From an uncultured Flavobacteriaceae bacterium (GTDB lineage Bacteria > Bacteroidota > Bacteroidia > Flavobacteriales > Flavobacteriaceae): 58,850 nt of DNA. The position numbers and the translations under genes are program-made. Under the pieces are notes generated by a model. It saw nothing but the letters and a program-made list of their open reading frames with translations, was not told the origin of the DNA and made no database searches. The DNA is taken from positions 1-58,850 of the forward strand of contig CALLIG010000176.1 of the NCBI GenBank assembly GCA_938009735.1. The letters are read 5' to 3'. Below, one piece after another: positions 1 to 58,850 of this stretch; positions within the stretch are counted from its first letter, which is position 1; the number at the start of each line of letters is the position of its first letter.

Positions 1-702
1 ATGAAAGGTTGTGCGTCTAATGAAAAAGAAGTCACAAAGAGTCTACAAAACAAAGAGATAGGTTTCTGGGATGCCATGCCACTTCTAATGAGTCATTATC
101 AAGATTCTGTTGCTCAAAAAACATTTTTCCATTTAAAAGGACATAAAGTATACGTCGTACCTACGCTTCATATTGGCAAGACATTGAGCTACTTAGATGA
201 AGTTGATCATTCGAAAGATGAATATCTCAAATATATGAGTGACGGAATTATTAAAACCTACCAAGGTCGAATTAATCGAGTTAAAAATTCTTCTAAAAAA
301 ACAATTGCAGACCGAAAAGATTTGGATATGTTTTTTGGAAAACTAACCAAATCTTTAAATGATGCTGGTGTTGGCTTACTAGCAGGATCTGATAGTGGAG
401 CCTTTAATTCATATACCTACCCCGGAATTTCGTTACATAAAGAATTACAAGAAATGGTGGCCAACGGACTCTCACCTTTAGAAGCTTTAAAAACCTCATC
501 GTACAACGGTTCTAAATTCTTAAAAAAGGAAGTTGACTACGGAAGTGTTTCTATAAATAAAATTGCAGATTTGGTTATTTTAGACGCCAACCCTATAGAG
601 GATATTGAAAATACTAAGAAAATATTCGCTGTAATAAAAGAAGGTCAAACGCATTCAAAAGAACAATTAGTCGAACTTTTAGAAGCTGCAATTCAAAACT
701 AA
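1..702 (+). CDS. Amidohydrolase family protein, C-terminal part (5' end outside window)
   Basis: The reading frame is open from the first base, and the protein lacks the N-terminal HxH metal motif expected of an amidohydrolase, so the gene very probably starts upstream and the first ATG is internal. What remains is the C-terminal half of the barrel: a GSDSGAF segment near residues 129-135 that would carry the catalytic Asp, then a PLEALKTSSYNGSKFL helix and a closing segment of the ADLVILDANPIEDI type, which is typical of imidazolonepropionase-like and cytosine-deaminase-like enzymes. The substrate cannot be told from this part. The next gene is another amidohydrolase 6 bp downstream, so the two are probably co-transcribed and may act on related cyclic amides or dipeptides. 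Confidence 0.8.
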   Translation: MKGCASNEKEVTKSLQNKEIGFWDAMPLLMSHYQDSVAQKTFFHLKGHKVYVVPTLHIGKTLSYLDEVDHSKDEYLKYMSDGIIKTYQGRINRVKNSSKKTIADRKDLDMFFGKLTKSLNDAGVGLLAGSDSGAFNSYTYPGISLHKELQEMVANGLSPLEALKTSSYNGSKFLKKEVDYGSVSINKIADLVILDANPIEDIENTKKIFAVIKEGQTHSKEQLVELLEAAIQN

Positions 703-708
703 AATCGA

Positions 709-1956
709 ATGAAACAGTTAATTTTTATTATCCTTATTACGATATTTTTTCAAAGTAATGCGCAAACCCTTTTAACTCCCGATCATGTTTTTGATGGTGA
801 AGAAATGCACAATGATTGGGTAGTTATGGTTGAAGGAAATAAAATCACCTATGCAGGTACTTTGAAAGAAGCTGAACTTTCAAAGAAAATCCAAATAATA
901 GATCTAGTAGGAATGACACTTATGCCAGGATTGATTGAAGGGCATTCACACTTACTGTTGCACCCTTACAACGAAACTGATTGGAATGACCAAGTACTTA
1001 AAGAATCGCCTGTCGAACGTGCTATTCGCGGCACAGTACACGCGAAAAATACCTTAATGGCTGGAATAACCACCACAAGAGATTTAGGCGCAGAAGGAGC
1101 AGGCTACACGGATGTCTATTTGAAAAAGACCATAGAAGACGGAATCATTCCAGGACCCCGAATGATAGTAGCAGGACCTGCAATTGTTGCAACGGGAGCG
1201 TACGGCCCTAAAGGTTTTCATGATGGTGTAGAAGTACCTTTGGGAGCTGAACCTGCTAGTGGAGTTGATGAAGTTATCAAAACTGTTCGTCGTCAAATGG
1301 GAAATGGAGCAGACCTAATCAAAATCTATGCTGATTATCGTTGGACTCCTGGTGCTGATTCAGAACCTACTTTTCTTCAAGTAGAAATAGATGCCATGGT
1401 AGCAACGGCAACTACCGCAGGTAAATATGTAGTCGCTCATGCAAGTACTCCTGAAGGCATGAGACGTGCCATAAAAGGTGGTGTTGAAACCATAGAACAT
1501 GGTGCTGGCGGTACTTTAGAAATTTTCAAACTGATGAAAGAAAAAGGAATTGCCCTCTGCCCTACTTTGGCTGCTGGTGATGCAATTACCCAATATCGAG
1601 GTTGGAAAAAAGGTACCGACCCAGAACCAAAGCGCATTACCAGTAAAAGAAAGTCATTTAAGGTAGCTTTAGAATCAGGAGTCACTATTGTCTTTGGTGG
1701 TGATGTTGGTGTTTTTACACATGGCGAAAATTATAGAGAATTAGAACTTATGGTTGATTACGGCATGAAGCCTAAAGATGTATTAATTTCAGCAACTTCT
1801 TCAAATGCAAATGTTTTTCATTTAGATACATTGGGTAAACTTCGAAAGGGATTCTTAGCTGATATCATTGCTGTAGAAGGTAATCCTATTAAGGATATTA
1901 AAAACATGAGAAAGGTGAAATTTGTAATGAAAGACGGAGAGATTTACAAGAAATGA
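709..1956 (+). CDS. Secreted amidohydrolase (imidazolonepropionase / Xaa-Pro dipeptidase-like)
   Basis: This is a 415-residue metal-dependent hydrolase with an N-terminal signal peptide (about residues 1-19, ending SNAQ), so it probably acts in the periplasm. Visible active-site elements are HxH at H79/H81, a candidate carbamylated Lys in LIKIYADYRW (K205), metal His in VVAHAS (H244) and TIEHG (H264), and the catalytic Asp in FGGDVG (D332). This set matches the amidohydrolase branch that includes imidazolonepropionase-like enzymes and prolidase-type dipeptidases; the true substrate is not determined. It follows another amidohydrolase by 6 bp, and its stop overlaps the next start as ATGA, which points to an operon. 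Confidence 0.88.
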   Translation: MKQLIFIILITIFFQSNAQTLLTPDHVFDGEEMHNDWVVMVEGNKITYAGTLKEAELSKKIQIIDLVGMTLMPGLIEGHSHLLLHPYNETDWNDQVLKESPVERAIRGTVHAKNTLMAGITTTRDLGAEGAGYTDVYLKKTIEDGIIPGPRMIVAGPAIVATGAYGPKGFHDGVEVPLGAEPASGVDEVIKTVRRQMGNGADLIKIYADYRWTPGADSEPTFLQVEIDAMVATATTAGKYVVAHASTPEGMRRAIKGGVETIEHGAGGTLEIFKLMKEKGIALCPTLAAGDAITQYRGWKKGTDPEPKRITSKRKSFKVALESGVTIVFGGDVGVFTHGENYRELELMVDYGMKPKDVLISATSSNANVFHLDTLGKLRKGFLADIIAVEGNPIKDIKNMRKVKFVMKDGEIYKK

Positions 1957-2549
1957 AAGAAGAACAAGACTACTGGACAAAACGCTACCAAGAAGAAAGC
2001 ACAGGTTGGGATATTGGCTACCCTTCAACCCCAATAAAAGAATACATCGATCAACTTGAAGACAAATCTATTTCAATCTTGATTCCAGGAGCTGGCAACG
2101 CTTATGAAGCTGAATATCTTTGGAAGCAAGGATTTAAAAATGTATTTGTGATGGATATTTCAGAATTTCCATTGAAGCAATTCCAAGAGCGTAATCCAGA
2201 CTTTCCCAAATCACAGTTGTTATTAGAAGATTTCTTCCAACATCAAGCCGAATACGACCTCATCTTTGAACAGACGTTTTTCTGCTCTTTCGTTCCTACG
2301 AATGAGAATAGAAATCGATATGTTAAACAAATGGCTTCGCTGTTAAAACCAAAAGGAAAACTAGTTGGTGTTTGGTTTAATATTCCACTAACAGGAGATA
2401 TGGAAAAACGTCCTTTTGGAGGAAATAAAGAGTTATACTTAAGCTATTTAGAGCAGTCTCTAGAAACCATCACTTTTAAAAAATGTTACAATTCCATTCC
2501 ACCCAGAATGGGTAATGAGTTGTTTGGGATATTTAGAAATAAGGGTTGA
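1953..2549 (+). CDS. TPMT-like SAM-dependent methyltransferase
   Basis: This is a 198-residue class I methyltransferase. The first SAM-binding motif is ILIPGAGNAYEAEYL (about residues 42-56), followed by an acidic MDIS after the second strand. The N-terminal YWTKRYQEESTGWDIGYPSTPI block and the C-terminal SIPPRMGNELFGIFRNK block are typical of the thiopurine S-methyltransferase-like family, whose bacterial members methylate thiol, selenium or tellurium compounds. The natural substrate here is unknown. The start overlaps the stop of the upstream amidohydrolase by 4 bp (ATGA). A decayed copy of this gene's 3' end lies at 4356-4433, on the far side of the lectin gene. Confidence 0.85.
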   Translation: MKEEQDYWTKRYQEESTGWDIGYPSTPIKEYIDQLEDKSISILIPGAGNAYEAEYLWKQGFKNVFVMDISEFPLKQFQERNPDFPKSQLLLEDFFQHQAEYDLIFEQTFFCSFVPTNENRNRYVKQMASLLKPKGKLVGVWFNIPLTGDMEKRPFGGNKELYLSYLEQSLETITFKKCYNSIPPRMGNELFGIFRNKG

Positions 2550-2561
2550 TCGAATTAATTT

Positions 2562-4208
2562 TTAATCCTCTAGTTTTTCCAATAGCCATTGTTGATTAGC
2601 ATTACCATGAAATTGCCATGTAATTATTGTACCTCCTGATCTAGTTGAAACTCCAGAAACATCCAAATATCTATTATCTATAAGATTTCTAATATAAAAA
2701 TAACCTTCTTCTGCAGCAGGTTCTATTGCCCATTGTTGTCTGCTTGTTCCTTCATATTCCCATTGTTCAACATTGTACCCAGGATTCGATTTTTGAGAAA
2801 CTTTATTTGAATAGTTAGATCTAATAATATAAGCTCCTGAATCAAGAATTTCTAAATTCCATTGTTCATTTTCAGCTTGCCCAGCAGTACTCAGCTGAAC
2901 AATGTTAGCGCCGTTACTTGAAGATAAGCTAGATATAGCCATGGCACGACCACTATGCCTTGCTCTAATAATGTAATCACCTTCTGGAACAACTAAACTC
3001 TCTTGCGTTCTAATCTTATTTATAATTTGCAAACCTGAATTTCCTGATGCGGCAAATATGTAATCACCATCTGAAATTACATAATTAATAGAACCATTTA
3101 ATTCTACAACACCCATTAAGTCTACTAATTCGTTCTTTACTTTAATAGCTAAACCAGCACCTCCATTGGCCAGAAGAGTTGCGTTACCATTGATCGATAC
3201 AGCATTCGTTACTTTATCAGAAGCAGCAATATTTTCAGGATCAATTAGAATAGGCAAATATTCCTCAAGTGCTCCTGTATTTATATTATATACCCCAGCA
3301 CCTTGCGCACCTTCAGCTACAATCACTTGACTGTCGGTCATCGCTAGAGTTCGTTTTGCATCTTCAACAAAATTAGAGCTAGTCGTTATCTGAGAAAGCT
3401 CATTTAATTCACCGTCCATTATAGTTACTCCTGTGCTGCCATCCAAAATGGCTAATTTCCCATTTCCAGAAGTTACCGAACGTAGATCATCAAAAGTGAC
3501 TTCATTAGATTTCAAAAAGCTATTACCATCATACTGCGCAATAGAACCATCTATTCCACTAGACACATAATAAGAGTTTTGCATTTTAGTAATGCCTGTA
3601 GCTGTATTTCCTTGTTGGTAAAAGTAGTTCACATCATTTAGATCAATGATGCCATTAGAAACGCCTATTTTGGCGATAAAAGATTCACCAGTAGCTTCTA
3701 AAACCTTTTCCGCATCTACACCACCTAATACATACAAATAGCCATTATCATATAAAATGACATTAGCATCTCTATCATACATATACATTCTTGATGCTAA
3801 AACTGGTGATACTGGGTCACTTAAATCAATAATATCAACGGCACCTGCAAAAGTTTCACCCAAGGTGTTATATGAAACGTACGCGAATTGATCTTGATAA
3901 TCTACATGTGTAGCGGAAAGGTTTGAACTCCCTTCAAAATTTGGACTTGATACTTGACCAACCAAATTAAGATGAAAATCACTTGTTGTATTTAAGAACA
4001 TACTTCCGTTTTTACTGGATATTTCATGTTCAAAATAAATATCTAAAATACCGTTATTGTTGTCACTAATTCCATCCCGTAGAATTGAATTACTTTCTTC
4101 CAAGACAAGGGCTCTACCCAAGCTTTGTTGATCAAAATGGGTAGTTTCATCTGAACAACTGGTTATAAATATTAGTGTTGAAAAAATAGCTAGGTATACT
4201 TTTTTCAT
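2562..4208 (-). CDS. Lipoprotein with LVIVD-like repeats and C-terminal ricin-type lectin domain
   Basis: I chose the ATG at 4208, giving about 548 residues, because it places a lipoprotein signal (MKKVYLAIFSTLIFITSC) at the N-terminus; a longer frame adds 12 residues but spoils it. The middle reads as a beta-propeller-like series of repeats, with segments such as HVDYQDQFAYVSYN and VDIIDLSDPVSPVLASRM resembling LVIVD repeats of surface proteins. The last 140 or so residues form a ricin B-type beta-trefoil with the expected QxW signatures (NEQWNLEI, RQQWAIEP, NQQWLLEKL). It is probably anchored in the outer membrane and may bind glycans. No catalytic domain and no T9SS tail are visible. The gene is flanked by an intact and a decayed copy of a methyltransferase 3' end, so it may be a later insertion. 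Confidence 0.8.
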   Translation of the reverse strand: MKKVYLAIFSTLIFITSCSDETTHFDQQSLGRALVLEESNSILRDGISDNNNGILDIYFEHEISSKNGSMFLNTTSDFHLNLVGQVSSPNFEGSSNLSATHVDYQDQFAYVSYNTLGETFAGAVDIIDLSDPVSPVLASRMYMYDRDANVILYDNGYLYVLGGVDAEKVLEATGESFIAKIGVSNGIIDLNDVNYFYQQGNTATGITKMQNSYYVSSGIDGSIAQYDGNSFLKSNEVTFDDLRSVTSGNGKLAILDGSTGVTIMDGELNELSQITTSSNFVEDAKRTLAMTDSQVIVAEGAQGAGVYNINTGALEEYLPILIDPENIAASDKVTNAVSINGNATLLANGGAGLAIKVKNELVDLMGVVELNGSINYVISDGDYIFAASGNSGLQIINKIRTQESLVVPEGDYIIRARHSGRAMAISSLSSSNGANIVQLSTAGQAENEQWNLEILDSGAYIIRSNYSNKVSQKSNPGYNVEQWEYEGTSRQQWAIEPAAEEGYFYIRNLIDNRYLDVSGVSTRSGGTIITWQFHGNANQQWLLEKLED

Positions 4209-4355
4209 GGTAAGAGGGTATCTAAGTTGAAATTTGGTTACCAAGAAAACTAATGAATTTTGCTTTTATTGTACTAGAACACAGGCTTTCGATAAACTAC
4301 ACCAGACAAAAAAGACTTATAATTTGCGTATTACTAAACTTTACCTCAGGTTATA

Positions 4356-4433
4356 ATTTTCAAAAACTATAACAATAAGATTTCAAAAAGAATGAGGAAT
4401 GAGATGTTTTGGATATTTACAAAAAATGACTAA
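4356..4433 (+). pseudogene. Decayed 3' remnant of a second TPMT-like methyltransferase gene
   Basis: This plus-strand tract reads in frame as IFKNYNNKISKRMRNEMFWI, then FTKND and a stop. It aligns without gaps to the end of the intact methyltransferase at 1953-2549 (TFKKCYNSIPPRMGNELFGI, then FRNKG and stop). By hand count, 30 of 36 bases match between 4389-4424 and 2505-2540. An in-frame stop lies 5' at 4335-4337 and no other methyltransferase sequence is visible, so only the tail survives. The lectin lipoprotein gene lies, reversed, between the intact gene and this remnant. The similarity is seen directly; a duplication followed by insertion or deletion is inferred. Confidence 0.65.
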
Positions 4434-4436
4434 AAG

Positions 4437-4973
4437 CTATTTAGCTTTTGAATGAAACAATCCTAAAATTAAATTTCTAAGTTTATAAAAGATGTAGAAA
4501 ATCAAAGCAAAAAGACTTCCAAAACCTATTGGAATAATAGCTCCAAAAGTAAAGGCAGAACCAATTACCCATCCTAATAAATACTCCGATTTATAAAGTG
4601 GGAAAACGAATGCTAAAAGAAATATAGATCCCATTATATAATCAATAAGATCTATTTCCAAAGTAAAGAAAATTGCAATAGAAACAGATATTGCAAAAGC
4701 CGAAATAAACCGAAGAATCACTTTGCGAATACTTTCTGAAGCTACCGGAATAGCGGCCATATTTATACGTTTATGAATTCGAGAAAGTAAAAACCAAGTG
4801 AAAAACGGTAAAACTATGGCTCCTAGCCAGTTTGGAATTCCTGGTAAATCCGCATTATGAAGAAGATAGTGTACTGGAATACCTTCATGGAAGTAGTCCC
4901 AAGCGATATGGCTCCAAACTAAGAGGGTTACAACAGCTGTAATTAAGATACGAGATCTTTGCGTTAGTTTCAT
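4437..4973 (-). CDS. Conserved membrane protein of unknown function
   Basis: This is a 178-residue, strongly hydrophobic protein with about five predicted membrane helices: around residues 8-24, 48-64, 86-104, 109-126 and 135-165. The N-terminal helix is followed by a WDYFHEGIPVHYLLHNADLPGIPNW segment that probably faces the periplasm, and the C-terminus is basic (KLRNLILGLFHSKAK). I recognise no catalytic motif. It lies 76 bp downstream of an SDR gene on the same strand and could share its transcript. The 192-bp gap beyond its 3' end, before the lectin gene, holds the methyltransferase remnant. Confidence 0.75.
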   Translation of the reverse strand: MKLTQRSRILITAVVTLLVWSHIAWDYFHEGIPVHYLLHNADLPGIPNWLGAIVLPFFTWFLLSRIHKRINMAAIPVASESIRKVILRFISAFAISVSIAIFFTLEIDLIDYIMGSIFLLAFVFPLYKSEYLLGWVIGSAFTFGAIIPIGFGSLFALIFYIFYKLRNLILGLFHSKAK

Positions 4974-5049
4974 GATTGTTGATTTTTGATTGATTAAAAA
5001 TAAGACGCAAAGTGGTCGAATTTGTTACAGTATCAAAAGCAAAAAACCA

Positions 5050-5982
5050 TTATTTTATCTCATAATCTTGAATGATATTTCGAATGCCTTCTAAATACGT
5101 AGTCACTTGAAATTCAGGGAATTTCGCTTTAAATTTTGATGAATCGAAAATATTATCAATTTGATATCTCGGGAATAACTCTTGCGTCTCTTTTATCATA
5201 GGATTAAACAAGGCAACAATCTTAAGTAATAAAGAACCTAATACGGAGTACTTTACTTCTCTTCCCAATTGATTAGATATTTCACCTATAAACTCCTTGT
5301 ATGTTAAACGATTATCATCACAAGGTAAATGCCAGGTTTGTCCGTAAGCGTCTGCGGTATTGGCTAATAGTGCCATCGCCTGGCCTGCATCTGGAGTATA
5401 AATCAATGTACGAAGTACTTGGTCATTCAAGAAAACTTTAGCCTTTTTACCTTTCTTTATATTTTCAAAAACAAGTGCATTAACGAAACTCTTGGTTTTA
5501 CCAGGACCATAGAATTCAGGCGCTCGACAAATCATAGCCTCAATTTCATTATTCGCTATTGCATTCAATAAAAGCTCAGCAGCAAGTTTTTTGCCTATTC
5601 CTTTTTTACCGGTTGAAGTCATTGGAGTATCTTCTTTCTGTACAGCAGCGTCTTGAGGATACATATAGGTATTATCAAAATATACCAACTTGCAATTTTG
5701 CTTTTTACAAGCTTCAATTACATTCTCCATGATGCGTTCCCAATCACGAAGCCAAACTTCTGAAGTATAAGCTAAACCTACGGTTAGATAAGCAATCTCA
5801 GTATCTTCCAATGCTTTGTGAACATCTTCGATGTTAAACAAATCAGCTTTGCACAACTCATCTTCAGGGTTAACTTTTATCGGGTTTCGCCCAACCAATT
5901 TGATAACACCTGAGTAGTTGGTTTGTAAATCTTTGGCTAACTCTTCACCAATTATTCCGTTGGCTCCTAGTATCGTGTGCAT
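5050..5982 (-). CDS. NAD-dependent epimerase/dehydratase family protein (atypical SDR)
   Basis: This is a 310-residue protein with an N-terminal Rossmann fold (ILGANGIIGEELA, a GxxGxxG nucleotide motif). Its layout is that of extended short-chain dehydrogenases, with LVYFDNTYMYP near the active-site strand and a C-terminal substrate lobe. The usual catalytic YxxxK is not evident: the corresponding helix reads KKGIGKKLAAELL with no Tyr four residues before the Lys. It may therefore be an atypical SDR that binds a nucleotide cofactor without classical dehydrogenase chemistry. It lies 29 bp downstream of another NAD(P)-binding protein gene on the same strand and probably forms an operon with it. 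Confidence 0.82.
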   Translation of the reverse strand: MHTILGANGIIGEELAKDLQTNYSGVIKLVGRNPIKVNPEDELCKADLFNIEDVHKALEDTEIAYLTVGLAYTSEVWLRDWERIMENVIEACKKQNCKLVYFDNTYMYPQDAAVQKEDTPMTSTGKKGIGKKLAAELLLNAIANNEIEAMICRAPEFYGPGKTKSFVNALVFENIKKGKKAKVFLNDQVLRTLIYTPDAGQAMALLANTADAYGQTWHLPCDDNRLTYKEFIGEISNQLGREVKYSVLGSLLLKIVALFNPMIKETQELFPRYQIDNIFDSSKFKAKFPEFQVTTYLEGIRNIIQDYEIK

Positions 5983-6011
5983 AGCTACTTCATTAAAAAT
6001 TGATTAATTCT

Positions 6012-6692
6012 TTAAGAATCCTTAGTAAGGATTTGAAAATCGTCCCAAACCAAGTATTCTTCTCCATGTCTAATTATAAAAATATTCTTTGCGATGGCTT
6101 CTCCCAATGTTTCCACCTTAATCCCTCGATATTTTCTAAGTCCTCCGATTAAGAAGATTTTTAACAAGGGCCATATTTTGAGTAAAACACCTTGTGAAAA
6201 GCCGTAACGATTGTTTGGAGTTAATATCATCGAAGGTTGAAAAATACTTAATCGATCAAAATTTAGTGCTTTTAGCTCTTCCACTAATTCACCTTTGGTC
6301 CTTAAGTAAAACGAGGACGATTTAGCTTCTATTCCAACAGAAGCCAAAAGCTCGAAATGAGCTATACCGGCTATCTTACATTCTTTAGCAAAGTCAAGAA
6401 CCGCCAATTTATCAATCTTCAAAAAATCTTCCTTGCTTATTTTAGACGGCTGACCAACACCCAAAGTACAAATTGCAACTTGATGACCATGTAAATAATC
6501 AACATAACTCTTTGGGTTTAAAATGTCTACTACTTGCTGCTGAACAATAATACTATTCAAATCTGAAATAGACCTTCTACCAAGCAGGGTAAGAGTTTCT
6601 ATTTCTGGCATTTTTAAAAGTGTTTCAGTTACATAACCACCGACGGCTCCTGTAGGACCCAACATCACAACTGATTTTTTAGATTCTACCAT
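6012..6692 (-). CDS. NAD(P)-binding oxidoreductase, HTATIP2/TIP30-like
   Basis: This is a 226-residue atypical short-chain dehydrogenase with a Rossmann motif VVMLGPTGAVGGYVTETLL near residues 8-26 and LLGRR at the end of strand two, which suggests NADPH binding. The order ICTLGVGQPSK, FELLASVGIEAKSSSFYLRTKGELVEEL and SIFQPSMIL resembles the HTATIP2/YbjT group, where the Y-x-x-x-K element is FYLRTKGE. The physiological substrate is unknown. It is the first gene of a probable minus-strand operon with the epimerase-like gene and diverges from the 1099-residue amidohydrolase fusion across 121 bp, which should hold both promoters. Confidence 0.8.
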   Translation of the reverse strand: MVESKKSVVMLGPTGAVGGYVTETLLKMPEIETLTLLGRRSISDLNSIIVQQQVVDILNPKSYVDYLHGHQVAICTLGVGQPSKISKEDFLKIDKLAVLDFAKECKIAGIAHFELLASVGIEAKSSSFYLRTKGELVEELKALNFDRLSIFQPSMILTPNNRYGFSQGVLLKIWPLLKIFLIGGLRKYRGIKVETLGEAIAKNIFIIRHGEEYLVWDDFQILTKDS

Positions 6693-6813
6693 AGTTTTAT
6701 AAGTCTGTAATACTTGTATTTAGGCTAAACTAGCTATTTTACTTAACACCGCTTTAAGATTTTGTTACTAAGATTTTGGTATATTTATCTTGACTAATTA
6801 ACTCACTCGAAAA

Positions 6814-9800
6814 ATGACCAAAAAGCTATTGTTATTAGCTCTGCTTGGAGCTACTATTTCTCTTGTTGCCCAAGACAAAAAAGAAGATAAAAAGGATAAA
6901 GCCAAATGGGATGTTTCCAACCCTGGCGCCGACTTCAATTATAAAGAACATAAATTCTCCACTAACGAAGGCACCTGGATGAATCTAGATGTCAGCCCCG
7001 ATGGCAAAACCATTGTATTTGATTTGATGGGTGACATTTACACCATGCCAATTGCTGGTGGCAAAGCAAAAGTACTTCGTAGCGGTATTCCTTTTGAACT
7101 GCAACCTCGATTTAGTCCTGATGGTAAACGAATCGCTTTTACTAGCGATGCCGGTGGCGGTGATAATATTTGGGTGATGAATACTGATGGTTCTGATGCA
7201 AAAGCTATTACCAAAGAAAAATTTCGCCTTTTAAATAATCCATACTGGACTCCTGACGGAAATTATATTGTTGCTCGAAAACATTTTACTTCGCAACGTT
7301 CATTGGGTGCCGGAGAAATTTGGCAATACCATCATACCGGAGGCTCGGGTGTGCAATTAACCAAACGTAAAAATGATCAGCAAGATGTCAATGAACCTTG
7401 CATATCTCCCGATGGTAAATATCTTTACTATAGCGAAGATGTATATTCTGGCGGATACTTTCAATACAACAAAGATCCAAACAAGCAGATTTATGCAATC
7501 AAGAGATATGAGTTTGAAACTGGCGAAACAGCAACGGTAACAAGAGGTCCTGGTGGAGCGGCACGTCCACAACTATCGCGAGATGGGAAGCTTATGGCTT
7601 TTGTAAAACGAGTACGAACAAAAACGGTTCTTTATATACATGATCTTGAAACGGGCGAAGAATGGCCGCTGTTCGATGATTTAAACAAGGACCAGCAAGA
7701 AGCTTGGGCAATTTTCGGAGTATACCCTAATTACAGCTGGATACCAGGTGATAAAGAAATCGTTTTTTGGAACAAAGGGCAATTGCATAAAATAAATGTG
7801 AGTACACGCGAAGTGACTAATATTCCTTTTACCGTTGATGCTACTATTAAAATTGCGGAAACTGTCCATTTTAATAACCCCGTAGATTCTGAAGAATTCA
7901 ATGCAAAAATAATTCGGCATGCGGTGACTTCTCCAGATGGAAAAACGATGGCTTTCAATGCATTGGGACATTTGTACACTAAGAAGTTACCTAACGGAAA
8001 ACCGAAACGTTTAACCAAGGCAACAGATTTCGAATCTGAGCCTTCCTATTCTCCTGACGGTAAAGAATTGGTTTATGTTACATGGAATGACACCGAATTA
8101 GGCGCAATTCATAGAATTTCTAGTACTGGTGGAACTTCAACGAAATTGACAAATAAAAAAGGGATTTACAGAAACCCTGCTTTTAGTCCATCAGGACAGT
8201 TAATTGCATTTAATAAGGAATCTGGAAATTTGGATCAAGGAATGGCTTTTGGTAAAAATGCAGGGGTTTACTCCATCTCGAGAAATGGTTCTGATCTCAA
8301 ACGGTTAACAAAAGAAGGAGAATATCCACAGTTTACTGCTAATGGAAAGCGAGTATTTTATCAGACTGGCGGCACTTATTTCGGTAGTCTTACCAAAAAA
8401 TTGAAATCGGTTAATTTGAACGGAGAAGATGAGCGAACTCATCTCAAATCGAAATATGCTAATCGTTTGGTACCAAGTCCTGATAACAAATGGATCGCTT
8501 TCACCAACTTACATAAAGCCTATATCGCACCATTATTAATGAATGGAAAAGAAATTGATCTAGACAATAAATCAACTTTAGTTCCTGTATCTCAAATAGC
8601 CAAAGACGCAGGTATCAACTTGCATTGGTCGAAAGACAGTAAAACCATTCATTGGACACTTGGTGATACTTACTTTTCAAATGAAATCAAAGATCGATAC
8701 ACTTTTCTACCAGGTTCTCCTGAAAAGGTAGCTAAGATGGATTCGATAGGATCTCCAATAGGATTAACTGCAAAAACAGACAAACCCAAAGGTAGAGTCG
8801 CATTTGTAAATGCTCGAATTATCACTATGGAAAATGGTGAAGTCATTGAATCTGGGACAATCATTGTTAACGGAAACATCATAGAAGATATCGGAAAAAC
8901 TGCTGATGTAGCTATTCCTGCAAATTCTAAATTATTTGATGTCTCTGGCAAAACTATTATGCCTGGTATTGTTGATGCTCATGCGCATATTGGCGGTTTT
9001 CGTTACGGATTGACCACACAAAAACATTGGCAGCTATATGCCAATTTAGCCTACGGGGTTACTACTTCACACGATCCATCAGCGAATTCTGAATCGATCT
9101 TTGCGATGGCAGAATTAGTGAAGAATGGTCAAATGGTCGGTCCTAGAATCTATTCTACAGGATTTATTCTTTATGGTGCTGATGGTGATTTTAAAGCAAC
9201 CATAAATGGTTTAGAAGATGCTCGTTCCTCCATCCGAAGAACAAAAGCTTACGGCGCGCAATCTGTAAAAAGTTACAATCAACCCCGTCGCGAACAACGG
9301 CAACAGGTAATGCAAGCAGCAAGAGAATTAGGGATCAATGTGGTACCAGAAGGTGGTTCTACCTTTTACACCAATATGACTATGATTATGGATGGTCATA
9401 CCGGCGTTGAACATAATATCCCAGTTGCGCCCGTCTACAAAGATGTTTTAGAACTTTGGAAAACTAGTAAGTCAGGCTATACTCCTACCCTAATCGTGAA
9501 TTATGGGGGATTGAATGGTGAATATTATTTCTATCAAAAGGATAATGTTTGGGAGAATGAAAAGCTACTCAAATACACACCTCGTTCTATTGTTGATGCA
9601 CGGTCTCGTCATCGTACTATGGTGCCGGATGAAGAATATGAAAACGGACATATTTTAGTTTCTAAGGTTGCAAAATCACTTACTGATAATGGTGTAAAAG
9701 TAAATCTTGGGGCGCACGGACAATTACAAGGTTTAGGGGCACATTGGGAACTTTGGCTCTTACATCAAGGTGGCATGACAAATATGGAAGCTCTTGAAGC

Positions 9801-10113
9801 TGCCACCATTAACGGCGCTAACTATATTGGTGCAGGTAAGGAAATTGGTTCTTTAAAAAAGGGAAAACTTGCCGATTTAATTGTGTTAGAAAAAAACCCT
9901 CTTGAAGACATTAAGAACACAGAAACCGTAACGTATACTATGGTAAATGGGAGACTTTATGATACCGCTACCATGAATGAAATAGGAAATGTTGATATTG
10001 ACAGGTCAGAATTTTGGTGGGAAAATAGTAAAGCAAGTGAAGCTTTTCCTTGGCATGAAGCTGCACAAAGTTTTACCACTCCTGGCTGCGGATGTCATTT
10101 AGGGCATCAGTAA
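6814..10113 (+). CDS. Secreted TolB-like beta-propeller / amidohydrolase fusion protein
   Basis: This 1099-residue protein has a signal peptide (about residues 1-19, ending LVAQ). A long N-terminal half carries many PD40/WD40-like TolB or tricorn-type repeats of the SPDGKxIAF form (for example FSPDGKRIAFTSDAGG and YSPDGKELVYVTWND). The C-terminal amidohydrolase domain starts near residue 660, with the metal motif HAHIGG (H723, H725), the hydrolase-type PEGGSTFY and GHTGVEHN segments, and the closing ADLIVLEKNPLEDIKNT block. The tail ends in TTPGCGCHLGHQ, an unusual Cys/His cluster that could bind metal. It probably acts on peptide or cyclic amide substrates in the periplasm. It is followed by a second large propeller protein, and the two may work together. 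Confidence 0.88.
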   Translation: MTKKLLLLALLGATISLVAQDKKEDKKDKAKWDVSNPGADFNYKEHKFSTNEGTWMNLDVSPDGKTIVFDLMGDIYTMPIAGGKAKVLRSGIPFELQPRFSPDGKRIAFTSDAGGGDNIWVMNTDGSDAKAITKEKFRLLNNPYWTPDGNYIVARKHFTSQRSLGAGEIWQYHHTGGSGVQLTKRKNDQQDVNEPCISPDGKYLYYSEDVYSGGYFQYNKDPNKQIYAIKRYEFETGETATVTRGPGGAARPQLSRDGKLMAFVKRVRTKTVLYIHDLETGEEWPLFDDLNKDQQEAWAIFGVYPNYSWIPGDKEIVFWNKGQLHKINVSTREVTNIPFTVDATIKIAETVHFNNPVDSEEFNAKIIRHAVTSPDGKTMAFNALGHLYTKKLPNGKPKRLTKATDFESEPSYSPDGKELVYVTWNDTELGAIHRISSTGGTSTKLTNKKGIYRNPAFSPSGQLIAFNKESGNLDQGMAFGKNAGVYSISRNGSDLKRLTKEGEYPQFTANGKRVFYQTGGTYFGSLTKKLKSVNLNGEDERTHLKSKYANRLVPSPDNKWIAFTNLHKAYIAPLLMNGKEIDLDNKSTLVPVSQIAKDAGINLHWSKDSKTIHWTLGDTYFSNEIKDRYTFLPGSPEKVAKMDSIGSPIGLTAKTDKPKGRVAFVNARIITMENGEVIESGTIIVNGNIIEDIGKTADVAIPANSKLFDVSGKTIMPGIVDAHAHIGGFRYGLTTQKHWQLYANLAYGVTTSHDPSANSESIFAMAELVKNGQMVGPRIYSTGFILYGADGDFKATINGLEDARSSIRRTKAYGAQSVKSYNQPRREQRQQVMQAARELGINVVPEGGSTFYTNMTMIMDGHTGVEHNIPVAPVYKDVLELWKTSKSGYTPTLIVNYGGLNGEYYFYQKDNVWENEKLLKYTPRSIVDARSRHRTMVPDEEYENGHILVSKVAKSLTDNGVKVNLGAHGQLQGLGAHWELWLLHQGGMTNMEALEAATINGANYIGAGKEIGSLKKGKLADLIVLEKNPLEDIKNTETVTYTMVNGRLYDTATMNEIGNVDIDRSEFWWENSKASEAFPWHEAAQSFTTPGCGCHLGHQ

Positions 10114-10189
10114 CCTAACAAACAATAGCCGCAAGAGATATAAAAAGAACTGTATTTTGCTATTTCAATACAAGCAACAGAATAATAAC

Positions 10190-10201
10190 CCCACTAGTGG
10201 G
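10190..10201. repeat. Perfect 12-bp palindrome between two large secreted-protein genes
   Basis: The sequence CCCACTAGTGGG is an exact palindrome in the 125-bp gap upstream of the gene at 10239, in otherwise AT-rich DNA. Its position about 40 bp before the start would suit an operator or a short RNA hairpin. No T-run follows it, so it is not a typical terminator. Confidence 0.4.
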
Positions 10202-10238
10202 AATAAAATAATTATAACCAACTAATATAATTTTCAAA

Positions 10239-13200
10239 ATGAAGTATTTCTTAAAATCAATGCTATTCTTTTTTGTGCTAACAGCTGCCTCTGCACAAAA
10301 CTTTGATATGAAAATGGTACAAGACCTTAAGCCTAGAAACATTGGTCCTGGTGGTATGAGTGGTCGCGTTACAGCTATTGATGCCGTTCATAGCAATCCT
10401 GACATCATGTATGTAGGTACGGCTTCCGGTGGTATCTGGAAATCTACTTCTGGAGGTATCACATGGGAACCCATTTTTGATGAGGAACTAACAGCATCTG
10501 TTGGTGCTTTGGCCATTCAGCAATCAAACCCTTCGGTAATTTGGGTGGGTACTGGTGAAGGTAATCCTAGAAATAGTCTGAATGGAGGCTTCGGAGTTTA
10601 TAGATCGCTTGATGGAGGCAAAAACTGGAAGGCGATGGGACTTGAAAAGACAAGACACATCCATAGAATAAAAATAGATCCTACTGATCCAAATACAGTT
10701 TATGTTGGGGCTATAGGTTCGCCATGGGGTGAGCATTCCGAACGTGGTGTTTATAAAACTACTGATGGCGGCGAAACTTGGAACAAAATACTTTTCGTAA
10801 ATAACAAAACTGGAGTTGCAGATTTAATTATGGATCCAACAAATCCGAACAAATTAATTGCTGCCATGTGGGAACACAAGCGTGACCCATGGTTCTTCAA
10901 ATCAGGTGGTTCAGGAAGCGGTTTATATATGACCCATGACGGCGGAAAAAATTGGAAGAAACTATCTGAAGAAGATGGTCTGCCAAAGGGAGACTTAGGT
11001 AGGATAGGTGTTGCTATTGCCCCAGGAAAACCAAATATTGTTTATGCGCTGATAGAAGCTAAAAAAAACGCACTTTACAAATCAGAGGATGGTGGTTTTA
11101 AATGGAAAATGATTAATAACAAACCTGATATTGGTAATCGTCCATTTTACTATTCTGAAATCTACGTAGACCCACAGAACGAAAATCGTGTGTATTCGGT
11201 CTTTACATTTATTAATAAATCTGAAGATGGGGGTAAGAATTTCAAACAATTAATGAATGCTTACGGAAATGACGTCAGCAATGGCGTACACCCTGACCAC
11301 CATGCTTTTTGGATACATCCTGATAACGGACAGTTCATCTTAAATGGTAATGATGGCGGATTTAATATTTCGAAAGATGGCGGTAAATCGTGGCGCTTTA
11401 TTGGAAACATTCCAGTAGCACAGTTTTATCATATTGCTACGGATAATGAATTCCCATATAACGTTTATGGCGGAATGCAAGATAATGGTTCGTGGAGAGG
11501 GCCTGCCTATGCTTGGAAACGTCAAGGTATTAGAAATAGCTACTGGCAAGAAATCAGTTTCGGCGATGGATTCGATGTCGTACCAGATTTAGAAAATTCA
11601 CAATACGGCTACACAATGAGTCAGCAAGGTTTTGTACAACGTTATGACCATATTACAGGTAATAACTATATCGTACGCCCTACTCCGCCAGATGCTACAA
11701 CAAAGCTTCGTTTCAATTGGAATGCAGCTATTGGGCAAGATCCGTTTGATACTAACACCGTGTATTTTGGTAGTCAATTTGTTCATAAAAGCACAGACAA
11801 AGCTTTGACTTGGGATGTGATTTCTCCAGATTTAACAACTAACGATCCGGAAAAACAAAAGCAAAGTGAAAGTGGTGGTTTAAGTATGGATGCTACTGGT
11901 GCGGAAAACCACACCACTATTTTAGTTATTGAACCTTCACCTGTTGAAAAGGATATGCTTTGGACAGGTTCTGACGACGGTCGTGTTCATTACACTATTA
12001 ATGGAGGAGACACTTGGATTGATGTTACACCAAATATAAAAGGCTTACCCGCTGGAAGTTGGATACCTCAAATTAAAGCATCAAACAAAAACAAAGGGGA
12101 AGCATTATTGATTGCGAATGACTACAGAAGATTCAATTATACACCCTACGCCTATCGCACCAAAAACTATGGTAAAACTTGGGAACGTATTGTAGACGCC
12201 AACGATGTTCAGAGTTATACGTTATCAATCGTAGAAGATCCTGAAAATGCAAATCTAATTTTCTTAGGTACAGATGATGGTTTATACATTTCATTTGATG
12301 CAGCAGTAACATGGCAGAAATGGACAGAAGGTTTCCCAACGGTATCAACCAAAGATTTGGTTATTCACCCAAGAGAGCATGATTTGGTTATTGGCACTTT
12401 TGGTCGCGCTGCATGGGTACTAGATGATATTCGTCCATTACGTGCATTAGCTTCAAGCAAAGGAATTCTTAATGCTGACGCAAAATTATTCACTCCGCCA
12501 ACTGCTTATCAAGCGGCCTATCAACAGCCAACGGGAAGTCGTTTTGGTGGCGATGCATTATACAATGGTGAAAACAGAAAGCAAGGTGCAATGATTACCT
12601 ATTACATAAAAGAAGGTAAGAAGAAGGCCGATAAACCGGAGAAGAAAGATGATGCGGAATCAGATTCAGAAAAGGAAAAAGCAGTAGACGAATCGAAACC
12701 AAAATTAACAGGAGTACAAAAAAAGGACTCTATTCAATTTGAGTTTTTAAATGGAGACAAAGTCTTTAGAACCTTAAAGTATAAAACTCCTGAAAAAGCA
12801 GGTTTCCATAGAATTTATTGGAGAATGGATGAAAAAGGTCCGGATAGACCCTCTAGAAAAATTAGCAAGCGTAAGAACGAAAGAGGCGGACGAAGTGTAA
12901 AACCAGGCACTTATAAAGTTAGAATGAGTTTTGGTGACCTAACTGAAGAAACCATGATAACCGTCAAGTCTGATCCTAGATTGAATGTGGATATGAACTC
13001 GGTAAACGAAATCTATGATACAACAAGCAAAATAGTTGACATGACTCAAACGGCTGCTGACGCTGTAAAGCAATTAGTAGAAAGCAAAAACATAGCTACT
13101 AAGTATTCCAAAGAATTAAAAGAATTGGATAAGAAAAAGTATAAAGATCAGATTAAAGCATCCAAAGATATCATCAAACAAATCGATTCTGTGGTTGCAC

Positions 13201-13478
13201 TTTATATTGGAAAAGAAGATAAACGTCAGGGAATTACAAGAAACCCTGAAGTGAACGTAATGCAGCGACTTGGTAATGCTGGTTATTATACAGAGACTAG
13301 GCAATCTGGCTTAACCAAAACAGAGCAGAATTTATTGAAATTTGCAGAAACAGATCTAAAGTCTGCCTTAACTAAAACCAATACTTTCTTTACTGACAAA
13401 TGGAAAGCATATCGTGAATCAATTCAAGCCTTAGAAGTTTCTCCTTTTAAGGAAACAAAGAGTTTTAATTTAAAATAA
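10239..13478 (+). CDS. Secreted sortilin/BNR-repeat beta-propeller protein
   Basis: This is a 1079-residue protein with a signal peptide (residues 1-19, ending ASAQ) and a long series of BNR/VPS10-like repeats of the S.DGG..W form, such as YRSLDGGKNW, YKTTDGGETW, YMTHDGGKNW and YKSEDGGFKW. These build one or two large beta-propellers across about residues 30-720. A lysine- and glutamate-rich linker (about 780-820, KKADKPEKKDDAESDSEKEK) leads to a C-terminal helical region. Related Bacteroidota proteins are annotated as glycosyl hydrolase or sortilin-like, but I see no clear catalytic residues. It follows the propeller-amidohydrolase fusion by 125 bp in the same direction. Confidence 0.85.
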   Translation: MKYFLKSMLFFFVLTAASAQNFDMKMVQDLKPRNIGPGGMSGRVTAIDAVHSNPDIMYVGTASGGIWKSTSGGITWEPIFDEELTASVGALAIQQSNPSVIWVGTGEGNPRNSLNGGFGVYRSLDGGKNWKAMGLEKTRHIHRIKIDPTDPNTVYVGAIGSPWGEHSERGVYKTTDGGETWNKILFVNNKTGVADLIMDPTNPNKLIAAMWEHKRDPWFFKSGGSGSGLYMTHDGGKNWKKLSEEDGLPKGDLGRIGVAIAPGKPNIVYALIEAKKNALYKSEDGGFKWKMINNKPDIGNRPFYYSEIYVDPQNENRVYSVFTFINKSEDGGKNFKQLMNAYGNDVSNGVHPDHHAFWIHPDNGQFILNGNDGGFNISKDGGKSWRFIGNIPVAQFYHIATDNEFPYNVYGGMQDNGSWRGPAYAWKRQGIRNSYWQEISFGDGFDVVPDLENSQYGYTMSQQGFVQRYDHITGNNYIVRPTPPDATTKLRFNWNAAIGQDPFDTNTVYFGSQFVHKSTDKALTWDVISPDLTTNDPEKQKQSESGGLSMDATGAENHTTILVIEPSPVEKDMLWTGSDDGRVHYTINGGDTWIDVTPNIKGLPAGSWIPQIKASNKNKGEALLIANDYRRFNYTPYAYRTKNYGKTWERIVDANDVQSYTLSIVEDPENANLIFLGTDDGLYISFDAAVTWQKWTEGFPTVSTKDLVIHPREHDLVIGTFGRAAWVLDDIRPLRALASSKGILNADAKLFTPPTAYQAAYQQPTGSRFGGDALYNGENRKQGAMITYYIKEGKKKADKPEKKDDAESDSEKEKAVDESKPKLTGVQKKDSIQFEFLNGDKVFRTLKYKTPEKAGFHRIYWRMDEKGPDRPSRKISKRKNERGGRSVKPGTYKVRMSFGDLTEETMITVKSDPRLNVDMNSVNEIYDTTSKIVDMTQTAADAVKQLVESKNIATKYSKELKELDKKKYKDQIKASKDIIKQIDSVVALYIGKEDKRQGITRNPEVNVMQRLGNAGYYTETRQSGLTKTEQNLLKFAETDLKSALTKTNTFFTDKWKAYRESIQALEVSPFKETKSFNLK

Positions 13479-13490
13479 AACATTCTCTCC

Positions 13491-13552
13491 TCGAGCGCAG
13501 TCGAGCGATTTTTAAAAATCAATAATCTAAACTAGGTTTCGACTGCGCTCGA
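13491..13552. repeat. REP-like inverted repeat, two 14-bp arms
   Basis: TCGAGCGCAGTCGA at 13491-13504 is the exact reverse complement of TCGACTGCGCTCGA at 13539-13552, with a 34-bp AT-rich spacer. The arms are GC-rich islands in an AT-rich genome and lie just after the stop of the BNR protein and just before the DUF2490 gene. This is the form of an extragenic REP-like element. As RNA it could fold into a long hairpin between the two genes. Confidence 0.7.
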
Positions 13553-13574
13553 CCAGACAATGCTTAAAATATCT

Positions 13575-14279
13575 ATGAAAAGAATAATTTTACTCCTTAC
13601 CCTAATTTTTACTACTTCAATAATTAATAGTCAAGATAACGGCGATGATAAGTTGGGATCATGGCATATGTATTTTGGAACGAACAGAATTTCTGAAAAA
13701 CTAAGTATTCATACCGAGGCACAACTTCGATATTTCGAAAATGGTAAAAACTTTAATCAGTTATTACTGCGTACCGGTTTGAATTATCATATTAACCCGA
13801 ACGCCATTGCTACTATAGGATATGGACATATTACCACCGATGGTACCTTCGAAGATAATGGACAAAGCAACTCGAAGGAACATCGAATTTTCGAACAGTT
13901 TATATTGAAAAATAGTGTTGGTAGTTTTAAGTTTGAACATCGTTATCGTTTGGAACAACGGTTTATCACATTTCCTAATACCCTACCTGAACCTGGAGAT
14001 AAAATAAATGTAACTGAACATCGTGCACGATATCGACTACAGGTTACTTTACCCTTAACTGATATCTTTTTCTTGAATTTTTATGATGAAATCTTCTTGA
14101 ATTTACAAGGCGATGTGTACGGTCAAAACCGATTATATGCAGCTTTGGGTGTAAACGTTACAGATAATTTAAGTGTTCAGGCAGGTTATTTGAAAAATCA
14201 CTTTCCAACAAGAAATTATGACCGTTTACAGATAGGTGTGATCTTTAACCCCGACTTAAGAAAAAAGAAGAAAGAATAA
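13575..14279 (+). CDS. DUF2490 outer-membrane beta-barrel-like protein
   Basis: I chose the ATG at 13575, giving 234 residues, because it starts a clean signal peptide (MKRIILLLTLIFTTSIINSQ). The ATG at 13560 lies only 7 bp from the repeat arm and adds five residues. The body is rich in alternating aromatic and polar residues (LSIHTEAQLRYFENGKNFNQ, FKFEHRYRLEQRF, VTEHRARYRLQVTLPL), a pattern of transmembrane beta-strands, and matches the DUF2490 family of small outer-membrane proteins. The function is unknown. The RYRLQ and FLKNHFPTRNYDRLQIGVI-type strands are near the end, as is usual. Confidence 0.8.
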   Translation: MKRIILLLTLIFTTSIINSQDNGDDKLGSWHMYFGTNRISEKLSIHTEAQLRYFENGKNFNQLLLRTGLNYHINPNAIATIGYGHITTDGTFEDNGQSNSKEHRIFEQFILKNSVGSFKFEHRYRLEQRFITFPNTLPEPGDKINVTEHRARYRLQVTLPLTDIFFLNFYDEIFLNLQGDVYGQNRLYAALGVNVTDNLSVQAGYLKNHFPTRNYDRLQIGVIFNPDLRKKKKE

Positions 14280-14347
14280 AGCATTTGGTTTTTGCTGTTA
14301 GCAATAGTATCCATTGGTTAGTTATTCTCTAAAAAATACTTCCTAAC

Positions 14348-15565
14348 ATGAATTTGCAAAAAATTACATTTCAAAATAAAGAAGGGCAATCCTTAGTAGG
14401 TAGATTAGAACTGCCAGTTGATCAGCAACCGCACAATTATGTCATTTTTGCGCATTGCTTTACGTGTAATAAAAATTTATCTGCTGTTAAGAATATTGGT
14501 AAATCTTTAACTGCTAAAGGTTTTGGAGTTCTTCGTTTTGATTTTACAGGTCTTGGAGAAAGTGAAGGGGATTTTGAAGACACCAACTTCTCTGGCAATG
14601 TAGAAGACCTCGTTGCAGCGGCAGATTACCTTAAAACCAACTATCAAGCCCCTACCCTTTTGGTTGGCCATTCTTTGGGCGGTGCTGCAGTTATTTTTGC
14701 TGCATCAGAAATTGAGTCCATAAAAGCTATTGCTACTATTGGAGCACCTTCAAACCCTAATCATGTGCAACATTTGTTCAAAAGTAATTTGGAAGAAATT
14801 GAGGTTTCAGGTAAAGCTGTTGTCAATCTAAGCGGTCGTGATTTTACGATAAAAAAGCAGTTTTTAGAAGATTTAGAATCTAAATCAATGCAAGAAACTG
14901 CTAAAAATTTAGGGAAGGCTTTGTTGGTACTGCACTCACCAAACGATGGAACAGTAGGTATCAAAAACGCCGAAGAAATCTACCATGCAGCAAAACATCC
15001 TAAAAGTTTTATTTCATTAGATGGTGCTGACCATTTACTTATGAATAAAAAAGATTCGACATATGTCGGGCAGGTTATTGCCAGTTGGGCAGAACGTTAT
15101 GTAGATATTCCTGAAGAATCAAACTTAAAGACAAAACATCAAGTTATAGCAAGTTTAGATGAGCAAGATGGTTTTACTACTGCTATGAAAGTAGGTAATC
15201 ACTATATGTCAGCAGATGAACCCGTTTCATTTGGAGGAAATGACTTTGGACCTTCACCTTACGAATTTGTATCTGCAGGCCTATCTGCTTGTACTGTAAT
15301 GACGGTTCAAATGTATGTGCGTCGCAAAGGCTGGCCTTTAAAAAATATAGAAGTACATACCTCTTATGGCAAATCTCATGCTGAAGATTGCGAAGATTGT
15401 GAGTCAGACAGCGCTAAAATTGACACCTTTAATAGAGAAATTAAGCTCACAGGAGATTTAGATGAAAAACAAATCACACGTATTTTACAGATTGCTGATA
15501 AATGTCCTGTTCATAAAACACTTCATAGTGAAACCCAGGTTCTCACAAAACTGATTCATGATTAA
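14348..15565 (+). CDS. Bifunctional alpha/beta hydrolase - OsmC family protein
   Basis: This is a 405-residue fusion. Residues 1-255 form an alpha/beta hydrolase with nucleophile elbow GHSLGG (S109), an acid in LHSPNDGTVG and a His in SLDGADHLLM. Residues 270-400 form an OsmC/Ohr-like domain with its two redox Cys in LSACTVM and DKCPVHKTL, the signature of thiol-dependent peroxide detoxification. The acid-rich insert HAEDCEDCESD carries two more Cys. This architecture recurs in Bacteroidota, so it is not a local assembly error. It is cytosolic, with no signal peptide. Its role may be removal of organic hydroperoxides coupled to ester hydrolysis, but this is inferred from the domains only. Confidence 0.88.
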   Translation: MNLQKITFQNKEGQSLVGRLELPVDQQPHNYVIFAHCFTCNKNLSAVKNIGKSLTAKGFGVLRFDFTGLGESEGDFEDTNFSGNVEDLVAAADYLKTNYQAPTLLVGHSLGGAAVIFAASEIESIKAIATIGAPSNPNHVQHLFKSNLEEIEVSGKAVVNLSGRDFTIKKQFLEDLESKSMQETAKNLGKALLVLHSPNDGTVGIKNAEEIYHAAKHPKSFISLDGADHLLMNKKDSTYVGQVIASWAERYVDIPEESNLKTKHQVIASLDEQDGFTTAMKVGNHYMSADEPVSFGGNDFGPSPYEFVSAGLSACTVMTVQMYVRRKGWPLKNIEVHTSYGKSHAEDCEDCESDSAKIDTFNREIKLTGDLDEKQITRILQIADKCPVHKTLHSETQVLTKLIHD

Positions 15566-15589
15566 TCTTCTTACTAAAGAAAAATACTC

Positions 15590-16078
15590 TTGGCCTTAAA
15601 AAGTAAGCCTTTTGAAATAACAGTTACCGGAAGCTACTCATTGCTGCTACTTCCTTTAGAAATTATTCAGCCTTTTCTAGATCAGAATATTAAAAGAGTA
15701 AAAGTAAAAGCCTCTTTTGAAGATAAAGCATATGAATTTCATGGCGCATTCCAAAAACGTAACGGAAGCTACTACATGATGTTTGGTAAGCGCTATCAAA
15801 AGGAAATAGGAGTTTTTCCGAATGATTATTTTCAATTACAATTTTTTGAAGATGATTCGAAGTACGGTGTCGAAATGCCCGAAGAACTTGAAGCTGTTTT
15901 TATGAGCGACAATGAAGCGTTCCAAATTTTCGAATCATTTACTCCCGGAAAACAAAGAGGTATTATCTATGGTGTCTTGAGCTATAAGGCCTCGCAAACC
16001 CGCATAGATAAATCTTTAGTTCTTTGTGAGAATCTTAAACAAGGTATCAAAGAAAATAAGTATCTTTTACGTCCTTAA
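15590..16078 (+). CDS. DUF1905 / YdeI-OmpD-associated protein, TTG start
   Basis: This is a 162-residue soluble protein. The N-terminal part (KPFEITVTGS through LQLQFFEDD) is a DUF1905 beta-barrel-like domain. The C-terminal part (MPEELEAVFMSDNEAFQIFESFTPGKQRGIIYGVLSYKASQTRIDKSLVLCENLKQG) matches the YdeI/OmpD-associated, bacteriocin-protection-like family. No ATG lies before the conserved domain begins, so TTG at 15590 is the most likely start. It follows the hydrolase-OsmC gene by 24 bp and is probably co-transcribed. The biochemical role is unknown. Confidence 0.8.
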   Translation: MALKSKPFEITVTGSYSLLLLPLEIIQPFLDQNIKRVKVKASFEDKAYEFHGAFQKRNGSYYMMFGKRYQKEIGVFPNDYFQLQFFEDDSKYGVEMPEELEAVFMSDNEAFQIFESFTPGKQRGIIYGVLSYKASQTRIDKSLVLCENLKQGIKENKYLLRP

Positions 16079-16145
16079 TTAGTCCTAATTAAATTTACAA
16101 GAAATAACATCCGTAAATTTCCAAACCAGTTAACTACTCTATTCT

Positions 16146-18980
16146 ATGAAAAAAAATGCAATTTTATTTGTAGCCATGCTACTAAACTTATGTATTCTCA
16201 ATGCTCAAAATGACGCTAGTATTTCTACAAACCAAGAAATTCTTGAAGGTGATATTCCATCTAATCCTGATGTCAAAATAGGCAAACTAAGCAATGGCCT
16301 TACTTATTATATTCAAAATAATGGAAAACCTGCAGACAAAGTTGAATTAAGACTTGTTGTCAATGCTGGTTCTATCATGGAGACTGATAGACAATTAGGA
16401 CTTGCTCATTTCATGGAGCACATGAACTTTAATGGTACCAAAAATTTTGAAAAAAATGACCTTGTTGATTATTTACAAAGCATCGGTGTGAAATTTGGCG
16501 CCGATTTAAATGCCTATACCAGTTTCGATGAAACGGTATATATATTACCTATACCTAGCGACGATCCTGAAAAACTAGAAAAAGGATTTCAGATCATCGA
16601 AGATTGGGCTCACAATACAACACTATCAGAAGAAGCAATAGATGGCGAACGCGGCGTTGTATTAGAAGAATTACGCTTGCGTTTAGGAGCAAATGAAAGA
16701 ATGATGCGTGTAACCTTGCCTAAAATCATGTATGGTTCTAAATATGCCGAAAGACTTCCTATTGGCACTAAAGAAAACCTAGAGAATTTCACATATGATG
16801 ATGTTCGTAATTATTACAAAGAGTGGTATCGACCAGATTTGATGGCTGTAGTAGCTGTAGGTGATTTAGATGTTGAGACCATGGAGCAAAAAATTAAAGA
16901 TCATTTTTCGAATATTGCTAAACCTGAAAAACCTTCAGTTCGAGAAGCTTATGAATTACCAAATCATAAAGAAACACTAATTGCAATAGCTTCAGATGAA
17001 GAAGCAGCTTTTACACAAGTTCAAGTATTATATAAAGATTCATTCAATGCTCCTGAGACAAAGAGTATGGGTGATTATCGCGAGCTTGTTGTTAAAAATC
17101 TATTTTCAACCTTGATCAATAACCGTTTAAGCGAATTAGGAAATAGTCCTGAGCCACCATTTGTATTTGCTTCTAGCTATTACGGCGGTACCTACGCGAG
17201 AACTAAAAACGCATATCAATCTTTTGCAATTACAAGTGCTGAAGGACAGCTTGCTGGTCTTAAATCAATATTGGAGGCTAATGAACGTGTAAAAAGATTC
17301 GGCTTTAAAGAAGGAGAATTTGATCGCGCAAAAAAGACTTTAATGGCTGGTTTAGAAAAGCAATATAATGATCGTGATAAAAGAGAGAGCGGTCGTGTTG
17401 TTGGTGAGTTTATAGAAAATTATTTAGAAAATAGCCCAATGCCAGGTCTTGAATGGGAATATGAGACCACAAAAAATCTTCTTCCTAGCATTCAATTGGA
17501 AGAAGTTGGCGAATTAATTAAAGCCTTTTTACACGATGATAATCGAGTAATAGTTTTAACTGGGGCTAAAAAAGAAGGGCTAGTAGAAGTTACTGAAGAT
17601 GAAGTAAAAACACTTTTAGCATCAGTTCAAAGCGCTGATATTACTGATTATGAAGATGAAGCGGTTCGAACTAGCCTCATTGAAAAATTACCAGAAGCGG
17701 GTAAGGTTACTTCATCAAAAACAAATGAAGCAATTGATGCTACAACTTTGACTTTAAGCAACGGCGCTACTGTTACATACAAAAAAACAGATTTTAAAAA
17801 TGACGAAGTGCTTTTTCAGGCATTTAGTTTTGGAGGATCAAGCTTATATTCTGACGAAGATTATAAAGCAACATCATTTGCCAACGACGGCCTTGCTGAT
17901 GCAGGAATAGGTGGATTATCACTTAATGATATTGATAAATTCATGAGTGGAAAAATTGCTAGGGTATACCCATCTATTAGTAATGTAAGTGAAAACTTTA
18001 GAGGCTCTGCAGCTCCAAAAGACTTAGAAACTTTGTTTCAAATGGTTCACTTGTACTTTACACAATTAAATAAAGACCCAGAAGCCTACCAATCTTTCCT
18101 AACAAAGCAAAAAAGCTTTTTAGGTAATTTATTGGCAAATCCTCAATATTACTTTCAAGATGAAGTAGGAAAAATTCAAAATGAAGGCAACACAAGATAT
18201 ATGGGCTTTCCTACTGTTGAAAAGTTAGAAGCTTCTAGTTATGATTTAGCTTATGAAAAGTACCAAGAACGATTTGCTGATGCTGGTGACTTCCACTATT
18301 ATTTAGTAGGTAATGTTGACGCAGCTCAAGTAAAAATGTTAGCTGAAAAATATCTTGCATCGCTTCCAGGCAAGAACAGTAATGAGGCGTATGTTCCAAC
18401 AAAATTTAGAAGAAAAGATGCCTTTCAAAAACATGTGATCAACCGTGGAAAAGATCCGAAGAGCACGGTATCAATAAAGTGGGAAGAAGTGATACCTTAT
18501 GATAGTAAAACAGAACTAGCTGTAAAAGCTCTAGGAGAAGTTTTGACGATTAAATTGGTTGAAAAATTAAGAGAAGAAGAAGGCGGCGTATATGGAGTAG
18601 GTGCTCGAGGTAGCTTAAGCAAAATATCTTTCTCAAGCCTTTCGTTTTCTATTTCTTTCCCTTGTGGACCAGAGAATGTAGATAAGTTAGTAGCTGCAGC
18701 CCTTGCTGAAGTTGAAAAAATCAAAACAGATGGTGTTAGCGCTGAGGATATGTCAAAAGTAAAAGAAACGTATATGGTTCAGCGTAAAGAAGCCATTAAA
18801 ACGAATCGGTTTTGGATTGATAATTTATTAAGTGCTGATAAAGAAGATAAAGATATCAATGCCGTATTAAAATTTGAAGAAAGTTTAAATAAACTGGACA
18901 AGGCAGATCTTCAAGAGGTGGCAAAAAAATACTTAGATGAGAAATATTTCTTAGCCATTTTAATGCCTGAAACAGAATAA
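16146..18980 (+). CDS. Secreted M16-family zinc metallopeptidase
   Basis: This 944-residue protein has a signal peptide (about residues 1-20, ending LNAQ) and the inverted zinc motif HxxEH as HFMEH (H88, E91, H92), with a distal ligand Glu about 76 residues later (E168 in GERGVVLEELR). It contains two tandem M16 halves: the active one at about 40-280 and an inactive partner near 540-940, including a C-terminal LREEEGGVYGVGARGSLSK segment. This is the full-length arrangement of pitrilysin-like and processing-peptidase-like enzymes. It probably degrades peptides in the periplasm. A hairpin terminator follows its stop. Confidence 0.93.
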   Translation: MKKNAILFVAMLLNLCILNAQNDASISTNQEILEGDIPSNPDVKIGKLSNGLTYYIQNNGKPADKVELRLVVNAGSIMETDRQLGLAHFMEHMNFNGTKNFEKNDLVDYLQSIGVKFGADLNAYTSFDETVYILPIPSDDPEKLEKGFQIIEDWAHNTTLSEEAIDGERGVVLEELRLRLGANERMMRVTLPKIMYGSKYAERLPIGTKENLENFTYDDVRNYYKEWYRPDLMAVVAVGDLDVETMEQKIKDHFSNIAKPEKPSVREAYELPNHKETLIAIASDEEAAFTQVQVLYKDSFNAPETKSMGDYRELVVKNLFSTLINNRLSELGNSPEPPFVFASSYYGGTYARTKNAYQSFAITSAEGQLAGLKSILEANERVKRFGFKEGEFDRAKKTLMAGLEKQYNDRDKRESGRVVGEFIENYLENSPMPGLEWEYETTKNLLPSIQLEEVGELIKAFLHDDNRVIVLTGAKKEGLVEVTEDEVKTLLASVQSADITDYEDEAVRTSLIEKLPEAGKVTSSKTNEAIDATTLTLSNGATVTYKKTDFKNDEVLFQAFSFGGSSLYSDEDYKATSFANDGLADAGIGGLSLNDIDKFMSGKIARVYPSISNVSENFRGSAAPKDLETLFQMVHLYFTQLNKDPEAYQSFLTKQKSFLGNLLANPQYYFQDEVGKIQNEGNTRYMGFPTVEKLEASSYDLAYEKYQERFADAGDFHYYLVGNVDAAQVKMLAEKYLASLPGKNSNEAYVPTKFRRKDAFQKHVINRGKDPKSTVSIKWEEVIPYDSKTELAVKALGEVLTIKLVEKLREEEGGVYGVGARGSLSKISFSSLSFSISFPCGPENVDKLVAAALAEVEKIKTDGVSAEDMSKVKETYMVQRKEAIKTNRFWIDNLLSADKEDKDINAVLKFEESLNKLDKADLQEVAKKYLDEKYFLAILMPETE

Positions 18981-18987
18981 CAATGAT

Positions 18988-19022
18988 AAGTCGATTTCAT
19001 TTAAGTTTGAAATCGACTTTTT
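18988..19022 (+). terminator. Rho-independent terminator after the M16 peptidase
   Basis: The arms AAGTCGATTTCA (18988-18999) and TGAAATCGACTT (19008-19019) are exact reverse complements around an 8-nt loop and run into a T-rich tail. The hairpin lies 7 bp after the peptidase stop. Confidence 0.8.
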
Positions 19023-19074
19023 ATTTGTGTAACTTTTGGCCGTAGAAACAACCAATTCACTAAAAAGCATAATT

Positions 19075-19671
19075 ATGAAAACAATAAAATTCGCAGTATT
19101 GGCCCTTTTAATTGCCAGTACATACAACTGTAAAGATTTCAAAAAAGGATTTGACGAGGGAATGAAATCAGCTGAAGCTGAAGCAGCAGCTGGAGAAATG
19201 AAAGAAGAAGTCGCAGAAGTGGAATCTATTAAATTTAAGATGGAAGCTAAAAGTGATAGCAATGTGACAGGCGATGTTACTTTTACTGAAGAAAATGGTA
19301 GCGTAGGAATGACCGCAATGTTAACTGGTCTTACTCCTGGTGAGCATGCTATTCACATTCATGACAAAGCCGATTGTTCTTCTGCAGACGGAAAATCAAC
19401 TGGTGGTCATTGGAATCCGACCGGAACACCGCATGGTAAATGGGGTGCTGATGAAGGATATCACAAAGGTGATATTGGTAATTTCATAGCAGATGCTGAG
19501 GGAAATGCAACGGTTGAATTTTCTACGGAAGAATGGTGTATTGGCTGTGATGATGAAAATAAAAATATTGTAGGCAAAGGTGTTATTGTGCATCAAGGTG
19601 TTGATGATTTTACTTCGCAACCTAGTGGTGCTGCTGGTGCTCGTGTAAGTTGCACAGGTATCATTCAATAA
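19075..19671 (+). CDS. sodC: Secreted Cu/Zn superoxide dismutase
   Basis: I chose the ATG at 19075 (198 residues), which begins MKTIKFAVLALLIASTYNC, a signal or lipoprotein-like leader; a longer frame from 19036 adds 13 non-signal residues. The Cu ligands are in HAIHIH (H94, H96) and VIVHQG (H173), the bridging and Zn ligands in GGHWNPTGTPHG (H112, H120) and HKGDIGNF (H130, D133), and the active-site Arg in GAAGARVSC (R190). Cys in KADCSS and VSCTG would form the usual disulfide. An insert WCIGCDDEN near residues 154-162 adds a CxxC not seen in standard enzymes. It should dismutate superoxide in the cell envelope. Confidence 0.93.
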   Translation: MKTIKFAVLALLIASTYNCKDFKKGFDEGMKSAEAEAAAGEMKEEVAEVESIKFKMEAKSDSNVTGDVTFTEENGSVGMTAMLTGLTPGEHAIHIHDKADCSSADGKSTGGHWNPTGTPHGKWGADEGYHKGDIGNFIADAEGNATVEFSTEEWCIGCDDENKNIVGKGVIVHQGVDDFTSQPSGAAGARVSCTGIIQ

Positions 19672-19692
19672 AAGATTAAAATTGAATAAAAT

Positions 19693-19719
19693 AAAAAGCT
19701 GCTCATTGAGCAGCTTTTT
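19693..19719. terminator. Bidirectional hairpin terminator between convergent genes
   Basis: AAAAAGCTGCTCA and TGAGCAGCTTTTT are 13-bp reverse complements separated by one T, so a short loop closes the hairpin. A-runs and T-runs on both sides let it serve both sodC on the plus strand and the lipoprotein gene on the minus strand. Confidence 0.85.
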
Positions 19720-19741
19720 ATGTTTTATAAGGTAGTTGTTT

Positions 19742-20191
19742 CTAATTCTGAAATACTTCGTAGACCCTTACTTCTGGGTCAGCCTCTAATAATGGCCCTA
19801 ACTCACCAACGATGTCTTTTGTAAACAGTACGCTAGATAGATAATCACTTGCTTGTTGCTTTGATTCAAAACCATGTAATACTTGAACATCTTCGCTTCG
19901 CATAATCAAATCTTTTGAACTTGCACCATCTATTTGACTCAAAAAAGGTTCTTTGTATTTTAAATAGACTGCTGCTGCAGCTGGTCTGTTTTCTCTGGGT
20001 ATTTTCAAAGTTATTTGCAAATAGGCTATTGTTTTTGTTTTAACTATTTCACTTTCTGAGCTTAAATTTGCCTGTGTATCAATTTGCATTGCCAAGGTTT
20101 TTTCCTCCTTAACTTTAGTATTGCAACTAATTGCTGTAAACAATACCAATACTAAGGTTAAATGCTTAGAAGCCTTCATTGTACTTTTCAT
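19742..20191 (-). CDS. Lipoprotein with ABM-like (dimeric alpha-beta barrel) domain
   Basis: This is a 149-residue protein with a lipoprotein signal whose box is AISC (MKASKHLTLVLVLFTAISC from the second Met). The body (YLKYKEPFLSQIDGASSKDLIMRSEDVQVLHGFESKQQASDYLSS ... LLEADPEVRVYEVF) resembles the antibiotic-biosynthesis-monooxygenase/dimeric alpha-beta barrel fold, in which a conserved Gly-Phe and a final VxVYEV strand occur. I see no cofactor motif. It could act as a stress-related oxygenase-like or binding protein in the envelope. It lies downstream of the AraC gene on the same strand, separated by 106 bp, and may be separately transcribed. Confidence 0.65.
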   Translation of the reverse strand: MKSTMKASKHLTLVLVLFTAISCNTKVKEEKTLAMQIDTQANLSSESEIVKTKTIAYLQITLKIPRENRPAAAAVYLKYKEPFLSQIDGASSKDLIMRSEDVQVLHGFESKQQASDYLSSVLFTKDIVGELGPLLEADPEVRVYEVFQN

Positions 20192-20297
20192 CCTAATTAT
20201 TTTTATGATTATTAAGTCTCAAAAATATACATTGTCCATACCATGAAATAGTCAGAAATTTACTTTCAATGGTAAAAAAAGGAAGTTTATTAAAGTA

Positions 20298-21179
20298 CTA
20301 TTTGATTGAAATATCTCTGTAAATACTTGGTGAAACATTCATATATCTTTTAAAATATTTCACAAAATAGGAGGCGTCATCAAACCCCAGTCGAAAGGCT
20401 ATTTCACTTACTTGAAGACTTGTAAATTTCAGCAAACGCTTTGCTTCTAATATAATTCTTTCAGCTATAAGCTGGGATGGTCGTTTCCCTACTATGCTTT
20501 TAGTAATCTTACCTAGTGTTTTAGAGGATATATGCAATGTTTCTGCATATTCTCGAATCGACATATTTTTAGTATAATTGACCTCTAACAGATCTTTAAA
20601 ATTATAAAATTGAAATTCGTATTGATTGGTAATCGAGATGGTTTTATCAGTATCTTTTCTTTGTAAGCGTTCTAGATTAATTAAAAAGGATTTGAGTAAA
20701 AATCGAATTACGTCTTCATAACCAAATCCATCACGATTAAATGATTCTTTTTGTATCAAATCAACATAAGATAAGCCAACTCTCGCAGTATTTTCATCAA
20801 TTGAATAACAAGGGTTTTGCGGTGAATTAAATAAATTATATTTTAAGAATATATCTACATCAGAGTGCATGAAAAAGCTTTCATTAAAATGTATTAGCCA
20901 ACCATTTACATTGGTATTGACATCGAAGGCGTGTACCTGATCTTTGTTAACAAATAGTACTGTATTATTATGAATAGTAAAGCTTTTAAAATCAACTGTA
21001 TGGGTTCCGCCTGCTTCAAAAAACCAAATAATTTGATAGTAACTATGCGAATGCGGTACCGCAGCTTTCTCTCCGCTTTTTTTACGATAAACGTTCAAGT
21101 CATACACCTCAAATTGCAACTTCTCAGGATGGCCTTTGTGTAAATGATATTGTTCTATATTTTGCCTCTGTTTTTTCAT
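20298..21179 (-). CDS. AraC-family transcriptional regulator with N-terminal cupin domain
   Basis: This is a 293-residue regulator. Residues 1-150 form a cupin-like sensing domain with HSHSYYQIIWFFEAGGTHTVDF, where the His-x-His is typical of AraC effector domains. The C-terminal ~100 residues hold two helix-turn-helix units, with SIREYAETLHISSKTLGKITK and VSEIAFRLGFDDASYFVKYFKRYMNVSPSIYR, the classic AraC signature. It lies 27 bp after the amine oxidase on the same strand, so the two are probably one transcript and the regulator may control the oxidase or the downstream lipoprotein. The effector is unknown. Confidence 0.93.
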   Translation of the reverse strand: MKKQRQNIEQYHLHKGHPEKLQFEVYDLNVYRKKSGEKAAVPHSHSYYQIIWFFEAGGTHTVDFKSFTIHNNTVLFVNKDQVHAFDVNTNVNGWLIHFNESFFMHSDVDIFLKYNLFNSPQNPCYSIDENTARVGLSYVDLIQKESFNRDGFGYEDVIRFLLKSFLINLERLQRKDTDKTISITNQYEFQFYNFKDLLEVNYTKNMSIREYAETLHISSKTLGKITKSIVGKRPSQLIAERIILEAKRLLKFTSLQVSEIAFRLGFDDASYFVKYFKRYMNVSPSIYRDISIK

Positions 21180-21206
21180 AGCTGACCAACTGATATTTAG
21201 TCTAAA

Positions 21207-22262
21207 TTATTCAATAAGCTTATCACAAACTTTTCTTGCAGCCACAATTCCACTATAAATGGCGCCATCCATATAACCACCGTAAAGTGGTGAAGTTTCA
21301 GCGCCAGAAAACACTAAACGATCATTCATATAGGCTTTCGCAAAAACAGGATCACCATAAGAAGGACTCATATATACAGATTTAATAGATTCACAAGAGG
21401 TATTCCAATCTTGAGACCAGTCCTTTTCTTTGTAGGTTAAATATTCACTTATCTCTTCTCCCAAATATTTGATGAGATAATCTAGAATACGTTTTTTCCG
21501 TTCTTCAGGAGCTAAATCTCGAAGACCCTCATTCAAAAACCCCATTAAAGCATAAGTATTGTTTTCTACATTACCGTGATCGTAAAGCTCGCTTACTGCT
21601 CCAACCTGTCCTATTAAAGTACCAGATAGGTTTTTATCTCGCCAAAAAGGAGTTTTAAATGTCATGCCTACTTTCATGGCATTACTCATCCAGGTGTGTG
21701 TGCTATTCATCGTTCTTAAAACTACTTCCGAAAGCTCAGGTGTATATGCAATTCGTGTGGCAATTTTAGGCGGAATTGTTACAATAACCTTTTCTGCTTC
21801 ATAAACACCATTATCCGTTTCAACTGATAATTTATTGCCCATTTCAGAAATTTCAGAAACTACTGTCCTTAAATGAATTCTATCAAAAACAGGTTCAGCC
21901 AATGCTTTAATCATGGCTGAAGAACTTCCTGAGATACGGAATGCCGATGGCGTATTAGGGTCACTCTCAAAATAATGTTCCGGAGCCATCGTACTATAAA
22001 CCAAAACACTTCGCCCTTTACTATATTGATGAAATTTATCAAGGTTTAGTTCATTCAATATACCCAATACATTATGATGATGCGTTTGAAACCATGTAGC
22101 CCCCAAATCTATACCATTATTGGTCATTATTCGGCCCCCTACCCGATCTCGTGATTCAAGAATTACAAAATCGGTCTCACCTGCTTTTTCTAATTCAAAA
22201 GCCGATGTGAGTCCAGACAATCCCGCTCCAATGATGATATATTTTGAGGAATTCTTGTTCAT
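21207..22262 (-). CDS. FAD-dependent amine oxidase (monoamine oxidase family)
   Basis: This 351-residue protein has an N-terminal dinucleotide motif IIGAGLSGLTSAFELEKAG and the GRI-type FAD signature DRVGGRIMTNNGIDLGATWFQ that is typical of flavin amine oxidases. The C-terminal segment RLVFSGAETSPLYGGYMDGAIYSG is the second FAD-binding block. At 351 residues it is a little shorter than most monoamine oxidases. It should oxidise primary or polyamine-like substrates to aldehydes with release of hydrogen peroxide. It is the first gene of a probable operon with the AraC regulator. The exact amine is not predictable. Confidence 0.9.
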   Translation of the reverse strand: MNKNSSKYIIIGAGLSGLTSAFELEKAGETDFVILESRDRVGGRIMTNNGIDLGATWFQTHHHNVLGILNELNLDKFHQYSKGRSVLVYSTMAPEHYFESDPNTPSAFRISGSSSAMIKALAEPVFDRIHLRTVVSEISEMGNKLSVETDNGVYEAEKVIVTIPPKIATRIAYTPELSEVVLRTMNSTHTWMSNAMKVGMTFKTPFWRDKNLSGTLIGQVGAVSELYDHGNVENNTYALMGFLNEGLRDLAPEERKKRILDYLIKYLGEEISEYLTYKEKDWSQDWNTSCESIKSVYMSPSYGDPVFAKAYMNDRLVFSGAETSPLYGGYMDGAIYSGIVAARKVCDKLIE

Positions 22263-22601
22263 ATTCTTTTAGCTATAACCGTAAAAATACAGCTTCTGAA
22301 AAGGTTCTAATTTCTAGCTGTCATTACTCCATCATCAGTATCTCAAATTATTCCAATTACGACTAATAAGAGCTTAATCAAAAATGAAATCGATCAAAAG
22401 TTTCGATTTCGAAATTTTTCACCAATACCATTATACGCTCCTTTAACTAATGCCTTTTGATATTCAAAGATATTACAAGCATCGGCTATGATTCTAGTTC
22501 AAAAAAGAGAATGAATGGTAATTTTCGGAAATATCTAGTTTACTCGAGTAGTTCAAAAATTTATAACCTATTTTTAATCTTCAAAATAGGTCGCTATAAA
22601 A
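22263..22601. other. 339-bp divergent intergenic region with one hairpin
   Basis: This gap lies between the divergent amine oxidase and DUF4345 genes, so it should hold both promoters. GAAATCGA (22386-22393) and TCGATTTC (22403-22410) are exact reverse complements with a 9-nt loop. A plus-strand frame at 22457-22663 has TTG as its start and no recognisable domain, so I do not call it a gene. Confidence 0.5.
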
Positions 22602-23003
22602 ATGGAGAAGATTATAACACTAAAGAAACTACATTTAGGTATTTCAGCCTTCATTGTTATTAGTGTAAGTTTTGTTTATGGTGGAAACCCTAGCTCATTT
22701 TTGCCTTATGTATTTGGTTTCGAGGTGGAATCTATTGATCTTAAAAATATTCTCAGAGCTATCATGGGTTTGTATATTGCCTTCGGATGTTATTGGATTT
22801 ATGGACTCGTAAAACCAAAATATTGGAGAAGTGCTACAATTTCAAATGTCTTGTTTATGGGTGGTTTAGTAGCAGGAAGAATAATTAGCACAATCATTGA
22901 CGGCATTTCCGACCAACTTATGGTTGGTTTGATTTTGGAAGGCATTTTTATGCTTTGGGGAATTTTCCTTTTAAAAAATGATATATCATCGATCGAAAAA
23001 TAG
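22602..23003 (+). CDS. DUF4345 membrane protein
   Basis: This is a 133-residue integral membrane protein with four predicted helices (about residues 11-27, 49-70, 80-101 and 106-125) and short loops. The ILRAIMGLYIAFGCYWIYGLVKPKYW segment and overall length match the DUF4345 family, whose function is unknown. Its last codons overlap the start region of the following glyoxalase-like gene, which suggests translational coupling. It is the first gene of a likely operon with the glyoxalase-like protein and peptide deformylase. Confidence 0.85.
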   Translation: MEKIITLKKLHLGISAFIVISVSFVYGGNPSSFLPYVFGFEVESIDLKNILRAIMGLYIAFGCYWIYGLVKPKYWRSATISNVLFMGGLVAGRIISTIIDGISDQLMVGLILEGIFMLWGIFLLKNDISSIEK

Positions 23004-23617
23004 ACCATATCGTATATGCCGTATCAGATCTAGATAGCGCAACTATTAAATTTGAGAAAAAATTAGGAGTTCGACCAATCTTCGGTGGCTATCATAAAAC
23101 ATTCGGAACCAAAAATGCCTTAATCAATTTAGACGAAAACAGATACTTAGAACTTATTGCAGTTGATAATGACAATTTAGAAATAGAACCACCACGCTGG
23201 ATGGGTGTTGACCAACTCCATAAAAATAAAATTACACGTTGGGCAGTTACATCTGATTCTCTAGAAAAGGATAGTTCAATACTAAAAGTCCATAATTCTG
23301 AAATGGGAAAAATACAAGCAGGTTCTCGAAACGCCGCTGATGGATCACTACTACAATGGCAGTTGTGTATGCCACTACCTGCCCCTGAAGTGGAGCTAGT
23401 TCCTTTTATTTTAGATTGGAGCAGGACAGAAAAACATCCTTCAGATCTATTACCAAATATGAACTGTTCATTAGTAAAATTGTATGGTACGCATCCTAAT
23501 CCTGAAAAATATACTGCTATTTTAAAAGAGCTCGATTGTGATTTTCACATAAAGAAAGAAGACACTATTCAAATCAAATTGCTAATAAATTGCCCTAATG
23601 GGATGATTGAAATTTAA
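22988..23617 (+). CDS. Glyoxalase-like (VOC) protein without a standard start codon
   Basis: The conserved domain begins upstream of the first ATG (23201). The frame reads IDRKIDHIVYAVSDLDSATI from 22988, then KFEKKLGVRPIFGGYHKTFG, the standard N-terminus of glyoxalase-like (PF13468-type) proteins. The in-frame stop TGA is at 22979-22981, and between it and the domain there is no ATG, GTG or TTG. ATC at 22985 or 22988, or ATA at 23000, are the only start options; I use ATC at 22988 (209 residues). An ATG at 22978 is in another frame and would read into the domain if one base were lost from the A-run at 22996-23000. The protein is otherwise intact to its stop and should bind a divalent metal and a small substrate. 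Its start overlaps the DUF4345 stop. Confidence 0.75.
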   Translation: MDRKIDHIVYAVSDLDSATIKFEKKLGVRPIFGGYHKTFGTKNALINLDENRYLELIAVDNDNLEIEPPRWMGVDQLHKNKITRWAVTSDSLEKDSSILKVHNSEMGKIQAGSRNAADGSLLQWQLCMPLPAPEVELVPFILDWSRTEKHPSDLLPNMNCSLVKLYGTHPNPEKYTAILKELDCDFHIKKEDTIQIKLLINCPNGMIEI

Positions 23618-23632
23618 TCTATAACTTTTGTT

Positions 23633-24160
23633 ATGTCAGTACTAGAAGTAATTAAAATGGGTAATCCGAGATTACGTGAAGTTTGCTCGTTAGTGGAATT
23701 TTCAGAAATCAACACTACTGAGTTTCAAAAATTTATAGATGATCTTTTGGAAACACAAAACGCTGAGGATGGAGCAGGAATTGCAGCTCCACAAGTAGAT
23801 GTGCTACAACGTGTATTTACTATGGAATTGAAAGAGAACCCAAGATATCCTAATAAAGAAACTTTTCCGCTATATGTGGCCATCAACCCGGAAATCGAAC
23901 CAATTTTAGATACCATAATTGAAAGTTGGGAAGGCTGTTTATCTATTCCTGGTATTCGTGGGCAATTACCCAGATATAAAGAGGTAAGACTAAAAGCCTT
24001 GGACAGATACGGAAAGTCTTATGAGGTAGACTTAGATGGTTTTGCTGCTATAGTTGCACAGCATGAACTAGATCATTTGAATGGTGTACTTCTTGTTGAT
24101 CGAATGGAGTCGATGAAAACACTATCATTTCAAAAAGAATTTGAAACTTATTGGATTTAA
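23633..24160 (+). CDS. def: Peptide deformylase
   Basis: This is a 175-residue metalloenzyme that removes the formyl group from nascent proteins. All three motifs are present: GAGIAAPQV (motif I, with Ile in place of the usual Leu), EGCLSIPG (motif II, metal ligand C102) and QHELDHLNG (motif III, H144, E145, H148). It has the full catalytic set and a usual length. The gene follows the glyoxalase-like gene by 15 bp, so it is probably co-transcribed. Whether it is the main deformylase or a second paralogue cannot be told from this window. Confidence 0.9.
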   Translation: MSVLEVIKMGNPRLREVCSLVEFSEINTTEFQKFIDDLLETQNAEDGAGIAAPQVDVLQRVFTMELKENPRYPNKETFPLYVAINPEIEPILDTIIESWEGCLSIPGIRGQLPRYKEVRLKALDRYGKSYEVDLDGFAAIVAQHELDHLNGVLLVDRMESMKTLSFQKEFETYWI

Positions 24161-24183
24161 TTAAGACCGATTTTGGTTCTATG

Positions 24184-25245
24184 TTATATATCTTTCTTCA
24201 CTCGATGCACCTGCATTGCTTTTACAACCCATCTTGGCAAAGGCTTAAGCGGACTTCGTTTTTTCATATTAATAAAGATTCCTAATTTCTTTAAAATCGG
24301 CACTTTATGAGTTTCAACAAACTCTAAAAGTGTTCCATCGGGGTCTTCAACATAACTAAAATGTCCTGCTGCATCACCCATATCAAAGCTTTCAGCACTA
24401 TCAACAGTAAAAGGATGCCCTATTGCTTTTGCATCCTCACGATGAGCATCCATTCCAGATACATCAAAACACAAATGAATATAGCCTAAATCTCCCCAAA
24501 GACGATCTTTATATATTTTATTAGGTGTTCGATCTAACGCTTGAATAAGTTCAATTTCACAGGGGCCAAGTAATTCTCCAAAGCCACCTATTTCTTTCGT
24601 AATTCTTTTTAAACAAACCCGACGATACTTCTCTTTACCACCTGGTAGCATACTAAAATCAGTAAAAACTCTTGATTCATCAAAAGCAATACTATCAAAA
24701 CCAAGAAGGTCTTTATAGAAACTTATGGATGAGTCCATATCTGAAACCCCAATAGTAGCACCCATTACTCCACCTGAACTAGCTTTAGTTTCAGCATAAC
24801 AATAGGTATCGGCAATAACTTGTACTATATTATTCCATGGATCTTTAAAAAAGAAATGTGAAGTAGTTTCCGTTTTTTTAACGTCAGTAAGTAGCTGTAA
24901 ATGTTGTGTTTTTAATATATCATGAGATGCTTGTAAATCTTTCGATCTGATCTTCATTATTTGAATTCCTAAATCTCCAACAACGATTTCATTCTCGGGT
25001 GATTTCGGTGTTCTATCCTTAAATTGCCAAATTTCTAAACCACCCCCACCAATCATATTAAGCGCTAGGTAGGCTATTCGTTGTCGCACTTCGTCATCAG
25101 TATACTGCGTCATCAAATCGGCAGTTGATTCATCTTTAAAAAGAAGAATATCAAATCCTAAATGCGCCCTGTACCAATTAAAAACGGCTTTAACATCTTT
25201 TACACCTATGCCAATTTGCTGAATCCCATTAATGATTTTTCTCAT
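24184..25245 (-). CDS. Two-domain VOC (glyoxalase / dioxygenase-like) protein
   Basis: This 353-residue protein has two VOC modules. The first (residues 1-150) starts IQQIGIGVKDVKAVFNWYRAHLGF. The second (about 165-330) starts ATIGVSDMDSSISFYKDLLGF and ends DAAGHFSYVEDPDGTLLEFVETHKVPI, where the closing Glu is the usual metal ligand. A short basic tail follows (FINMKKRSPLKPLPRWVVKAMQVHRVKKDI). The layout resembles type I extradiol or hydroxyphenylpyruvate-type dioxygenases, but the substrate is open. It lies 13 bp downstream of a glycosyltransferase gene on the same strand. Confidence 0.83.
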   Translation of the reverse strand: MRKIINGIQQIGIGVKDVKAVFNWYRAHLGFDILLFKDESTADLMTQYTDDEVRQRIAYLALNMIGGGGLEIWQFKDRTPKSPENEIVVGDLGIQIMKIRSKDLQASHDILKTQHLQLLTDVKKTETTSHFFFKDPWNNIVQVIADTYCYAETKASSGGVMGATIGVSDMDSSISFYKDLLGFDSIAFDESRVFTDFSMLPGGKEKYRRVCLKRITKEIGGFGELLGPCEIELIQALDRTPNKIYKDRLWGDLGYIHLCFDVSGMDAHREDAKAIGHPFTVDSAESFDMGDAAGHFSYVEDPDGTLLEFVETHKVPILKKLGIFINMKKRSPLKPLPRWVVKAMQVHRVKKDI

Positions 25246-25258
25246 TTAAACTTTTACT

Positions 25259-25957
25259 TTAATAGGAGGTTTTTAAAAGCTTGCTATGCAGCATTTTTAA
25301 TTTTTTAGATGGATATCCTAATTTATACAAAATTAGAAGAAGCATATTCGAAAAATTGACCCTCAAATAAGAATTATATTTATATTTTCTGGCGGAAACT
25401 ATCAAGTCGCTCTTTATTATTTTATAGGGAATTTCATGTTCTTTTAAACGGTCGAAAAACTCAAAATCCTCCATGAGAATTTGGTTTTCATCAAAACCAT
25501 TAAGTCTTTCGAAAATGGTTTTTTTTATAAATAGGCATTGATCTCCCCCTCCCGTAAAAATACCATCTCTTGCCGTAAAAGAAGCATTAATTTTTAAAAA
25601 TAAATGCTCTGAATCGAAACGATATGAAAAAAAACCTGCGTCAAAATCGTCTTTTAAAGTCCGTTGAATATCTGATATAAAAGATTTTGGAGGAATAACA
25701 TCTGCATGCAAAAAAGCAAGAATAGTACCTTTTGCTACTTTTACCGCTTCATTCATTTGAGCAGACCTGCCTTTACCTTCGCACCTTAAAAAATCTATTC
25801 CAAGTTTTTTTAGAAACATCGAAGAACCGTCTGAGTTTTCAGAAGATAATGCTATGATAGTTTCGCAAGATGTTTCTTTTTGAAAGCCTATTAGAATCGG
25901 AACTAATTTTTCAAGATTTTCTTTCTCATTATGCGCGGGTATGATAATTGAAATCAT
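25259..25957 (-). CDS. Family 2 glycosyltransferase (TIGR04283-like)
   Basis: This 232-residue protein has a GT-A fold: SIIIPAHNEKENLEKLV at the N-terminus, GKGRSAQMNEAV, ILAFLHADVIPP with a DxD-like HAD, and TGGGDQCLFIKKTIFERLNGFDE followed by LMEDFEFFDRL. The GRxxQMN and GGDQ elements resemble the TIGR04283 group, which is often annotated in arsenosugar or related glycolipid pathways. No arsenic gene is present here, so that role is not supported. A DUF547 gene diverges from it across 164 bp. The VOC gene follows it by 13 bp. Confidence 0.8.
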   Translation of the reverse strand: MISIIIPAHNEKENLEKLVPILIGFQKETSCETIIALSSENSDGSSMFLKKLGIDFLRCEGKGRSAQMNEAVKVAKGTILAFLHADVIPPKSFISDIQRTLKDDFDAGFFSYRFDSEHLFLKINASFTARDGIFTGGGDQCLFIKKTIFERLNGFDENQILMEDFEFFDRLKEHEIPYKIIKSDLIVSARKYKYNSYLRVNFSNMLLLILYKLGYPSKKLKMLHSKLLKTSY

Positions 25958-26121
25958 TATGAGATCATTTAACTTTTATATTAGGACCACTTCTTGGTTA
26001 GTAGCTGGTTAGTTTTCGTCTACCTGTGTAACTTTACACGAAAGGTTTGACGTTTATCACGACCAAAATCAATAATATGTGATTAACGATGTAACAATAG
26101 TACGAATCTAAATCAGACTAC

Positions 26122-26910
26122 ATGAAACTACTTTTATTAAAATTTGCTGTTGTTGCTATGATTACTTGCTGTGCATTTGAAAAAGCCCCTGAAAAAATTG
26201 AGACGATTGAGGTTATAGAGTTCAATACTATTTCTGAAACGTTTCTATTGAATGCAATGGAAAGCGAAGACACTCAAGAAATTCAAAATCAATTAGCAAC
26301 AACTAGCTTGAAAGCACTTGAGCTTGGTTTGAAAACCGATGCTCAAAAACTAGCATTTTGGGTGAATGTCTACAACGCATACATTCAGGTCTTTCTTAGA
26401 AATAACCCTGAATTATACGAGGACCGAAATGCTTTTTTCAATGATGATCGTATAACTATAGCTGGCGAATTAATTTCGTTTGCAAAAATTGAGCATGGTA
26501 TTATTCGAAAATCTCAATGGTCACTAGGTCTAGGTAAAATTCGAAAATGGTTCCCTAATAAATTCGAACGTAAGCTCCGAGTAGACAAACGCGATTATCG
26601 AATTCATTTTGCGCTAAACTGTGGTGCTAAAGACTGTCCGCCAGTAGCCGTGTATTATGCTAATCGCTTGGATGAGCAATTCGATAAGAGTACCGAAATG
26701 TTTTTAAAAAAGACAACTTCTTATAATTCTGAAAAAAAAGAAGTTGCTATAACCTCATTATTTAGTTGGTTTCGCGGGGATTTTGGTTCTCAAAATAAGA
26801 TCAAAAACATTTTGAAAGATCAAGGTTTGATTCCCCAAACCAAAGATGTCGATATCATATTTAAAAACTATGATTGGAACTTAGATTTAGACAATAAAAC
26901 GACGCTTTAA
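26122..26910 (+). CDS. DUF547 secreted or lipid-anchored protein
   Basis: This is a 262-residue protein with a hydrophobic leader ending in a double Cys (MKLLLLKFAVVAMITCC), so it may be a lipoprotein. The body carries the DUF547 core, for example AQKLAFWVNVYNAYIQVFLR and RIHFALNCGAKDCPPVAVYYANRLDEQF. A Cys-His pair sits in FALNCG and EHGIIRK, which hints at a papain-like (transglutaminase-like) active site, but this is only an inference. It diverges from the GT2/VOC pair and is followed by the RND exporter after 120 bp. Its function is unknown. Confidence 0.8.
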   Translation: MKLLLLKFAVVAMITCCAFEKAPEKIETIEVIEFNTISETFLLNAMESEDTQEIQNQLATTSLKALELGLKTDAQKLAFWVNVYNAYIQVFLRNNPELYEDRNAFFNDDRITIAGELISFAKIEHGIIRKSQWSLGLGKIRKWFPNKFERKLRVDKRDYRIHFALNCGAKDCPPVAVYYANRLDEQFDKSTEMFLKKTTSYNSEKKEVAITSLFSWFRGDFGSQNKIKNILKDQGLIPQTKDVDIIFKNYDWNLDLDNKTTL

Positions 26911-26945
26911 ACGCTCATATCTACAATAAATTTGGCGCTAGGTGG

Positions 26946-26953
26946 TATATTTG
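26946..26953 (+). promoter_or_regulatory. Candidate Bacteroidota promoter -7 box (TATATTTG)
   Basis: This exactly matches TAnnTTTG and lies 77 bp before the exporter start. A second perfect match (TAAATTTG) lies at 26927-26934. No clear -33 TTTG is seen at the expected spacing, so either may be chance. Confidence 0.35.
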
Positions 26954-27030
26954 TAATCTAAAATCTTCGGGTAACAAAGCAGCCAATAATAGCATGCCGT
27001 TTTCTGTAGATTCATGGTCACCTGAATTAT

Positions 27031-29271
27031 ATGCAAAGACTATTAGCTCAAAAGAAAAGCATCGTTGTTGCCTTTATTTGCTTGGGAATTTTAGCATGTT
27101 TCTCTTTAAAAGATTTAAAATTTTCTTTTGACTTCAGTCATTTTTTTCCAGAAGGAGACGAAGATTTGATTTTTTATCAAGATTTCATCAAAGATTTCGG
27201 CACCGATGATAATTTTCTACTCGTTGCAGTAGAGCATGAAAATTCGATTTTTGATAAAGACTTTTTAAACGAATTTCATCAGTTTTCGGTTGACGCTAGA
27301 AAATTTCCTTATGTTACCTCTAACCAATCGCTTACCACACTTTTTTATCCCATAAAATCTCCATTGGGCTACTCTAAATTGCCTATAATCCATCTAAATG
27401 ACAGCACTAGATATGATGCTGATTGGGAAAAGCTAAAAGCAGATGACATATTTATTAATTCACTCATTGATAAAAATGCCACTTCTCTAGTCTTAGTACT
27501 CGAAACAGAAGATGGTCTAAACTATGAACAATGCACCGAACTTTTAAATACAGTTCGACCAAGACTTGAAAAAGCCGGACTTTCTGAATATCACTTACTT
27601 GGGCGGGCCTTTTTTTACGAAGCTTTAATAGATATACAAAAACGTGAGCTTCTTATAACCACGATAGCCGCTTCTGTATTAATTATCTTGATTTTATTCT
27701 TGGTATATCGAAGTCCCACGATAATAGCAATCACATTATCTTCAATTTTTCTGGCGCTTGTATTATTCATGAGCCTATTGTCAATACTAAATATTGAACT
27801 TACAGCACTTGCATCTTTTTACCCAGTACTCATACTCATTGTCGGAACATCGGATGTCATTCATATTATGGATGACTATTTGGGCAAACTAAGAAAAGGC
27901 TTAGAAAAAGAAAAAGCTATGCGCTTGACACTCAAAGAAGTGGGTGTTTCAACCTTACTAACTTCTATAACAACATCCATTGGTTTTGCATCGCTGCTAA
28001 CATCAAAGTCAACAAGTGTAAGTGGCTTCGGAATCAATGCTTCACTAGGTGTTTTAATCGCATTTGTTACTATTATTTTCTTCACCTGCTCCCTATTACT
28101 ACTAATTGACGAACGCTATCTCATACCTAAATCTGCAAACTCAAAGGTTTGGCCAAAAGGCTTACATGCGGCGAACAGCTTTACAAAAAGATACCCCAAA
28201 AGCATATTGATAGGTAGTTTAATTTTCGGTGGATTATGTGTTATAGGAATCACCAAGATTAATACTAATTATCAAATAAAAAACAGCTTCCCTGAGAACA
28301 GCACTATTGCTAATGACTTTGAATTTTTCCAACAGAATTATTCGGGATTCAGACCTTTAGAAGTTGCTGTTACCACTTTAGGAAGCCATAAAATAACCGA
28401 CTTCGCCATAGCCAAAGAAATTGAGAAAGTAGTGCAAGAAATGAAGGCTACATCAACGATACAAAGTGTTCAGTCTGTAAATGCTTTTTACAAGGGCCTT
28501 AACAAAGCGAATAACTTAAACAAATCTGAATATTTTGTTTTACCAGAAAAAGAGTCTGAATTTAATAAGTATCGCAAAGAAGTAAAAAAACTTACAAGAC
28601 GACAGTTTGCAAAATTTGTGAATGCTGAAGAAACGAAATCAAGAATCACTTCTAAAGTGCTTGATGTTGGCTTAGATACCATTACCGGAGTATATCAAGA
28701 ATTGAATAACTTCATCTTAACTCAAACCGATACCAGTAAGGTTCAATTCCGACTCACAGGCACCGGAATATTACTAGACAAAAATGCAGTTTACGTAAGA
28801 GAGAGCCTCATTAATGGCTTGCTCATGGGAACATTACTAGTCGCTTTAATAATGGCGCTCTTGTTTAAAAACTTGAAGCTGCTCTTAATTTCACTTTTGC
28901 CCAATGTGCTGCCATTACTCTTTGCGGCTGGGCTATTAGGTTATTTAGGCATTCCATTAGAAGCTACCATTTCGGTTGTGTTCGCTATAGTCTTTGGTAT
29001 TGCTGTAGATGACACCATACATTTCTTGGGTCGATTTAAAGTTGGTATAGCCAATGGTCTCACAAAAGAAGAGGCCTTAGAAGTTACCTTTCTTGAAACA
29101 GGTAGAGCGCTGATTATAACGACCCTTGCCTTATTCTTCGGATTTTTGGTGTTGCTATTTTCTGCAAACCAACCTAGTGTAACCATTGGTTTATTGGTAA
29201 GTGTAACACTTTTAGCAGCATTAATTCTAGATCTGCTTTTATTACCTGTACTAATTCGCAAGTTGCTATAA
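27031..29271 (+). CDS. RND-superfamily (MMPL / SSD-like) membrane exporter
   Basis: This 746-residue protein has the duplicated six-helix architecture of RND transporters: TM1 near residues 9-24, a large periplasmic loop, TM2-6 at about 205-355, a second TM near 390, a second large loop, and TM8-12 at about 595-745. The helix-4-type segments carry proton-relay-like acids (GTSDVIHIMDDYLGKL and FGIAVDDTIHFLGRF), both a VDD/SD-containing pattern as in MMPL, SecDF and hopanoid-transporter families. It is much shorter than multidrug AcrB and has no separate adaptor gene here. It probably moves a lipid or hydrophobic compound across or within the envelope. The upstream DUF547 gene may serve the same pathway. 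Confidence 0.88.
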   Translation: MQRLLAQKKSIVVAFICLGILACFSLKDLKFSFDFSHFFPEGDEDLIFYQDFIKDFGTDDNFLLVAVEHENSIFDKDFLNEFHQFSVDARKFPYVTSNQSLTTLFYPIKSPLGYSKLPIIHLNDSTRYDADWEKLKADDIFINSLIDKNATSLVLVLETEDGLNYEQCTELLNTVRPRLEKAGLSEYHLLGRAFFYEALIDIQKRELLITTIAASVLIILILFLVYRSPTIIAITLSSIFLALVLFMSLLSILNIELTALASFYPVLILIVGTSDVIHIMDDYLGKLRKGLEKEKAMRLTLKEVGVSTLLTSITTSIGFASLLTSKSTSVSGFGINASLGVLIAFVTIIFFTCSLLLLIDERYLIPKSANSKVWPKGLHAANSFTKRYPKSILIGSLIFGGLCVIGITKINTNYQIKNSFPENSTIANDFEFFQQNYSGFRPLEVAVTTLGSHKITDFAIAKEIEKVVQEMKATSTIQSVQSVNAFYKGLNKANNLNKSEYFVLPEKESEFNKYRKEVKKLTRRQFAKFVNAEETKSRITSKVLDVGLDTITGVYQELNNFILTQTDTSKVQFRLTGTGILLDKNAVYVRESLINGLLMGTLLVALIMALLFKNLKLLLISLLPNVLPLLFAAGLLGYLGIPLEATISVVFAIVFGIAVDDTIHFLGRFKVGIANGLTKEEALEVTFLETGRALIITTLALFFGFLVLLFSANQPSVTIGLLVSVTLLAALILDLLLLPVLIRKLL

Positions 29272-29346
29272 TCGAACACCTAAGAGCACCAGAATAAGTA
29301 CATCGCACTACTATTCGACTTTAACTTAAAAAAAATAACAGATTGC

Positions 29347-29454
29347 CTACTCTTTTTGCTTCAAGCTTTTTTGTAGCTGTCTCCAAGCCATAATAACCTT
29401 AAAAACTAAAAAAAACATAACCGAAATCCATAAAAAGAAGAGAAAATTTTCCAT
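29347..29454 (-). CDS. Small membrane protein, 35 residues
   Basis: The frame runs from an ATG at 29454 to a TAG at 29347-29349. It begins MENFLFFLWISVMFFLVFKV and continues with an amphipathic basic tail ending QLQKSLKQKE. A single transmembrane helix with a positively charged cytosolic tail is the form of many functional small membrane proteins. It is too short for routine gene callers. It lies between the exporter gene and the LETM1-related gene, on the opposite strand to both. I recognise no known family, and base composition alone could yield it by chance. Confidence 0.45.
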   Translation of the reverse strand: MENFLFFLWISVMFFLVFKVIMAWRQLQKSLKQKE

Positions 29455-29602
29455 AGTAACTTGGGGGTTTAGGAATATTTTAGGCTAAAAATGTAATTCT
29501 GTAACACTAGGGGCATTGCAGAAACATTATCACTCCTTCTCAACTTAAAAAAAATAGCTGATAATTCCTACAAAAAAGCACAAATACGCATGTTTTAAAT
29601 GG

Positions 29603-29660
29603 AAACCTCAAAAATTTCATTCATAACCTTTTCATCATTCTATTGAAAACCTCAAAAATT
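29603..29660. repeat. 14-bp direct repeat in the region upstream of the LETM1-related gene
   Basis: AAACCTCAAAAATT occurs at 29603-29616 and again at 29647-29660, 44 bp apart (about four helical turns). It lies in the 323-bp gap between the small membrane ORF and the gene at 29778, apart from which I see only the -7 box at 29749. The phasing would suit a regulator that binds two sites on one face of DNA. Confidence 0.5.
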
Positions 29661-29748
29661 CAAAGTTTTTCTATTTTATTGAATTGAAGTGCTGGTTTTA
29701 ATGCTATCAAAACTTGCGTATTAATACCCTAGCTACTTAATTTTAGGC

Positions 29749-29756
29749 TATTTTTG
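29749..29756 (+). promoter_or_regulatory. Candidate promoter -7 box (TATTTTTG)
   Basis: This matches TAnnTTTG exactly and lies 21 bp before the start codon of the gene at 29778, giving a short leader. No convincing -33 element is spaced correctly, so support is moderate. Confidence 0.4.
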
Positions 29757-29777
29757 ATATTCTAAATCAACCCTGCT

Positions 29778-30971
29778 ATGAACCCGTCTACCTCAGGCTG
29801 GATTAATAAATTTGGTGAAATAGTAAGTGAACACATATCCACTTATGAGAATTTTCAGCAAGTTTATGTGGAGCTTAAAAAAACTGGCTTCGTTTATGGT
29901 ATAAATATTCGTATTCCCAGATTTATTGAAGCAGAGCATACCCTCTCGGAAGACGAGAAGGCTAAAATAAACCTGCTGACAGCATTATATCAAACATATC
30001 AACTACATACACATACTGTCTCTTTTGATGCCTTTCTCGATACAATATTCAACTTTTACCAAGATTTAGGTATTGATCAGATTTCATTTTTTAATAAAAT
30101 TCTAACCGGCAGTAAAACTTCAGCGCAGTTAGAAAAGCTTATAAATTCACGGGTATATCTAGAAGATAATGTTATTAGCAAAACCTTTAATAGCATCATT
30201 ACCAATTCATTACTGTTTATTGATGTTTTAACCTTTCGTAGGTATCTTATGGATAGTAAAAAAATCAGGGAGCATGCGCAAAACCTTGAGTACATAGCTA
30301 TCAACATCACGTACCACGCCCTAAATTCAAAAGAAAAGAACAAGAACGATGAGCGATTAGCACAAGTATTCGCAGCTTCTCTTACTTTTATTGATACAGA
30401 AAAAGAGCGTTTTGATGGATCTTACCGCGAAAAACTTCGTGATAATTTTAACAACCAAGAGAATCAATACTTTTTAGATATGGCCTGTCTTGCTGTTTGG
30501 GAAGACCAATCACTTGAGCATATGGAGTCACATTTCATTTATGGAATTGGATCAGATCTAGGTATTGAAGAGAAAAAGATAAAACGCTCTATTGAAGAAG
30601 TCGCTTATTTTTTCAACATAAATAGTGAAGAAATTCCATTTCTTAAAGACACTAATCTTGCAATGCAGTTTTATGACAGCATGGCAAAAGTTGTAAACAA
30701 ACTGATTATACGAAATAGTAAGCGCTTGCAAAATGAACTTTATGAAAGTAAAGAGTTAGTTGCTTTGATATCAAAATCAACAATAAGTGACCTGAGTGCG
30801 GAGGAGAAAAAGAAGGTTCAAAATCAGTTAATTGATATTTTCAAAAGCATACCTTCATTAGCTATTTTTATGCTTCCTGGCGGTGCCGTTTTATTGCCTA
30901 TCTTTATAAAACTGATTCCTAAATTACTTCCTTCATCTTTTGATGAAAATAGAGTTGAAAAAAAGGAGTAA
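29778..30971 (+). CDS. LETM1-related, biofilm-associated-type protein
   Basis: This is a 397-residue protein with no signal peptide. Its C-terminus (about 345-385) reads KKKVQNQLIDIFKSIPSLAI followed by FMLPGGAVLLPIFIKLIPKLLPSSF, matching the helix-Pro-Gly-Gly segment of LETM1-like proteins. The middle (residues about 225-290, FLDMACLAVWEDQSLEHMESHFIYGIGSDLGI) looks like a TerB-type helical region. The family is annotated in flavobacteria as LETM1-related biofilm-associated, and the activity of the family is not known. It may sit at the inner membrane through the C-terminal helix. Paired direct repeats and a -7 box lie upstream. Confidence 0.7.
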   Translation: MNPSTSGWINKFGEIVSEHISTYENFQQVYVELKKTGFVYGINIRIPRFIEAEHTLSEDEKAKINLLTALYQTYQLHTHTVSFDAFLDTIFNFYQDLGIDQISFFNKILTGSKTSAQLEKLINSRVYLEDNVISKTFNSIITNSLLFIDVLTFRRYLMDSKKIREHAQNLEYIAINITYHALNSKEKNKNDERLAQVFAASLTFIDTEKERFDGSYREKLRDNFNNQENQYFLDMACLAVWEDQSLEHMESHFIYGIGSDLGIEEKKIKRSIEEVAYFFNINSEEIPFLKDTNLAMQFYDSMAKVVNKLIIRNSKRLQNELYESKELVALISKSTISDLSAEEKKKVQNQLIDIFKSIPSLAIFMLPGGAVLLPIFIKLIPKLLPSSFDENRVEKKE

Positions 30972-31046
30972 AATACCCTAAATAGGCAGTATAAGTAAAA
31001 TCTATCGTGTTATTTAAAATATTACAGATCAGAATTTTAAATACAT

Positions 31047-31802
31047 TTACTCCAACCATAACTTAAAGTCACGTACTCTTTCTCTACTTACGATAATTTC
31101 TTGCTCAGAAAAGTGATTTAACTTGATTTGAAGCCTTGAATTTGTATAAGAAATTATGTCTTTAATATGATTAATATTGATATAAAATTTTCTACTAACT
31201 CTAAAGAATATTTTAGGCTCTAATTCGGTTTCTAAATTTTCTAGAGTGGTGTCTAATAAATAATTTCTTCCATCAATTGTAGCTGCGTAAGTTCCTTTGT
31301 TTTCGCTGTAAAAACATTCTACCTCATCAGCATTTATTATTTTAAGGTGCTGCCCTACCCTAACCGTAAATCGTTTTTTGAATTCGCGTTCAATCGGATT
31401 CACCAATAACTTTTTAATGTCTTCAAAATCTAAAGCGAGTTTTTGAGGTTCTGGTTTTAAGGATCTGTATTTCTTTACTGCAACTTCCAAATCTTCATCA
31501 TCAATAGGTTTTAATAAATAATCAATACTATTCAATTTAAACGCTTGCAGCGCATATTCATCAAACGCTGTAGTGAATATAATAGCACTCTTTACTTCTA
31601 CTTCTTCGAAAATCTCAAAAGAGAGTCCGTCTGAGAGTTGAATATCTAAGAAAATTAAATCAGGATGTGCATTGTTTCGAAACCAATTGATTGATTCTTC
31701 TACTGAATGTAACATTACAGATACTTCAACATTCAAATCATCTAACAGCCTTGAAAGTCTTCTTGCTGCTGGTTTTTCATCTTCTATTATAATTACGTTC
31801 AT
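31047..31802 (-). CDS. LytTR-family response regulator
   Basis: This 251-residue protein has an N-terminal receiver domain with the acidic pocket E7, D8 and phospho-acceptor D53 (LIFLDIQLSDG), conserved T77 and K98. The C-terminal LytTR DNA-binding domain runs about residues 144-250 (RFTVRVGQHLKIINADEVECF through RVSRKFYININHIKDIIS). It should be phosphorylated by the LytS-type kinase at 34039-35385, which lies upstream in the same operon but separated from it by six 2TM-domain genes. It is the last gene of the cluster, 49 bp after the nearest 2TM gene. Confidence 0.93.
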   Translation of the reverse strand: MNVIIIEDEKPAARRLSRLLDDLNVEVSVMLHSVEESINWFRNNAHPDLIFLDIQLSDGLSFEIFEEVEVKSAIIFTTAFDEYALQAFKLNSIDYLLKPIDDEDLEVAVKKYRSLKPEPQKLALDFEDIKKLLVNPIEREFKKRFTVRVGQHLKIINADEVECFYSENKGTYAATIDGRNYLLDTTLENLETELEPKIFFRVSRKFYININHIKDIISYTNSRLQIKLNHFSEQEIIVSRERVRDFKLWLE

Positions 31803-31851
31803 AGGTTTTTTTAGTTGATAAGGTTAGTCTGTAAGTGTTTTTGGGCTATTC

Positions 31852-32163
31852 CTACTCCATATATTTCTTAATCTGTCGGTCTTCCCATTTCTTGATAAAG
31901 AAAGGGACTTTACCAAATACATAGAGCGCATGTAACAAAAGGCCTGCTCCCCAAATATAAATGTTCCACTCAATCCAGTTCATTGCGTTTCGATGAACCA
32001 ATGCATCTTCACCGAACAATGCTATTGACATTTTTTCCTTTGAAAACAAAAGAATCGCATTGATGATTACAAAGACAGTTGCGTGGTTATAGAAACTCTT
32101 AATTTGCACAATCTTTCGCTGAGCTTTCTCAAATTTTTTGTAGTCTTTATTTTTCATGATCAT
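31852..32163 (-). CDS. 2TM-domain protein (copy 1, nearest to the regulator)
   Basis: This is a 103-residue two-helix membrane protein of the PF13239 type. It has the family's N-terminal KIVQIKSFYNHATVFVIINAI block, a linker with WIEWNIYIWGAGLLLHALYVF, and the C-terminal signature WEDRQIKKYM (the box is W-E-E/D-R-Q-I-x-K-Y). The NWI-type linker groups it with copies 3 and 4. A 6-bp gap separates it from copy 2. The role of 2TM domains is unknown; the two helices with basic and acidic ends suggest oligomeric membrane proteins. Confidence 0.85.
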   Translation of the reverse strand: MIMKNKDYKKFEKAQRKIVQIKSFYNHATVFVIINAILLFSKEKMSIALFGEDALVHRNAMNWIEWNIYIWGAGLLLHALYVFGKVPFFIKKWEDRQIKKYME

Positions 32164-32169
32164 CTTCTT

Positions 32170-32499
32170 TTACTCGTACTTTTTAACTTCATTTCGATCT
32201 TCGTCTATATACTTTTGTATTTGTCTTTCTTCCCAATTTCGATTGAAAAACGGATTCTTCTTAAACACCTTTAAAGCATGAAAAGATAAACCGATGCCCC
32301 AAAAAAGCCAAGTAGCAAAAGTGCTAAAATGCCATAAAGGCCCCATGAAGTAATCACCGTAGTAAAAATTACCAATAATTTTAATAATTAAAAGCGATGT
32401 ATTTATCACTAAATATATCATAAGGTGCGTATAAAAGCCCTTAAGCGCTTCTACTTTCTTTTTAGCTTTGATGTTCTTATTTGTTCTTTCTGTTTCCAT
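32170..32499 (-). CDS. 2TM-domain protein (copy 2)
   Basis: This 109-residue protein has the same layout: KKKVEALKGFYTHLMIYLVI near the start, two membrane helices joined by a FYYGDYFMGPLWHFSTFATW linker, and WEERQIQKYIDEDRN at the end. The ATWLFWGIGLSFHALKVF helix is like that of copy 5, so these two form a subgroup distinct from copies 1, 3 and 4. It lies 6 bp upstream of copy 1 in transcription order and 55 bp after copy 3. No catalytic residue is apparent. Confidence 0.85.
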   Translation of the reverse strand: METERTNKNIKAKKKVEALKGFYTHLMIYLVINTSLLIIKIIGNFYYGDYFMGPLWHFSTFATWLFWGIGLSFHALKVFKKNPFFNRNWEERQIQKYIDEDRNEVKKYE

Positions 32500-32554
32500 A
32501 ATTAAAATCTATATCTCCTTCTCATTGATAAAGGCAGTTTTCCACTACTATTAT

Positions 32555-32887
32555 CTACTCTTGTTTCATATATTTCTGAATCTGGCGTTCTTCCCATTTT
32601 CTACCAAGAAAAGGGTTTTTACCAAAGGTGTTTATTGCATGAATAGCTAAGAATATTCCCCAAATAATAGGGGTTCCGTATACATTCCAATCAATCCAGT
32701 TTAAAAATTCTACATTTTCGAGTGAGGAACTGTTTCCTTGTAAAATCCAATATTTCGCCCTTGAGAACATTACTATTAGATTTACAATAATGAAAGCTGC
32801 AAGATGGCCGTAAAACCCTTTAATTTCTTTTATTCTCTTTTGAGCGCGCTCATAAGATGATAATGGCTGTTTGTTTTTTGATTTCAT
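32555..32887 (-). CDS. 2TM-domain protein (copy 3)
   Basis: This is 110 residues, with MKSKNKQPLSSYERAQKRIK at the start, FYGHLAAFIIVNLIVMFSRA as the first helix, a NWIDWNVYGTPIIWG helix-2 lead and WEERQIQKYMKQE at the end. Copy 4 has an almost identical first 30 residues and ribosome-binding region, so copies 3 and 4 look like a recent duplication. The gap to copy 4 is 15 bp. Confidence 0.87.
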   Translation of the reverse strand: MKSKNKQPLSSYERAQKRIKEIKGFYGHLAAFIIVNLIVMFSRAKYWILQGNSSSLENVEFLNWIDWNVYGTPIIWGIFLAIHAINTFGKNPFLGRKWEERQIQKYMKQE

Positions 32888-32902
32888 GATGATGATATTT
32901 TA

Positions 32903-33259
32903 TTATTGATATTTTTCTGATGCTGACTGCTCTTCCTTTAAGTATTTTTGAATCTGACGTTCCTCCCATGATTTTCCTAGAAATGGATTTTTTCCAAATA
33001 CTTTGATGGCGTGAAAGGCAAGAAATACCCCCCATATAATTGCTGTACCGTAAACATTCCAATTGATCCAACTTAAAAAACCTTCATCTTCTAACGAGGA
33101 GGTATTTATAAGATAAAACCTAAAATCATTTCTAGCTAAAACCAATACTAGATTTACTAAAAGATATATCGCTAGGTGACCATAAAACCCTTTAATGTCT
33201 TCGACTCTTTTTTTAGCTTTTTCGTATGATGATGGTGTTTGTTTGTTTTTCGATTTCAT
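32903..33259 (-). CDS. 2TM-domain protein (copy 4, close paralogue of copy 3)
   Basis: This 118-residue protein reads MKSKNKQTPSSYEKAKKRVE, FYGHLAIYLLVNLVLVLARN, NWNVYGTAIIWGVFLAFHAI and WEERQIQKYLKEEQSASEKY. It matches copy 3 nearly residue for residue in the first 40 and in the second helix, but its tail is longer and charged. It lies 15 bp after copy 5 in transcription order. Like the others, it seems to be an inner-membrane protein with both ends in the cytosol. Confidence 0.87.
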   Translation of the reverse strand: MKSKNKQTPSSYEKAKKRVEDIKGFYGHLAIYLLVNLVLVLARNDFRFYLINTSSLEDEGFLSWINWNVYGTAIIWGVFLAFHAIKVFGKNPFLGKSWEERQIQKYLKEEQSASEKYQ

Positions 33260-33274
33260 GATGATGATTTTTTA

Positions 33275-33604
33275 CTACCTATATTTTTCTGACTCTTTAC
33301 GATCTTCTTCTAAGTATTTTTGAAGCTGTCGCTCTTCCCATGCTTTGTTTAAAAACGGATTGTACGAAAATACCTTTGCCCCGTGAAAAGCCATTCCAAT
33401 TCCCCAAAACAGCCATGTAGACCAGGTTCCGAAATCGAATAAAGCTTCAAAAAAGCCATCGCCTTCATACATATGGCTTACGACAATAACGGTGCTAATC
33501 ATAATATTCACCATAATATAAACCATCAAATGAATATAGAAGCCTTTAAGATCTTTAACACGTTTTTCAGCTCTTGCCTTCTTATGTAAATTCAAATTTG
33601 CCAT
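33275..33604 (-). CDS. 2TM-domain protein (copy 5)
   Basis: I use the ATG at 33604 (109 residues), whose codon overlaps the copy 6 stop as TAATG; a start three codons upstream at 33613 is possible. It has KRVKDLKGFYIHLMVYIMVN, an EGDGFFEALFDFGTWSTWLF linker and WEERQLQKYLEEDRKESEKY. The STWLFWGIGMAFHGAKVF helix resembles copy 2. Overlap with copy 6 implies coupled translation, and 15 bp separate it from copy 4. Confidence 0.86.
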   Translation of the reverse strand: MANLNLHKKARAEKRVKDLKGFYIHLMVYIMVNIMISTVIVVSHMYEGDGFFEALFDFGTWSTWLFWGIGMAFHGAKVFSYNPFLNKAWEERQLQKYLEEDRKESEKYR

Positions 33605-33954
33605 TATTTCCATCTGTTTTGCTTTTCATCTTCATTCATGAACTCTTGTATTTTTCGTTCTTCCCAGTCTTTACTAAAAAACGGATTCATACCAAATACT
33701 TTTGTTGCCTTATATGCCATACTGATACTAATTCCGAAAGCAGCCCATAAAAACCACATGAATCTCCACTCGTTGGTATAATAATTAATTGCTGCCAAAA
33801 GAACTATAGTTAATGCTGATCTCAAAAGCTTTGAATAAAACTCTTTAACTTCTGTAATGCGCTCTTTAGCTCTTAAGTACTTTGCGTCGTCGTAATTTCT
33901 TGTTTCTTTTATTTCTAAATATTCCATCTGATTTTTGTCTTTTAAGTTGTTCAT
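33604..33954 (-). CDS. 2TM-domain protein (copy 6, most divergent)
   Basis: This 116-residue protein retains KERITEVKEFYSKLLRSALT, two hydrophobic helices and WEERKIQEFMNEDEKQ. Its N-terminus is longer and acidic (MEYLEIKETRNYDDAKYLRA), and its first helix lacks the VN motif of the others. It most resembles the 2TM domain fused to the kinase, which has WEEKKMREFMDDDK. It is the first stand-alone 2TM gene after the kinase, 84 bp downstream of it. Confidence 0.83.
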   Translation of the reverse strand: MNNLKDKNQMEYLEIKETRNYDDAKYLRAKERITEVKEFYSKLLRSALTIVLLAAINYYTNEWRFMWFLWAAFGISISMAYKATKVFGMNPFFSKDWEERKIQEFMNEDEKQNRWK

Positions 33955-34038
33955 ATTGCTTGAATCAAATTTCGATAAATAGTGTTGTTTTATTAAAAGT
34001 TACTTTCTGAACTGTTATTTAAATAGGATGAGCTGTAC

Positions 34039-35385
34039 CTAAAACTTATCATCATCCATAAATTCACGCATTTTCTTTTCTTCCCAGTTTTTCCCAAAGA
34101 ATAAGTTGTATCCAAAAGCTTCTAAACCGTGGGCTGTCAAACCAAAACCCCACCCAAGCGCCGGAAAAATAGCCCAAGGAAAGTCGGTGCCACTATTATA
34201 ATTTATAAATATTAGAATAGGTATTACAATACAATAAGATGCTAAATTTCCGTAGAACCCTTTTATGGCCTCTACGCGCTCTTTGGCCTTTTCATAGCGC
34301 TTATCTTCTATATACATTTCTTGTGTTTCCATCTTTGTCACTTGTTTTGTCAGAATTGGTAACTCCACACTAAATTGCGTTGTGGTTTTACTAATTCGCA
34401 CTTTTTTGTCTGTCAATATGCCGTAGCGTTGTTGGATATTAGTAAGACCAACTCCACTACTCTTCTTAACTACTTGTTTTTCTTGAAGATTATTACTCAC
34501 AACGAGAGCACCGTTTTCTTCAGAAACTTTCAAGTGTAAGGGTTTTTCTGAGGTAACTACATTATGTTTCACAGCATTCTCTAGAAGTAATTGAAGTGAT
34601 AATGGAATAATTTTAGCATCTGGATCACTACTCTTTTCAGGAATTTCTAATACTATACTATCTTCAAAGCGCATTTTCAGAAGTCGCACATACGTTTTAG
34701 CAAATTGCAGTTCTTCATCTACAGAAACCAAATCTTTATTCTTCTGCTCTAACACATATCGATATACTTTTGAAAGCGATGTTGTAAATTTCTGTGCTTG
34801 ATACGGGTCTTCTTCAATGAGACTAGTTAATACATTCAAACTATTGAATAAGAAATGTGGATCGAGTTGATTTTTTAAGGCATCAAACTTGGCAGATGCA
34901 GTACCTGCTATTATTTTTTGCTCTTTCACCTTAGTTTCTTGGCGATACTTATAATACCATATTGCGTAAAAACCCAATGAAACAAATATAGAAATAGTGA
35001 TAGGTTGTAAATAGTGATCAAATCTTTCAGAGTTCAAAAAATCTTGAAATAAGATCTCGTAAAATAGTGATACAATAATCAATCTACCCAGAAAAACTGC
35101 AAGGCACGAAAGAACAATATTACCTGCTATCGCAATAGAAATACGCTTTAAGGTGTAAATGTTTGAATTGTGTTTTTTGAGATAAAAAATAATCCAAAAC
35201 ATATTCATCATATAAATGATGATGAAAAATATGATTTGCTCATAATATTCACGCCAGACTTCAGCTACTATTAAATCAAATCTTGGTTGATCTGTGAAAT
35301 AGTAGTAGCCTAGAAATCCTAAGAACAAAAGAGAGCCCATGATTACAGCTCTCAATAGTTCTTTTAAAAATTGATTTAAACTCAT
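34039..35385 (-). CDS. LytS-type histidine kinase with C-terminal 2TM domain
   Basis: This 448-residue protein has about four N-terminal transmembrane helices (residues 14-30, 50-68, 82-110 and 128-145), then a HisKA_7-type dimerisation segment with the phospho-acceptor in DPHFLFNSLN (H177), an N-box ENAVKHN (269-275) and a G-box GVGLTNIQQRYG (311-322). Residues about 352-448 are a full 2TM domain (KAKERVEAIKGFYGNLASYC and WEEKKMREFMDDDK). The join at Met352 reads METQEMYIEDKRYEKAKERV, like the start of a stand-alone 2TM protein, which suggests a gene fusion. The start overlaps the upstream TPR gene as TAATG. It should phosphorylate the LytTR regulator at 31047-31802. Confidence 0.9.
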   Translation of the reverse strand: MSLNQFLKELLRAVIMGSLLFLGFLGYYYFTDQPRFDLIVAEVWREYYEQIIFFIIIYMMNMFWIIFYLKKHNSNIYTLKRISIAIAGNIVLSCLAVFLGRLIIVSLFYEILFQDFLNSERFDHYLQPITISIFVSLGFYAIWYYKYRQETKVKEQKIIAGTASAKFDALKNQLDPHFLFNSLNVLTSLIEEDPYQAQKFTTSLSKVYRYVLEQKNKDLVSVDEELQFAKTYVRLLKMRFEDSIVLEIPEKSSDPDAKIIPLSLQLLLENAVKHNVVTSEKPLHLKVSEENGALVVSNNLQEKQVVKKSSGVGLTNIQQRYGILTDKKVRISKTTTQFSVELPILTKQVTKMETQEMYIEDKRYEKAKERVEAIKGFYGNLASYCIVIPILIFINYNSGTDFPWAIFPALGWGFGLTAHGLEAFGYNLFFGKNWEEKKMREFMDDDKF

Positions 35386-36008
35386 TATTTAGTACAGTTT
35401 TTATGTGTCTGCTCTGCTCTATCAGCTCCCCAATTTGGGTGAAAGTCAGACTCAGGTTTAAAGTTAGCGAAAAGTTCTAAAGAACGTTTCACATCTTTAC
35501 AGTAAGGTGCGATGTCTTTACCAAAGTATGCTGCGGAGCCCATATCCCATTCTGCTTTTGAAAATACAACTCGAAGGTTATCAGGGTCTAATTGTGCAGC
35601 TTTTTGATACAGGGCTACTACTTTTCCAGATAGGGTCATACCATAGGTAGCACCATCAAAAGCAATCCATGCGGTATGGGTCATCGCTTGCTGTACTAAT
35701 ATTTCAGAGTTATCAGGTGAAATCGCTTTCGCTAAATCGATAAACTCTTGTGCCTTTTCTAGATTCTGAGTTAGTTTTTCTTTATCCTTTTCTCCGAACG
35801 ATGCTATAGTATTGATCTGAGCAACGTAATAATACGGAAGCCAATTGTCTAGCTCCGCATTTGAAATACGCTCGAACATATTAGATGCGTCGGCTGTTTT
35901 GCCTTCTCCCCATAACTGAAATGCTTTTTGCATTCCATTAGTGTATTGGTCTTGAGCGAAAGTAACTGTAGTTAGTAGTACTGCTAAAATTGTGATTATT
36001 TTTTTCAT
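35385..36008 (-). CDS. Periplasmic TPR-like protein, first gene of the 2TM operon
   Basis: This 207-residue protein has a signal peptide (about residues 1-18, MKKIITILAVLLTTVTFAQ). Its helical repeats look TPR-like, for example MQKAFQLWGEGKTADASNMFERI and AVALYQKAAQLDPDN-type segments. It is probably periplasmic or membrane-attached. Its stop overlaps the kinase start as TAATG, so the two are co-translated and it may feed a signal into the kinase. A 250-bp gap to the divergent gene at 36259 is AT-rich and holds the operon promoter, but I find no perfect TAnnTTTG box in it. Confidence 0.7.
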   Translation of the reverse strand: MKKIITILAVLLTTVTFAQDQYTNGMQKAFQLWGEGKTADASNMFERISNAELDNWLPYYYVAQINTIASFGEKDKEKLTQNLEKAQEFIDLAKAISPDNSEILVQQAMTHTAWIAFDGATYGMTLSGKVVALYQKAAQLDPDNLRVVFSKAEWDMGSAAYFGKDIAPYCKDVKRSLELFANFKPESDFHPNWGADRAEQTHKNCTK

Positions 36009-36258
36009 GATGTTCGTTTTGTTTACAAAGCAAAATTGCTATGAAACCTCTTCTTTTAAAAAAAAGATAGACTGAATTGTAGAATTCATACGACGGACTG
36101 TAATTGTATTATGTCTACAGAAGAGTTTATTAATATTACTTGATGATGCATTGTCAAATAATCAAAAAATACAATCATAAGAATAGATTACATTAAAAAC
36201 TTTAAAATCATATTATTTCTTTATTTTTAAATCGGTTCCCTGCCAATAGATCAATTCT

Positions 36259-36981
36259 ATGAAACCAATCAAACGCCGCACTCCACCATTTATCAACTCA
36301 GGTTATTATTTTGTTGCATTATTTGTGCTAGTTATAGCTGGCTTCTGGCCTTCTTATTTTGCTAAATTTTTTGATGGCACAGCTGATTTTACTTTCTATC
36401 TACACTTTCATGCGGCTTTAGCAATGCTTTGGGTTTTTATGCTTATTGCTCAACCCATTCTAATCCGCCAAAAGAAATTCACACTACACAGAAAAATCGG
36501 AAAGCTATCTTATGTTCTAGTGCCACTCATTTTTATTTCCATTATTCTATTGGCGCATAGTACACTTCGAGGTCCTAAAGAAAATGTTGGTCTTGAATTG
36601 TGGATTCCTTTTAAAGATCTCTTGGTTTTTGCAGTTGCCTATGCTATTGCTATAAAATATCGCAAAACCTTAGCCATTCACGCACGTGGTATGATAGTGG
36701 CAGGAATCGTGCTCATCGAGCCAGCTTTAGTTCGACTAATACTTTATATGTTTTTCCCTGATGAGGGATTCGCACCTAACGGCTACCTAACAACGATCGT
36801 ACTTCTTTATACACTTCTGATTGGTTTAATAGTTGCTGAGCGAAAGCAAAAGACAGGTAAATGGGTGTTTCCATTAGCATTAGCACTTTACATTTTTGTA
36901 CATTCCGTCCTAGTATTTCAAATTAAAATACCAGGTTGGCAATTGTTTGCCGAATGGTTTAAAGCCTTACCGCTAACATAA
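36259..36981 (+). CDS. Multi-pass membrane protein (DUF2306-like)
   Basis: This is a 240-residue protein with about seven hydrophobic segments, near residues 16-36, 45-68, 80-100, 118-133, 145-160, 175-193 and 203-221. Conserved-looking histidines occur in YLHFHAALAMLW, TLHRKIGKLS and IHARGM. Such a set resembles DUF2306-type membrane proteins, where His may bind haem or metal, but this is not sure. It is divergent from the 2TM operon and 37 bp before the DUF3500 gene. No operon partner with a clear function is seen. Confidence 0.65.
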   Translation: MKPIKRRTPPFINSGYYFVALFVLVIAGFWPSYFAKFFDGTADFTFYLHFHAALAMLWVFMLIAQPILIRQKKFTLHRKIGKLSYVLVPLIFISIILLAHSTLRGPKENVGLELWIPFKDLLVFAVAYAIAIKYRKTLAIHARGMIVAGIVLIEPALVRLILYMFFPDEGFAPNGYLTTIVLLYTLLIGLIVAERKQKTGKWVFPLALALYIFVHSVLVFQIKIPGWQLFAEWFKALPLT

Positions 36982-37018
36982 TCAACCCTTTTACTTTAGA
37001 CATCTCAATAATCACGAA

Positions 37019-38230
37019 ATGAAAAAAAATCTAATTCTTTTGCTAATTCCAATCTTTCTAGGATGTAAACAAGTAACCGTTCAAAAAACCGATGCGACAA
37101 AAATTGAAGAAATGCATCAACTCAGCGGTGCTGAAAAGTATTTTGCAGAATTGGAAGCAAAAGCGCTGTCTGAAACCTTCAGAGGTATTGAAACTGAAAA
37201 TGGAAAGGAATTGGGCGTATTCCCCATAAAATCAACTGGAGTTTCAACTGCTCCAATACAAAAGGCCGCCAAATCTTTTTTAAAAAGTTTGACAGAAGCT
37301 CAACAAGAAAAAACACAATTCGCTATCGACGATGATGAATGGCGAAAATGGTGTAATGTCGATAATGGCATCTATCATCGACAAGGTATCAGTCTAAAAG
37401 AAATGACTAAGATTCAAAAAGAGAGTGCATTCAGATTAATGCAGGTTTCGCTTAGCGCAAAGGGCTTGCAGCTCAGCAAAGATATCATGAAGACCGATCA
37501 AACTTTAAAAGAACTTAATGGTGGAGATTTAGCTTATGACGAAGAGCTTTACTTTTTCACGCTTATGGGTGAACCTTCATCATCAGAACCTTGGGGTTGG
37601 CAATTAGATGGCCATCATTTGGTTATCAACTATTTTGTACTCGGAGACCAAGTGGTAATGTCTCCTGTTTTTATGGGCGGCGAACCAATAATTACAACAT
37701 CAGGAAAATACACAGGGAATACTTTGTTTCAAGATGAACAGAATATTGGATTAGATTTTATGCAAGAGCTTCCACAAGAGCTTCAAACGGAAGCGATACT
37801 TTCCTCTTCAAAACATGATAACGACATAAAAGCAGAAGCTAGTAAAGACAATGTTACGCTTAACTATGAAGGTTTGCTTGTTTCTAATCTTTCTGAAGAT
37901 AAAAAAATGAAATTGGTTCATCTGATATCCCAATATATCAACAATATGGAAGAGGGACATCATCAAATAAAAATGGAAGAAATTAAGGAGCATTGGAACA
38001 GTACTTATTTCGCATGGGTGGGTGAAACCACCGAAGATGCTGTTTTCTATTATCGAATTCATAGTCCGGTTGTCTTAATCGAGTTTGACCATCAAGCAGC
38101 TGTAGGTGTTCCTAATAGCCTTAAAGGTCCTATTCGAAATCATATACATACAATGGTCAGAACACCAAATGGCAATGATTATGGCAAAGACTTGTTGCGT
38201 CAACATTTAGAAAAAAGTCATGGTCATTAA
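37019..38230 (+). CDS. DUF3500 lipoprotein
   Basis: This is a 403-residue protein with lipobox FLGC (MKKNLILLLIPIFLGC). It matches DUF3500, with EPWGWQLDGHHLVINYFVLGD in the middle and, at the end, RNHIHTMVRTPNGNDYGKDL followed by LRQHLEKSH. The conserved HHL and HIH residues may bind metal. The family function is unknown; members are often secreted and found beside peptidases or hydrolases. The next gene is an M28 peptidase 109 bp downstream. Confidence 0.85.
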   Translation: MKKNLILLLIPIFLGCKQVTVQKTDATKIEEMHQLSGAEKYFAELEAKALSETFRGIETENGKELGVFPIKSTGVSTAPIQKAAKSFLKSLTEAQQEKTQFAIDDDEWRKWCNVDNGIYHRQGISLKEMTKIQKESAFRLMQVSLSAKGLQLSKDIMKTDQTLKELNGGDLAYDEELYFFTLMGEPSSSEPWGWQLDGHHLVINYFVLGDQVVMSPVFMGGEPIITTSGKYTGNTLFQDEQNIGLDFMQELPQELQTEAILSSSKHDNDIKAEASKDNVTLNYEGLLVSNLSEDKKMKLVHLISQYINNMEEGHHQIKMEEIKEHWNSTYFAWVGETTEDAVFYYRIHSPVVLIEFDHQAAVGVPNSLKGPIRNHIHTMVRTPNGNDYGKDLLRQHLEKSHGH

Positions 38231-38339
38231 TTAACAAAAACCTGCTAAACCTATCATTTTGAGGGCAATGGATAATCTATTACCTTATACCAACGAAAAC
38301 TATTTTTTATAACTGAATAAAAATGAAAATATCTTTACC

Positions 38340-39854
38340 ATGAAATACTATTTAGCCTTGGGCCTATTTGCAATGATGACTACAATATTCGCTCAAACCG
38401 ATGCTGAAAAATCCGCAGAAACAGTAGACAAAAGCAACATTGAAGGCCATATCTATTTTCTCGCGGATGACCTTCTCAAAGGAAGAGCAACAGGAAGTCC
38501 TGAACTAAAAATTGCTGCTTCCTATTTAGCAAATACATTACGAAGTTATGGAGTCAAACCTAACCCCAAAACTGGAAATTATTATCAACAAGTGAAATTG
38601 AAGCAGGTTTCTCCCCCATCCAAAGTTGAAATTCAAATTAACGGGACTAAGTTAAACGACTATGCGCTTATCTTTCCTTCACCTGTTAGTGCGAATGGCG
38701 ATGCCCTATTTCTAAATTATGGTCTAGAAAATGATTATCAAGGAAAAGATGTAGAAGGAAAAATTGTCATACTCAAAGCAGGCGGGCCGGATGCCAAAGA
38801 TGCACGAGCTGCTTTTATTTTAAGTAGGGAGAAACAAAAATTTGCCAAGGCGAACGGTGTTGCAGCTATTGTTGAATTGTTAGCTACCGATAATGCTATG
38901 TGGAGTACAATAGATCATCATTTAAACGGTGTTCAGTTAACGTTAATGGAAGCTGAAAAAGAAGAAGACAAAAGTAAGGATGACCAAGTAGCTCATATCT
39001 GGATTTTTGATAGTGGTGCAATCCTGGCAAAAGAGTTTGCGGCTTCAAAATCATTAAAAGCAAGTATCGCTCTTAATGAGAAACATGAAGAAATTATCAT
39101 GTCTCAAAATGTTATTGGTACTGTAAAAGGTACCGATCCTAAACTTAAAGACGAGTATCTCATTTATTCTGCTCACTATGATCATATTGGTATTGGCAGG
39201 CCTGACACCAAAGGTGATAGCATCTACAATGGAGCCCGTGACAATGCAATTGGAACAACGGCAGTTTTGAACATTGCCGAAAACTTGGCGAAATATCCAA
39301 CAAAGCGTTCTGCTCTTTTTATTTTATTTACCGGTGAAGAGAAAGGCCTATTAGGAAGTCAGTATTATGTTCAAAACCCTGTTATACCATTGAATCAAAT
39401 GATCTATTGTTTTAACACCGATGGCGGCGGATATAACAATACCAGCTTGGCTACCATCGCTGGCTTAAAGCGTACCACCGCACAAAAACATATGGTCGAA
39501 GGTGCAAAGACTTTTGGATTAAAAGCACTTGACATTGATGATGTGGCACCTGAGGAGGGGCTTTTTGATCGAAGTGACAATGTAAGCTTTGCTGCTGTAG
39601 GGATTCCCGCCCCTACCTACTCCACAGGTTTCGATGCCTTTGATGAAGAAATCAATAAATATTACCACCAAGCTGCCGATGAGGCTGATAGCATTGATTA
39701 TGACTATTTGGTCAAATTCTACCAAGGTTATGTGTTATCAGGCAGATTAATCGCCAATGACCCCGCTAAGCCTTTTTGGATCAAGGGCGACAAATACGAA
39801 GCAGCTGGCAATGTGCTTTATGGTATTACTTCAGGTGCTCCAATAAAAAACTAA
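38340..39854 (+). CDS. Secreted M28-family aminopeptidase with PA domain
   Basis: This is a 504-residue di-zinc peptidase with a signal peptide (residues 1-18, ending IFAQ). The zinc and catalytic residues are H279 (SAHYDHIG), D301 (GARDNAIG), the catalytic E333 and ligand E334 (FTGEEKGLLGS), D361 (FNTDGGG) and H443 (YHQAADEAD). A PA-type insert about residues 105-245 lies before the catalytic domain, as in secreted aminopeptidases. It should remove N-terminal residues from peptides in the periplasm. It is the first of three peptidases in one direction. Confidence 0.92.
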   Translation: MKYYLALGLFAMMTTIFAQTDAEKSAETVDKSNIEGHIYFLADDLLKGRATGSPELKIAASYLANTLRSYGVKPNPKTGNYYQQVKLKQVSPPSKVEIQINGTKLNDYALIFPSPVSANGDALFLNYGLENDYQGKDVEGKIVILKAGGPDAKDARAAFILSREKQKFAKANGVAAIVELLATDNAMWSTIDHHLNGVQLTLMEAEKEEDKSKDDQVAHIWIFDSGAILAKEFAASKSLKASIALNEKHEEIIMSQNVIGTVKGTDPKLKDEYLIYSAHYDHIGIGRPDTKGDSIYNGARDNAIGTTAVLNIAENLAKYPTKRSALFILFTGEEKGLLGSQYYVQNPVIPLNQMIYCFNTDGGGYNNTSLATIAGLKRTTAQKHMVEGAKTFGLKALDIDDVAPEEGLFDRSDNVSFAAVGIPAPTYSTGFDAFDEEINKYYHQAADEADSIDYDYLVKFYQGYVLSGRLIANDPAKPFWIKGDKYEAAGNVLYGITSGAPIKN

Positions 39855-39881
39855 ATCGCAACATTAAATCAAATCAAGCTT

Positions 39882-41903
39882 ATGAAAAAGCAACTTCTTT
39901 TTATACTGGTTTTAAGCTGTTTCACTTTTTTGCAAAGCCAAACAAAAACCAACTTAGAATTAGTAGACATATTTAATATGGAATATGTTTCAGACCCGCA
40001 AATTTCACCTGATGGAAGTCAAATTTTATACGTTCGGAATTTTAAGGATGTCATGACCGACAAAAACCTGTCAAATATATGGTTGGTCAACGTTGATGGA
40101 AGCAAAAACAGACCCATCACCACAGGAAACCAAAATGATTTCTACCCAAGGTGGTCGCATAGTGGTAAAAAAATCATCTTTAAATCAAATCGACAAGATG
40201 AACGAATGAAACTGTTTGTTATGTGGATGGATTCTAAAGAAATTGCACCTTTAACGAACACGCCAAAATCACCAGGCTCGATAAGCTGGTCTCCTGACGA
40301 TCGTTATTTAGCCTTTACGATGTTTGTTCCAAAAGCAAGTAAATCGATTATAAAAATGCCTGCTAAACCAGAAGGCGCTAAATGGAATACCCCACCAATA
40401 TACATTGACAAATTAAATTATCGTGGAGATGGCCAAGGCTATCTCAAAGGAGGAAACACGCAAATATTCACTTTATCAATCGACGGTGGAACGCCAAAAC
40501 AATTGACTTCTACTGATTTTGACCATGGGGCACCTGAATGGTCAAAAGATAGTAAAAAACTTTACTATTCTGCCAATTACAATGCAGACGAAGCATTTGA
40601 ACCTAATGATAGTGAAATCTACGAACTGAACTTATCAGATAAAAAAGTTACCGCTTTGACTGATCGATATGGTCCGGATGATTCCCCTAAAATTTCTCCT
40701 GATGGCACCAAAATGGCTTATACAGGACTAGACGATAAATTACTCGGATATCAGCAGAATCAATTGTATGTGCGGAGTATTTCTGGTGGAACAGCAACCT
40801 TACTTTCCGCTGATTTTGACCGTAATATTTCAAACATACAATGGGCAGGTGATGGAAAAGGACTTTACTTTCAATACGACGATAAAGGAGAAACAAAAAT
40901 CGCTCACATTACCCTAACCGGAAAAATTACAGACAAAGTTAATCATGTCGGTGGACTATCTTTAGGAAGACCATACAATGCAGGGACCTATACCGTATCT
41001 AAAACAGGTACGATTGCATATACGTTAGGAACTACATCGCATCCTGCAGATTTAGCAGCAACTTCCAAAAAAGGGAACAAGCGATTAACTTATGTTAATG
41101 AGGATTTATTTTCTTTTAAAGATTTGGGCAACGTAGAAGAACTCTGGTGGAAATCTTCTTTTGACCAACAAGATATTCAAGGTTGGATAGTAACGCCACC
41201 GAATTTTGATCCTTCAAAAAAGTATCCCTTCATTTTAGAAATTCATGGTGGTCCATTCTCAAGTTATGGCTCGGTATATTCAGCAGAAATTCAAGCCTAT
41301 GCAGCAGCAGGATATGTAGTATTGTATTCCAATCCGCGTGGCAGCACAAGTTATGGAGCAGATTTTGGAAATCTTATCCATCACGATTACCCTAACAATG
41401 ATTATGACGATTTAATGAGCGGTGTAGATGCCGTGATTAAAAAAGGCTATGTTGATACAGAGAACCTTTTCGTTACCGGAGGAAGTGGCGGTGGCGTACT
41501 CACCGCATGGATTGTTGGCAAAACAGACCGATTCAAAGCAGCGGTAGTAGCCAAACCAGTAATCAACTGGGCAAGCTTTGTATTGTATGCAGATGGGGCT
41601 GCTTTCTTCGCTAAATATTGGTTTGGAAAAAAGCCATGGGAAGACCCAGAAAGCTATTTTAAACGTTCTCCTTTAAACTATGTAGCAAACGTAACTACGC
41701 CTACCATGCTTTTAACAGGAGAAGAAGATTACAGAACGCCCATTGCAGAATCAGAACAGTTTTACACGGCATTGAAGTTAGAAGGCGTAGAAACCGCAAT
41801 GGTTCGTATACCAGGAGCATCACATGGCATTGCAAATAGACCCAGTAATCTAATTGCCAAAATAGCTGGTGTTTTGGCCTGGTTTGAGAAAGATAGAGAC
41901 TAA
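39882..41903 (+). CDS. Secreted S9-family prolyl oligopeptidase / acylaminoacyl peptidase
   Basis: This 673-residue serine peptidase has a signal peptide (about 1-20), an N-terminal beta-propeller with repeats such as ISPDGSQILYVRNF and WSPDDRYLAFTMF, and a C-terminal alpha/beta hydrolase. The catalytic triad is S535 (GGSGGG), D616 (GEEDYRTP) and H648 (PGASHGI). This is the S9C type, which cleaves short peptides and often acts on blocked N-termini. It lies 27 bp after the M28 gene and 60 bp before the M20 gene, so the three probably form one transcript. Confidence 0.92.
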   Translation: MKKQLLFILVLSCFTFLQSQTKTNLELVDIFNMEYVSDPQISPDGSQILYVRNFKDVMTDKNLSNIWLVNVDGSKNRPITTGNQNDFYPRWSHSGKKIIFKSNRQDERMKLFVMWMDSKEIAPLTNTPKSPGSISWSPDDRYLAFTMFVPKASKSIIKMPAKPEGAKWNTPPIYIDKLNYRGDGQGYLKGGNTQIFTLSIDGGTPKQLTSTDFDHGAPEWSKDSKKLYYSANYNADEAFEPNDSEIYELNLSDKKVTALTDRYGPDDSPKISPDGTKMAYTGLDDKLLGYQQNQLYVRSISGGTATLLSADFDRNISNIQWAGDGKGLYFQYDDKGETKIAHITLTGKITDKVNHVGGLSLGRPYNAGTYTVSKTGTIAYTLGTTSHPADLAATSKKGNKRLTYVNEDLFSFKDLGNVEELWWKSSFDQQDIQGWIVTPPNFDPSKKYPFILEIHGGPFSSYGSVYSAEIQAYAAAGYVVLYSNPRGSTSYGADFGNLIHHDYPNNDYDDLMSGVDAVIKKGYVDTENLFVTGGSGGGVLTAWIVGKTDRFKAAVVAKPVINWASFVLYADGAAFFAKYWFGKKPWEDPESYFKRSPLNYVANVTTPTMLLTGEEDYRTPIAESEQFYTALKLEGVETAMVRIPGASHGIANRPSNLIAKIAGVLAWFEKDRD

Positions 41904-41963
41904 TCAATGATAAAACGCTCTAGAAAGTTCCACAAAAACCTTGATTAAAACCATCTAAATACT

Positions 41964-43391
41964 ATGAAAAAAATATTTCGTGTACTGGCGCTAGCACTTC
42001 TAATTGTTTTAGCCATTTTACTTGTAAACACCTTGATGCTTAGTTCGAAACAAGTTCCCGCTCAAAGCATAACAGAAATTAGTCTGCCTGATGATGTATT
42101 TCAAAATTTATCCAAAGCCATACAGTACCCAACCATTTCGTTCAGCGAAGAGGCTGTACCAGATTCTGCAGCTTTTCTTGGGTTTCATCGTTTTCTCAAA
42201 GCCACTTTCCCACTAACCCATGAAAAACTATCCCTTGAAAAAATTAACGATTATAGCCTTTTGTATAAATGGGAAGGCTCAGATACCACTAAAAAACCGA
42301 TCATCTTCATGTCTCACCAAGATGTGGTGCCTGTAGACCAGCCCACATTAGGCGATTGGGAAGCCGGACCTTTTGATGGTAAAATAACGGCAACTGATAT
42401 TGTTGGTCGTGGTACTATGGATGACAAAGGGACTTTGATGGGCCTTTTAGAAGCGGTTGAAAAGTTGCTGGAAGAATCATATCAGCCCAGTCGTACGATA
42501 TACCTCGCTACGGGTCATGACGAAGAAGTTGGGGGTGCCAATGGTGCAGCCGCTATTGCGAAACATTTAAAAGAAAAGGGCGTTCATGCGGCCATGACTA
42601 TTGACGAAGGTGGTTTCTTAGCAGATGGCTTAGTACCTGGTATTGATGGTTCTGTGGCCATGGTGAACCTTGCTGAAAAAGGCTTTGCCTCTTTCAAACT
42701 GATTGTAGAAACGAATGGCGGCCACAGCTCTGCACCTCCTCGTGAGAACACCATAGGTATGTTAGCACAGGCCATTGTTGATTTAGAAAATAATCAATTG
42801 CCTTATAAACTGGTCAAACCTATTGATTATCAATTTGAATATATTGGCGCCGAACTTCCTTTTTTCAAGCGAATTGCTTTTGCTAATCCGTGGTTATTAA
42901 AAAAGCCGGTACTTGAAGCACTAAACGCTCATACGACAACTGCACCTACTATTATTAATGGTGGGGTAAAGAACAATGTAATTCCTACCGTCGCGGAGGC
43001 TACTATTAATTTTAGAATTCTTCCTGGCGAAACTATTGACTTAGTTGAGGAACATATTAAAAGTACCATTTCTGACAAAATCAAAGTCGAACGTAGTGGT
43101 TTTCTAACGAATCCTTCTACAGTATCAAGTATCGATTCTGAGGCTTACAAAACCTTAGAGCAAACCATTCGCAATGTATTTCCGAGTAGTATTGTGGTGC
43201 CCGGTTTGGTAGGCGGTGGTACCGATGCCCGCTATTTTTACGCTGTTTCAGATGATGTCTATCGCTTTTACCCCATTCGCATAGGTCCTGATAGTATGAC
43301 ACGTTTTCATGGCATTGATGAAAAAATAAGCAAAGAAAACTATAAAGAAATAATTGCCTTCACCTACCATTTAATTAAGAATTACAAGTAA
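41964..43391 (+). CDS. Membrane-anchored M20-family carboxypeptidase (PM20D1/CPS-like)
   Basis: This is a 475-residue di-zinc peptidase with an N-terminal hydrophobic segment (about 5-25) that could be a membrane anchor. The first metal motif is SHQDVVPVD (H118, D120), the second VGRGTMDDKG (D153), the catalytic and ligand acids GHDEEVGG (E187, E188), and a GGHSS turn follows near residue 253 in the lid domain. The GGGTDARYF and RFHGIDEKI blocks complete the C-terminal metal site. It resembles carboxypeptidase S and PM20D1 and should hydrolyse N-acyl amino acids or dipeptides. Together with the M28 and S9 enzymes it gives full peptide degradation. Confidence 0.9.
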   Translation: MKKIFRVLALALLIVLAILLVNTLMLSSKQVPAQSITEISLPDDVFQNLSKAIQYPTISFSEEAVPDSAAFLGFHRFLKATFPLTHEKLSLEKINDYSLLYKWEGSDTTKKPIIFMSHQDVVPVDQPTLGDWEAGPFDGKITATDIVGRGTMDDKGTLMGLLEAVEKLLEESYQPSRTIYLATGHDEEVGGANGAAAIAKHLKEKGVHAAMTIDEGGFLADGLVPGIDGSVAMVNLAEKGFASFKLIVETNGGHSSAPPRENTIGMLAQAIVDLENNQLPYKLVKPIDYQFEYIGAELPFFKRIAFANPWLLKKPVLEALNAHTTTAPTIINGGVKNNVIPTVAEATINFRILPGETIDLVEEHIKSTISDKIKVERSGFLTNPSTVSSIDSEAYKTLEQTIRNVFPSSIVVPGLVGGGTDARYFYAVSDDVYRFYPIRIGPDSMTRFHGIDEKISKENYKEIIAFTYHLIKNYK

Positions 43392-43468
43392 TAAAAGCTG
43401 GTTTTTATGATTAAATTCTTCCGGAAAATTTGTCAAAACCATGAGCCGCTTCTAGGTCCGACTCGGAT

Positions 43469-43574
43469 GGGCCCCACCCCTAGCCCCTTCGAGGAGGGGA
43501 ATAGTTTCTGCAACGAGTTCACCTATTAGTTAGTTACACCTCCCCTCTTCGGAGGGGACTGAGGGATGGGTCCC
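43469..43574. repeat. GC-rich imperfect inverted repeat (REP-like)
   Basis: The left arm (43469-43500, GGGCCCCACCCCTAGCC then CCTTCGAGGAGGGGA) pairs with the right arm (43537-43574, CCTCCCCTCTTCGGAGGGGA then CTGAGGGATGGGTCCC) when one is reverse complemented, with a few mismatches and gaps. Each arm also holds its own short hairpin around TCGA or TTCG. These are high-GC islands in AT-rich DNA, set in the 218-bp gap between two genes, and are typical of extragenic REP-type elements. Confidence 0.65.
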
Positions 43575-43597
43575 TAGCATTATCCCACAATTTCCCC

Positions 43598-43605
43598 TAA
43601 TTTTG
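43598..43605 (+). promoter_or_regulatory. Candidate promoter -7 box (TAATTTTG)
   Basis: This matches TAnnTTTG and ends 4 bp before the ATG of the FAD-dependent gene, so a leaderless transcript would be implied. The chance of a random match in such DNA is high. Confidence 0.3.
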
Positions 43606-43609
43606 CCAC

Positions 43610-45160
43610 ATGATTAGAAACATCCAATTACGGGTTAGTTTAAAGGAAGAAGCAAAGCTTGGACTCAAATCAAAAACCGCCAAATATTTGGGTGTTGCGG
43701 AGAAAGATATTGAAATCAAAGTTCAGCGTAAGTCTATAGACGCTCGTAAACCAAGCATCTACTTCAATTACAAACTTGAGGTTTATATCAATGAACCCAT
43801 GCCTTCAACGAAGGACTATACCTTCGACTACAAAGATGTTTCAAATGCCAAACCCGTTCATATAATAGGTTTTGGCCCTGCAGGAATGTGGGCAGCTCTA
43901 CGTTGTTTAGAATTAGGCTTCAAACCTATTGTTCTCGAACGTGGAAAAAACGTGCAAGAAAGGCGCCGCGATATAAAAGCAATCAACCAAGATCATATCG
44001 TAAATGAAGACTCTAACTATTGTTTTGGAGAAGGTGGTGCTGGCACCTATTCTGACGGGAAACTATATACCCGAAGTTTAAAACGTGGCGATGTAAGACG
44101 TGTTTTTGAAAGCTTGGTACATCATGGTGCAACCGAAGAAATTTTAGTAGACGCACACCCACATATTGGCACTAACAAACTGCCGAAAATCGTTCAGAAC
44201 ATTCGTGAAACAATTATAAAATTTGGCGGAGAAGTTCATTTTAATACTAAAGTAACAGATTTCAAAATAGATAATAACCAACTGAAAGCTATTGTTTTAG
44301 ACGATGAAAAAGAAATGGAAACCCAACGCGTTATTCTGGCGACAGGTCATTCTGCTAGAGATATCTATTACTTATTACAAAAAAAAGAAATCGCTCTAAA
44401 AGCAAAGTCTTTTGCGATGGGCGTTCGGGTAGAACATCCACAACAAATTATCGATTCTATTCAATATCATTGTAGAGGAGACCGTCATGAATTGCTTCCA
44501 GCAGCTTCGTATAGTTTAGTGCAACAATCGAAAGGTAGAGGCGTGTATTCTTTTTGTATGTGCCCAGGTGGTTTTATAGTTCCTGCGGCAACTGCTCCAG
44601 GTGAAGTGGTAGTTAATGGCATGTCTCCCTCCAAAAGAAATAACCTGTATGCGAATTCAGGTATGGTGGTAGAAATTAATGCTGATGTAGATTTATATAA
44701 GTACGAACGTTTTGGTGAGCTTCGCGGATTAGAATATCAAAAAGATTTAGAGCGTTTAGCTTTTACTTCAGGAGGAAGAACACAAACTGCTCCTGCTCAA
44801 CGTTTAACTGATTTTGTTGAAGGCAAATTATCGGAAGATCTCAACCCAACATCTTACCAACCTGGATTGAAATCAGCACCATTGCATTCTTTACTTCCCA
44901 AAGCACTCGGAAGTCGATTGCGAACAGGTTTTGCTGAGTTCGGAAAGAAAATGAAAGGCTATTATACTTCACAGGCAAATATTGTAGGTGTAGAATCTAG
45001 AACCTCATCGCCAGTAAATATTCCTAGAAAAGACACTTTAGAACATCCTGAAATCAAAGGTTTATTCCCATGTGGCGAAGGTGGAGGTTACGCTGGTGGT
45101 ATTGTTTCTGCGGCTATGGACGGAGAACGTTGTGCGGAAGCGGCTGCATCAGGACTATAA
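43610..45160 (+). CDS. FAD-dependent dehydrogenase (COG2509-like)
   Basis: This is a 516-residue flavoprotein. A small N-terminal domain (residues 1-80, IQLRVSLKEEAKLGLKSKTA) precedes the FAD-binding Rossmann fold with HIIGFGPAGMWAALRCLELG and LERGKNVQERRRD. A YCFGEGGAGTYSDGKLYTR loop follows, and the closing part reads GLFPCGEGGGYAGGIVSAAM. This architecture matches the uncharacterised COG2509 family, which is widespread and probably cytosolic. Three Cys lie around residues 290-320 (CRGDRHEL, FCMCPGG). The redox partner is unknown. A candidate promoter and REP-like element precede the gene. Confidence 0.88.
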   Translation: MIRNIQLRVSLKEEAKLGLKSKTAKYLGVAEKDIEIKVQRKSIDARKPSIYFNYKLEVYINEPMPSTKDYTFDYKDVSNAKPVHIIGFGPAGMWAALRCLELGFKPIVLERGKNVQERRRDIKAINQDHIVNEDSNYCFGEGGAGTYSDGKLYTRSLKRGDVRRVFESLVHHGATEEILVDAHPHIGTNKLPKIVQNIRETIIKFGGEVHFNTKVTDFKIDNNQLKAIVLDDEKEMETQRVILATGHSARDIYYLLQKKEIALKAKSFAMGVRVEHPQQIIDSIQYHCRGDRHELLPAASYSLVQQSKGRGVYSFCMCPGGFIVPAATAPGEVVVNGMSPSKRNNLYANSGMVVEINADVDLYKYERFGELRGLEYQKDLERLAFTSGGRTQTAPAQRLTDFVEGKLSEDLNPTSYQPGLKSAPLHSLLPKALGSRLRTGFAEFGKKMKGYYTSQANIVGVESRTSSPVNIPRKDTLEHPEIKGLFPCGEGGGYAGGIVSAAMDGERCAEAAASGL

Positions 45161-45175
45161 TTCAACAAGCCCATT

Positions 45176-46159
45176 TTAGTTTCTTTTTACTCGGTGGGTA
45201 ATTCTTCTATTGGTAATTACCGGACAAGAGCTCAATGACATCATAGTGGTCGCAGTTATATTCAACGATGGGTCACCTGTCATACCTCCATATTCAACTA
45301 CGTACCCTTGAGAAGAGTACGCTCCGCCTCCTCCATTATTTGGTAAATCATTCCAGGCACCAATTGGGGCGCCACCACGAATTACGGATGCGGCAGCAAT
45401 ATGGGCGTAGTCTTCACCTCCACCACCAACATTATTAGGTTCACCACCATTCCAGTTAGCAAAAGTTAATTCGGTACCGTTTGACCTACCCTGCCAAAAT
45501 TGAATACCAGCTTCGGGTCCAGTAACCCATCGCCATTCGCCTTCTACGGCAAGATCGGTCGCTCCGATCCAACCGAATCCACTAGCTTGTTCTCCTGAAA
45601 AATCAGCCTCTTCTTGTGATGTCAAAGTAACCAAGTAACCCTGTAATCCGAAATAAGTGCGAGCGCTGGCAGCAGCTTCGGCAGCTGTCCAACTAATTCC
45701 AGGAGCAGAAACAAATTCATAATAATGACCAGTAGAAGGTAAAAAATTTGCCTCGCCAACGGTTATCGAAAATTGTTTTGTACCTGTGGGACTTGAAGAA
45801 CTAGAAGAAAATTCCGTAGCAAGAATTGCAGCCTCAAACTGAGTGTATGTTGCTGGCCCTTGTAAGGTTAATTCCCCCTGAATAGGTTCCCAACTTGTAG
45901 TAATACCTGGATGACTTCCTGTTAAAGTCAATAAATCTTCGCCGTTGACATAACCACCTGAAATTTGAATATAAACAGCAGTAGTAGATGTATCATCTGG
46001 GTCAGTAATTGAGATACTCTCAGCCACGGCAACCGAATTCCCAGGGCAGTATACCTGATTACCAGAACCAACAACAAGTGGTGGCTGATCTTGCCCCATA
46101 ACAACACAAGCAGAAAATATAAAATAGAATATAAAAAATGGCTTATGACGTATTTGCAT
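45176..46159 (-). CDS. Secreted C-type lectin-domain protein
   Basis: This is a 327-residue protein with a signal peptide (about 1-22). Residues 27-135 form a cadherin-like or immunoglobulin-like domain (VAESISITDPDDTSTTAVYI). Residues about 140-292 form a C-type lectin domain with an EPN motif (E240-N242), expected for mannose-type sugars with calcium, and WND at 269-271. The tail ends in SCPVITNRRITHRVKRN soon after the lectin domain, with no clear type IX secretion domain. Such domains usually sit in longer adhesins, so this could be a short or truncated version. It converges with the FAD-dependent gene across 15 bp. Confidence 0.85.
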   Translation of the reverse strand: MQIRHKPFFIFYFIFSACVVMGQDQPPLVVGSGNQVYCPGNSVAVAESISITDPDDTSTTAVYIQISGGYVNGEDLLTLTGSHPGITTSWEPIQGELTLQGPATYTQFEAAILATEFSSSSSSPTGTKQFSITVGEANFLPSTGHYYEFVSAPGISWTAAEAAASARTYFGLQGYLVTLTSQEEADFSGEQASGFGWIGATDLAVEGEWRWVTGPEAGIQFWQGRSNGTELTFANWNGGEPNNVGGGGEDYAHIAAASVIRGGAPIGAWNDLPNNGGGGAYSSQGYVVEYGGMTGDPSLNITATTMMSLSSCPVITNRRITHRVKRN

Positions 46160-46351
46160 GTAACAAAAGGAATGGACAATGGTTCAACAAAATATAATAC
46201 CACGATAAAATACTAAAAAGCACTCTTAGCCCCTAAGTAATGTTGTGCAATGAATCAAACCTATTGTGAAGCGTTGATTTTATGATGTGTCTTTGCCATG
46301 AGAGAATTATTTTTGTTTAACCTTAGGTTTATATATTCCGCACTTAAGCCG

Positions 46352-46359
46352 TACCTTTG
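46352..46359 (+). promoter_or_regulatory. Candidate promoter -7 box (TACCTTTG)
   Basis: This is a perfect TAnnTTTG and lies 16 bp before the helicase ATG. Many flavobacterial genes have a similar TAxxTTTG-short-leader layout. A second perfect match, TATTTTTG, is at 46308-46315. The -33 element is not convincing. Confidence 0.45.
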
Positions 46360-46375
46360 TAGCTTATAATTTTCT

Positions 46376-47686
46376 ATGACATTCAAAGAACTAGGGCTTG
46401 CTGAGCCTATTCTCAAAGCCCTTGAAGAACAAGGCTATACAAATCCAACTCCCATACAAGAACAAGCAATTCCTATTCTTCTTAAAAGAAAAGATCTTTT
46501 AGGTGTTGCTCAAACAGGTACAGGAAAAACCGCTGCTTTTGGCATTCCAATTTTACATCATTTGTATGAAGGGATTAGCCTAAGAGATAATAAAAGAAAA
46601 GTAAAAGCATTAGTTGTTACTCCAACCAGAGAACTTGCCATTCAAATTGCGGAAAGTTTTACTGCATACGGTAAACATACTGGTTTAAGAAACACCGTAA
46701 TATTTGGTGGTGTAAAACAAGGAAAGCAAGTAAATCAACTTAAAGCTGGCGTTGATATCTTAATAGCAACCCCTGGTAGACTACTTGATTTAATGAATCA
46801 AGGGTATATTTCTTTTAGAGACCTTGAATTTGTAGTACTTGATGAGGCTGACCAAATGTTAGACATGGGTTTCATTCATGATATTAAAAAAATCATTGCC
46901 AAACTACCACCAAAAAGGCAATCGTTATTCTTTTCGGCTACTATGCCTAAATCAATAGTAGAGCTGTCTCGAAAAATGTTAGGTGATTTCGATCGCGTTA
47001 CCATTAAACCTGAACAAGCCACCGCAGAAAAAGTAGAGCAAGGTGTTTATTTTGTAAGCAAAGGAAACAAGCCGAAACTACTAATTCACTTGTTAGAGCA
47101 GCGACCAGACGATTCTGTTCTTGTTTTTTCACGGACCAAACATGGAGCAAATAAAATAGTAAAAAAGCTTGATCAAGCTGGTATTAGTTCAGCTGCAATT
47201 CATGGCAACAAATCACAAACAGCTCGTCAAAAAGCCCTTGGCGCTTTTAAAGAAGGAAAGCTTAAAGTATTGGTAGCAACAGATATCGCAGCTCGTGGTA
47301 TTGATGTTGATAGTTTATCATTGGTAGTAAATTATGACTTACCCAATGTATCTGAAACTTACGTGCATCGTATAGGCCGAACAGGTCGTGCAAATGCTAG
47401 CGGTATTGCACTTTCATTCTGTATGGCAGAAGAACGCCCATACTTAAAAGATATTGAAAAGTTAATCAAGCAACAGGTACCCCGAATGGGAGAACATCCT
47501 TTTATGGATGAGGCTTCTGAACAAGAAACGGTTGTTAGAAGACCTTCTCAAAAACCTAGAAACAATAATCGATCTAGTAATAGTTCTAATTCAGGCAACG
47601 CCAACCGAAATAAAAACCGCAATAGAAATAGAAACCGTAATAGAAATAGCGGTAGCAGCCAAAACACAGAACGAAAAGACAGCTGA
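46376..47686 (+). CDS. DEAD-box ATP-dependent RNA helicase (RhlE-like)
   Basis: This is a 436-residue RNA helicase with all the usual motifs: Q-motif [12 protein letters not shown], Walker A AQTGTGKT (residues 45-52), PTRELA, DEAD ([13 protein letters not shown]), SAT, and HRIGRTGRA. The C-terminal 50 residues are very Arg- and Asn-rich low complexity ([17 protein letters not shown]), a form that binds RNA and is common in RhlE-type enzymes. It should remodel RNA structures, perhaps in ribosome assembly or at low temperature. Confidence 0.93.
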
Positions 47687-47773
47687 TCATAATAACACAG
47701 ATTTACAATTTGTTAAGTTTAGATTTTTGGTATCTTCACAAACGTATTTTTAACCAACTATCTTTACTATACT

Positions 47774-48982
47774 GTGATAAAAATCGCCAAACGCGCTGCA
47801 GTTGCGAACGATTCTTACATTTTTCCAAAGAACACATTCATTGGTAAATTAAGCAGTTTGCTATTGCTTTTCTTTGTTTTTTATTCTGGATGTTTACTAA
47901 GCCAGGAAGAATCAGATACTCCAAAACTCAAAGTAGATTTAGGGGGTGCACTCCGTTTTAATTACAACAATTCAAGCTGGAAGCCCAACCAACAAAAAAA
48001 AGGTGGTGATTTCGGATTTGAAGTTTTTCGATTAGAAGCAGATGTTACCTATGGTGCGATGGAACTGCATATGGATCAACGCTTTTACTCAAGTGCCTTT
48101 GGTGGCGCTTTCTTAAAATACGGATGGTTTCAATACAACCTCAACAAAAAAAGTCATTTGAAGTTAGGATTGATTCCTGCCTATTTCGGGGCCCAACAAT
48201 TCAATTCACATAGCTGGTTCTTTCAGCTTCCCTTCTATTTAGGTTTTGAAGATGACCATGATATGGGTATTAGCTATGATTATGAAGATGATAGAATCAA
48301 ACTAGATATCGGGTTTTATAAAAATGCCGAAGCGCTAACATTGGGCGATAACAATCCAATTTCGCCTAATCGATATTCATATGATTTTTCAGGAAAAAAT
48401 AAAGAAGTAAATCAGTTCAACATACGTTTTAATTATAAATTAGGTAAAAAAGCAAAACATCTTGTTGGCACATCGTTACAATATGGTGGTATTTGGAATA
48501 TCGATACCGAAGACACCGGCAACCACGCTGCTTTAGGCCTTCACTATCAAATGGATTATAAGCGATGGAACGTTAAGACACAACTCATTACCTACAACAA
48601 TAAGCCCAATAACATAGCTGGCGAAAGTCGTGATGTTTTAGAAATGGCTGCTTATAATTTTCCCTACAATACAGCTGCAAAAGCAAATTTGTACTCCGTT
48701 GGGCTTGCTTATACTATTCCTGTCAACAAAGGTCTTTTTGAATCGATACAACTTTATAATGATTACACCTACATGGATAAGGCAGTAAGTAGCTGGGAAG
48801 ACACCCAAATGAATATCTTAGGTGCCCTAATTTCTATAAAACCGCTTTATATTTATGTTGATTATGCTAGCGGACGCAATCAACCCTGGCTAACACCAAA
48901 TTCGACGGACGCGCTTACCTCAGGTGATGGTACTGGAAAATGGAACCATCGTTTTAATATTAATTTCGGATTATATTTTTAA
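47774..48982 (+). CDS. Outer-membrane porin-like beta-barrel protein, GTG start
   Basis: This is a 402-residue protein that starts with GTG at 47774. The first 23 residues (MIKIAKRAAVANDSYIFPKN...) precede a signal peptide with SSLLLLFFVFYSGCLLSQEE, so a downstream start is possible. The mature part has alternating aromatic strands (FGFEVFRLEADVTYGAMELH, YGWFQYNLNKKSHLKLGLIPAYF) and ends in FNINFGLYF, a C-terminal Phe as in outer-membrane barrels. It most resembles DcaP-like or phosphate-selective porins. It overlaps no gene but ends 1 bp before the dCache-channel gene and is probably co-transcribed with it. Confidence 0.8.
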   Translation: MIKIAKRAAVANDSYIFPKNTFIGKLSSLLLLFFVFYSGCLLSQEESDTPKLKVDLGGALRFNYNNSSWKPNQQKKGGDFGFEVFRLEADVTYGAMELHMDQRFYSSAFGGAFLKYGWFQYNLNKKSHLKLGLIPAYFGAQQFNSHSWFFQLPFYLGFEDDHDMGISYDYEDDRIKLDIGFYKNAEALTLGDNNPISPNRYSYDFSGKNKEVNQFNIRFNYKLGKKAKHLVGTSLQYGGIWNIDTEDTGNHAALGLHYQMDYKRWNVKTQLITYNNKPNNIAGESRDVLEMAAYNFPYNTAAKANLYSVGLAYTIPVNKGLFESIQLYNDYTYMDKAVSSWEDTQMNILGALISIKPLYIYVDYASGRNQPWLTPNSTDALTSGDGTGKWNHRFNINFGLYF

Positions 48983-48983
48983 A

Positions 48984-51095
48984 ATGGTAAAGAAAATTCT
49001 TTACGGCATTGCAGTTATTTTATTCGTGGCCTTGTTATACCATGCATTTGAATTGTACTCCTTCACCCAAGAACGAAATAAAATAGTTCAAGAGAAAGGC
49101 TTGAACACCATGAATGACTTCAAAGAACAGGTCGACACTATTCTCTCAAGTATTGTTAACGAAGGTGAGAGACTGGCTGATGACTTCGGCTCCAACGAAT
49201 ACAGTAAAGAAGAAATTGAAAAGATCATTAAAGAATCTTCTTTGAAAATTCCTGCGCTACAAGGTATTACTGCTTGCTACGAACCCAATGCATTTTCCGA
49301 CGAACAAAGGCTTTATTGTCCCTATTATAATAAAGGAACCGCAGATTATCTTTTTGTTGGCGAAAGTTATGACTACTCTGTTAAAGGTGCTGATGGTACA
49401 GGCTGGTATACAGGGGTGCGCGATAATGGTGCAAAATGGGTAGAGCCCTACTACGCCAAAGGCGCGAAAGATTGGTACATCGATTATGGTATTCCTTTTC
49501 ACTATGCTGACGGACCTAAAAAGGGACAAGTAAGAGGCACCATCACCATGAGTTTCGTTACTAGTGGATTCAAAAACTTAATACTTTCGCTCAGCTTAGG
49601 AAAAACAGGATATGGAATAATTACATCGCAAGAAGGTACATATCTAAGTCATCCGGCCAACGATTATATTGGCACTACAAATCTAAAAACAATAAGTGAC
49701 GCAGAGGATAATCCTATTTTAAAAACCGCCTACGAAGAACTTTTAAAAGGAGCATCTGGAAATGTTGAATTTAAAGTCGATACTAATAACGATACCGAAT
49801 TATTTTTCTACGATAAGATTCCTTCAAATGGCTGGGGTATTGGTCTTGCCTTCTCTAAAAACGAATTATTAGGCAGTAAGGCTGCTTTGAATCATCGATA
49901 TATTAAGTTGACGCTATTTTTCTCAGCTTTTCTATTAATGATAATTGCAATCTATTTCAACAAAGATTACTTAGACCGCCGAGAGATTTGGCAATTAAGC
50001 ATACTTGCTACCATACTTCTTATTTTCAATATTCTACTAGTAGGCTACTTAGAGCATAACGGAAGCCGTAGAATAAGTTCTGATGAAAGTCCGCCAATAA
50101 CAGATGTTACCAGCTTAGGTAGTTTTGTTAATCAGCAACAGACAAGAAGAAAGGATTTAAAACTACCAGATAATATATCGATTCCTACAGGGATATTTAT
50201 TCAACGTATGGCTTTTGAAAATAGCTACAATCTTAATATTGGCGGTACAGTTTGGCAAAAATACCCAACTGATATTCTCGACAGTATTCAAGAAGGGTTT
50301 CGTTTTCCACAGACCTCTCCATTTGCTGAAGCCTCTTTTATTGAAGAAATGTACCGAAAGAAAGTATCAGGTATTGCCGGAAGCCCAGACTATTTGCTAA
50401 TTGGTTGGGATTTTCGTGTAACCCTGCAGCAATATCTGAATTATGAAAACTTCCCGTTTGACAAGCGGCATATTAATATGGAGATTATACCCGTCAGTAA
50501 CGAAGACAACCTAATCTTCACTCCAGATCTGTCAAGCTATGAATTCACGAATCCCACTAAAAAACCCGGACTAAATCCGAATGTAAAAGTCTCAGGGAAT
50601 AACATTGTAAAGAGTTACTACAACTACTCGGTTGAATCATATGACACAGATTTTGGTTTTGGATCAAAGACCTTATTTGAAGAGGTACCAGTTTTGCATT
50701 ATAATATTGAATTACGCAGGAAATTACTGAATACCTTCATCACCTATCTCATACCAATATTTGTGGTTTTGATTATGATGTATATTTTACTTATCGCTTG
50801 CTCGAAAACAGAAGAAAGGCAAGGTATAATTGAGGGAATGGCAGCATTTTTCTTTGTTCTAATTTTCTCGCACATCGATTTAAGAAAAGAGATTATTACC
50901 GCAGATTTGATCTATATGGAGTATTTCTATTTTGTCACTTATTTAATGATTATTCTGTGTACATGGAATTTGATCACCTATGCGAAAAGCAAGACACCAA
51001 TATTTGATTTCAATGAAAATCAAATATTTAAAGCGGCCTATTTTCCTTTCTTTTTCCTATGTATTCTGATGATTACTTTGGCGAAGTTCTATTAA
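48984..51095 (+). CDS. dCache sensor fused to a pentameric ligand-gated ion channel (putative)
   Basis: I chose the ATG at 48984 (703 residues); a longer frame from 48924 would overlap the porin gene. TM1 is at about 5-22. A periplasmic dCache domain (about 32-300) carries GWYTGVRDNGAKWVEPYY and KDWYIDYGIPF, typical of ligand-binding Cache modules. Two helices follow at about 309-325 and 337-356. Residues about 395-575 look like the beta-sandwich of a Cys-loop-type receptor: LNYENFPFDKRHINMEI holds the FPFD turn (490-493) of pro-loop channels. Four helices follow: M1 (579-604, with IP at 590-591), M2 (613-632, EGMAAFFFVLIFSHI), M3 (642-665) and M4 (681-700). This is the full pLGIC order. It sits 1 bp after a porin gene. 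The channel call is by eye and needs structural proof. Confidence 0.72.
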   Translation: MVKKILYGIAVILFVALLYHAFELYSFTQERNKIVQEKGLNTMNDFKEQVDTILSSIVNEGERLADDFGSNEYSKEEIEKIIKESSLKIPALQGITACYEPNAFSDEQRLYCPYYNKGTADYLFVGESYDYSVKGADGTGWYTGVRDNGAKWVEPYYAKGAKDWYIDYGIPFHYADGPKKGQVRGTITMSFVTSGFKNLILSLSLGKTGYGIITSQEGTYLSHPANDYIGTTNLKTISDAEDNPILKTAYEELLKGASGNVEFKVDTNNDTELFFYDKIPSNGWGIGLAFSKNELLGSKAALNHRYIKLTLFFSAFLLMIIAIYFNKDYLDRREIWQLSILATILLIFNILLVGYLEHNGSRRISSDESPPITDVTSLGSFVNQQQTRRKDLKLPDNISIPTGIFIQRMAFENSYNLNIGGTVWQKYPTDILDSIQEGFRFPQTSPFAEASFIEEMYRKKVSGIAGSPDYLLIGWDFRVTLQQYLNYENFPFDKRHINMEIIPVSNEDNLIFTPDLSSYEFTNPTKKPGLNPNVKVSGNNIVKSYYNYSVESYDTDFGFGSKTLFEEVPVLHYNIELRRKLLNTFITYLIPIFVVLIMMYILLIACSKTEERQGIIEGMAAFFFVLIFSHIDLRKEIITADLIYMEYFYFVTYLMIILCTWNLITYAKSKTPIFDFNENQIFKAAYFPFFFLCILMITLAKFY

Positions 51096-51110
51096 TTTGG
51101 AAATATAGGT

Positions 51111-51503
51111 TTAAGAATCTGACCTTGCATCTTGATAGAAAGTTAAACCATTTTTAAAAGGATCGTAGAATGCAAATTCTTTGGTACTCCAAGCGGTTTC
51201 TCTCAATAAGGTATGATCATGAAAAACATTTTTCACAGCATATTCATCGTATAATTCTTGAATGTTCTGCGTCACAATTCTCAGCATGGGTCGGTCCATG
51301 GTCACCTCCCACTCCGCAGCATCATGCCATTGCAAATGAATCTCAATACCGTCTTGTAGAACTCCTGCGTACTTCGGATTCATTGAGTCATCGGCAAAGC
51401 CAATTTTGAATCCCAAAAGATTTATATAAAAGTCTAGCGCTTCTACAACATCCTTCACGGCAAACACAGGGTGAACTTGATGTAAGTATCCTTTTATTTC
51501 CAT
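51111..51503 (-). CDS. VOC / bleomycin-resistance-like protein
   Basis: This is a 130-residue single VOC module starting VHPVFAVKDVVEALDFYINLLGFKIG, with AGVLQDGIEIHLQWHD in the middle and EFAFYDPFKNGLTFYQD at the end, where a Glu metal ligand is usual (here Thr-Phe). It may form a dimer that binds and sequesters a small compound, as in bleomycin- or fosfomycin-resistance relatives, or act as a lyase. It is convergent with the channel gene across 15 bp. No resistance phenotype can be inferred. Confidence 0.82.
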   Translation of the reverse strand: MEIKGYLHQVHPVFAVKDVVEALDFYINLLGFKIGFADDSMNPKYAGVLQDGIEIHLQWHDAAEWEVTMDRPMLRIVTQNIQELYDEYAVKNVFHDHTLLRETAWSTKEFAFYDPFKNGLTFYQDARSDS

Positions 51504-51557
51504 TGCTTAAATTTAAAGTATTCTGATTAACTTGTTCTCAGAACTAAAAACAATCAA

Positions 51558-52061
51558 ATGAAAAAAGTTTTACTTCTAGTATGCTGTGTTTGTGTTTTTA
51601 CTGGATTTACTAGTTGCAAAGAAAAACAAGTCGCGAAAATTGAGCCCGTTGTGCAAAACCAAGTACTAAATAAAGAATTGGCAGAGGCAGCAATGCTAAA
51701 ACATTTAGACGCCGTTTCTAATCGTGATTTAGAAACGCTGGCAAGTACGCTTTCACCTGATGGAGATATGCTACTTATCTTACCGGGAACCGAAATCATT
51801 GAAAAGGCAAGTGGCTTTCTAGAAAATCAAAAGGAATGGTTCGAATCTGGCGATTGGACTTTTGAAACTAAAATCTTGCATTTAGAAGTTGGCGAAACAG
51901 TTGCTTCAATTGTCGTTGAAGCAATTTATAAAGAAATTGAGCGTGAAGGCATACCATATTTCAATAGAATGCATATAAGTTATGTCTTGAAAAAAGTGGA
52001 CAAAAAATGGTATGTAATTAGAGATCATATGGTTTCAGTAGAAAAATCAACGGATCAATAA
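51558..52061 (+). CDS. SnoaL/NTF2-like lipoprotein
   Basis: This is a 167-residue protein with lipobox FTSC (MKKVLLLVCCVCVFTGFTSC). The mature part has the SnoaL/DUF4440-like layout: EAAMLKHLDAVSNRDLETLASTLSPDGDMLLILPG, then a strand-rich half ending in NRMHISYVLKKVDKKWYVIRDHMVS. NTF2-like folds commonly bind small molecules, but no active site is clear. It shares a TAATG overlap with the endonuclease/phosphatase gene and is therefore probably the first gene of an operon. Confidence 0.82.
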   Translation: MKKVLLLVCCVCVFTGFTSCKEKQVAKIEPVVQNQVLNKELAEAAMLKHLDAVSNRDLETLASTLSPDGDMLLILPGTEIIEKASGFLENQKEWFESGDWTFETKILHLEVGETVASIVVEAIYKEIEREGIPYFNRMHISYVLKKVDKKWYVIRDHMVSVEKSTDQ

Positions 52062-52897
52062 TGAAACACAAAGCAAGTTTATTCACATTACTAGTTTTTC
52101 TTCCAATTTTGTGTCTTGCACAGCATTTTAAGGCAATGTCTTATAATGTCAAATACGATAATGTAAATGACACGGTAAACAATTGGAATGACCGCAAAGC
52201 AGAAATGGTTGATTTGTTGAAGAAAAACAGTCCTGATTTTATTGGCATGCAAGAAGTATTAGTGCATCAATTACAGTACTTAGAAAATGCATTACCTGAT
52301 CATAAATATATTGGAGTTGGCAGAGATGACGGCAAAGAAAAAGGCGAGTTCTCCCCTATTCTGTATAATACAAGGAAGTTTAAACTTTTGAATTCAAAAA
52401 CCTTTTGGCTTTCGAAAACTCCCGATAAAATATCTGTTGGTTGGGATGCCGCTTTGGAGCGTGTATGCACTTACGGACTTTTTGAGGATATGAGCTCCAA
52501 AACTAAAATATGGGTTTTCAATACTCATTTTGATCATAGAGGAATAAAAGCTAGAAAGAAATCTGCCAAGCTCATCTTAAAAAAAATAAAACAGTTGAAT
52601 AGTGAAAATCTTCCAGTTGTTTTAATGGGTGATTTTAATTTGATGCCTGAAGAAAAACCAATCCGAAGTATTCAAAAGAAAATGGATGATGGGCAACTTA
52701 TTTCAAAAACTCCATTGCAAGGTCCGAAAGGTACTTTTAATGGCTTTGATATTAATGACCCACAAGAAAGACGGATTGATTATATTTTCACAACAGGGTT
52801 AATCGTGAATAACTATTTACATATTGATGAGCGTCTAAAAACAGGGAAACATATTTCTGACCATTTGCCGGTTTCATCCTCATTATCTATAAAGTAA
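52061..52897 (+). CDS. Secreted endonuclease/exonuclease/phosphatase family protein
   Basis: This 278-residue protein has a leader of about 21 residues (MKHKASLFTLLVFLPILCLAQ). The EEP fold is visible: MSYNVKYDN (metal Asn), FIGMQEV (metal Glu), FNTHFDHRG (catalytic His), LMGDFNLMP (Asp-Asn), RRIDYIFTTG and the closing SDHLPVSS. Bacteroidota members of this type are secreted phosphodiesterases or nucleases, and some act on sphingomyelin- or phospholipid-like substrates. Which substrate applies here is open. The start overlaps the lipoprotein stop, and 3 bp separate it from the PaiB-like gene. Confidence 0.88.
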   Translation: MKHKASLFTLLVFLPILCLAQHFKAMSYNVKYDNVNDTVNNWNDRKAEMVDLLKKNSPDFIGMQEVLVHQLQYLENALPDHKYIGVGRDDGKEKGEFSPILYNTRKFKLLNSKTFWLSKTPDKISVGWDAALERVCTYGLFEDMSSKTKIWVFNTHFDHRGIKARKKSAKLILKKIKQLNSENLPVVLMGDFNLMPEEKPIRSIQKKMDDGQLISKTPLQGPKGTFNGFDINDPQERRIDYIFTTGLIVNNYLHIDERLKTGKHISDHLPVSSSLSIK

Positions 52898-52900
52898 ACT

Positions 52901-53515
52901 ATGTTCACACCTACGCAGTATAAAAACGAAGACATCAACGAAATCAAAGATTTTCTCAGAAGTAATAGCTTCGGAATTTTGATTAATCAAGTTGATGGAA
53001 AGCCTTGGGCTACTCATATTCCATTGGAGCTAGATTTAGATTCAAGTGGAAATGATATTCTGGTTGGACATATCGCAAAAGCAAATCCGCAATGGAAATA
53101 TTTTCAAGAAGATGCTCAAGTGCTTTGTATTTTTAACGGACCACATAGCTATGTTTCCTCTTCATGGTATACCGAGGAAGAAGTACCAACTTGGAATTAT
53201 ATTGCTGTTCATGTTTACGGTACTTTACAAATTCAAACAGAAGCAGCTTTATTAGAATCGCTTCACAAACTGGTAGACAAATATGAAGCAGGTTCAAAAG
53301 AACCGGTTTCTTCACGTGATATGTCAGCTAAAACAATGCGGCAAATTAAAGGTGTTGTCGGGTTTGAAATAAAGGTGGAAGATATTCAAGCTACTTATAA
53401 ACTTTCGCAAGGTCGTGAACATGATCATCCAAAAATTATTTCAGAACTTGAAGAAAGAGATGCAGGCTCTAAAGCGGTGGCTGATGCTATGAAAAAAGAA
53501 AATACGGACAATTGA
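52901..53515 (+). CDS. PaiB-like FMN-binding regulator / pyridoxamine-oxidase-fold protein
   Basis: This is a 204-residue protein of the PaiB type. It reads MFTPTQYKNEDINEIKDFLR, GHIAKANPQWKYF and VLCIFNGPHSYVSSSWYTEE, then VPTWNYIAVHVYG, where the phosphate and flavin contacts of the FMN-binding split barrel occur. It should bind FMN and may act as a transcription factor or reductase; PaiB of Bacillus is a regulator. It lies 3 bp after the EEP gene and 2 bp before the glycoside hydrolase, so all are one operon. Confidence 0.88.
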   Translation: MFTPTQYKNEDINEIKDFLRSNSFGILINQVDGKPWATHIPLELDLDSSGNDILVGHIAKANPQWKYFQEDAQVLCIFNGPHSYVSSSWYTEEEVPTWNYIAVHVYGTLQIQTEAALLESLHKLVDKYEAGSKEPVSSRDMSAKTMRQIKGVVGFEIKVEDIQATYKLSQGREHDHPKIISELEERDAGSKAVADAMKKENTDN

Positions 53516-53517
53516 AT

Positions 53518-54873
53518 ATGAAGACCAAAATCAAACATTTTATATGGGTCTATGTTCTTTTATGGGCTATCACCTTTATGGTGATTACTCTGCTCATAAG
53601 CCGTGGCGATCGTAACTTATTAGATAGTGCCAACTTCTTTTTTGAAATTGCTTCTAGTAACCGATTTCTAATTAGTTTTCATGTTGTTTTCACCTTATGT
53701 TATCTGCTATTTTTAGCTATTCGATATTTTATTAAAATTTATCGTTCTAAAGGAAAAAAAACGCTGCTGAGACAGTTCTCGCTTCGTTTTGCGCTTCCTA
53801 TACTTTTAATTCTTGTTGGATATAAAGCCTTGGCATATTCTAATACCAATGAATGGTACTCGTTTGATTGGGATACTACCGTAATGAACGATAGTGGTGT
53901 CGTCAACAATTTATATGACATTGACAAAAAGCACCGAGGCATGAGTGTTTTTGGCTGGTCTGAAGATAATACTGAAGCTGTAAATAGCCTTGTTCGTGCC
54001 AATGTGGAATGGGTGGCAGTCATCCCATTTTTGTATCAAAAAGATGAAAAGACCAAATTAGTTGATGTTCCTGATAACCCAAATAAATACACACGAAGAG
54101 ATTCCAGCCATATAAGAGCAATTAATGATTTACATAAAAAGGGAATTCGTGTGCAATTAAAACCTCATTTATGGATGAGCGATGGATGGCGCTCGAATAT
54201 TACTTTAGATAACACCCAAGAATGGGATGTGTGGTTCGAATCGTATCGCGAAAATATGTTACGTTATGCCAGAATAGCGCAGGAAACAAAAACAGAATTG
54301 TTCTGTGTTGGAACAGAGCTTGCAACTTCGATCAAAAAACAACCAAAAAAATGGGAAAGCCTTATTGATGAAATCAGGCAAATTTATACCGGTGAGCTTA
54401 CTTATGCGGCTAATTGGTATGACGAATATGAACATGTTACATTTTGGAATAAGTTAGACCACATTGGCATACAAGCCTATTTTCCGTTGACTAAAATGAA
54501 AAATCCAGATTTGGCTACCATTGAAAAAGGTTGGGAGAAGCATTTGATTGCTTTAGAAGCATTCCATAAAAAATATGATAAACCGATTTTATTTACAGAA
54601 GTAGGTTATAGAAGTGATGCCGAAGCTACTATTAAACCATGGGAATGGACTGAGTTTTTAGGTCCTATCACCAAAAAAAAATCTGACCAAACACAACAAT
54701 TAGCATATGAAGCATTGTTTCGTCAAACTTGGCACCAACCCTGGTTTTCAGGAGTATACATTTGGCAATGGGATAACAGAACAATGGAAGAAAGTGCTAA
54801 AGCAGATCTTGACTTTTCACCACGATTTAAGCCTGCAGAGAATGTCATGGCAAAGTGGTTTGGAGAAAATTAA
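53518..54873 (+). CDS. Membrane-anchored glycoside hydrolase (GH113-like)
   Basis: I chose the ATG at 53518 (451 residues); a TTG at 53512 is possible. The N-terminal 105 residues hold three transmembrane helices (about 7-28, 48-73 and 89-107), then a TIM-barrel starting GMSVFGWSEDNTEAVNSLVR. The acid/base is expected at E267 (LFCVGTELATS) and the nucleophile at E361 (ILFTEVGYRS), with a HIGIQAYFPLT strand and GVYIWQWDN near the end. This order matches GH113-type and related clan-A beta-mannanase-like enzymes. A three-helix membrane anchor on such an enzyme is unusual. The catalytic domain probably faces the periplasm. Confidence 0.8.
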   Translation: MKTKIKHFIWVYVLLWAITFMVITLLISRGDRNLLDSANFFFEIASSNRFLISFHVVFTLCYLLFLAIRYFIKIYRSKGKKTLLRQFSLRFALPILLILVGYKALAYSNTNEWYSFDWDTTVMNDSGVVNNLYDIDKKHRGMSVFGWSEDNTEAVNSLVRANVEWVAVIPFLYQKDEKTKLVDVPDNPNKYTRRDSSHIRAINDLHKKGIRVQLKPHLWMSDGWRSNITLDNTQEWDVWFESYRENMLRYARIAQETKTELFCVGTELATSIKKQPKKWESLIDEIRQIYTGELTYAANWYDEYEHVTFWNKLDHIGIQAYFPLTKMKNPDLATIEKGWEKHLIALEAFHKKYDKPILFTEVGYRSDAEATIKPWEWTEFLGPITKKKSDQTQQLAYEALFRQTWHQPWFSGVYIWQWDNRTMEESAKADLDFSPRFKPAENVMAKWFGEN

Positions 54874-54892
54874 AGTATAACTCATAATAGCT

Positions 54893-55840
54893 ATGCAAAA
54901 GAATAGTAGAAGAATATTTATCAAGAAAACAGCAATAGCGACTGCTGCAATTTCAATGCCTTCACTTTATTCATTTGGTAATAAAACAGATAATAATATG
55001 CCTAAAATATCTTTGGCGCAATGGTCTTTGAACCGCGCCTTTTTTGATAAAACCCTTGATCCTGTAAATTTTGCTAGCATAGCCAAAAACGACTATAATA
55101 TTTCAGCAATAGAATATGTGAACCAATTTTACGCAGAAAATGCCGCCAATGAAAAGTTCTGGGCAGAAATGACAACTAGAGCTTCCGATGCTGGCGTGGA
55201 AAGTTTAATCATGATGGTTGATGAAGAAGAGAAGCTAGGCGATTCAAATGCTGACAAAAGAATGAAAGCAGTTGAAGATCATTACAAATGGATAAATGCT
55301 GCCAAAATATTAGGATGCCACTCCATTCGCGTCAATGCTTTTGGAGCTGGAAGTCCTGATGAATTAGAGGCTTCATTAGTAGACGGACTTGGAAAGCTAA
55401 CAGAATATGCTGCAAAAGAGAAAGTACATGTGATTTTAGAAAACCACGGACTTCACACATCAAACGCTAGTTTTATGACCGGCATAATAAAGGCTGTCGA
55501 TAATCCGTATTTAGGCACACTTCCTGATTTTGGTAATTGGTGTTTAAATGAAGAATGGGGAAGTACTCAAACAACAAAAAACTGCACGAATATTTATCCT
55601 CCAGAAGAAGGAATAGCTGAGTTTTTACCCTTTGCTAAAGGGGTGAGCGCAAAGTCGTATGCCTTTGATGCTGAAGGATTCGATACCGTAATCGATTACC
55701 CTAAATTACTTCAATTGGTAAAAAACTCTAGTTTCGATGGCCATATCGGAATTGAATTTGAAGGAGAAAACATGAGTGAACCTGAAGGAATAAAAGCTAC
55801 TAAAGCCCTTATTGAAGAGGTTTGGGCCACATTAAAATAA
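54893..55840 (+). CDS. Tat-exported sugar phosphate isomerase/epimerase-like TIM-barrel protein
   Basis: This 315-residue protein begins MQKNSRRIFIKKTAIATAAI, a twin-arginine signal (SRRIFIK) that sends folded, often metal-bearing proteins to the periplasm. The barrel shows ILENHGLHTSNASFM, GTLPDFGNWCL, SAKSYAFDAEG and HIGIEFEGENMSEPEGI, the metal-binding Glu, Asp, His and Glu positions of the xylose-isomerase-like/AP endonuclease 2 family. It should act on a sugar or polyol, perhaps linked to the neighbouring glycoside hydrolase 19 bp upstream. The substrate is not known. Confidence 0.88.
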   Translation: MQKNSRRIFIKKTAIATAAISMPSLYSFGNKTDNNMPKISLAQWSLNRAFFDKTLDPVNFASIAKNDYNISAIEYVNQFYAENAANEKFWAEMTTRASDAGVESLIMMVDEEEKLGDSNADKRMKAVEDHYKWINAAKILGCHSIRVNAFGAGSPDELEASLVDGLGKLTEYAAKEKVHVILENHGLHTSNASFMTGIIKAVDNPYLGTLPDFGNWCLNEEWGSTQTTKNCTNIYPPEEGIAEFLPFAKGVSAKSYAFDAEGFDTVIDYPKLLQLVKNSSFDGHIGIEFEGENMSEPEGIKATKALIEEVWATLK

Positions 55841-55913
55841 AATTTAAATTTAGACTGTCCTATTTCTAAACTTTCAATCGTCTTAGATATATAATCTTAA
55901 AACTTAAAAAATT

Positions 55914-56261
55914 ATGACAGAATTTATGATGATTTTCAGAACAGAAAAGATGGACAACTCAGGGCAAACCCCTGAGGATATGCAAGCGCTCTTACAAATA
56001 TGGCAAGATTGGATTGGTGGTATTGCTGCTCAGGGTAAATTCATCGGTACAAATGCTTTAAACAGCACAGGAAGAACAATAACTACAGAAGGTGTTATTA
56101 CTGATGGACCTTATGCGGAAGTCAAAGAGATAGTTGGTGGGTACATTATGGTAAAAGCTGATGATCTTGACGATGCCATGAAGCTTTCTGAAGGTTGCCC
56201 TATTTTATCAATACCCAACGGAAAAGTTGAAGTAAGAGGAATTCAGATTTTTGACAACTAA
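55914..56261 (+). CDS. YCII-related DGPF-domain protein
   Basis: This is a 115-residue protein with MTEFMMIFRTEKMDNSGQTPEDMQ at the start and ITDGPYAEVKEIVGGYIMVKADDLDDAMKLSEGCPIL in the middle; the DGPYAEVKE block is the DGPF signature. It has the dimeric alpha-beta barrel fold of YCII-like proteins. Such genes commonly sit directly upstream of an ECF42-type sigma factor, as here. They are thought to be targets or partners of that sigma factor. A hairpin lies between the two genes. Confidence 0.9.
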   Translation: MTEFMMIFRTEKMDNSGQTPEDMQALLQIWQDWIGGIAAQGKFIGTNALNSTGRTITTEGVITDGPYAEVKEIVGGYIMVKADDLDDAMKLSEGCPILSIPNGKVEVRGIQIFDN

Positions 56262-56269
56262 ATAAATAC

Positions 56270-56300
56270 GGAGGTGAATCAAACTATTTACCTCCTTTTT
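56270..56300 (+). terminator. Hairpin with T-run between DGPF gene and sigma gene
   Basis: GGAGGTGAA (56270-56278) pairs with TTTACCTCC (56287-56295), with one G-U pair, an 8-nt loop and a following T-run. It could attenuate reading into the sigma gene and so keep the sigma factor below its partner. Confidence 0.6.
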
Positions 56301-56302
56301 CA

Positions 56303-57544
56303 ATGGAAAATCAACGGTTAATTCCAGAGCTATTTAGAACTGAGTTTAGTAAAATTGTTGCTGTACTCTGTAAAACCTTTGGTTTTTCTAATATACAACT
56401 GGCTGAAGATTTAGTTAGTGATACCTTTTTGGCAGCAGCAGAGACTTGGGGTTTAAAAGGTGTTCCTGACAACCCGACGGCTTGGCTTTATACAGTTGCA
56501 AAAAATAAGGCAAGAGATACTTTTCGAAGAGAAAAAGTATTTCGTGACAAAATTAAACCTGAACTTGAGCATCAAAATACACGTTCAGAACCAGATGATA
56601 TTGATCTTTCAGAACATAACATCAAAGACAGTCAACTTCAAATGCTCTTTGCTGTATGTAATCCTATGATTTCATCAGAAGCCCAGATCTCTTTAGCACT
56701 CCGTGTATTATGCGGTTTTAGCATCCCAGAAATAGCAACTGCTTTTTTAAGTACGAAGGAAACAATAAACAAAAGACTTTATCGAGCAAAAGAAAAGCTT
56801 CGCAATAACAAGGTCGAGCTTTCCAGACCCTCTTCAAACGATTTAGATCAAGGTTTACAAAACGTACTCCTGATTTTATATTTACTATTTAACGAGGGCT
56901 ATTACTCCTCTGTTTCTGAAAAAGGCATCCGCAAAGAGTTGTGTATAGAAGCTATGCGTTTAACCTACCTCTTATTAAACTCTGAATCAACCAATCTACC
57001 GAAAGTAAACGCGTTGATGGCGCTATTTTGTTTTCATGCTTCCCGTTTTGATGCCCGAATAGACGAAGATGGCGGGCAAATAATTTACGATGAACAAGAT
57101 GCAACAAATTGGGATCATGAGCTTATCCAAAAAGGAAATACATTCTTAAAACGTTCCGGAAAAGGTGATACAATCTCGAAATACCATATTGAGGCCATGA
57201 TCGCTTATTGGCATACCCAAACCAATTTAGACCCAAAAGTAAAATGGGAAAACATATTACAATCGTATAACCGCTTACTACAAATTGATTATTCGCCGAT
57301 GGCAGCAATGAATCGCACCTATGCATTAGCAATGGCACGAGGCAAAAAAGAGGCCTTACAAGAAGCTTTGAAGATTGATTTAAAACAAAATCACTTGTAT
57401 CATTTATTATTGGCAGAGCTTTATGAAAATCAAAATTTAAAAAAACAACAAGAACACCTAACTACAGCAGCAGGTTGCGCCAAAACAAAAAATGAACGTA
57501 ACTGGATTTTGAACAAACTAGCTAAGACTAACAAAAAGGTATAA
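56303..57544 (+). CDS. ECF-family RNA polymerase sigma factor with C-terminal extension (ECF42-like)
   Basis: This is a 413-residue protein. Residues 1-175 form sigma region 2 (LVSDTFLAAAETWGLKGVPDNPTAWLYTVAKNKARDTFRRE) and region 4 (LRVLCGFSIPEIATAFLSTKETINKRLYRAKEKLR). Residues 190-410 are a long helical tail of TPR-like form, for example LLILYLLFNEGYYSSVSEKG and AMNRTYALAMARGKKEALQEAL. ECF42 factors are known to have such a tail and to lie next to DGPF genes, and this pair fits. No anti-sigma gene is visible, as is usual for this group, so the tail probably does the regulation. Confidence 0.9.
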   Translation: MENQRLIPELFRTEFSKIVAVLCKTFGFSNIQLAEDLVSDTFLAAAETWGLKGVPDNPTAWLYTVAKNKARDTFRREKVFRDKIKPELEHQNTRSEPDDIDLSEHNIKDSQLQMLFAVCNPMISSEAQISLALRVLCGFSIPEIATAFLSTKETINKRLYRAKEKLRNNKVELSRPSSNDLDQGLQNVLLILYLLFNEGYYSSVSEKGIRKELCIEAMRLTYLLLNSESTNLPKVNALMALFCFHASRFDARIDEDGGQIIYDEQDATNWDHELIQKGNTFLKRSGKGDTISKYHIEAMIAYWHTQTNLDPKVKWENILQSYNRLLQIDYSPMAAMNRTYALAMARGKKEALQEALKIDLKQNHLYHLLLAELYENQNLKKQQEHLTTAAGCAKTKNERNWILNKLAKTNKKV

Positions 57545-57572
57545 ATTGTAGCATAGATTAAAAAGTAACAAC

Positions 57573-57947
57573 ATGGCATACGATGAATATTTAGCCGACC
57601 GAACAAGACAATTATTAAATGAAAAGTCTGTTTCATATAGAGAAATGAAGATGATGGGTGGACTCTGCTTTATGGTAGATGAAAAAATGTGCTGTGGACT
57701 CCTAACCGATAAAAACACCAATACCGGATTGCTAATGGCGCGTATTGGCATAGCTAATTATGAAGAGGCTTTAAAAAGGCCGCATTGCTCAGAAATGAAT
57801 TTTACAGGTCGAAGTATGAAAGGTTATGTTTTTATATCAGAAGATGGTTTTGATATGGATAAAGATTTGGACTATTGGATACAATTGTGCCTAGATCATA
57901 ATCCCTTTGCAAAAAGCAGCAAGAAGAAAGCTAAAAAAAATAGTTAG
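57573..57947 (+). CDS. TfoX N-terminal domain protein
   Basis: This is a 124-residue protein with the TfoX-N layout: MAYDEYLADRTRQLLNEKSV, KMMGGLCFMVDEKMCCGLLT, and GLLMARIGIANYEEALKRPH. The C-terminal tail is lysine-rich (KSSKKKAKKNS). TfoX/Sxy-like N-domains are linked to competence regulation in Gammaproteobacteria, but here the domain stands alone without the C-terminal half, and no such role can be claimed. It lies 28 bp after the sigma gene. Confidence 0.85.
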   Translation: MAYDEYLADRTRQLLNEKSVSYREMKMMGGLCFMVDEKMCCGLLTDKNTNTGLLMARIGIANYEEALKRPHCSEMNFTGRSMKGYVFISEDGFDMDKDLDYWIQLCLDHNPFAKSSKKKAKKNS

Positions 57948-58004
57948 AGTCCCTCCCTACAGAAAAAAGCCATCCGATTTGATTATATTGTATCTTACAA
58001 TTTA

Positions 58005-58535
58005 ATGAACACTACAATCCAATTCTTTCTATTCATATTTCTTATGAACAACACAATGTTATTTGATTTTAGTACAGGTGCTAATATTGACCAATGGCGT
58101 GTGGTTAATGATGGAGTGATGGGTGGGCTTTCTCAATCACAATTCTCCGTCAATAAAGAAGGTCACGGTCTCTTTAATGGAAATGTCTCTTTAGAAAATA
58201 ATGGCGGATTCTCATCAGTTCGTTATGCGTTTGAAACCTTAGAAGTTTCAACATATAGCCAGATAGAAATAAGAGTAAAAGGAGATGGCAAGTCGTATCA
58301 GTTTCGAGTAAAAGCAGATAGATCGCAGCGGTATTCATATATCGCCAATATAGAAACAAGTGGAGAATGGGAAACGATAACTATCAGTTTTGATAAGATG
58401 TATCCTGCATTTAGAGGACGTATATTAGAGTTTCCAAATTATGAGGGGCAAGAATTATCTGAAATAGCATTTTTAATAGGGAATAAGAAACAAGAGGATT
58501 TTGCTTTAGAAATAGACTACCTCAAACTCTTATAA
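58005..58535 (+). CDS. CIA30-family protein
   Basis: This is a 176-residue protein of the complex I intermediate-associated protein 30 (CIA30) family. It reads MLFDFSTGANIDQWRVVNDGVMGGLSQ, then a galactose-binding-like beta-sandwich with GGFSSVRYAFETLEVSTYSQIEIRVKGDGKSYQFRVKAD and DFALEIDYLKLL at the end. In mitochondria the family aids complex I assembly, but bacterial members often act in other contexts. The first 16 residues (MNTTIQFFLFIFLMNN) are hydrophobic and may be a leader. Confidence 0.87.
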   Translation: MNTTIQFFLFIFLMNNTMLFDFSTGANIDQWRVVNDGVMGGLSQSQFSVNKEGHGLFNGNVSLENNGGFSSVRYAFETLEVSTYSQIEIRVKGDGKSYQFRVKADRSQRYSYIANIETSGEWETITISFDKMYPAFRGRILEFPNYEGQELSEIAFLIGNKKQEDFALEIDYLKLL

Positions 58536-58577
58536 AATACTAACAGTCATTTTAACGTTATATAAAAAATTAAAAAC

Positions 58578-58850
58578 ATGTTGCACAACAAATTCTGGCA
58601 AGGCTTTTTCGCGATCGGACCTATTATTATGTTCGTTCTTTTTTTTATCGCTTATTTCATTTTCATTTTTAGTATGATAGGTAATTTGCATGAACTAGAA
58701 AATTCTAGCAACGGAATGCCACCAACATCGATGTTTGCCGGTATGGGCGTGTTCTTTTTATTCTTACTATTAATGATATTTACAAGCCTTGGTAGTCTTA
58801 TTTTCTACATAATGCATGCAGTACAAAATCCAAACCTAAAACAAGGTAAT
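58578..58850 (+). CDS. Membrane protein, 3' end outside window
   Basis: The frame opens at ATG 58578 and stays open for 91 codons to the right edge. It begins MLHNKFWQGFFAIGPIIMFV and has two hydrophobic helices (about residues 11-36 and 56-76) with a Gly/Pro-containing loop (ENSSNGMPPTSMF) between. The last visible residues are QNPNLKQGN. No family is recognised. It follows the CIA30 gene by 42 bp and might be in the same operon. Confidence 0.7.
   Translation, partial: MLHNKFWQGFFAIGPIIMFVLFFIAYFIFIFSMIGNLHELENSSNGMPPTSMFAGMGVFFLFLLLMIFTSLGSLIFYIMHAVQNPNLKQGN

Follow-up and report, generated by a model that had tools for sequence, protein, structure and literature searches.

The window (the whole 58,850-nucleotide stretch of DNA that was analysed) comes from a marine bacterium, an uncultured Flavobacteriaceae, and its positions 48984-51095 (+) hold an open frame of 703 amino acids plus stop. 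Open reading frame, Pfam, AlphaFold and Foldseek results together define it as a gene for a Cache sensor fused to a pentameric ligand-gated ion channel (Cache-pLGIC). Starting instead from the GTG at 48924 would make it run into the upstream gene, and the alignments of close homologues begin with the MVKK at 48984. The gene is present as a single copy in the host draft genome (85% complete), which suggests a homomer. The upstream gene (47774-48982, +) encodes an OprP/OprO-like outer-membrane porin, as judged from its frame and predicted fold; it stops one base before the ATG of the channel gene, and the pair is read as an operon. Scans for promoters (10 sites, mean of 15.1 in shuffled sequences) and terminators (2 against 2.1) gave no excess.

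The protein runs in the order TM1, double Cache sensor, TM2, TM3, pLGIC ectodomain and M1-M4, all coordinates here being on the + strand. TM1 (residues 3-28, 48990-49067) opens a long helix of residues 2-70 and is followed by the dCache domain (approximately residues 30-298, 49071-49877), which is predicted to be periplasmic and is supported by Pfam and PDB matches. TM2 (residues 300-325, 49881-49958) and TM3 (residues 332-359, 49977-50060) were placed, like TM1, by AlphaFold and hydropathy. A linker helix in the AlphaFold model (residues 375-391, 50106-50156) leads to the pLGIC-type ectodomain, a beta sandwich (residues 395-579, 50166-50720) recognised by AlphaFold, Foldseek and profile comparison. 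Within it lies the Pro-loop FPFD (residues 490-493, 50451-50462), found in the sequence and its alignment. The membrane domain consists of M1 with P591 (residues 581-605, 50724-50798; AlphaFold and alignment), the putative pore helix M2 (residues 612-636, 50817-50891; AlphaFold and GLIC alignment), M3 (residues 644-668, 50913-50987) and M4 (residues 680-702, 51021-51089), the last two from AlphaFold. The original prediction had described a Cys-loop-like ectodomain with the FPFD turn, four helices fitting M1-M4 and a proline in M1, and all of these are present: P491 is invariant in the 80-row alignment (A2) and P591 is at least 90% conserved. Its helix inventory was right for M1-M4 and missed TM2 and TM3.

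The channel half has the pLGIC fold, a beta-sandwich ectodomain followed by four TM helices. The single-chain AlphaFold model built with alignment A2 has a mean pLDDT of 87.1 and a pTM of 0.75, and Foldseek returned 772 PDB matches at E <= 0.001. Among the best 50 of these, the second half matches the GLIC/GABA-A chimera 5osc (E 5.6e-12, TMt 0.74) and also GLIC, glycine receptor, GABA-A, sTeLIC and DeCLIC (9ev1) chains, so that the comparison with GLIC and DeCLIC proposed at the outset found both, with the single-chain model. Homology extends over ectodomain and TM domain at the profile level. A profile of the C-terminal half (48 rows) matched 76 PDB sequences at E up to 5; the best 60 of them are all GLIC or GLIC chimeras (best E 6e-4), and in the best rows the alignment to GLIC chains spans from before the Pro-loop to M4. 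Comparison by hhalign with six bacterial pLGIC-like sequences gave 98.8% (E 6.2e-17). These six were two relatives over the Pfam LBD cut-off (loci L120 and L122), one under it (L121) and three shorter paralogues that adjoin family members in L042, L052 and L075, the L042 one having a sub-threshold LBD match. Searches with the single protein were less telling: the Pfam scan gave no pLGIC match and left the C-terminal half blank, NCBIfam LGIC_1 matched weakly (residues 479-603, E 8e-4, 18.8 bits against a cut-off of 500), and phmmer against PDB sequences found no pLGIC. The Pfam LBD search of the host genome gave no match, and since the control genomes gave none either it is uninformative. Fold and homology establish that the protein is a member of the pLGIC superfamily, and the outcome that would have spoken against it, a different fold or an unrelated family for residues 395-703, did not occur.

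The membrane topology has seven TM segments, two of them the extra helices between Cache and ectodomain. Counting as a hydropathy peak a mean of 1.4 or more over 19 residues, the full-length rows of the alignment have peaks at TM1 (59/60), TM2 and TM3 (60/60 each), M3 (57/60) and M4 (56/60), and nine of the 60 have an extra peak inside the Cache region. Relatives lacking the Cache domain start at TM3, and 14 of the 20 rows of this kind have a peak there; the trimmed reference begins downstream of it in some of the remaining rows. The arrangement is read as a receptor of the TM-Cache-TM type, joined near residue 330 to a channel anchored by TM3. Only about six residues lie between TM2 and TM3, and there is thus no cytoplasmic output domain.

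Relatives of the gene occur in many phyla. Three of 14 genomes of the genus carry the channel, the window's included, and eight of 299 genomes in the family sample match, six with a full-length form, one with a Cache-less form (L009) and one with the Cache half only. The phylum sample has 51 matches in 395 genomes, of which 15 (window's included) span both halves and 32 cover the Cache half only. A scan of the species-genome collection with a nine-row alignment (A1) found 115 loci and 80 were kept. An unbroken relative over both halves (over 600 amino acids) occurs in 52 of these, including L022, which is cut by a contig end, and six that are genomes of loci already fetched; 17 have a Cache-less relative only. 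The other 11 (L025, L030, L032, L046, L060, L063, L068, L069, L085, L086 and L088) fall in neither class, being truncated, split, interrupted by unread bases or short of the length or coverage filter. The records name Flavobacteriaceae, Saprospiraceae, Nitrospirota, Acidobacteria, cyanobacteria, Anaerolineae, Gammaproteobacteria and Methanosarcina, where single placements may be wrong since most relatives are metagenome bins. Maribacter algarum has a channel that is 87% identical. Two Methanosarcina bins (L056 and L059) hold relatives that are 27-28% identical over nearly the whole length. Alignment A2 (60 full-length and 20 Cache-less rows) was drawn from 75 full-length and 22 Cache-less references. 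The window replaces its duplicate L001, and the omitted references share genomes with other rows (L011, L016, L029, L041, L051, L054), are similar to other rows or, for L022, cut by the contig end (L012, L015, L022, L035, L092, L094, L096, L099, L104) or contain unread bases (L060); of the Cache-less references, L076 and L103 were omitted.

Several family loci have features of their own. The Cache-pLGIC of L024, 51% identical, comes from a bin with the name Pirellulaceae, which would mean a phylum-crossing transfer or a binning error. Two full-length Cache-pLGIC genes lie close by in cyanobacterial contigs (L048, L049), and the frame is split over two ORFs in L046, L068 and L069. Three pLGIC-type genes, one Cache-fused, one of the shorter 353-367 amino acid type and one Cache-less, occur together in L042, L052 and L075, which suggests heteromers there. 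One cluster of similar proteins is encoded within four genes of pLGIC relatives in eight loci (L009, L042, L050, L071, L072, L075, L080, L083), mostly beside the Cache-less form; all three members scanned (L042, L050, L080) have a Pfam eCIS_core domain, and one also has a WHH nuclease domain. A periplasmic-binding-protein gene lies directly downstream of the Cache-pLGIC in L033 (Peripla_BP_6, E 3e-51), L034, L035, L036 and L038, and divergently upstream in L047. Directly downstream in L008 (379-1497, -) is an ionotropic-glutamate-receptor-like channel with SBP_bac_3 and Lig_chan domains, and a neighbour of this kind is also found in L043 and in L054, which is the genome of L008.

The porin upstream of the channel gene has an AlphaFold model of modest quality (pLDDT 72) that resembles OprP/OprO in Foldseek (2o4v, E 1.7e-11, TM-scores about 0.55). 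The window porin itself had no match in Pfam, NCBIfam or PDB-profile searches, and one relative lies just over the Pfam Porin_O_P cut-off (21.2 against 20.9 bits). The genus has the porin in exactly the same three of 14 genomes as the channel. The upstream side is visible in 17 distinct close loci (duplicates L011 and L016 and the 5'-truncated L025, L030, L032 and L088 were dropped), and the porin adjoins the channel in 11 of them: the window, L002-L004, L012, L013 and L019-L023. It was not found in the fetched flank of the other six (L014, L015, L017, L018, L024, L031), and no betaine gene was recognised beside those channel genes. A quick porin tree puts the 11 rows linked to a channel, which include Flavobacteriaceae and Saprospiraceae, on one side of a branch with an SH-aLRT of 99.

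Porins of this type in genomes lacking the channel have a different neighbour. The porin profile matches 27 of 299 genomes in the family sample; removing the channel-bearing G000 and G227 leaves 25, and all places in these were fetched as 26 regions. The next gene encodes a BCCT transporter in 19 of the regions and a proV-type ABC importer with an OpuAC binding protein in one (L138). These 20, two of them fragmentary (L158, and L159 with pieces at 37-49%), include every region with a porin at least about 42% identical to the window's, and in the remaining six the porin is distant (27-35%) or broken and neither importer is present. Porin, BCCT and a universal stress protein follow one another in conserved order in the 19 Flavobacteriaceae regions (L136, L137, L139-L151, L154, L155, L158, L159). 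The BCCT identity was confirmed by Pfam or NCBIfam in 15 cases and by tblastn at 72-77% identity in four. NCBIfam scans of seven BCCTs place them above the general BCCT cut-off and below the glycine-betaine and choline equivalog cut-offs (573-609 against 650 for betaine). In L138 the ATPase clears the betaine/proline/choline family cut-off and the binding protein that of Pfam OpuAC; the scores stay below the choline equivalog cut-offs. The 14 genomes of the genus, some of them incomplete, yielded no BCCT (controls positive in four of 14). At L152 (923-4999, -) a distant porin relative (34%) precedes a large sensor that carries SBP_bac_3, PAS and SpoIIE domains and a sub-threshold dCache_1 match. 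From this gene order we infer that the porin may pass betaine/choline-type solutes and that the channel stands where an importer stands elsewhere. Because the channel occupies the importer's slot after the porin, a quaternary-ammonium osmolyte is the best guess for its ligand; the substrate may differ, since the BCCTs miss the betaine and choline cut-offs and the window porin is only 43-47% identical to the importer-linked porins.

The sensor half matches Pfam dCache_1 above the cut-off (E 6e-14, residues 132-287), other Cache models match it too, and the top Foldseek matches, within the best 50 of 772, are Cache domains of Methanosarcina mazei histidine kinases (3lib, E 5.8e-13, TMt 0.75). 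The dCache ligand-binding module that had been proposed to be joined to the channel is thus borne out. Its ligand class is less clear. The accessible part of PMC10104139 groups 3LIB with amine sensors and describes a closing Asp that the amino-acid and amine dCache motifs share; in two dCache domains tested there, a single mismatch to the motif was enough to abolish detectable binding. The window protein lacks the dCache_1AA motif as given there: the Arg two residues before the conserved Trp is T139 and the Asp is S190, positions cross-checked in profile alignments. The motif speaks against the amino-acid sensor class, and the amino acids first put forward as candidate Cache ligands are unsupported. 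For the amine class (dCache_1AM), the motif Asp (D235 of PctD) is likewise replaced by S190, an Asp being present in six of 60 full-length rows. The missing Asp also speaks against a classical amine pocket in the Cache domain, and hence against the betaine/choline guess, unless the solute binds to the ectodomain or in another pocket.

The preferred reading, with a probability of roughly 0.55 for the whole, is a porin-fed, Cache-fused, quaternary-ammonium-sensing channel of the pLGIC superfamily; its fold, topology, homology and gene pairing are computed, and we infer the pentamer, conduction, selectivity, coupling route and ligand. The protein would form a ligand-gated ion channel in the inner membrane, probably a homopentamer, in which a complete membrane chemoreceptor unit (TM1-dCache-TM2) is fused ahead of the TM3-anchored channel. 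A solute may enter the periplasm via the OprP-like porin of the operon and bind to the dCache domain, the pLGIC ectodomain or both. From the TM2-TM3 hairpin the signal would then travel through the 375-391 helix and the Pro-loop to M1-M4, opening a probably cation-preferring pore. Since close porin relatives adjoin betaine/choline-type importers, the most likely solute is a quaternary-ammonium osmolyte such as glycine betaine, choline or carnitine. It is a tentative extension of this reading that the protein could be an osmolyte-sensing relative of the acetylcholine receptor, turning betaine or choline outside the cell into an ion current instead of import, via a membrane hairpin and with dCache units placed around a five-fold channel. 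Elsewhere dCache units are often dimeric.

Alternatively, a solute, protons or Ca2+ may gate the channel by acting on its own ectodomain, and the Cache unit would do no more than anchor it, help it assemble or tune it mildly. Cache-less relatives have the same TM3, linker and channel and are the sole form in those 17 kept loci, as this would predict. Against six relatives the gene is under purifying selection (pN 0.07-0.17, pS 0.76-0.87, near saturation); pN is lowest in M1-M4 in all six comparisons, and the dCache domain shows more variation than M1-M4 in every one of them and is the least constrained domain in two (L004, L017). However, the pN of the Cache domain is still far under pS, W152 is kept in 59 of 60 full-length rows, and 52 of the 80 kept loci retain the Cache half together with the channel across very long distances, making gating by the ectodomain with a passive Cache unit rather unlikely. 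Whole-length homologues in distant organisms and the purifying selection place the fusion beyond chance.

With GLIC as the ruler in the profile alignment, and the register inferred from it, M2 has Q613 at 2', E617 at 6', A620 at 9', F624 at 13', I627 at 16', H630 at 19' and R634 at 23'. In this register the EG once placed just before M2 (E617-G618) sits inside the helix, at 6'-7'. In pLGICs the 9' position is usually a Leu or Ile gate residue, and the Ala of the window protein, unlike it, counts against the preferred reading. Ala, Ser, Thr or Gly occupies the inferred 9' position in 58/60 full-length and 20/20 Cache-less rows; 13' is Phe in 51/60 and 20/20, 23' is Arg in 59/60 and 19/20, and 6' is Glu in 14/60 full-length rows. 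The small 9' and Phe 13', with Glu 6' within the clade of the window protein, appear to be an unusual M2 pattern. Going by charge alone, Glu at 6' and E610/E611 at -1'/0' would probably make the pore cation-preferring. A pLGIC-fold receptor that no longer conducts, its pentamer relaying a conformational signal or holding a partner, would explain a very hydrophobic M2 (AAFFFVLIF) without the usual 9' gate residue and with Phe at 13'. That is quite unlikely, since M1-M4 are the most conserved part, small residues at 6'-10' can leave the pore room, and the AlphaFold model has no cytoplasmic domain to receive such a signal.

A role as a chemotaxis receptor, with ion flux steering motility, was suggested for prokaryotic pLGICs in 2004 (PMC549065, accessible part), and Cache domains are common in chemoreceptors. 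For the Cache-pLGIC branch it is disfavoured and very improbable: MCP signalling and CheW domains were not found in the host draft (85% complete; control genomes positive in seven of 14 in each search), Pfam finds no MCP signalling domain in the channel protein itself, and no MCP domain was found in four relatives. That residues 395-703 belong to an unrelated membrane-protein family and merely look like a pLGIC, which the empty Pfam result might suggest, is hardly tenable given the two-domain structural match to many pLGICs and the profile matches colinear through the Pro-loop and M1-M3.

GLIC shares with the window protein the ectodomain and M1-M4 fold, the Pro-loop and the M1 proline. It differs at 9' (Ile) and 6' (Ser), which are Ala and Glu here, and the matched GLIC chains have about 310-320 amino acids against 703. 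To our knowledge GLIC has no Cache domain and no extra TM helices. DeCLIC, like the window protein, is a pLGIC with an added N-terminal module; its N-terminal domains are, as far as we know, not Cache, with no TM helices before the channel, and in contrast TM2 and TM3 part sensor from channel in the window protein. The Cache half finds its best matches, in structure and in sequence, in the M. mazei histidine-kinase domains 3LIB and 3LI9. They differ in output, which is a kinase there and a channel here, and in the shared motif Asp of the amino-acid and amine classes, which is Ser here. The porin is alike to OprP/OprO in predicted fold, and the genes next to its relatives suggest betaine/choline rather than phosphate.

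Also among the closest known systems are the ART-LGICs of Tasneem et al. (PMC549065), who in 2004 already reported, in the accessible part of the paper, Cache/MCP-N-fused members from Methanosarcina, Cytophaga and Microbulbifer, with the extra domains between signal peptide and LBD. Judged by their description, the window protein likewise has a Cache domain N-terminal to an LBD and four TM helices. The original prediction took the absence of Cache from GLIC and ELIC as the novelty; this does not make the protein a new kind, because the Cache-pLGIC fusion was published then. No other paper treating Cache and prokaryotic pLGICs together was found among those listed in the literature search, none had both 'Cache domain' and 'pentameric ligand-gated ion channel' as terms, a term search of Jaiteh et al. 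2016 (PMC4795631) did not find the word 'cache', and nothing was found joining BCCT, porin, Flavobacteri, glycine betaine and outer membrane. No structure or ligand of a Cache-fused pLGIC was found either, the PDB sequence matches listed being either Cache domains on their own or chains of the GLIC type. The pair of helices TM2 and TM3 that parts Cache from LBD and the porin pairing, both features of the window, go unmentioned in the accessible text of PMC549065. What is new here is the TM-hairpin topology with its Cache-less sister form, the pattern in M2 and the link between porin and importer. Prokaryotic pLGICs serve as structural models of the nerve receptors of animals. The TM helices between sensor and channel pose the question of how a chemoreceptor module acts on a five-fold pore, and the porin pairing gives this branch a specific, testable ligand hypothesis in the chemical class of acetylcholine.
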